A stretch of 12,765 nucleotides of DNA from Nitrospirae bacterium CG2_30_53_67 (GTDB taxonomy: Bacteria > CG2-30-53-67), in assembly GCA_001873285.1 (NCBI GenBank), contig MNYV01000132.1:1-12765 (forward strand). The letters are read 5' to 3'. The notes below the pieces were generated by a model. It was not told the origin of the DNA and did not search any database. It worked only from the letters and a program-made list of their open reading frames with translations. This document shows, one piece after another, positions 1-12,765 of this stretch (its first letter is position 1; each line of letters begins with the position of its first letter). A program made the position numbers and the translations under genes.

Positions 1-152
1 ACCCCTAATTCCTGCTTCCAGCGTCCCAGAACGTTGGGATGTATTCCCAAATTCCGGGCGGCCTCAGATACTTGATACCCTTGTTCCGTTACCAGCTTTA
101 CTGCTTCTTCTTTGAATTCTTTTGAATGCTTACGTCTTCTTTGCTTGCTCAT
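1..152 (-). CDS. IS3-family transposase OrfA, N-terminal part
   Basis: The reverse strand reads MSKQRRRKHSKEFKEEAVKL followed by VTEQGYQVSEAARNLGIHPN and LGRWKQELG. This is the HTH_Tnp_1 (IS3/IS911 OrfA) helix-turn-helix pattern: a basic N-terminus, the KEFK(E)EAV(K)L signature, then the recognition helix SEAARNLGI and the conserved LGRWK. OrfA binds the terminal repeats and, in this family, is joined to the DDE protein OrfB by a -1 frameshift. Only the first 50 codons are inside the window; the rest runs off the left edge. An AGGAGG ribosome site lies just upstream of the ATG at 152, so the start is well supported. Whether the element is intact cannot be judged. Confidence 0.9.
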   Translation of the reverse strand, partial: MSKQRRRKHSKEFKEEAVKLVTEQGYQVSEAARNLGIHPNVLGRWKQELG

Positions 153-200
153 GGGACACCTCCTGAGTTATTAATAATACACTCTTAAGAAAGTGTCCAG
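1..200 (-). mobile_element. IS3-family insertion sequence, right part, truncated by window edge
   Basis: The OrfA gene fragment is preceded on its own strand by a sequence beginning TGGACACTTTC at about 199, typical in position and style of an IS3-type terminal repeat, so the element probably ends at 199-200. The same end supplies a TGGACA box that, at 17 bases, precedes TATTAA and may act as the transposase promoter. The near-palindrome at 178-195 (ACACT...AGTGT) may be part of the transposase-binding end. The other end and any target duplication lie outside the window, so the boundary is an estimate. Confidence 0.65.
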
Positions 201-213
201 AAATACTCTACCA

Positions 214-238
214 CCTCACCCTCACCCCACGTGGGGGA
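214..238. repeat. GC-rich dispersed palindromic repeat (short copy)
   Basis: CCTCACCCTCACCCC followed by a perfect 12-base palindrome CCCCACGTGGGG (225-236) and GAG. The opening CCTCACCCTCACCC matches the repeat at 1791-1829, so it belongs to the same C-rich/G-rich intergenic repeat family. No coding potential is seen in 201-308. Confidence 0.55.
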
Positions 239-308
239 GATGGAACGTTTGAGAAGGGCAGACCCAGGTAAAAACCATCCAAAGTCTCCGGGATATTTGA
301 TATCTCGG

Positions 309-349
309 AACCGCCGATAGATCAGGCTGTTCTATCGGCGGTTTTTTAT
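309..349 (+). terminator. Rho-independent terminator without an upstream gene
   Basis: A perfect 12-bp stem (309-320 with 332-343, AACCGCCGATAG) closes an 11-base loop and runs straight into TTTTTT. It is a textbook intrinsic terminator on the plus strand. The minus-strand reading has no U-tract. Upstream in the window there is only the oppositely oriented insertion sequence, so the gene it once served lies left of the window or was displaced by the insertion. Confidence 0.85.
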
Positions 350-381
350 TTAAGAGCTCTCATGGTAGAAAGAAACTGCGG

Positions 382-411
382 TTGACACATTGATCCTGTT
401 CGCGTTATAAG
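382..411 (+). promoter_or_regulatory. Sigma70-type promoter for the DUF488/DUF72 pair
   Basis: A perfect -35 box TTGACA (382-387) is followed by TATAAG (406-411, spacing 18) or TTATAA (405-410, spacing 17). The expected transcription start is near 417-419, only a few bases before the ATG at 422, so the first gene would have almost no leader. It sits just after the terminator at 309-349, isolating this transcription unit. Confidence 0.75.
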
Positions 412-421
412 ATTCATCACG

Positions 422-718
422 ATGACCCGATCATTGAGCATTTTGACCCCCAATCCTGTATTGCCGGCCGCGGATGTTTTGATCTATACGATAGGTCATG
501 GGAACTGGTCTCTTGAGGATTTTCTTGCGCTTCTCAATGAATTCGGCATCCAATATCTTGTGGATGTTCGGTCACTGCCGGGTTCACGCAAGCATCCGCT
601 GTTCCATATCGTTGCATCTGGTAAACTGATGGAGCATCATCTCAGTACCTTGGCACGGAAACAAGGAGACAGTTTGGTCTATGACCTGCAGTCACAGAAA
701 CAACTTGAATTTGAATGA
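422..718 (+). CDS. DUF488 family protein with central part deleted
   Basis: The first 59 residues are a clear DUF488 N-terminus: YTIGHGNWSLEDFLALLNEF (22-41) then LVDVRSLPGSRKHP (46-59). In normal DUF488 proteins (about 150-190 residues) this is followed by a long middle section carrying the conserved Cys-His-Arg region. Here the sequence jumps directly to what resembles the family's C-terminal end, FHIVASGKLMEHHLSTLARK (61-80) and GDSLVYDLQSQKQLEFE. About 80 residues are therefore missing in frame, with the joint near base 595-607. The product is 98 residues and probably non-functional. The start at 422 has no ribosome site but lies next to the promoter start point; a TTG at 479, right before the conserved part, is the alternative. 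DUF72, a frequent neighbour of DUF488, follows after 28 bases. The molecular role of DUF488 is not established. Confidence 0.8.
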   Translation: MTRSLSILTPNPVLPAADVLIYTIGHGNWSLEDFLALLNEFGIQYLVDVRSLPGSRKHPLFHIVASGKLMEHHLSTLARKQGDSLVYDLQSQKQLEFE

Positions 719-746
719 GAAAGCAAAGTTATGAAATGGGAATAAG

Positions 747-1652
747 ATGATCCGGATCGGGACCTGTTCGTGGACGGAGAAGAGCATGATACAGAGCGGC
801 GGGTTTTATCCCGGTGAGGCCCGTTCGGCTGAAGAACGGCTCCGGTACTACGCCGGTAAGTTCAATACCGTGGAAGTGGATTCCAGCTACTATGCGATCC
901 CTTCAGTGAAGAACGTCCAACTCTGGGCGGAACGCACCCCGGAAAATTTTCTGTTCCATATCAAGGCCTATGGCGCGCTTACCGGGCATGGCATTGATCC
1001 CAAGAACCTCCCCGGAGATCTGGCGGATCTGCTCCCTGCACAGGAAAAGAACAAGCAATACATCTACATCAAGGAGCCGGACCTTCTGAGGATCGTCGCC
1101 TGGAAATTCATAGAGACCTTGACCCCCCTGATCGAGTCAGGGAAACTCGGCCTGATCGTGTTTCAGTACCCGCCCTGGTTTCGGCACACCTCTGAGAGTT
1201 TCGAGTACATTTTGACCTGTAAGGAAATGGTCAAGGGGCTCCGGCTGGCCGTGGAGTTCCGGCACGGAAGCTGGCTTGCGCCGGGGAAGGCTGAAACCAT
1301 GTTCCGTTTCCTGCAGGAGCACGGAATCACTTATATCTCAGCGGATGAGCCTCAATACGGCTCACTGGCCACGATCCCATTTCTTCCAGAGGTAACCTCG
1401 GAACTCGCTTACTTCAGACTGCATGGGAGGAACAAAGGAAACTGGCTGAAGAAAGGGATCGAAACGTCTCTTAAATACGATTACTTTTATTCCGATGATG
1501 AGTTGAGGAGCTTCATCCCCGAGATCCGGAATGCCTCCAAACGGGCCAGGCAGACATTCGTCATGTTCAACAACTGCCATGGGGCCTCTGCGTTCAAGAA
1601 TGCCTTGCGGCTCGGGGAATTGCTGAGTGAATCATCACACGGGGACGGATAG
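747..1652 (+). CDS. DUF72 (YecE-like) family protein
   Basis: A full-length (301 residues) DUF72 protein, a TIM-barrel-like family of unknown biochemical function. The family landmarks are in order: IGTCSW near the N-terminus (4-9), VEVDSSYY (42-49), FHIKAYG (70-76), QYPPWF (140-145), AVEFRHGSW (168-176), ISADEPQ (197-203), AYFRLHGRN (221-229), MFNNCHG (273-279) and NALRL (285-289). No signal peptide or membrane segment is visible, so it should be cytoplasmic. The ribosome site is weak (GGG at 738-740). It probably shares a transcript with the DUF488 remnant from the promoter at 382. Unlike its partner it appears intact. Family assignment is firm; function is not known to me. Confidence 0.93.
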   Translation: MIRIGTCSWTEKSMIQSGGFYPGEARSAEERLRYYAGKFNTVEVDSSYYAIPSVKNVQLWAERTPENFLFHIKAYGALTGHGIDPKNLPGDLADLLPAQEKNKQYIYIKEPDLLRIVAWKFIETLTPLIESGKLGLIVFQYPPWFRHTSESFEYILTCKEMVKGLRLAVEFRHGSWLAPGKAETMFRFLQEHGITYISADEPQYGSLATIPFLPEVTSELAYFRLHGRNKGNWLKKGIETSLKYDYFYSDDELRSFIPEIRNASKRARQTFVMFNNCHGASAFKNALRLGELLSESSHGDG

Positions 1653-1707
1653 GGTCCCCTCATTCCCAACAACAGAGATAGAAAATAGCTCTTCCGGTAA
1701 ATCCCCA

Positions 1708-1830
1708 TCCCCTTGCGGCCTATGGCTCGGGTCCAACTGCTCATAGAGGAGGGGGCGTGGGGGAGGGGTAACCTTAAGGGTAAAAACGATTCACCCTCAC
1801 CCTGCCCCTCTCCCATCAAGGGAGAAGGAA
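1708..1830. repeat. Pair of GC-rich dispersed repeats
   Basis: The gap 1653-1930 holds two abutting C-rich/G-rich blocks: 1712-1767 (ATCCCCTTG at one end, GGGGGAGGGG at the other) and 1791-1829 (CTCACCCTCACC, then TCTCCC-atcaa-GGGAGA). Both fold on themselves and resemble the element at 214-238 and the cloverleaf repeats at 2611-2820. They may stop transcription leaving the DUF72 gene, though no U-tract follows. No gene is seen here. Confidence 0.5.
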
Positions 1831-1865
1831 CAATTTTAGAATTTCTATATCGGGATTCGGGTCAT

Positions 1866-1895
1866 TTGACAAATCAGGGGGGATCGGGGTAAAGT
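1866..1895 (+). promoter_or_regulatory. Possible sigma70 promoter of the selenoprotein gene
   Basis: TTGACA (1866-1871) is perfect; TAAAGT (1890-1895) at 18-base spacing matches four of six -10 positions. This would give a leader of about 35 bases carrying the strong AAGGAGG site at 1924-1930. Confidence 0.4.
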
Positions 1896-1937
1896 TCGAC
1901 ATGATACGGAATAATAAATAGATAAGGAGGGATGATG

Positions 1938-2504
1938 ATGGAGAATCAGATTATCTGGAAAACCGATCTGAAAGAGGCCCTGAAGACAAGCAGGAAGGAA
2001 AACAAACCGCTTCTGATTGATTTTTTCAACCCGGGTTGAAGCGGGTGTCAGAAGATGGGTGCAGTTACGTACCCAAGTCAGGATGTGGTTGATTTTGTGA
2101 ATGCCAATTTTATCCCGCTCAAGTTCGACAGCGCCAGGGATCAGAAAAGATTTAATGAATTCAATGCCCAGTGGACACCCACGATTATTATTTATGATCA
2201 GAATCAGAAAGAGCATCACCGTACCACGGGTTATCTCTCGCCGGAAACCTTCCTGAGCGAGATGAGGCTGGGGCTTGCCAAGATGGAATATGACCTGAAG
2301 CGTTATAACGAGGCCCTTCAGGCGTACAAACAGGTCATTCAGGCCTATCCGGAGACAGCGGCTGCGCCCGAGGCACTCTATTTCTCGGGTGTATGCAACT
2401 ATATGGCCACGCACGATCCGTCGCATCTCAAGGAGACATTCACGGCATTGAAAGAAAAATATCCCAGGAGCGATTGGACGCGGAAGGCCGAGGTCTGGTC
2501 GTAA
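1938..2504 (+). CDS. Putative selenoprotein: thioredoxin-fold protein with TPR-like C-terminus
   Basis: Read through one in-frame TGA (2037-2039), this is a 188-residue protein. The N-terminal part is thioredoxin-like: helix KEALKTSRKENK, strand PLLIDFFNPG (24-33), then U34-S-G-C37-QKM, then a cis-Pro-type segment WTPTIIIYD and GYLSPETFL. Both sides of the TGA continue the same fold, and the TGA falls exactly on the first Cys of the CxxC motif, giving a UxxC redox pair. Residues from about 115 (YDLKRYNEALQAYKQVIQAY, then APEALYFSGVCNYM and LKEKYPRSDW) resemble a tetratricopeptide/BamD-type repeat region. AAGGAGG at 1924-1930 lies seven bases before ATG 1938; in-frame ATGs at 1932 and 1935 are too close to it. 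No signal peptide is seen, so a cytoplasmic thiol/selenol oxidoreductase is inferred. The alternative is a gene killed by a Cys-to-stop mutation. A standard gene caller would report only 2055-2504. Confidence 0.8.
2037..2075 (+). promoter_or_regulatory. UGA(Sec) codon with bacterial SECIS-like hairpin
   Basis: Sixteen bases after the TGA (2037-2039) a 7-bp stem forms: 2056-2062 (TGGGTGC) with 2069-2075 (GTACCCA), containing one G-U pair, around a six-base loop AGTTAC (2063-2068). Known bacterial SECIS hairpins lie inside the reading frame right after the UGA, with an apical loop roughly 16-37 bases away and a G in the first loop positions. Loop distance (23 bases) and the G at the second loop base both fit. 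This would recruit SelB with Sec-tRNA. Confidence 0.7.
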
Positions 2505-2519
2505 TTGCATTTAGGCACC

Positions 2520-2538
2520 CCCCCGGCTCTGCCGGGGG
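2520..2538. repeat. GC hairpin after the selenoprotein gene
   Basis: CCCCCGGC (2520-2527) pairs perfectly with GCCGGGGG (2531-2538) around TCT, 15 bases after the stop codon. It lacks a following U-run, so it may be an mRNA 3' end stabiliser, a weak terminator, or part of a dispersed repeat. Confidence 0.5.
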
Positions 2539-2610
2539 ACCCTTAGAGTTTGGCCATTCCGGGAGTATGCAGTTATTAATAGTCTCGAAATAGAATAGAC
2601 ATGGTTCATG

Positions 2611-2686
2611 AAATCTCCCCTTGCCACTCTTTTCCAAAGAGGGGGAGATTCCTCCCTTTGACAAAGGGAGGTTGGGAGGGATTTTC
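2611..2686. repeat. Dispersed cloverleaf-type repeat, copy A
   Basis: An outer stem (AAATCTCCC near 2611 with GGGAGGGATTTT near 2675-2686) encloses two hairpins: CTCTTT-tcc-AAAGAG and CCTCCCTTT-gac-AAAGGGAGG (2651-2671, 9 bp). The same layout, in related sequence, is found in copy B 50 bases further on. Confidence 0.65.
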
Positions 2687-2735
2687 CATATGATGTCGTT
2701 TCTATTATGAGAACCTTAATAACCGAAATGCTTTA

Positions 2736-2820
2736 CCCCTAACTCCCCCTTGCCCCCTCTTAGAATAAGAGGGGGAACCTCCCCTTGTAGTAAGGGGAGG
2801 AGAGGAGGGGTTAAGGGAGG
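2736..2820. repeat. Dispersed cloverleaf-type repeat, copy B
   Basis: Outer C-rich ACCCCTAACTCCCC and G-rich GGAGGGGTTAAGGG blocks flank two perfect hairpins: CCCCCTCTTA-gaa-TAAGAGGGGG (2753-2775, 10 bp) and CCTCCCCTT-gtagt-AAGGGGAGG (2778-2800, 9 bp). Related to copy A and to the C-rich blocks at 214 and 1708-1830. Confidence 0.65.
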
Positions 2821-2831
2821 GTGTTTTTAAC

Positions 2832-2893
2832 CGTTTGCGAATAGGCCCCTTTGAGGGGCCGGCAAACGTCAAGCCTCCGGTTTTGCCGGAGGT
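2832..2893. repeat. Two tandem hairpins
   Basis: CGTTTGC (2832-2838) and GCAAACG (2862-2868) enclose GGCCCC-tttga-GGGGCC (2844-2860). Immediately after, CCTCCGG-ttttg-CCGGAGG (2874-2892) forms a second hairpin. The piece GCGAATAGGCC (about 2838-2847) is also an inverted copy of GGCCCTATTCGT (2917-2928) in the next element, so these may be parts of one larger structure. Confidence 0.5.
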
Positions 2894-2909
2894 TGATGAC
2901 TCGTGCTGT

Positions 2910-3080
2910 CTTAGTGGCCCTATTCGTAAATACGGTGGCATTCGAGCGCCGTAGGGCTGTCGGATCAAAGTTCCGCTCCTTGCGACGTACCACAGAGGGC
3001 ACGCCTCAGTCGCGCGCCTTGATGAAACCGCCCTACGGCTCTCTCGGTGCGTCACCATATTTACGAACAGGACCACTTAG
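2910..3080. repeat. Long imperfect palindrome (MITE-like) before queD
   Basis: The left arm 2910-2955 (CTTAGTGGCCCTATTCGTAA through GCCGTAGGG) and right arm 3031-3080 (CCCTACGGC through CATATTTACGAACAGGACCA and CTTAG) are inverted copies over about 48 bases with a few mismatches and small gaps. The complementarity continues inwards (GGATCAAAG with CTTGATG, GCGAC with GTCGC), so nearly all 171 bases can fold into one hairpin. No transposase is present. Such an element is either a non-autonomous transposon relic or a structured repeat. Open frames crossing it are by-products of the palindrome. Confidence 0.65.
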
Positions 3081-3111
3081 TGTCCTGGGATAAAATCAAA
3101 AGGAGATTCAT

Positions 3112-3486
3112 GTGTACGAGCTGACGGTAACCGGACGGTTCTCGGCCGCCCATCAGTTGAGAAACTATAAAGGCAAATGCGAGAACCTGCACGGCCACAA
3201 CTGGAAGGTAGAGGCGACCGTTACGGCAGCGGACTTAAATGAGATCGGTCTGGGCATGGATTTCAAGGATATCAAGCATGCGCTTAACGATATTCTGAAT
3301 GAGTTGGATCATCTTCATTTGAATGATCTTCCCATGTTTCAAACCGAAAACCCCTCCTCCGAAGTCATCGCCCGGTGGATTTTTGAACGTCTCTCCGAAC
3401 ATTTGGACAGTAAGCGTGTGCAGGTTGCCCGGGTGACCGTCTGGGAGTCGGACGATGCCTGCGCGACCTATATTCCGGAGCCATGA
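3112..3486 (+). CDS. queD: 6-carboxy-5,6,7,8-tetrahydropterin synthase QueD
   Basis: QueD converts 7,8-dihydroneopterin triphosphate to 6-carboxytetrahydropterin, the second step to queuosine and other 7-deazaguanines. It is a cytoplasmic zinc enzyme of the PTPS fold. The 124 residues match the family's usual length. His14 (SAAHQL), His27 and His29 (NLHGH) are the zinc ligands, Cys23 in CENLHGH is the catalytic cysteine, and GLGMDFKDIK, LDHLHLND and NPSSEVIARWIFERL are family landmarks, with the conserved Glu near the C-terminus in VTVWES. The start is GTG 3112, six bases after AGGAG; the ATG overlapping it at 3110 is out of frame and meets a stop after four codons. It overlaps queC by 32 bases, so the two are translationally linked. 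Confidence 0.95.
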   Translation: MYELTVTGRFSAAHQLRNYKGKCENLHGHNWKVEATVTAADLNEIGLGMDFKDIKHALNDILNELDHLHLNDLPMFQTENPSSEVIARWIFERLSEHLDSKRVQVARVTVWESDDACATYIPEP

Positions 3487-4195
3487 GTTGGCTGCTTCCT
3501 CTCAGATCATCCTCCTCTCCGGCGGCCTGGATTCGGTGGTGAATCTCGTGATGGCCCGTGAAAAAGGGACGGTCCTTTCCTGCCTGACCTTTGATTACGG
3601 TCAGCGCTCATCCGCCCGAGAGATCACGGCCTGCCAAAGGGTTTGCGCACAGTTCTCCCTCCCGCACCGCGTGATTTCACTTCCCTGGATGCAGGAGATC
3701 GCTTCTTCTTCTCTGATTCGGGGAAGAGGGGAGGTTCCTCGCTTGAGCAGGGAGGATCTGTCCGACGCGGAAAGAACCAAGGAGACCGCCCGCTCCGTCT
3801 GGGTCGCAAACCGGAACGGGGTTTTCATCAATATCGCCGCGGCCGTTGCCGAATCCCTGGGCGCCTCTCTGATGGTGACGGGGTTCAACCGGGAGGAAGC
3901 GGAGACCTTCCCCGACAATTCAAAGGCCTTTCTAAATGCGGTCAATGCATCCCTTGCCTATTCCACCCTCAATCAGGTTCGAGTCATCAGTTATACGCCG
4001 GAGATGGATAAAACAGAGGTCGTTCTGGCCGGGCTCAAATACCATGTTCCCTTTGAAGAGATCTGGAGCTGTTACCACGGCGGTGAAAAGATGTGCGGTG
4101 CATGCGAGTCATGCCGGAGGCTGAAACGGGCTGTTTCGGGGACCGATGCGGAAGTCCGGCTGAGGGATCGCTTTTTCAGTGAGGGGGGTTCTTAA
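3455..4195 (+). CDS. queC: 7-cyano-7-deazaguanine synthase QueC
   Basis: QueC makes preQ0 from 7-carboxy-7-deazaguanine, ammonia and ATP. The ATP-pyrophosphatase P-loop SGGLDS is at 22-27, followed by LTFDYGQR, and the zinc site is Cys206, Cys214, Cys217 and Cys220 (CYHGGEKMCGACESC). VANRNGVFINIAAAVAESLG and TGFNREEAETFPDNS are also diagnostic. At 246 residues it is slightly long: homologues begin a few residues before the P-loop strand, and a TTG at 3488, two bases after the queD stop and seven after GGAG, gives a more usual N-terminus. ATG 3455 inside queD is kept because GGGAG lies about eight bases before it. QueE and later queuosine enzymes are not in the window. It ends convergently with the next gene, stop codons overlapping. 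Confidence 0.95.
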   Translation: MPARPIFRSHELAASSQIILLSGGLDSVVNLVMAREKGTVLSCLTFDYGQRSSAREITACQRVCAQFSLPHRVISLPWMQEIASSSLIRGRGEVPRLSREDLSDAERTKETARSVWVANRNGVFINIAAAVAESLGASLMVTGFNREEAETFPDNSKAFLNAVNASLAYSTLNQVRVISYTPEMDKTEVVLAGLKYHVPFEEIWSCYHGGEKMCGACESCRRLKRAVSGTDAEVRLRDRFFSEGGS

Positions 4196-4542
4196 GTTTG
4201 TTCTTCGATGGAATATCCAACCTTGATCAACTTCAGGAAGGTGCGGTCGAATTCATTGATATCGGAGGAGAGAGGAGGATCTTCATCCGCTTCCTTGTCC
4301 TCGTCGTCCTCGATCTCTTCGATATTCTGGAATGAGGGTGCGGGCTGTTCGGAGGAGGCTTCTTCTTCAGTGGTATCCGATCTGTCAAAACGAGTGAAGG
4401 CGGCGAGGAGGATGTCCACCTTATATCCTTCTTCCTCGATCTGGTTGAGCGCCTCCTGGATCAAGTCATTATCAATATAGGCCTGGTTGATGGCCCATAT
4501 CAGATGTTCAGCAAGGACCTTAATGCGATGATCTCGATCCAT
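4192..4542 (-). CDS. Hypothetical acidic protein, 116 residues
   Basis: I do not recognise this family. The start ATG 4542 follows a good GAGGAGAGG site by seven bases; a longer frame begins at 4602 but would start inside the promoter. Residues 1-52 look like a compact helical domain (HRIKVLAEHLIWAINQAYID, EALNQIEEEGYKVDILLAAF). Residues 56-92 are a low-complexity acidic linker rich in Glu and Asp (EEIEDDEDKEADED). A short tail, DINEFDRTFLKLIKVGYS (94-111), is again amphipathic. There is no signal peptide or membrane segment. The layout, small helical domain, acidic linker and terminal helix, would suit a protein-binding adaptor, but that is only inference. It is divergent from valS with its own promoter and convergent with queC. 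Confidence 0.75.
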   Translation of the reverse strand: MDRDHRIKVLAEHLIWAINQAYIDNDLIQEALNQIEEEGYKVDILLAAFTRFDRSDTTEEEASSEQPAPSFQNIEEIEDDEDKEADEDPPLSSDINEFDRTFLKLIKVGYSIEEQT

Positions 4543-4573
4543 GTTTATGCCTCTCCTCAGATGTTTTCGCCAT

Positions 4574-4602
4574 CTTCTATCTAAAATCAAGGGCTTTGTC
4601 AA
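4574..4602 (-). promoter_or_regulatory. Promoter of the acidic hypothetical gene
   Basis: On the minus strand TTGACA (4602-4597) and TAGAAG (4579-4574) are separated by 17 bases and precede the ribosome site of the 4542 start. The -35 is perfect, the -10 matches four of six. Confidence 0.5.
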
Positions 4603-4693
4603 GCTTTTTTGTTATTTTTTTTTGACTTTTCGCATCATGCCGGAACCGGCCGGACCGTGAGCGGACAACGCCCTTGGCAGGTTTTCGTAAACC

Positions 4694-4722
4694 TTGACAC
4701 CATCTTGTCATACAGGTATAGT
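4694..4722 (+). promoter_or_regulatory. Strong sigma70 promoter of valS
   Basis: TTGACA (4694-4699), 17 bases, TATAGT (4717-4722): one mismatch from consensus at optimal spacing. Expected start near 4729, giving a leader of about 65 bases. No leader peptide or T-box-like structure is seen. Confidence 0.85.
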
Positions 4723-4794
4723 ACCGTCACTTATTTGAAAAACCTTTTGAAGAAAAAGAATCTGAAATAGCATGGATAGATAAGGATAAGATCT

Positions 4795-7455
4795 GTGTCA
4801 GGGGAAAAAAACCACAGGATACTTCAGGAAATGGATAAGGTATATGATCCGAAGATCACCGAGGAAAAATGGTACAACTTTTGGGTCGAGAAAGGTTTTT
4901 TTCGCGGCGGTTTGGATCCGAAACGCCCCTTCTTCTCGATTGTTATTCCGCCTCCCAACATCACCGGCTCCCTTCATATGGGTCATGCCCTGAACAATAC
5001 CCTTCAGGATATCCTGGTCCGGTGGAAGCGGATGCAGGGGTACAATACCCTATGGATGCCGGGGACCGATCATGCCGGGATCGCCACGCAGAACGTGGTG
5101 GAGCGCGATCTCGGGAGGGAAGGGAAGACCCGCCACGATCTGGGGAGGGACGCCTTTGTGGACCGGGTCTGGCAGTGGCGCGAGGAGTACGGCGGGGTGA
5201 TCATCAATCAGCTCAAACGGCTCGGCGCCTCCTGTGACTGGGAACGGGAACGGTTTACCATGGACCAGGGGCTTTCCCGTGCTGTCCGGGAGGTTTTTGT
5301 CCGTCTGTACGAAGAGAAGCTGATCTATCGGGACAACTATATCATCAACTGGTGCCCTCGGTGTCATACGGCCCTCTCCGACCTGGAGGTGGAGCATGAA
5401 GAACTGGCCGGGAAGCTTTATTACATCCGCTATCCTATAGCCGGCTCTGAGGAGGTCCTGGTTGTGGCCACCACACGGCCCGAGACCCTGCTGGGGGATA
5501 CGGCCCTGGCCGTGAATCCGGAGGACGACCGCTACAGGGAATATGTCGGCAGAAAGGGCATCCTCCCTGTGATCGGGCGTGAACTGCCGGTCATCGCTGA
5601 TCCGTATGTGGACAGGGCCTTCGGGACCGGCGTGGTCAAGATCACTCCGGGGCATGATCCCAACGACTTCGAGGTGGGACGACGCCACGGACTCGAACAG
5701 ATCAGCGTCATGGACAAGGATGCCAGGATGAATGAGGAGGCAGGGCCGTACGCCGGTCTTGACCGGTCTGAATGCAGGGCCCGCCTGCTCAAGGACCTTA
5801 CGGACCTTGGGCTGATAGAAAAGATCGAGGAATACCGTCACGCCATCGGGCGCTGCTATCGGTGCAAGACCGTGGTGGAGCCGATGCTTTCGCTGCAATG
5901 GTTTGTCCGGATGAAGGATCTGGCCGAGCCTGCCATCCTTGCGGTGGAGCAGGGGAAGACCCGGTTCATCCCGCAGGGGTGGGAGAAGACATATTTCGAA
6001 TGGATGCGCAACATCCGGGACTGGTGTATCTCACGGCAGATCTGGTGGGGGCACCGGATCCCGGCGTGGTACTGCGGGGAATGTTCGGGGATCACCGTCA
6101 GCAGAGAGGACCCGGACCGGTGCGCGCATTGCGGAAGCAGGAAAATCGAGCAGGAGACCGACGTCCTGGATACCTGGTTCTCCTCGGCCCTCTGGCCCTT
6201 CTCCACCCTCGGCTGGCCCGACCGGACCCCTGAGCTTGAACATTATTATCCGACCTCTGTCCTGATTACCGGGTTCGATATCATCTTTTTCTGGGTTGCC
6301 CGCATGCTGATGATGGGCCTGAAGTTCATGGGAGAGGTCCCATTCCGAGAGGTCTATATCCATGCGCTGGTCCGCGATGCAGAGGGGCAGAAGATGTCCA
6401 AATCCAAGGGGAACGTGATCGATCCCCTGACCATGATCGCCCAGTACGGGACCGATGCCTTCCGTTTCACGCTTGCGGCCTTCGCCGCCCAGGGGCGGGA
6501 TATCCGGCTCTCCGAGGAGCGGATCCAGGGGTACAGGAATTTCACCAACAAGATCTGGAACGCCGCCCGGTTTGCCCTGATGCATCTCAAGGAAATCCCC
6601 GAGAAGACCGAAGCCGCTCCGCTCGAACTCTCGGACCGATGGATCCTGAGTCGGCTCAACCGGACCGCCAAAGAAGTCCTGGATGCCCTAAATGCATACC
6701 AGTTTAATGAAGCGGCGTCCTCCCTGTATCAGTTCTTCTGGCATGAGCTGTGCGACTGGTACCTGGAGCTGATCAAGGAACGGTTGTATGGGAAAGACCC
6801 TGCAAAGAAACTGACGGCCCAAAACATGCTTCAAAAGGTCATGGATGAAAGCCTTCGGCTCCTTCACCCCTTCATGCCTTTTCTCACCGAGGAGATCTAT
6901 CAGCACCTTCCCCGGCACGGCGTGAGTATCATGATCACTTCCTACCCGAAGTTTGACCCCGGTCGGAATGATCAGGCCTCGGAGGATGAGATGTCCATGA
7001 TCATGGAGGCGATCAACTTGATCCGAAACGTCCGCGGGGAGATGAATATTTCGCCGGGAAAGGGTTTGCATGCCCTGATCCGGTTGAGGGATTCGAAGGC
7101 TGGAGAGGTTTTGCGCCGGCATCTGATCTATCTGCTTTTCATGAGCCGGTGCGATACCATAGAGATCGGGCAGGATCTGGTACGACCGCCATCCTCCGCC
7201 ACGTCGGTGAGCGACCGGATGGAGGTTTTTGTCCCGCTCAAAGGGGTGATAGATCTGGATGAGGAGCGCGCCCGGCTGATGAAGAACCTCAAAAAGGTCC
7301 AGGACGAGCTCTCTTCGGTCAATAAAAAACTGGCCAACGATTCTTTCATGGAAAAAGCCCCTGCAGAGGTCGTGGAGAAGGAACGGAAAAGGGGAGAGGA
7401 ACTCCACGCCAAGGAGAAAAAAATCCAGGCGGGGCTTTCCGCCCTCACTTCCTGA
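4795..7455 (+). CDS. valS: Valine--tRNA ligase
   Basis: Class Ia aminoacyl-tRNA synthetase that charges tRNA-Val in the cytoplasm and edits mis-activated threonine. PPPNITGSLHMGHALN carries the HIGH motif as HMGH (61-64), KMSKSKGN carries the KMSKS loop (533-537). Between them lies the CP1 editing domain (about 190-340, with VATTRPETLLGDTA) and Cys-rich pieces (NWCPRCHT; YCGEC...CAHCG) that could bind zinc. The anticodon-binding helical domain is at about 600-740, and residues 820-884 form the charged C-terminal coiled coil typical of ValS. The 886 residues match the family. The GTG start is eight bases after AAGGA; ATG 4831 (MDKVYDPKITEEKW) is an equally family-like alternative. It is first in a same-strand run with nadC, birA and coaX. 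Confidence 0.97.
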   Translation: MSGEKNHRILQEMDKVYDPKITEEKWYNFWVEKGFFRGGLDPKRPFFSIVIPPPNITGSLHMGHALNNTLQDILVRWKRMQGYNTLWMPGTDHAGIATQNVVERDLGREGKTRHDLGRDAFVDRVWQWREEYGGVIINQLKRLGASCDWERERFTMDQGLSRAVREVFVRLYEEKLIYRDNYIINWCPRCHTALSDLEVEHEELAGKLYYIRYPIAGSEEVLVVATTRPETLLGDTALAVNPEDDRYREYVGRKGILPVIGRELPVIADPYVDRAFGTGVVKITPGHDPNDFEVGRRHGLEQISVMDKDARMNEEAGPYAGLDRSECRARLLKDLTDLGLIEKIEEYRHAIGRCYRCKTVVEPMLSLQWFVRMKDLAEPAILAVEQGKTRFIPQGWEKTYFEWMRNIRDWCISRQIWWGHRIPAWYCGECSGITVSREDPDRCAHCGSRKIEQETDVLDTWFSSALWPFSTLGWPDRTPELEHYYPTSVLITGFDIIFFWVARMLMMGLKFMGEVPFREVYIHALVRDAEGQKMSKSKGNVIDPLTMIAQYGTDAFRFTLAAFAAQGRDIRLSEERIQGYRNFTNKIWNAARFALMHLKEIPEKTEAAPLELSDRWILSRLNRTAKEVLDALNAYQFNEAASSLYQFFWHELCDWYLELIKERLYGKDPAKKLTAQNMLQKVMDESLRLLHPFMPFLTEEIYQHLPRHGVSIMITSYPKFDPGRNDQASEDEMSMIMEAINLIRNVRGEMNISPGKGLHALIRLRDSKAGEVLRRHLIYLLFMSRCDTIEIGQDLVRPPSSATSVSDRMEVFVPLKGVIDLDEERARLMKNLKKVQDELSSVNKKLANDSFMEKAPAEVVEKERKRGEELHAKEKKIQAGLSALTS

Positions 7456-7464
7456 CTGAGACAC

Positions 7465-7626
7465 ATATGATGGACTCGTAAAAAGTCCCAAGGATGGACG
7501 GCATAGCAAAAAGCTTCGGATGCAAGGCGCGCGAGTCCTGAGGAATGAGGCGTACTAAGAGGTACGCTGCAATGACGAAGGATGAAGCGGAACGCAGCAG
7601 ACGGACTTTTTACTATGCCGTCATAT
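7465..7626. repeat. Palindromic dispersed element between valS and nadC
   Basis: Terminal inverted repeats of about 24 bases, 7465-7488 and 7603-7626, read TATGAYGG, four bases, GTAAAAAGTCC. A second left half-arm (GGACGGCATAGCAAAAAGC, 7496-7514) matches the right end even better. The centre folds as GCGTAC-taagag-GTACGC (7550-7567), flanked by further imperfect pairing (CCTGAGGAATGAG with CAATGACGAAGG). From memory, elements with this centre are common in intergenic DNA of delta-proteobacteria-like genomes. It starts about ten bases after the valS stop and ends exactly where nadC begins. Confidence 0.7.
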
Positions 7627-8499
7627 ATGAAAGACCAGCCGATCATGTTTACGGATACCAAGGTCAAAAAGCTCATTCGAGAGAGTGTGGAAGAGGATCT
7701 GGGCCGGATGGATATGACCACGGACGCGGTCGTGCATCAAGGGATGACCGCCTCGGCCGAGATCCTATCCTGCGAGGATCTGGTTCTCGCCGGGATCGAG
7801 GCGGCCAGGGAGGTCTTCCTGTATATAGATTCAAGCCTGACTTTTGTCTCACGGTTCTCCGACGGCGAACCGGTGCGCAAAGGAGAAAAGATCGCCGGGA
7901 TCAGCGGCGATGCGGCCGCGATCCTGAAGGCGGAGCGTGTGGCCCTGAATTTTTTGCAGCACCTCTCCGGCGTGGCCACGATCACCTCCGCCTTTGTGAA
8001 GCAGATCTCGGGTCTTCCGGTTAAGATCATGGATACAAGGAAGACCCTTCCTGGACTCCGGCTCCTGGAAAAATATGCCGTCAGGATGGGGGGAGGGACC
8101 AACCATCGCATGGGCCTCTATGACGCCGTGCTCATCAAGGACAACCACATCGCCGTGGCCGGAGGGATTGCCGCCGCGGTCATGCGTGTCCGTGAACGGT
8201 TCCCCGGGATCCGACCGGTCGAGGTGGAGGTGACCGACCTCCAGGAGGCCCGGGAGGCCGTCGAGGTTCAGGCGGATGTGATCATGCTCGACAACATGGA
8301 CATCCCGATGATGCAGGCCGCGGTCGAACTGATCCGAAAGAGGGCCGAGGTCGAGGCCTCCGGAAACATCCGTCTGGAGAATGTCCGTGAAACGGCCATG
8401 ACCGGCGTGGATCGGATTTCGGTGGGGGCGCTGACCCATTCGGTTCGTGCCGTGGATATCTCGCTGGAAATAAAATTCAGATCCTCTCAAAAAGAATGA
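7627..8499 (+). CDS. nadC: Nicotinate-nucleotide diphosphorylase (carboxylating)
   Basis: NadC (quinolinate phosphoribosyltransferase) makes nicotinate mononucleotide from quinolinate and PRPP in de novo NAD synthesis. Landmarks: EEDLGRMDMTTDAVV near the N-terminus, ALNFLQHLSGVAT, the substrate site DTRKTLPGLRLLEKYAVRMG followed by GGTNHRMGLYDAVLIKDNH, then VEVEVTD, DVIMLDNM and ISVGALTHSVRAVDISLEI. The start is uncertain: in-frame ATGs at 7582, 7615, 7627 and 7645 all lack a ribosome site, and the first two lie inside the palindromic element. 7627 is the first beyond the element; 7645 (MFTDTKVKKLI) fits homologues equally well. Length (290) is normal. The repeat may have replaced the native leader. 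Confidence 0.95.
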   Translation: MKDQPIMFTDTKVKKLIRESVEEDLGRMDMTTDAVVHQGMTASAEILSCEDLVLAGIEAAREVFLYIDSSLTFVSRFSDGEPVRKGEKIAGISGDAAAILKAERVALNFLQHLSGVATITSAFVKQISGLPVKIMDTRKTLPGLRLLEKYAVRMGGGTNHRMGLYDAVLIKDNHIAVAGGIAAAVMRVRERFPGIRPVEVEVTDLQEAREAVEVQADVIMLDNMDIPMMQAAVELIRKRAEVEASGNIRLENVRETAMTGVDRISVGALTHSVRAVDISLEIKFRSSQKE

Positions 8500-8511
8500 G
8501 TGAAAACATGA

Positions 8512-8614
8512 GGGGTCAAGGGGTCAAGGGTTCCAGTGTTTTTCTCTGGAGATTTTGCTTGTCTTGCAGTATTTCACTTGACCCCTTGACCCCTGGAACC
8601 CTCGAACCCTTTTT
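8512..8614. repeat. GGGGTCAAGG palindromic repeat, copy 1
   Basis: GGGGTCAAGGGGTCAAG (8512-8528) pairs perfectly over 17 bases with CTTGACCCCTTGACCCC (8577-8593). The loop holds TTCCAGTGTTTTTCTCTGGA, a small hairpin of its own (TCCAG/CTGGA). The element ends near CCCTTTTTT (8607-8614), so it may also act as terminator of nadC. The loop core recurs at 12578-12608 with one mismatch in 31 bases. Confidence 0.7.
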
Positions 8615-8680
8615 TACCCACTAAATGGGAAAGGAACCAAATTTGCAGGAACAGTTGAAGGGAATCAGGAGATAAAAGCA

Positions 8681-9658
8681 ATGGAAAATTTGCTGAGCCT
8701 GCTGCGCAAGGAGGCCGGCAGGGTGGTCTCCGGCGCCCTCCTGAGCCGGGCCCTTGGGGTATCCAGGACCGCCGTCTGGAAACGGGTGAACCGGCTTCGG
8801 GAAATGGGTTATGAGATCGCATCCTCGCCTTCTTCAGGCTACCGGTTTATCTCTGCTCCGGATCTCCTGCTTCCTGAAGAGATCCGGTATGGACTGAAGG
8901 CCGGAACATTCACCGGAAAGATTCACTATCTGGAGCGCACCGAATCCACTCAGACAATCGCCAGAGACATGGCGAGGCAAGGCGCATCCGAGGGGACCCT
9001 CATTGTGGCGGATGCGCAGAGCCGAGGCAAGGGGAGGCTCGGCCGGTCATGGGTCTCCCCGCCCAAGTGCAATCTCTATTTTTCAATGATACTCAAACCG
9101 GACGTCCCCCCCGCCTGGATCCCTCAGATCACCCTGGTGTCGGCGGCTTCCCTCTGCGAATCATTGATCAAAGAGACCGGACTCCCCGTGAGGATCCGAT
9201 GGCCCAATGATCTCTGGATCGGTGAGAAAAAAGCCGGCGGGATACTGACCGAGATGTCAGCGGACATGGATCAGGTTAATTACGTGGTCCTGGGGGCCGG
9301 CATCAACGTGAATATGACCAGGGACGACATCCCCGCTGATTTGCAGGAGACCGCCACATCCCTGTTCCTGGAGGCGGGCCGAACGTTCAGCCGGGTGGCC
9401 CTGTTCCGGAGGTTTCTCCAAGGCCTGGAGAGAGATTACGCCGTTTTTTGCAAGCACGGTTTCATCCCCTTTCGGGAACGTTGGACTGCATTGTCCATGA
9501 CCATCGGCCGTCAGGTGCGTGTGGGCATGCCCCAAAGGGAGATACAAGGATTGGCCCTGGAGATCGGCGAACAGGGGCGCCTCAGGATACGCAGGGAGGA
9601 TGGCACGATAGAAGAGGTGGTCTCCGGGGATGTGACCGTAATGGAGAAGGGCAGGTAA
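8681..9658 (+). CDS. birA: Bifunctional biotin--[acetyl-CoA-carboxylase] ligase / biotin repressor BirA
   Basis: BirA activates biotin to biotinyl-AMP and attaches it to the carrier lysine of biotin-dependent carboxylases; the long form also binds the biotin operator. Residues 1-62 are a winged helix-turn-helix (ALLSRALGVSRTAVWKRVNR through SSGYRF), so this is the regulatory type. The catalytic domain carries the biotinyl-AMP loop SRGKGRLGRSW (114-124), RWPNDLW and KKAGGILTE (Lys184 region), and GAGINVN. A C-terminal SH3-like domain follows (about 270-320, IGRQVRVG, VVSGDV). Length 325 is standard. AGGAGA sits eight bases before the ATG. No biotin biosynthesis genes or recognisable operator are in the window. 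coaX follows after 25 bases. Confidence 0.96.
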   Translation: MENLLSLLRKEAGRVVSGALLSRALGVSRTAVWKRVNRLREMGYEIASSPSSGYRFISAPDLLLPEEIRYGLKAGTFTGKIHYLERTESTQTIARDMARQGASEGTLIVADAQSRGKGRLGRSWVSPPKCNLYFSMILKPDVPPAWIPQITLVSAASLCESLIKETGLPVRIRWPNDLWIGEKKAGGILTEMSADMDQVNYVVLGAGINVNMTRDDIPADLQETATSLFLEAGRTFSRVALFRRFLQGLERDYAVFCKHGFIPFRERWTALSMTIGRQVRVGMPQREIQGLALEIGEQGRLRIRREDGTIEEVVSGDVTVMEKGR

Positions 9659-9683
9659 GAATTTTTCACTTCGGAGAAATCCT

Positions 9684-10475
9684 ATGCTTTTAGCCATGGA
9701 TATCGGGAATACCCAGACGGTGCTGGGACTTTTTTCCGGAACGGATCTGATCCGGGACTGGAGGATTCGAACCATTCCGGATGGAACCGCCGACGAGTAC
9801 GGGACCCTGATCCGTGACCTCTGCAGCAAGGAGATAGGCCGGGATCAGGGATTGACCGGGATGGCTGTGGCCAGCGTGGTTCCTTCATTGGACGGCGTCG
9901 TGAGAGATATGGCGCAATCCTATTTCAATCTGAGGCCTCTCTTTGTGACGGCGGAAAACCTTCCAGGGCTCCCGGTCCGGTACCAGCGGCCCGGGGACGT
10001 AGGCGCCGACCGGGTGGTCAATGCCGTGGCCGCACTTGAAGAACACTCTCCTCCATTGATCATCGTGGATTTCGGAACGGCCATCACCTTCGATGTGATC
10101 AATGAGAAAGGGGAATATGTGGGCGGGGCCATCTCGCCCGGCATCGGGATCTCCATGAAGGCCCTCTTTGAGAAGGCGGCGAAACTCCAGTCCGTGGATC
10201 TGGTTCTTCCCCCGTCCCCTGTGGGGGGCAGTACGGTAGAGAGCATTCAGTCCGGTCTTCTCTACGGATTTGCAAGCCTTGTCGAGGGGATGGTGAAGAG
10301 AATCGAGCAAACCATGACGGGGCATCCACGGATCATTGCCACGGGGGGGTATGCCGCCCTGATGGCGAATGTCTACCCTAAGTTCGATGCGGTGGACATG
10401 AATTTGACTCTCAAGGGGCTTTGCATCGCCTATCGCCGGATTCACGATATGAGGGATGGAAATCCTGCATTATAA
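9684..10475 (+). CDS. coaX: Type III pantothenate kinase CoaX
   Basis: CoaX phosphorylates pantothenate, the first step to coenzyme A; the type III enzyme belongs to the ASKHA fold, needs a monovalent cation and is not inhibited by CoA. Diagnostic motifs: DIGNT at 6-10 (phosphate 1), GDVGADRVVNA with GADR at 107-110, DFGTAITFD from Asp129 (phosphate 2), GGAISPG and STVESIQSG (substrate/dimer site), and IATGGYA (adenosine). The 263 residues match the family. GGAG is seven bases before ATG 9684. It is closely linked to birA, a pairing so frequent that the two are fused in some bacteria. Its stop codon overlaps that of the convergent flavoenzyme gene. Confidence 0.96.
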   Translation: MLLAMDIGNTQTVLGLFSGTDLIRDWRIRTIPDGTADEYGTLIRDLCSKEIGRDQGLTGMAVASVVPSLDGVVRDMAQSYFNLRPLFVTAENLPGLPVRYQRPGDVGADRVVNAVAALEEHSPPLIIVDFGTAITFDVINEKGEYVGGAISPGIGISMKALFEKAAKLQSVDLVLPPSPVGGSTVESIQSGLLYGFASLVEGMVKRIEQTMTGHPRIIATGGYAALMANVYPKFDAVDMNLTLKGLCIAYRRIHDMRDGNPAL

Positions 10476-12383
10476 TCTAACAGCGAGGCTTGCCGCGCTC
10501 CTGAGGGCATTCCCGGCATTGCCTGGCCTCACGGCCTCGCCGATGACATAAACATCCGGGATCTTCTCCCGAAGGGGATGGAGCAGAGGGGCATCTGAAA
10601 CGGCCCCGGCAGCGATGATGATGGTATCGGCCCTGACCGGAGAGAGCTTTCCTTCCTTGTCCCGGACCTGGAGGAGCCCGCACTCCACGCATACGGCCTC
10701 AAATCCGGTGAGGATGGTGACCTGTTTTTCCTTGAGGCGGGTCAGGAGGTCCTCCCTCGGGATATCCTTCATGGCGGGAAGGAGGGTCTCCTGCATTTCC
10801 ACCACGGTCACCTCCCGGCCTGGGGTGGTGATCCTGTCCGCGGTCTCACAACCGATATCGCCGCCCCCGATGATGGCCACGCGTTTTCCCACGTACGGGT
10901 TTTCCTTGTAATATTCCCGGTAATCGTAAACAAAGGGGAAATTGATTTTTGGGATATCAGGGATCCTGGGTCTCGATCCTGTAGCCAGGATCACGGCATC
11001 CGGCGATCCGGAGAGGACCTCATCAACCCCCGCCTGGGTCTCCAGATGAACCGTTATCCTGTATTTTCTGATCATGGTATTGAGATATTTCAGGAGTTTC
11101 GCATTCTCTTCTTTGAACGGGGCACGGTCTGCATAGAGAAACTGCCCGCCCAGTTCCTTTTCTTTTTCAAAGAGGATAACCCTGTGCCCTCTTTCAGCAC
11201 AGAGGATCGCAGCCTGCATGCCTGCCGGACCGCCCCCCACGATGACCACCTTCTTTTTCATGGGCGGAGGGGTCATGACCAGGGCTGCCTCCTGTCCGGC
11301 AAAGGGGTTGACGGTGCAGCTCCGTCCAAGTCCCGGGACCCCGTCCTGGGCGCAGTCTTCGAGACAGTAGATGCAGAACCGGATCTCCTCCGTGTTTCCC
11401 GACTGGGCCTTCTCAGGGAGGAAAGGATCGGCCAGCAGGGCCCGGACCATGCCGACAAAATCCGCTTTTCCCTCCATCAGGATCCGATCGGCCAGATCCG
11501 GCGTGTTGATCTTGCCGATGGCTGCGACCGGAATCAGGACTTCCTCCTTGATTCCCGCAGCCAAATCCAAAAGCGGTGCAGGGGGTGAGGAGTGCGGCGG
11601 GATGGTCTTATATTTTGTCTTCTTGTTGCCGCCGCTGGCCACGATCAAATCGGCCCCTGAGGCCTCGGCCATACGAGCGATCTGCCGGCCATCATTTAGG
11701 GTCAGTCCGCCTGCAGTAAACTCGTTGCAGACCAGTTTAACCATGACCGGAAAATCGGAGCCGGCGTTTTGCTTGATTTTTCTGATCAGACCGGTGAGAA
11801 AACGTGCTCGGTTCTCAAGGGTCCCTCCGAATTCGTCGTTTCTCTGGTTGGTGAGCGGAGAGAGGAGTTGGGCAATAAAATCGCCGTAGCTCGCCTGGAG
11901 ATCCACGCCGTCGTATCCGATCTCCCGGGCCTTTGCCGCACCTTCCGCCATTCTATCCATGATCCCGTATATCTCTTCCGTATTCACAAAGTTGATGCAC
12001 GGCCGGACCCATAGGTTCCCCTTGGGTTCGGCGCCCGAGACCTTATCATTAAAAACCTGTTCGTGCGGGTAGCTCAGGTGCATGAAGGCTCGGGTACCGT
12101 ATGGCCGGATCTCTTTGAGAAGGCTCCGGATCCCCTCAACAAATGAAGGCTCATCCATGCGGAGTTCATTTTTCCCTTTGTACGCTGCCGGGTAGTCGAG
12201 GCACGGGCAGTCGAGCACGATCAGGGCCGCGCCGCCTTTGGCCCGCGCCTTGTAAAAGGCGATCATCCGTTCGTTCACCCGGCTCTCCGTTGCGTACTTG
12301 GTGGGATAAAGCGGCATGAGGATCCGGTTCTTGAGACTCAGGGAACCGATCCTGCCAGGCTGAAAAAGATGGGTGTAATTCAT
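10470..12383 (-). CDS. FMN/4Fe-4S/FAD oxidoreductase of the 2,4-dienoyl-CoA reductase/old yellow enzyme type
   Basis: A 637-residue three-domain flavoenzyme. Residues 1-325 are an FMN TIM barrel (LFQPGRIGSLSLKNRILMPL, then SPLTNQRNDEFGGTLENRAR and VGMVRALLADPFLPEK). Cys337, 340, 344 and 356 form the C-x2-C-x3-C-x11-C 4Fe-4S site of this family. From 375 an FAD domain begins (GGGPAG 383-388), with an inserted NAD(P)H domain (GGGDIG 506-511) and a terminal FAD motif DVYVIGEA. Electrons would run NAD(P)H-FAD-FeS-FMN-substrate. The substrate is unknown: the usual OYE pocket signature (His, His/Asn, Tyr) reads Gln163, Tyr166, Asp168. ATG 12383 is chosen because the barrel begins at once; an upstream extension to 12548 runs into the repeat and lacks homology. 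GGAAGGGA lies about ten bases upstream. No partner gene is adjacent. Confidence 0.9.
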   Translation of the reverse strand: MNYTHLFQPGRIGSLSLKNRILMPLYPTKYATESRVNERMIAFYKARAKGGAALIVLDCPCLDYPAAYKGKNELRMDEPSFVEGIRSLLKEIRPYGTRAFMHLSYPHEQVFNDKVSGAEPKGNLWVRPCINFVNTEEIYGIMDRMAEGAAKAREIGYDGVDLQASYGDFIAQLLSPLTNQRNDEFGGTLENRARFLTGLIRKIKQNAGSDFPVMVKLVCNEFTAGGLTLNDGRQIARMAEASGADLIVASGGNKKTKYKTIPPHSSPPAPLLDLAAGIKEEVLIPVAAIGKINTPDLADRILMEGKADFVGMVRALLADPFLPEKAQSGNTEEIRFCIYCLEDCAQDGVPGLGRSCTVNPFAGQEAALVMTPPPMKKKVVIVGGGPAGMQAAILCAERGHRVILFEKEKELGGQFLYADRAPFKEENAKLLKYLNTMIRKYRITVHLETQAGVDEVLSGSPDAVILATGSRPRIPDIPKINFPFVYDYREYYKENPYVGKRVAIIGGGDIGCETADRITTPGREVTVVEMQETLLPAMKDIPREDLLTRLKEKQVTILTGFEAVCVECGLLQVRDKEGKLSPVRADTIIIAAGAVSDAPLLHPLREKIPDVYVIGEAVRPGNAGNALRSAASLAVRL

Positions 12384-12413
12384 GCTCAACATTCCCTTCC
12401 ATTGACGTCCGGT

Positions 12414-12442
12414 ACTGTAGCCCCATTCCATGGGAAATGCAA
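12414..12442 (-). promoter_or_regulatory. Promoter of the flavoenzyme gene
   Basis: On the minus strand TTGCAT (12442-12437) and TACAGT (12419-12414) are 17 bases apart, ending about 30 bases before the ATG. Four and four of six positions agree with the sigma70 consensus. Confidence 0.4.
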
Positions 12443-12493
12443 ATCGGTAAAAGATCATTAAATGAGGTTCATCTCCAAAAGCGTGGGTGAAAA

Positions 12494-12675
12494 CATCAGG
12501 GGTCAAGGGGTCAAGGATTCCAGGGGTCAAGTGAAGTGCTAAAAACATAAGGGGCCGAGGGTCATAGGGTTCAAGGGTTCCAGTGTTTTTCTCTGGAAAT
12601 TTTGCTTGCGTTCTTGTACTCGGTTTACCGGTATCAGTATTTCACTTGACCCCTTGAACCCTGGAATCCTTGATA
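12494..12675. repeat. GGGGTCAAGG palindromic repeat, copy 2 (longer)
   Basis: The start (GTGAAAACATCAGGGGTCAA) matches copy 1 at 8500-8519. Arms 12511-12534 and 12641-12673 are inverted copies except for an eight-base gap. The loop core 12578-12608 equals that of copy 1 with one mismatch. Compared with copy 1 it has a partial internal duplication (a second AAAACATAAGGGG unit at 12542) and about 25 extra bases near 12608-12632. It lies upstream of the flavoenzyme promoter. Confidence 0.65.
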
Positions 12676-12743
12676 ATCATATAAAGGGCTCTATCGTATA
12701 TTTCAAGTAAAATTATTTCAGGGAAAAAGAGACACCTCCCTTT

Positions 12744-12764
12744 CTATAGCAGAAACTGCTATAG
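12744..12764. repeat. Perfect hairpin at the right edge
   Basis: CTATAGCAG (12744-12752), aaa, CTGCTATAG (12756-12764): 9 bp with a three-base loop, one base from the end of the window. No U-run is visible, so it may be the edge of a repeat, an insertion sequence end or an operator that continues outside. The stretch 12676-12743 before it is AT-rich and holds no gene I can see. Confidence 0.5.
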
Positions 12765-12765
12765 T

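Follow-up and report, generated by a model that had tools for sequence, protein, structure and literature searches.

Nitrospirae bacterium CG2_30_53_67 encodes, at positions 1938-2504 of the forward strand of the window (the whole stretch of DNA that was analyzed, 12,765 nucleotides, contig MNYV01000132.1), a protein of 188 residues in which, judging from its sequence and from those of its homologs, the in-frame TGA at 2037-2039 is read as selenocysteine (Sec). Decoding is directed by a SECIS hairpin at 2056-2075 and gives a U-S-G-C redox centre. The overall explanation that we favor, with a probability of roughly 0.88, is that SelB-dependent Sec decoding produces a cytosolic thiol:disulfide reductase whose tetratricopeptide repeat (TPR) tail binds a client or a partner. 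Sec decoding at this site had been put forward in an earlier note made from the DNA letters alone, and it is now supported by the sel genes of the host, the occurrence of TGA or Cys in homologs, the SECIS and the tree of the family. The window is a complete contig and belongs to a draft genome of 2.36 Mb from a phylum (GTDB) that is sparsely sampled, with eight genomes.

A single frame runs, as described in the earlier note, from the ATG at 1938 across the TGA to the TAA at 2502-2504 and contains the motif U34-S-G-C37, with the TGT of the resolving Cys37 located at 2046-2048; this Cys is invariant in an alignment of 68 rows. The ribosome site claimed in the same note is also present, in the form of the Shine-Dalgarno sequence AAGGAGG at 1924-1930, 7 nt before the ATG. 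Since the ATGs at 1932, 1935 and 1938 share one frame, the exact start is not fixed; the best Shine-Dalgarno spacing is that of ATG 1938, and the start could lie two codons earlier.

A protein search in 145 genomes yielded seven full-length copies, one of them that of the window; at the active site, L024 has Cys and the other six have TGA. A DNA pattern admitting TGA, TGC or TGT (TGH) at this site matched at least 119 contig stretches. Among the matches listed, taken together with the window and two other loci, TGA was found in 120 of 121 distinct matches, a ratio of 120:1 that is not a census because the pattern requires residues following the motif and therefore favors Sec forms. The one TGC match of the pattern (L114) was rejected as a chance match with no homologous frame. 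A profile search of 48 Geobacteraceae genomes, which is free of the bias of the DNA pattern, revealed about 20 copies interrupted by a single TGA and about 20 that have none; those of the latter that were read carry TGC or TGT at residue 34. The collected full-length set, built in part from the matches listed, comprises 129 genes with TGA and 15 with Cys (TGC/TGT), and no other codon occurs. The proposal that the TGA takes the place of the first Cys of a CxxC motif is in line with this distribution, residue 34 being TGA or Cys and nothing else. The TGA homologs are drawn from many phyla, with members found in Syntrophaceae and Geobacteraceae, and a TGA copy is present in genome G182 (L191). 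A protein-based scan of contigs yielded no match, probably since its active-site pattern codes for Cys where the DNA has TGA, and the viral contigs searched yielded none either.

In the tree of the family, the Cys forms of Geobacteraceae constitute one clade nested inside the Sec forms, so that Sec has been replaced by Cys in this lineage; overall, two changes to Cys are seen. The Geobacteraceae genomes with Cys forms keep selA. This clade thereby represents a clean natural experiment in which Sec changed to Cys and the SECIS was lost while selA was kept.

The SECIS hairpin of the window consists of a stem (2056-2062 paired with 2069-2075) and a loop at 2063-2068 (AGUUAC) with an inner pair 2063-2066 and the exposed G2064-U2065, and it is backed by its minimum free energy (MFE), by conservation and by covariation. 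Its MFE amounts to -10.8 kcal/mol, and equal stability was reached in just 1.7% of synonymous recodings. With a GU in the loop, a spacing of 23 nt from the TGA and this MFE, it fits the bacterial SECIS model, which specifies a G within the first two positions of the loop, a spacing of 16-37 nt and an MFE of -7.5 or lower (PMC13188914). Rfam gave no match in the window. When the TGA is numbered 1-3, positions 21-26 pair with positions 33-38; all six of these pairs are formed in 128 of the 129 Sec genes, whereas the Cys genes form two to four of six (15/15), the hairpin being intact in none of the 15. All 129 Sec genes have T at position 24 and G at position 33, two third codon bases that had been left free by the search pattern. 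The pair 23-36 alternates between A-U and G-C, and the pair 27-30, with both partners at third-codon positions, is complementary in 128 of 129 genes (61% would be expected if the two positions were independent). These two pairs, which lie partly at silent codon positions, covary; the covariation score is 0.334 as compared to 0.153 in shuffles (0 of 500 as high), and the signal is abolished when the pairing partners are slid. The peptide following the motif reads [DG][AT]V[TS]Y in Sec forms and changes to EEVTF or similar in Cys forms. Because of this change, it appears that the RNA, and not protein function, fixes the peptide in the Sec forms, as the sequence comparison suggests. The contrast between Sec, Cys and SECIS hence allows RNA and protein constraint at an active site to be told apart.

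It is highly improbable that the TGA is a genuine stop codon or a sequencing error, with the gene being either a pseudogene or one that starts at the ATG at 2055. A standard ORF finder does report a plain ORF at 2055-2504, and a mechanical ORF list begins there as well, so that ordinary annotation loses residues 1-39, as had been anticipated in the earlier note. However, this truncated ORF would be devoid of the strand and the helix with which the thioredoxin fold begins, the 129 full-length genes with TGA at the active-site position stem from many phyla, and the SECIS is retained only where the TGA is. Since homologs with 25-57% identity share the position of the TGA and the hairpin is conserved at silent positions, the TGA is not there by chance, and the stop, error or pseudogene reading is refuted by this conservation.

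The genes for Sec synthesis and insertion which the earlier note had suggested looking for are all present in the host genome, two of them in part: a complete selA (611.6 bits), a tRNA-Sec (selC; 73.9 bits) with the anticodon TCA (ARAGORN), the N-terminal half of SelB (296.8 bits) and the C-terminal half of SelD (158.3 bits), the latter two genes being cut by contig ends. The wing domain of SelB was looked for in the draft genome and not found, which the contig break can account for. In the search of 145 genomes, each of the six sampled genomes that carry a TGA copy also has selA, and G049, the only one whose copy has Cys, has none. In one genome of Geobacteraceae (G195), a TGA copy occurs without any match to selA, and this counts against the favored explanation.

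The architecture of a thioredoxin-like domain followed by a TPR-like tail, also proposed in the earlier note, is backed by Pfam and by the predicted structure. Residues 1-101 (1938-2240) form a domain resembling thioredoxin and the gamma domain of DsbD (DsbD-gamma), which matches PF13098 at 1.9e-15 (68 of the 68 aligned members match this model), and among domains of solved structure it comes closest in sequence to a Bacteroides disulfide isomerase (2kuc) and to DsbD-gamma. W79 and P81 of the WTPT motif (residues 79-82; 2172-2183) are invariant in the 68 rows, and the proline is presumably the cis-Pro of the thioredoxin fold. The tail (residues 102-188; 2241-2501) matches TPR_6 at 1.3e-5, and TPR models in general match it weakly, with 32 of 68 members reaching 0.001 or better. 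AlphaFold2, run on the 68-row alignment, predicts a thioredoxin fold followed by five helices (residues 102-119, 123-136, 142-158, 162-174 and 179-187) at a pLDDT of 97.9 over the whole chain and a pTM of 0.92. When this model was compared with known structures using VIA-align, the N-terminal part resembled DsbD-gamma (Z 12.9-13.6) and residues 101-188 the TPRs of BamD at Z 13.3, a value often reached by helical repeats, as TPR-like helices match many unrelated proteins. No signal peptide was seen in the window protein, which is therefore probably cytosolic.

By its likely mechanism, the selenolate of Sec34 would attack a disulfide of the substrate, and Cys37 would then resolve the mixed selenosulfide, with the TPR tail possibly holding the client or a partner protein. 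The oxidised centre would probably be recharged by a flavoenzyme resembling thioredoxin reductase. The direction as a reductase, the client-binding role of the tail and the flavoenzyme partner are inferred. Two Desulfobulbaceae loci contain, directly downstream of the selenoprotein gene at a distance of 31-54 nt and on the same strand, a FAD oxidoreductase of the pyridine nucleotide-disulphide type that is organized like thioredoxin reductase (L060:3922-4866, Pyr_redox_2, and L138:1228-2097), which hints at a candidate electron donor. A conserved operon or neighbourhood that would name the substrate or reductant was looked for across the loci and not found. In the window itself, queD- and queC-like genes with an overlap of 32 nt lie downstream of the selenoprotein gene (3112-4195). 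The gap after the selenoprotein gene contains an imperfect inverted repeat of 25 nt (2621-2645 and 2753-2777); the intergenic sequence in which it lies is rich in G and in C and looks like dispersed repeats. An ORF of 98 amino acids at 422-718 is similar to the start of DUF488-type proteins, has no Pfam match and is possibly truncated or frameshifted.

Gene context also bears on a role of the protein in selenium metabolism itself, for example in the reduction of selenium compounds for SelD. In six Geobacteraceae genomes (G147, G148, G153, G184, G185 and G186; L217-L222), a distance of 3-7 kb separates the TGA form from selA, and in a Desulfobulbales contig (L164) the two are about 1 kb apart. 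Such a role is nevertheless improbable: the linkage is not that of an operon, with unrelated genes in between, most other loci including the window show no linkage to selA, and the genomes with Cys forms keep selA in an unlinked position, roughly 80-300 kb away where both share a contig. Somewhat likelier, and still improbable, is the idea that the protein is the Sec counterpart of the chaperedoxin CnoX/YbbN, that is, a TPR holdase whose UxxC motif protects or reduces the cysteines of clients and which perhaps hands these over to GroEL. The best Foldseek matches of the model are indeed E. coli YbbN (3qou) and its Salmonella homolog, which have the same order of thioredoxin and TPR domains, and a precedent for an active motif is given by Caulobacter CnoX, which has an active CxxC and functions as an oxidoreductase (PMC8129009). 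On the other hand, superposition with YbbN over the whole chain gives a TM-score of just 0.44 and an rmsd of 12 Å, implying that the packing of the domains differs or that only parts align, the tail has five helices as compared to two subdomains of five in the TPR domain of EcCnoX, and the thioredoxin domain is nearer in sequence to DsbD-gamma than to thioredoxin. There is only a slim chance that the family is a Sec-dependent chaperedoxin of anaerobes, in which a compact thioredoxin-TPR protein would hold damaged clients and repair their disulfides via Sec. To our knowledge, no bacterial folding factor has so far been found to use selenium for the repair of clients, and such a chaperedoxin would, if it exists, be the first. 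The reading as a cytosolic disulfide reductase remains the preferred one.

The statement of the earlier note that this architecture is not known as a named selenoprotein family holds in part. Reviews list a selenoprotein called "thiol:disulfide interchange protein" with PF13098 and UxxC (WP_011366075.1; PMC13188914), and a survey from 2006 reported the family in Syntrophus aciditrophicus, Geobacter metallireducens and G. uraniireducens, and not in G. sulfurreducens (PMC1794560); a related catalog entry is Trx-like 2, cd02953 (PMC2398784). Since domain, motif and taxa agree, with the taxa overlapping at the family level only (Geobacteraceae, Syntrophaceae), the window protein most likely belongs to this catalogued family, as likened by these published features. 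The window protein comes from a sparsely sampled phylum and has a TPR tail; no description of the tail was found in the literature searched on the selenoprotein family, and to this extent the statement stands. Neither the window protein nor a homolog from Desulfofustis scores above the cut-off of any NCBIfam model. As ordinary annotation additionally drops the redox centre, the family is probably under-annotated.

Among other Sec-containing thioredoxin-fold proteins in NCBIfam, the VPGUxxT thioredoxin-like proteins, the Trx7/PDZ selenoproteins and TsoB are distant relatives, which differ in their motif and in having extra domains; the scores are about 19-50 bits, where the cut-offs are 275-805, and the window protein reaches 42 bits with VPGUxxT type 2 (NF041383), below the curated cut-off of 275. 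Two loci (L036:1588 and L039:1591) encode longer, apparently exported thioredoxin-TPR proteins with an in-frame TGA in a UKWC motif, of which L027 and L042 are Cys versions, and this group is possibly a second Sec-containing thioredoxin-TPR subfamily. Two more PF13098 matches with an in-frame TGA are found in Geomobilimonas luticola (G148:C11:1180434-1180676 and 228786-229028).

The window protein resembles DsbD-gamma in fold (Z about 13), in sequence (23-24% identity) and in having a motif of the reductase type; however, DsbD-gamma terminates a membrane protein on the periplasmic side, whereas the window protein has no signal peptide or membrane part and carries the TPR tail. With CnoX/YbbN it shares the succession of a thioredoxin domain and a TPR domain, and it differs in its shorter tail, its DsbD-gamma-like N-terminal domain and the Sec at the position at which CnoX/YbbN has Ser or Cys. 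It is most likely a cytosolic disulfide reductase with a tail that would bind a client or partner protein, a layout analogous to that of CnoX/YbbN.
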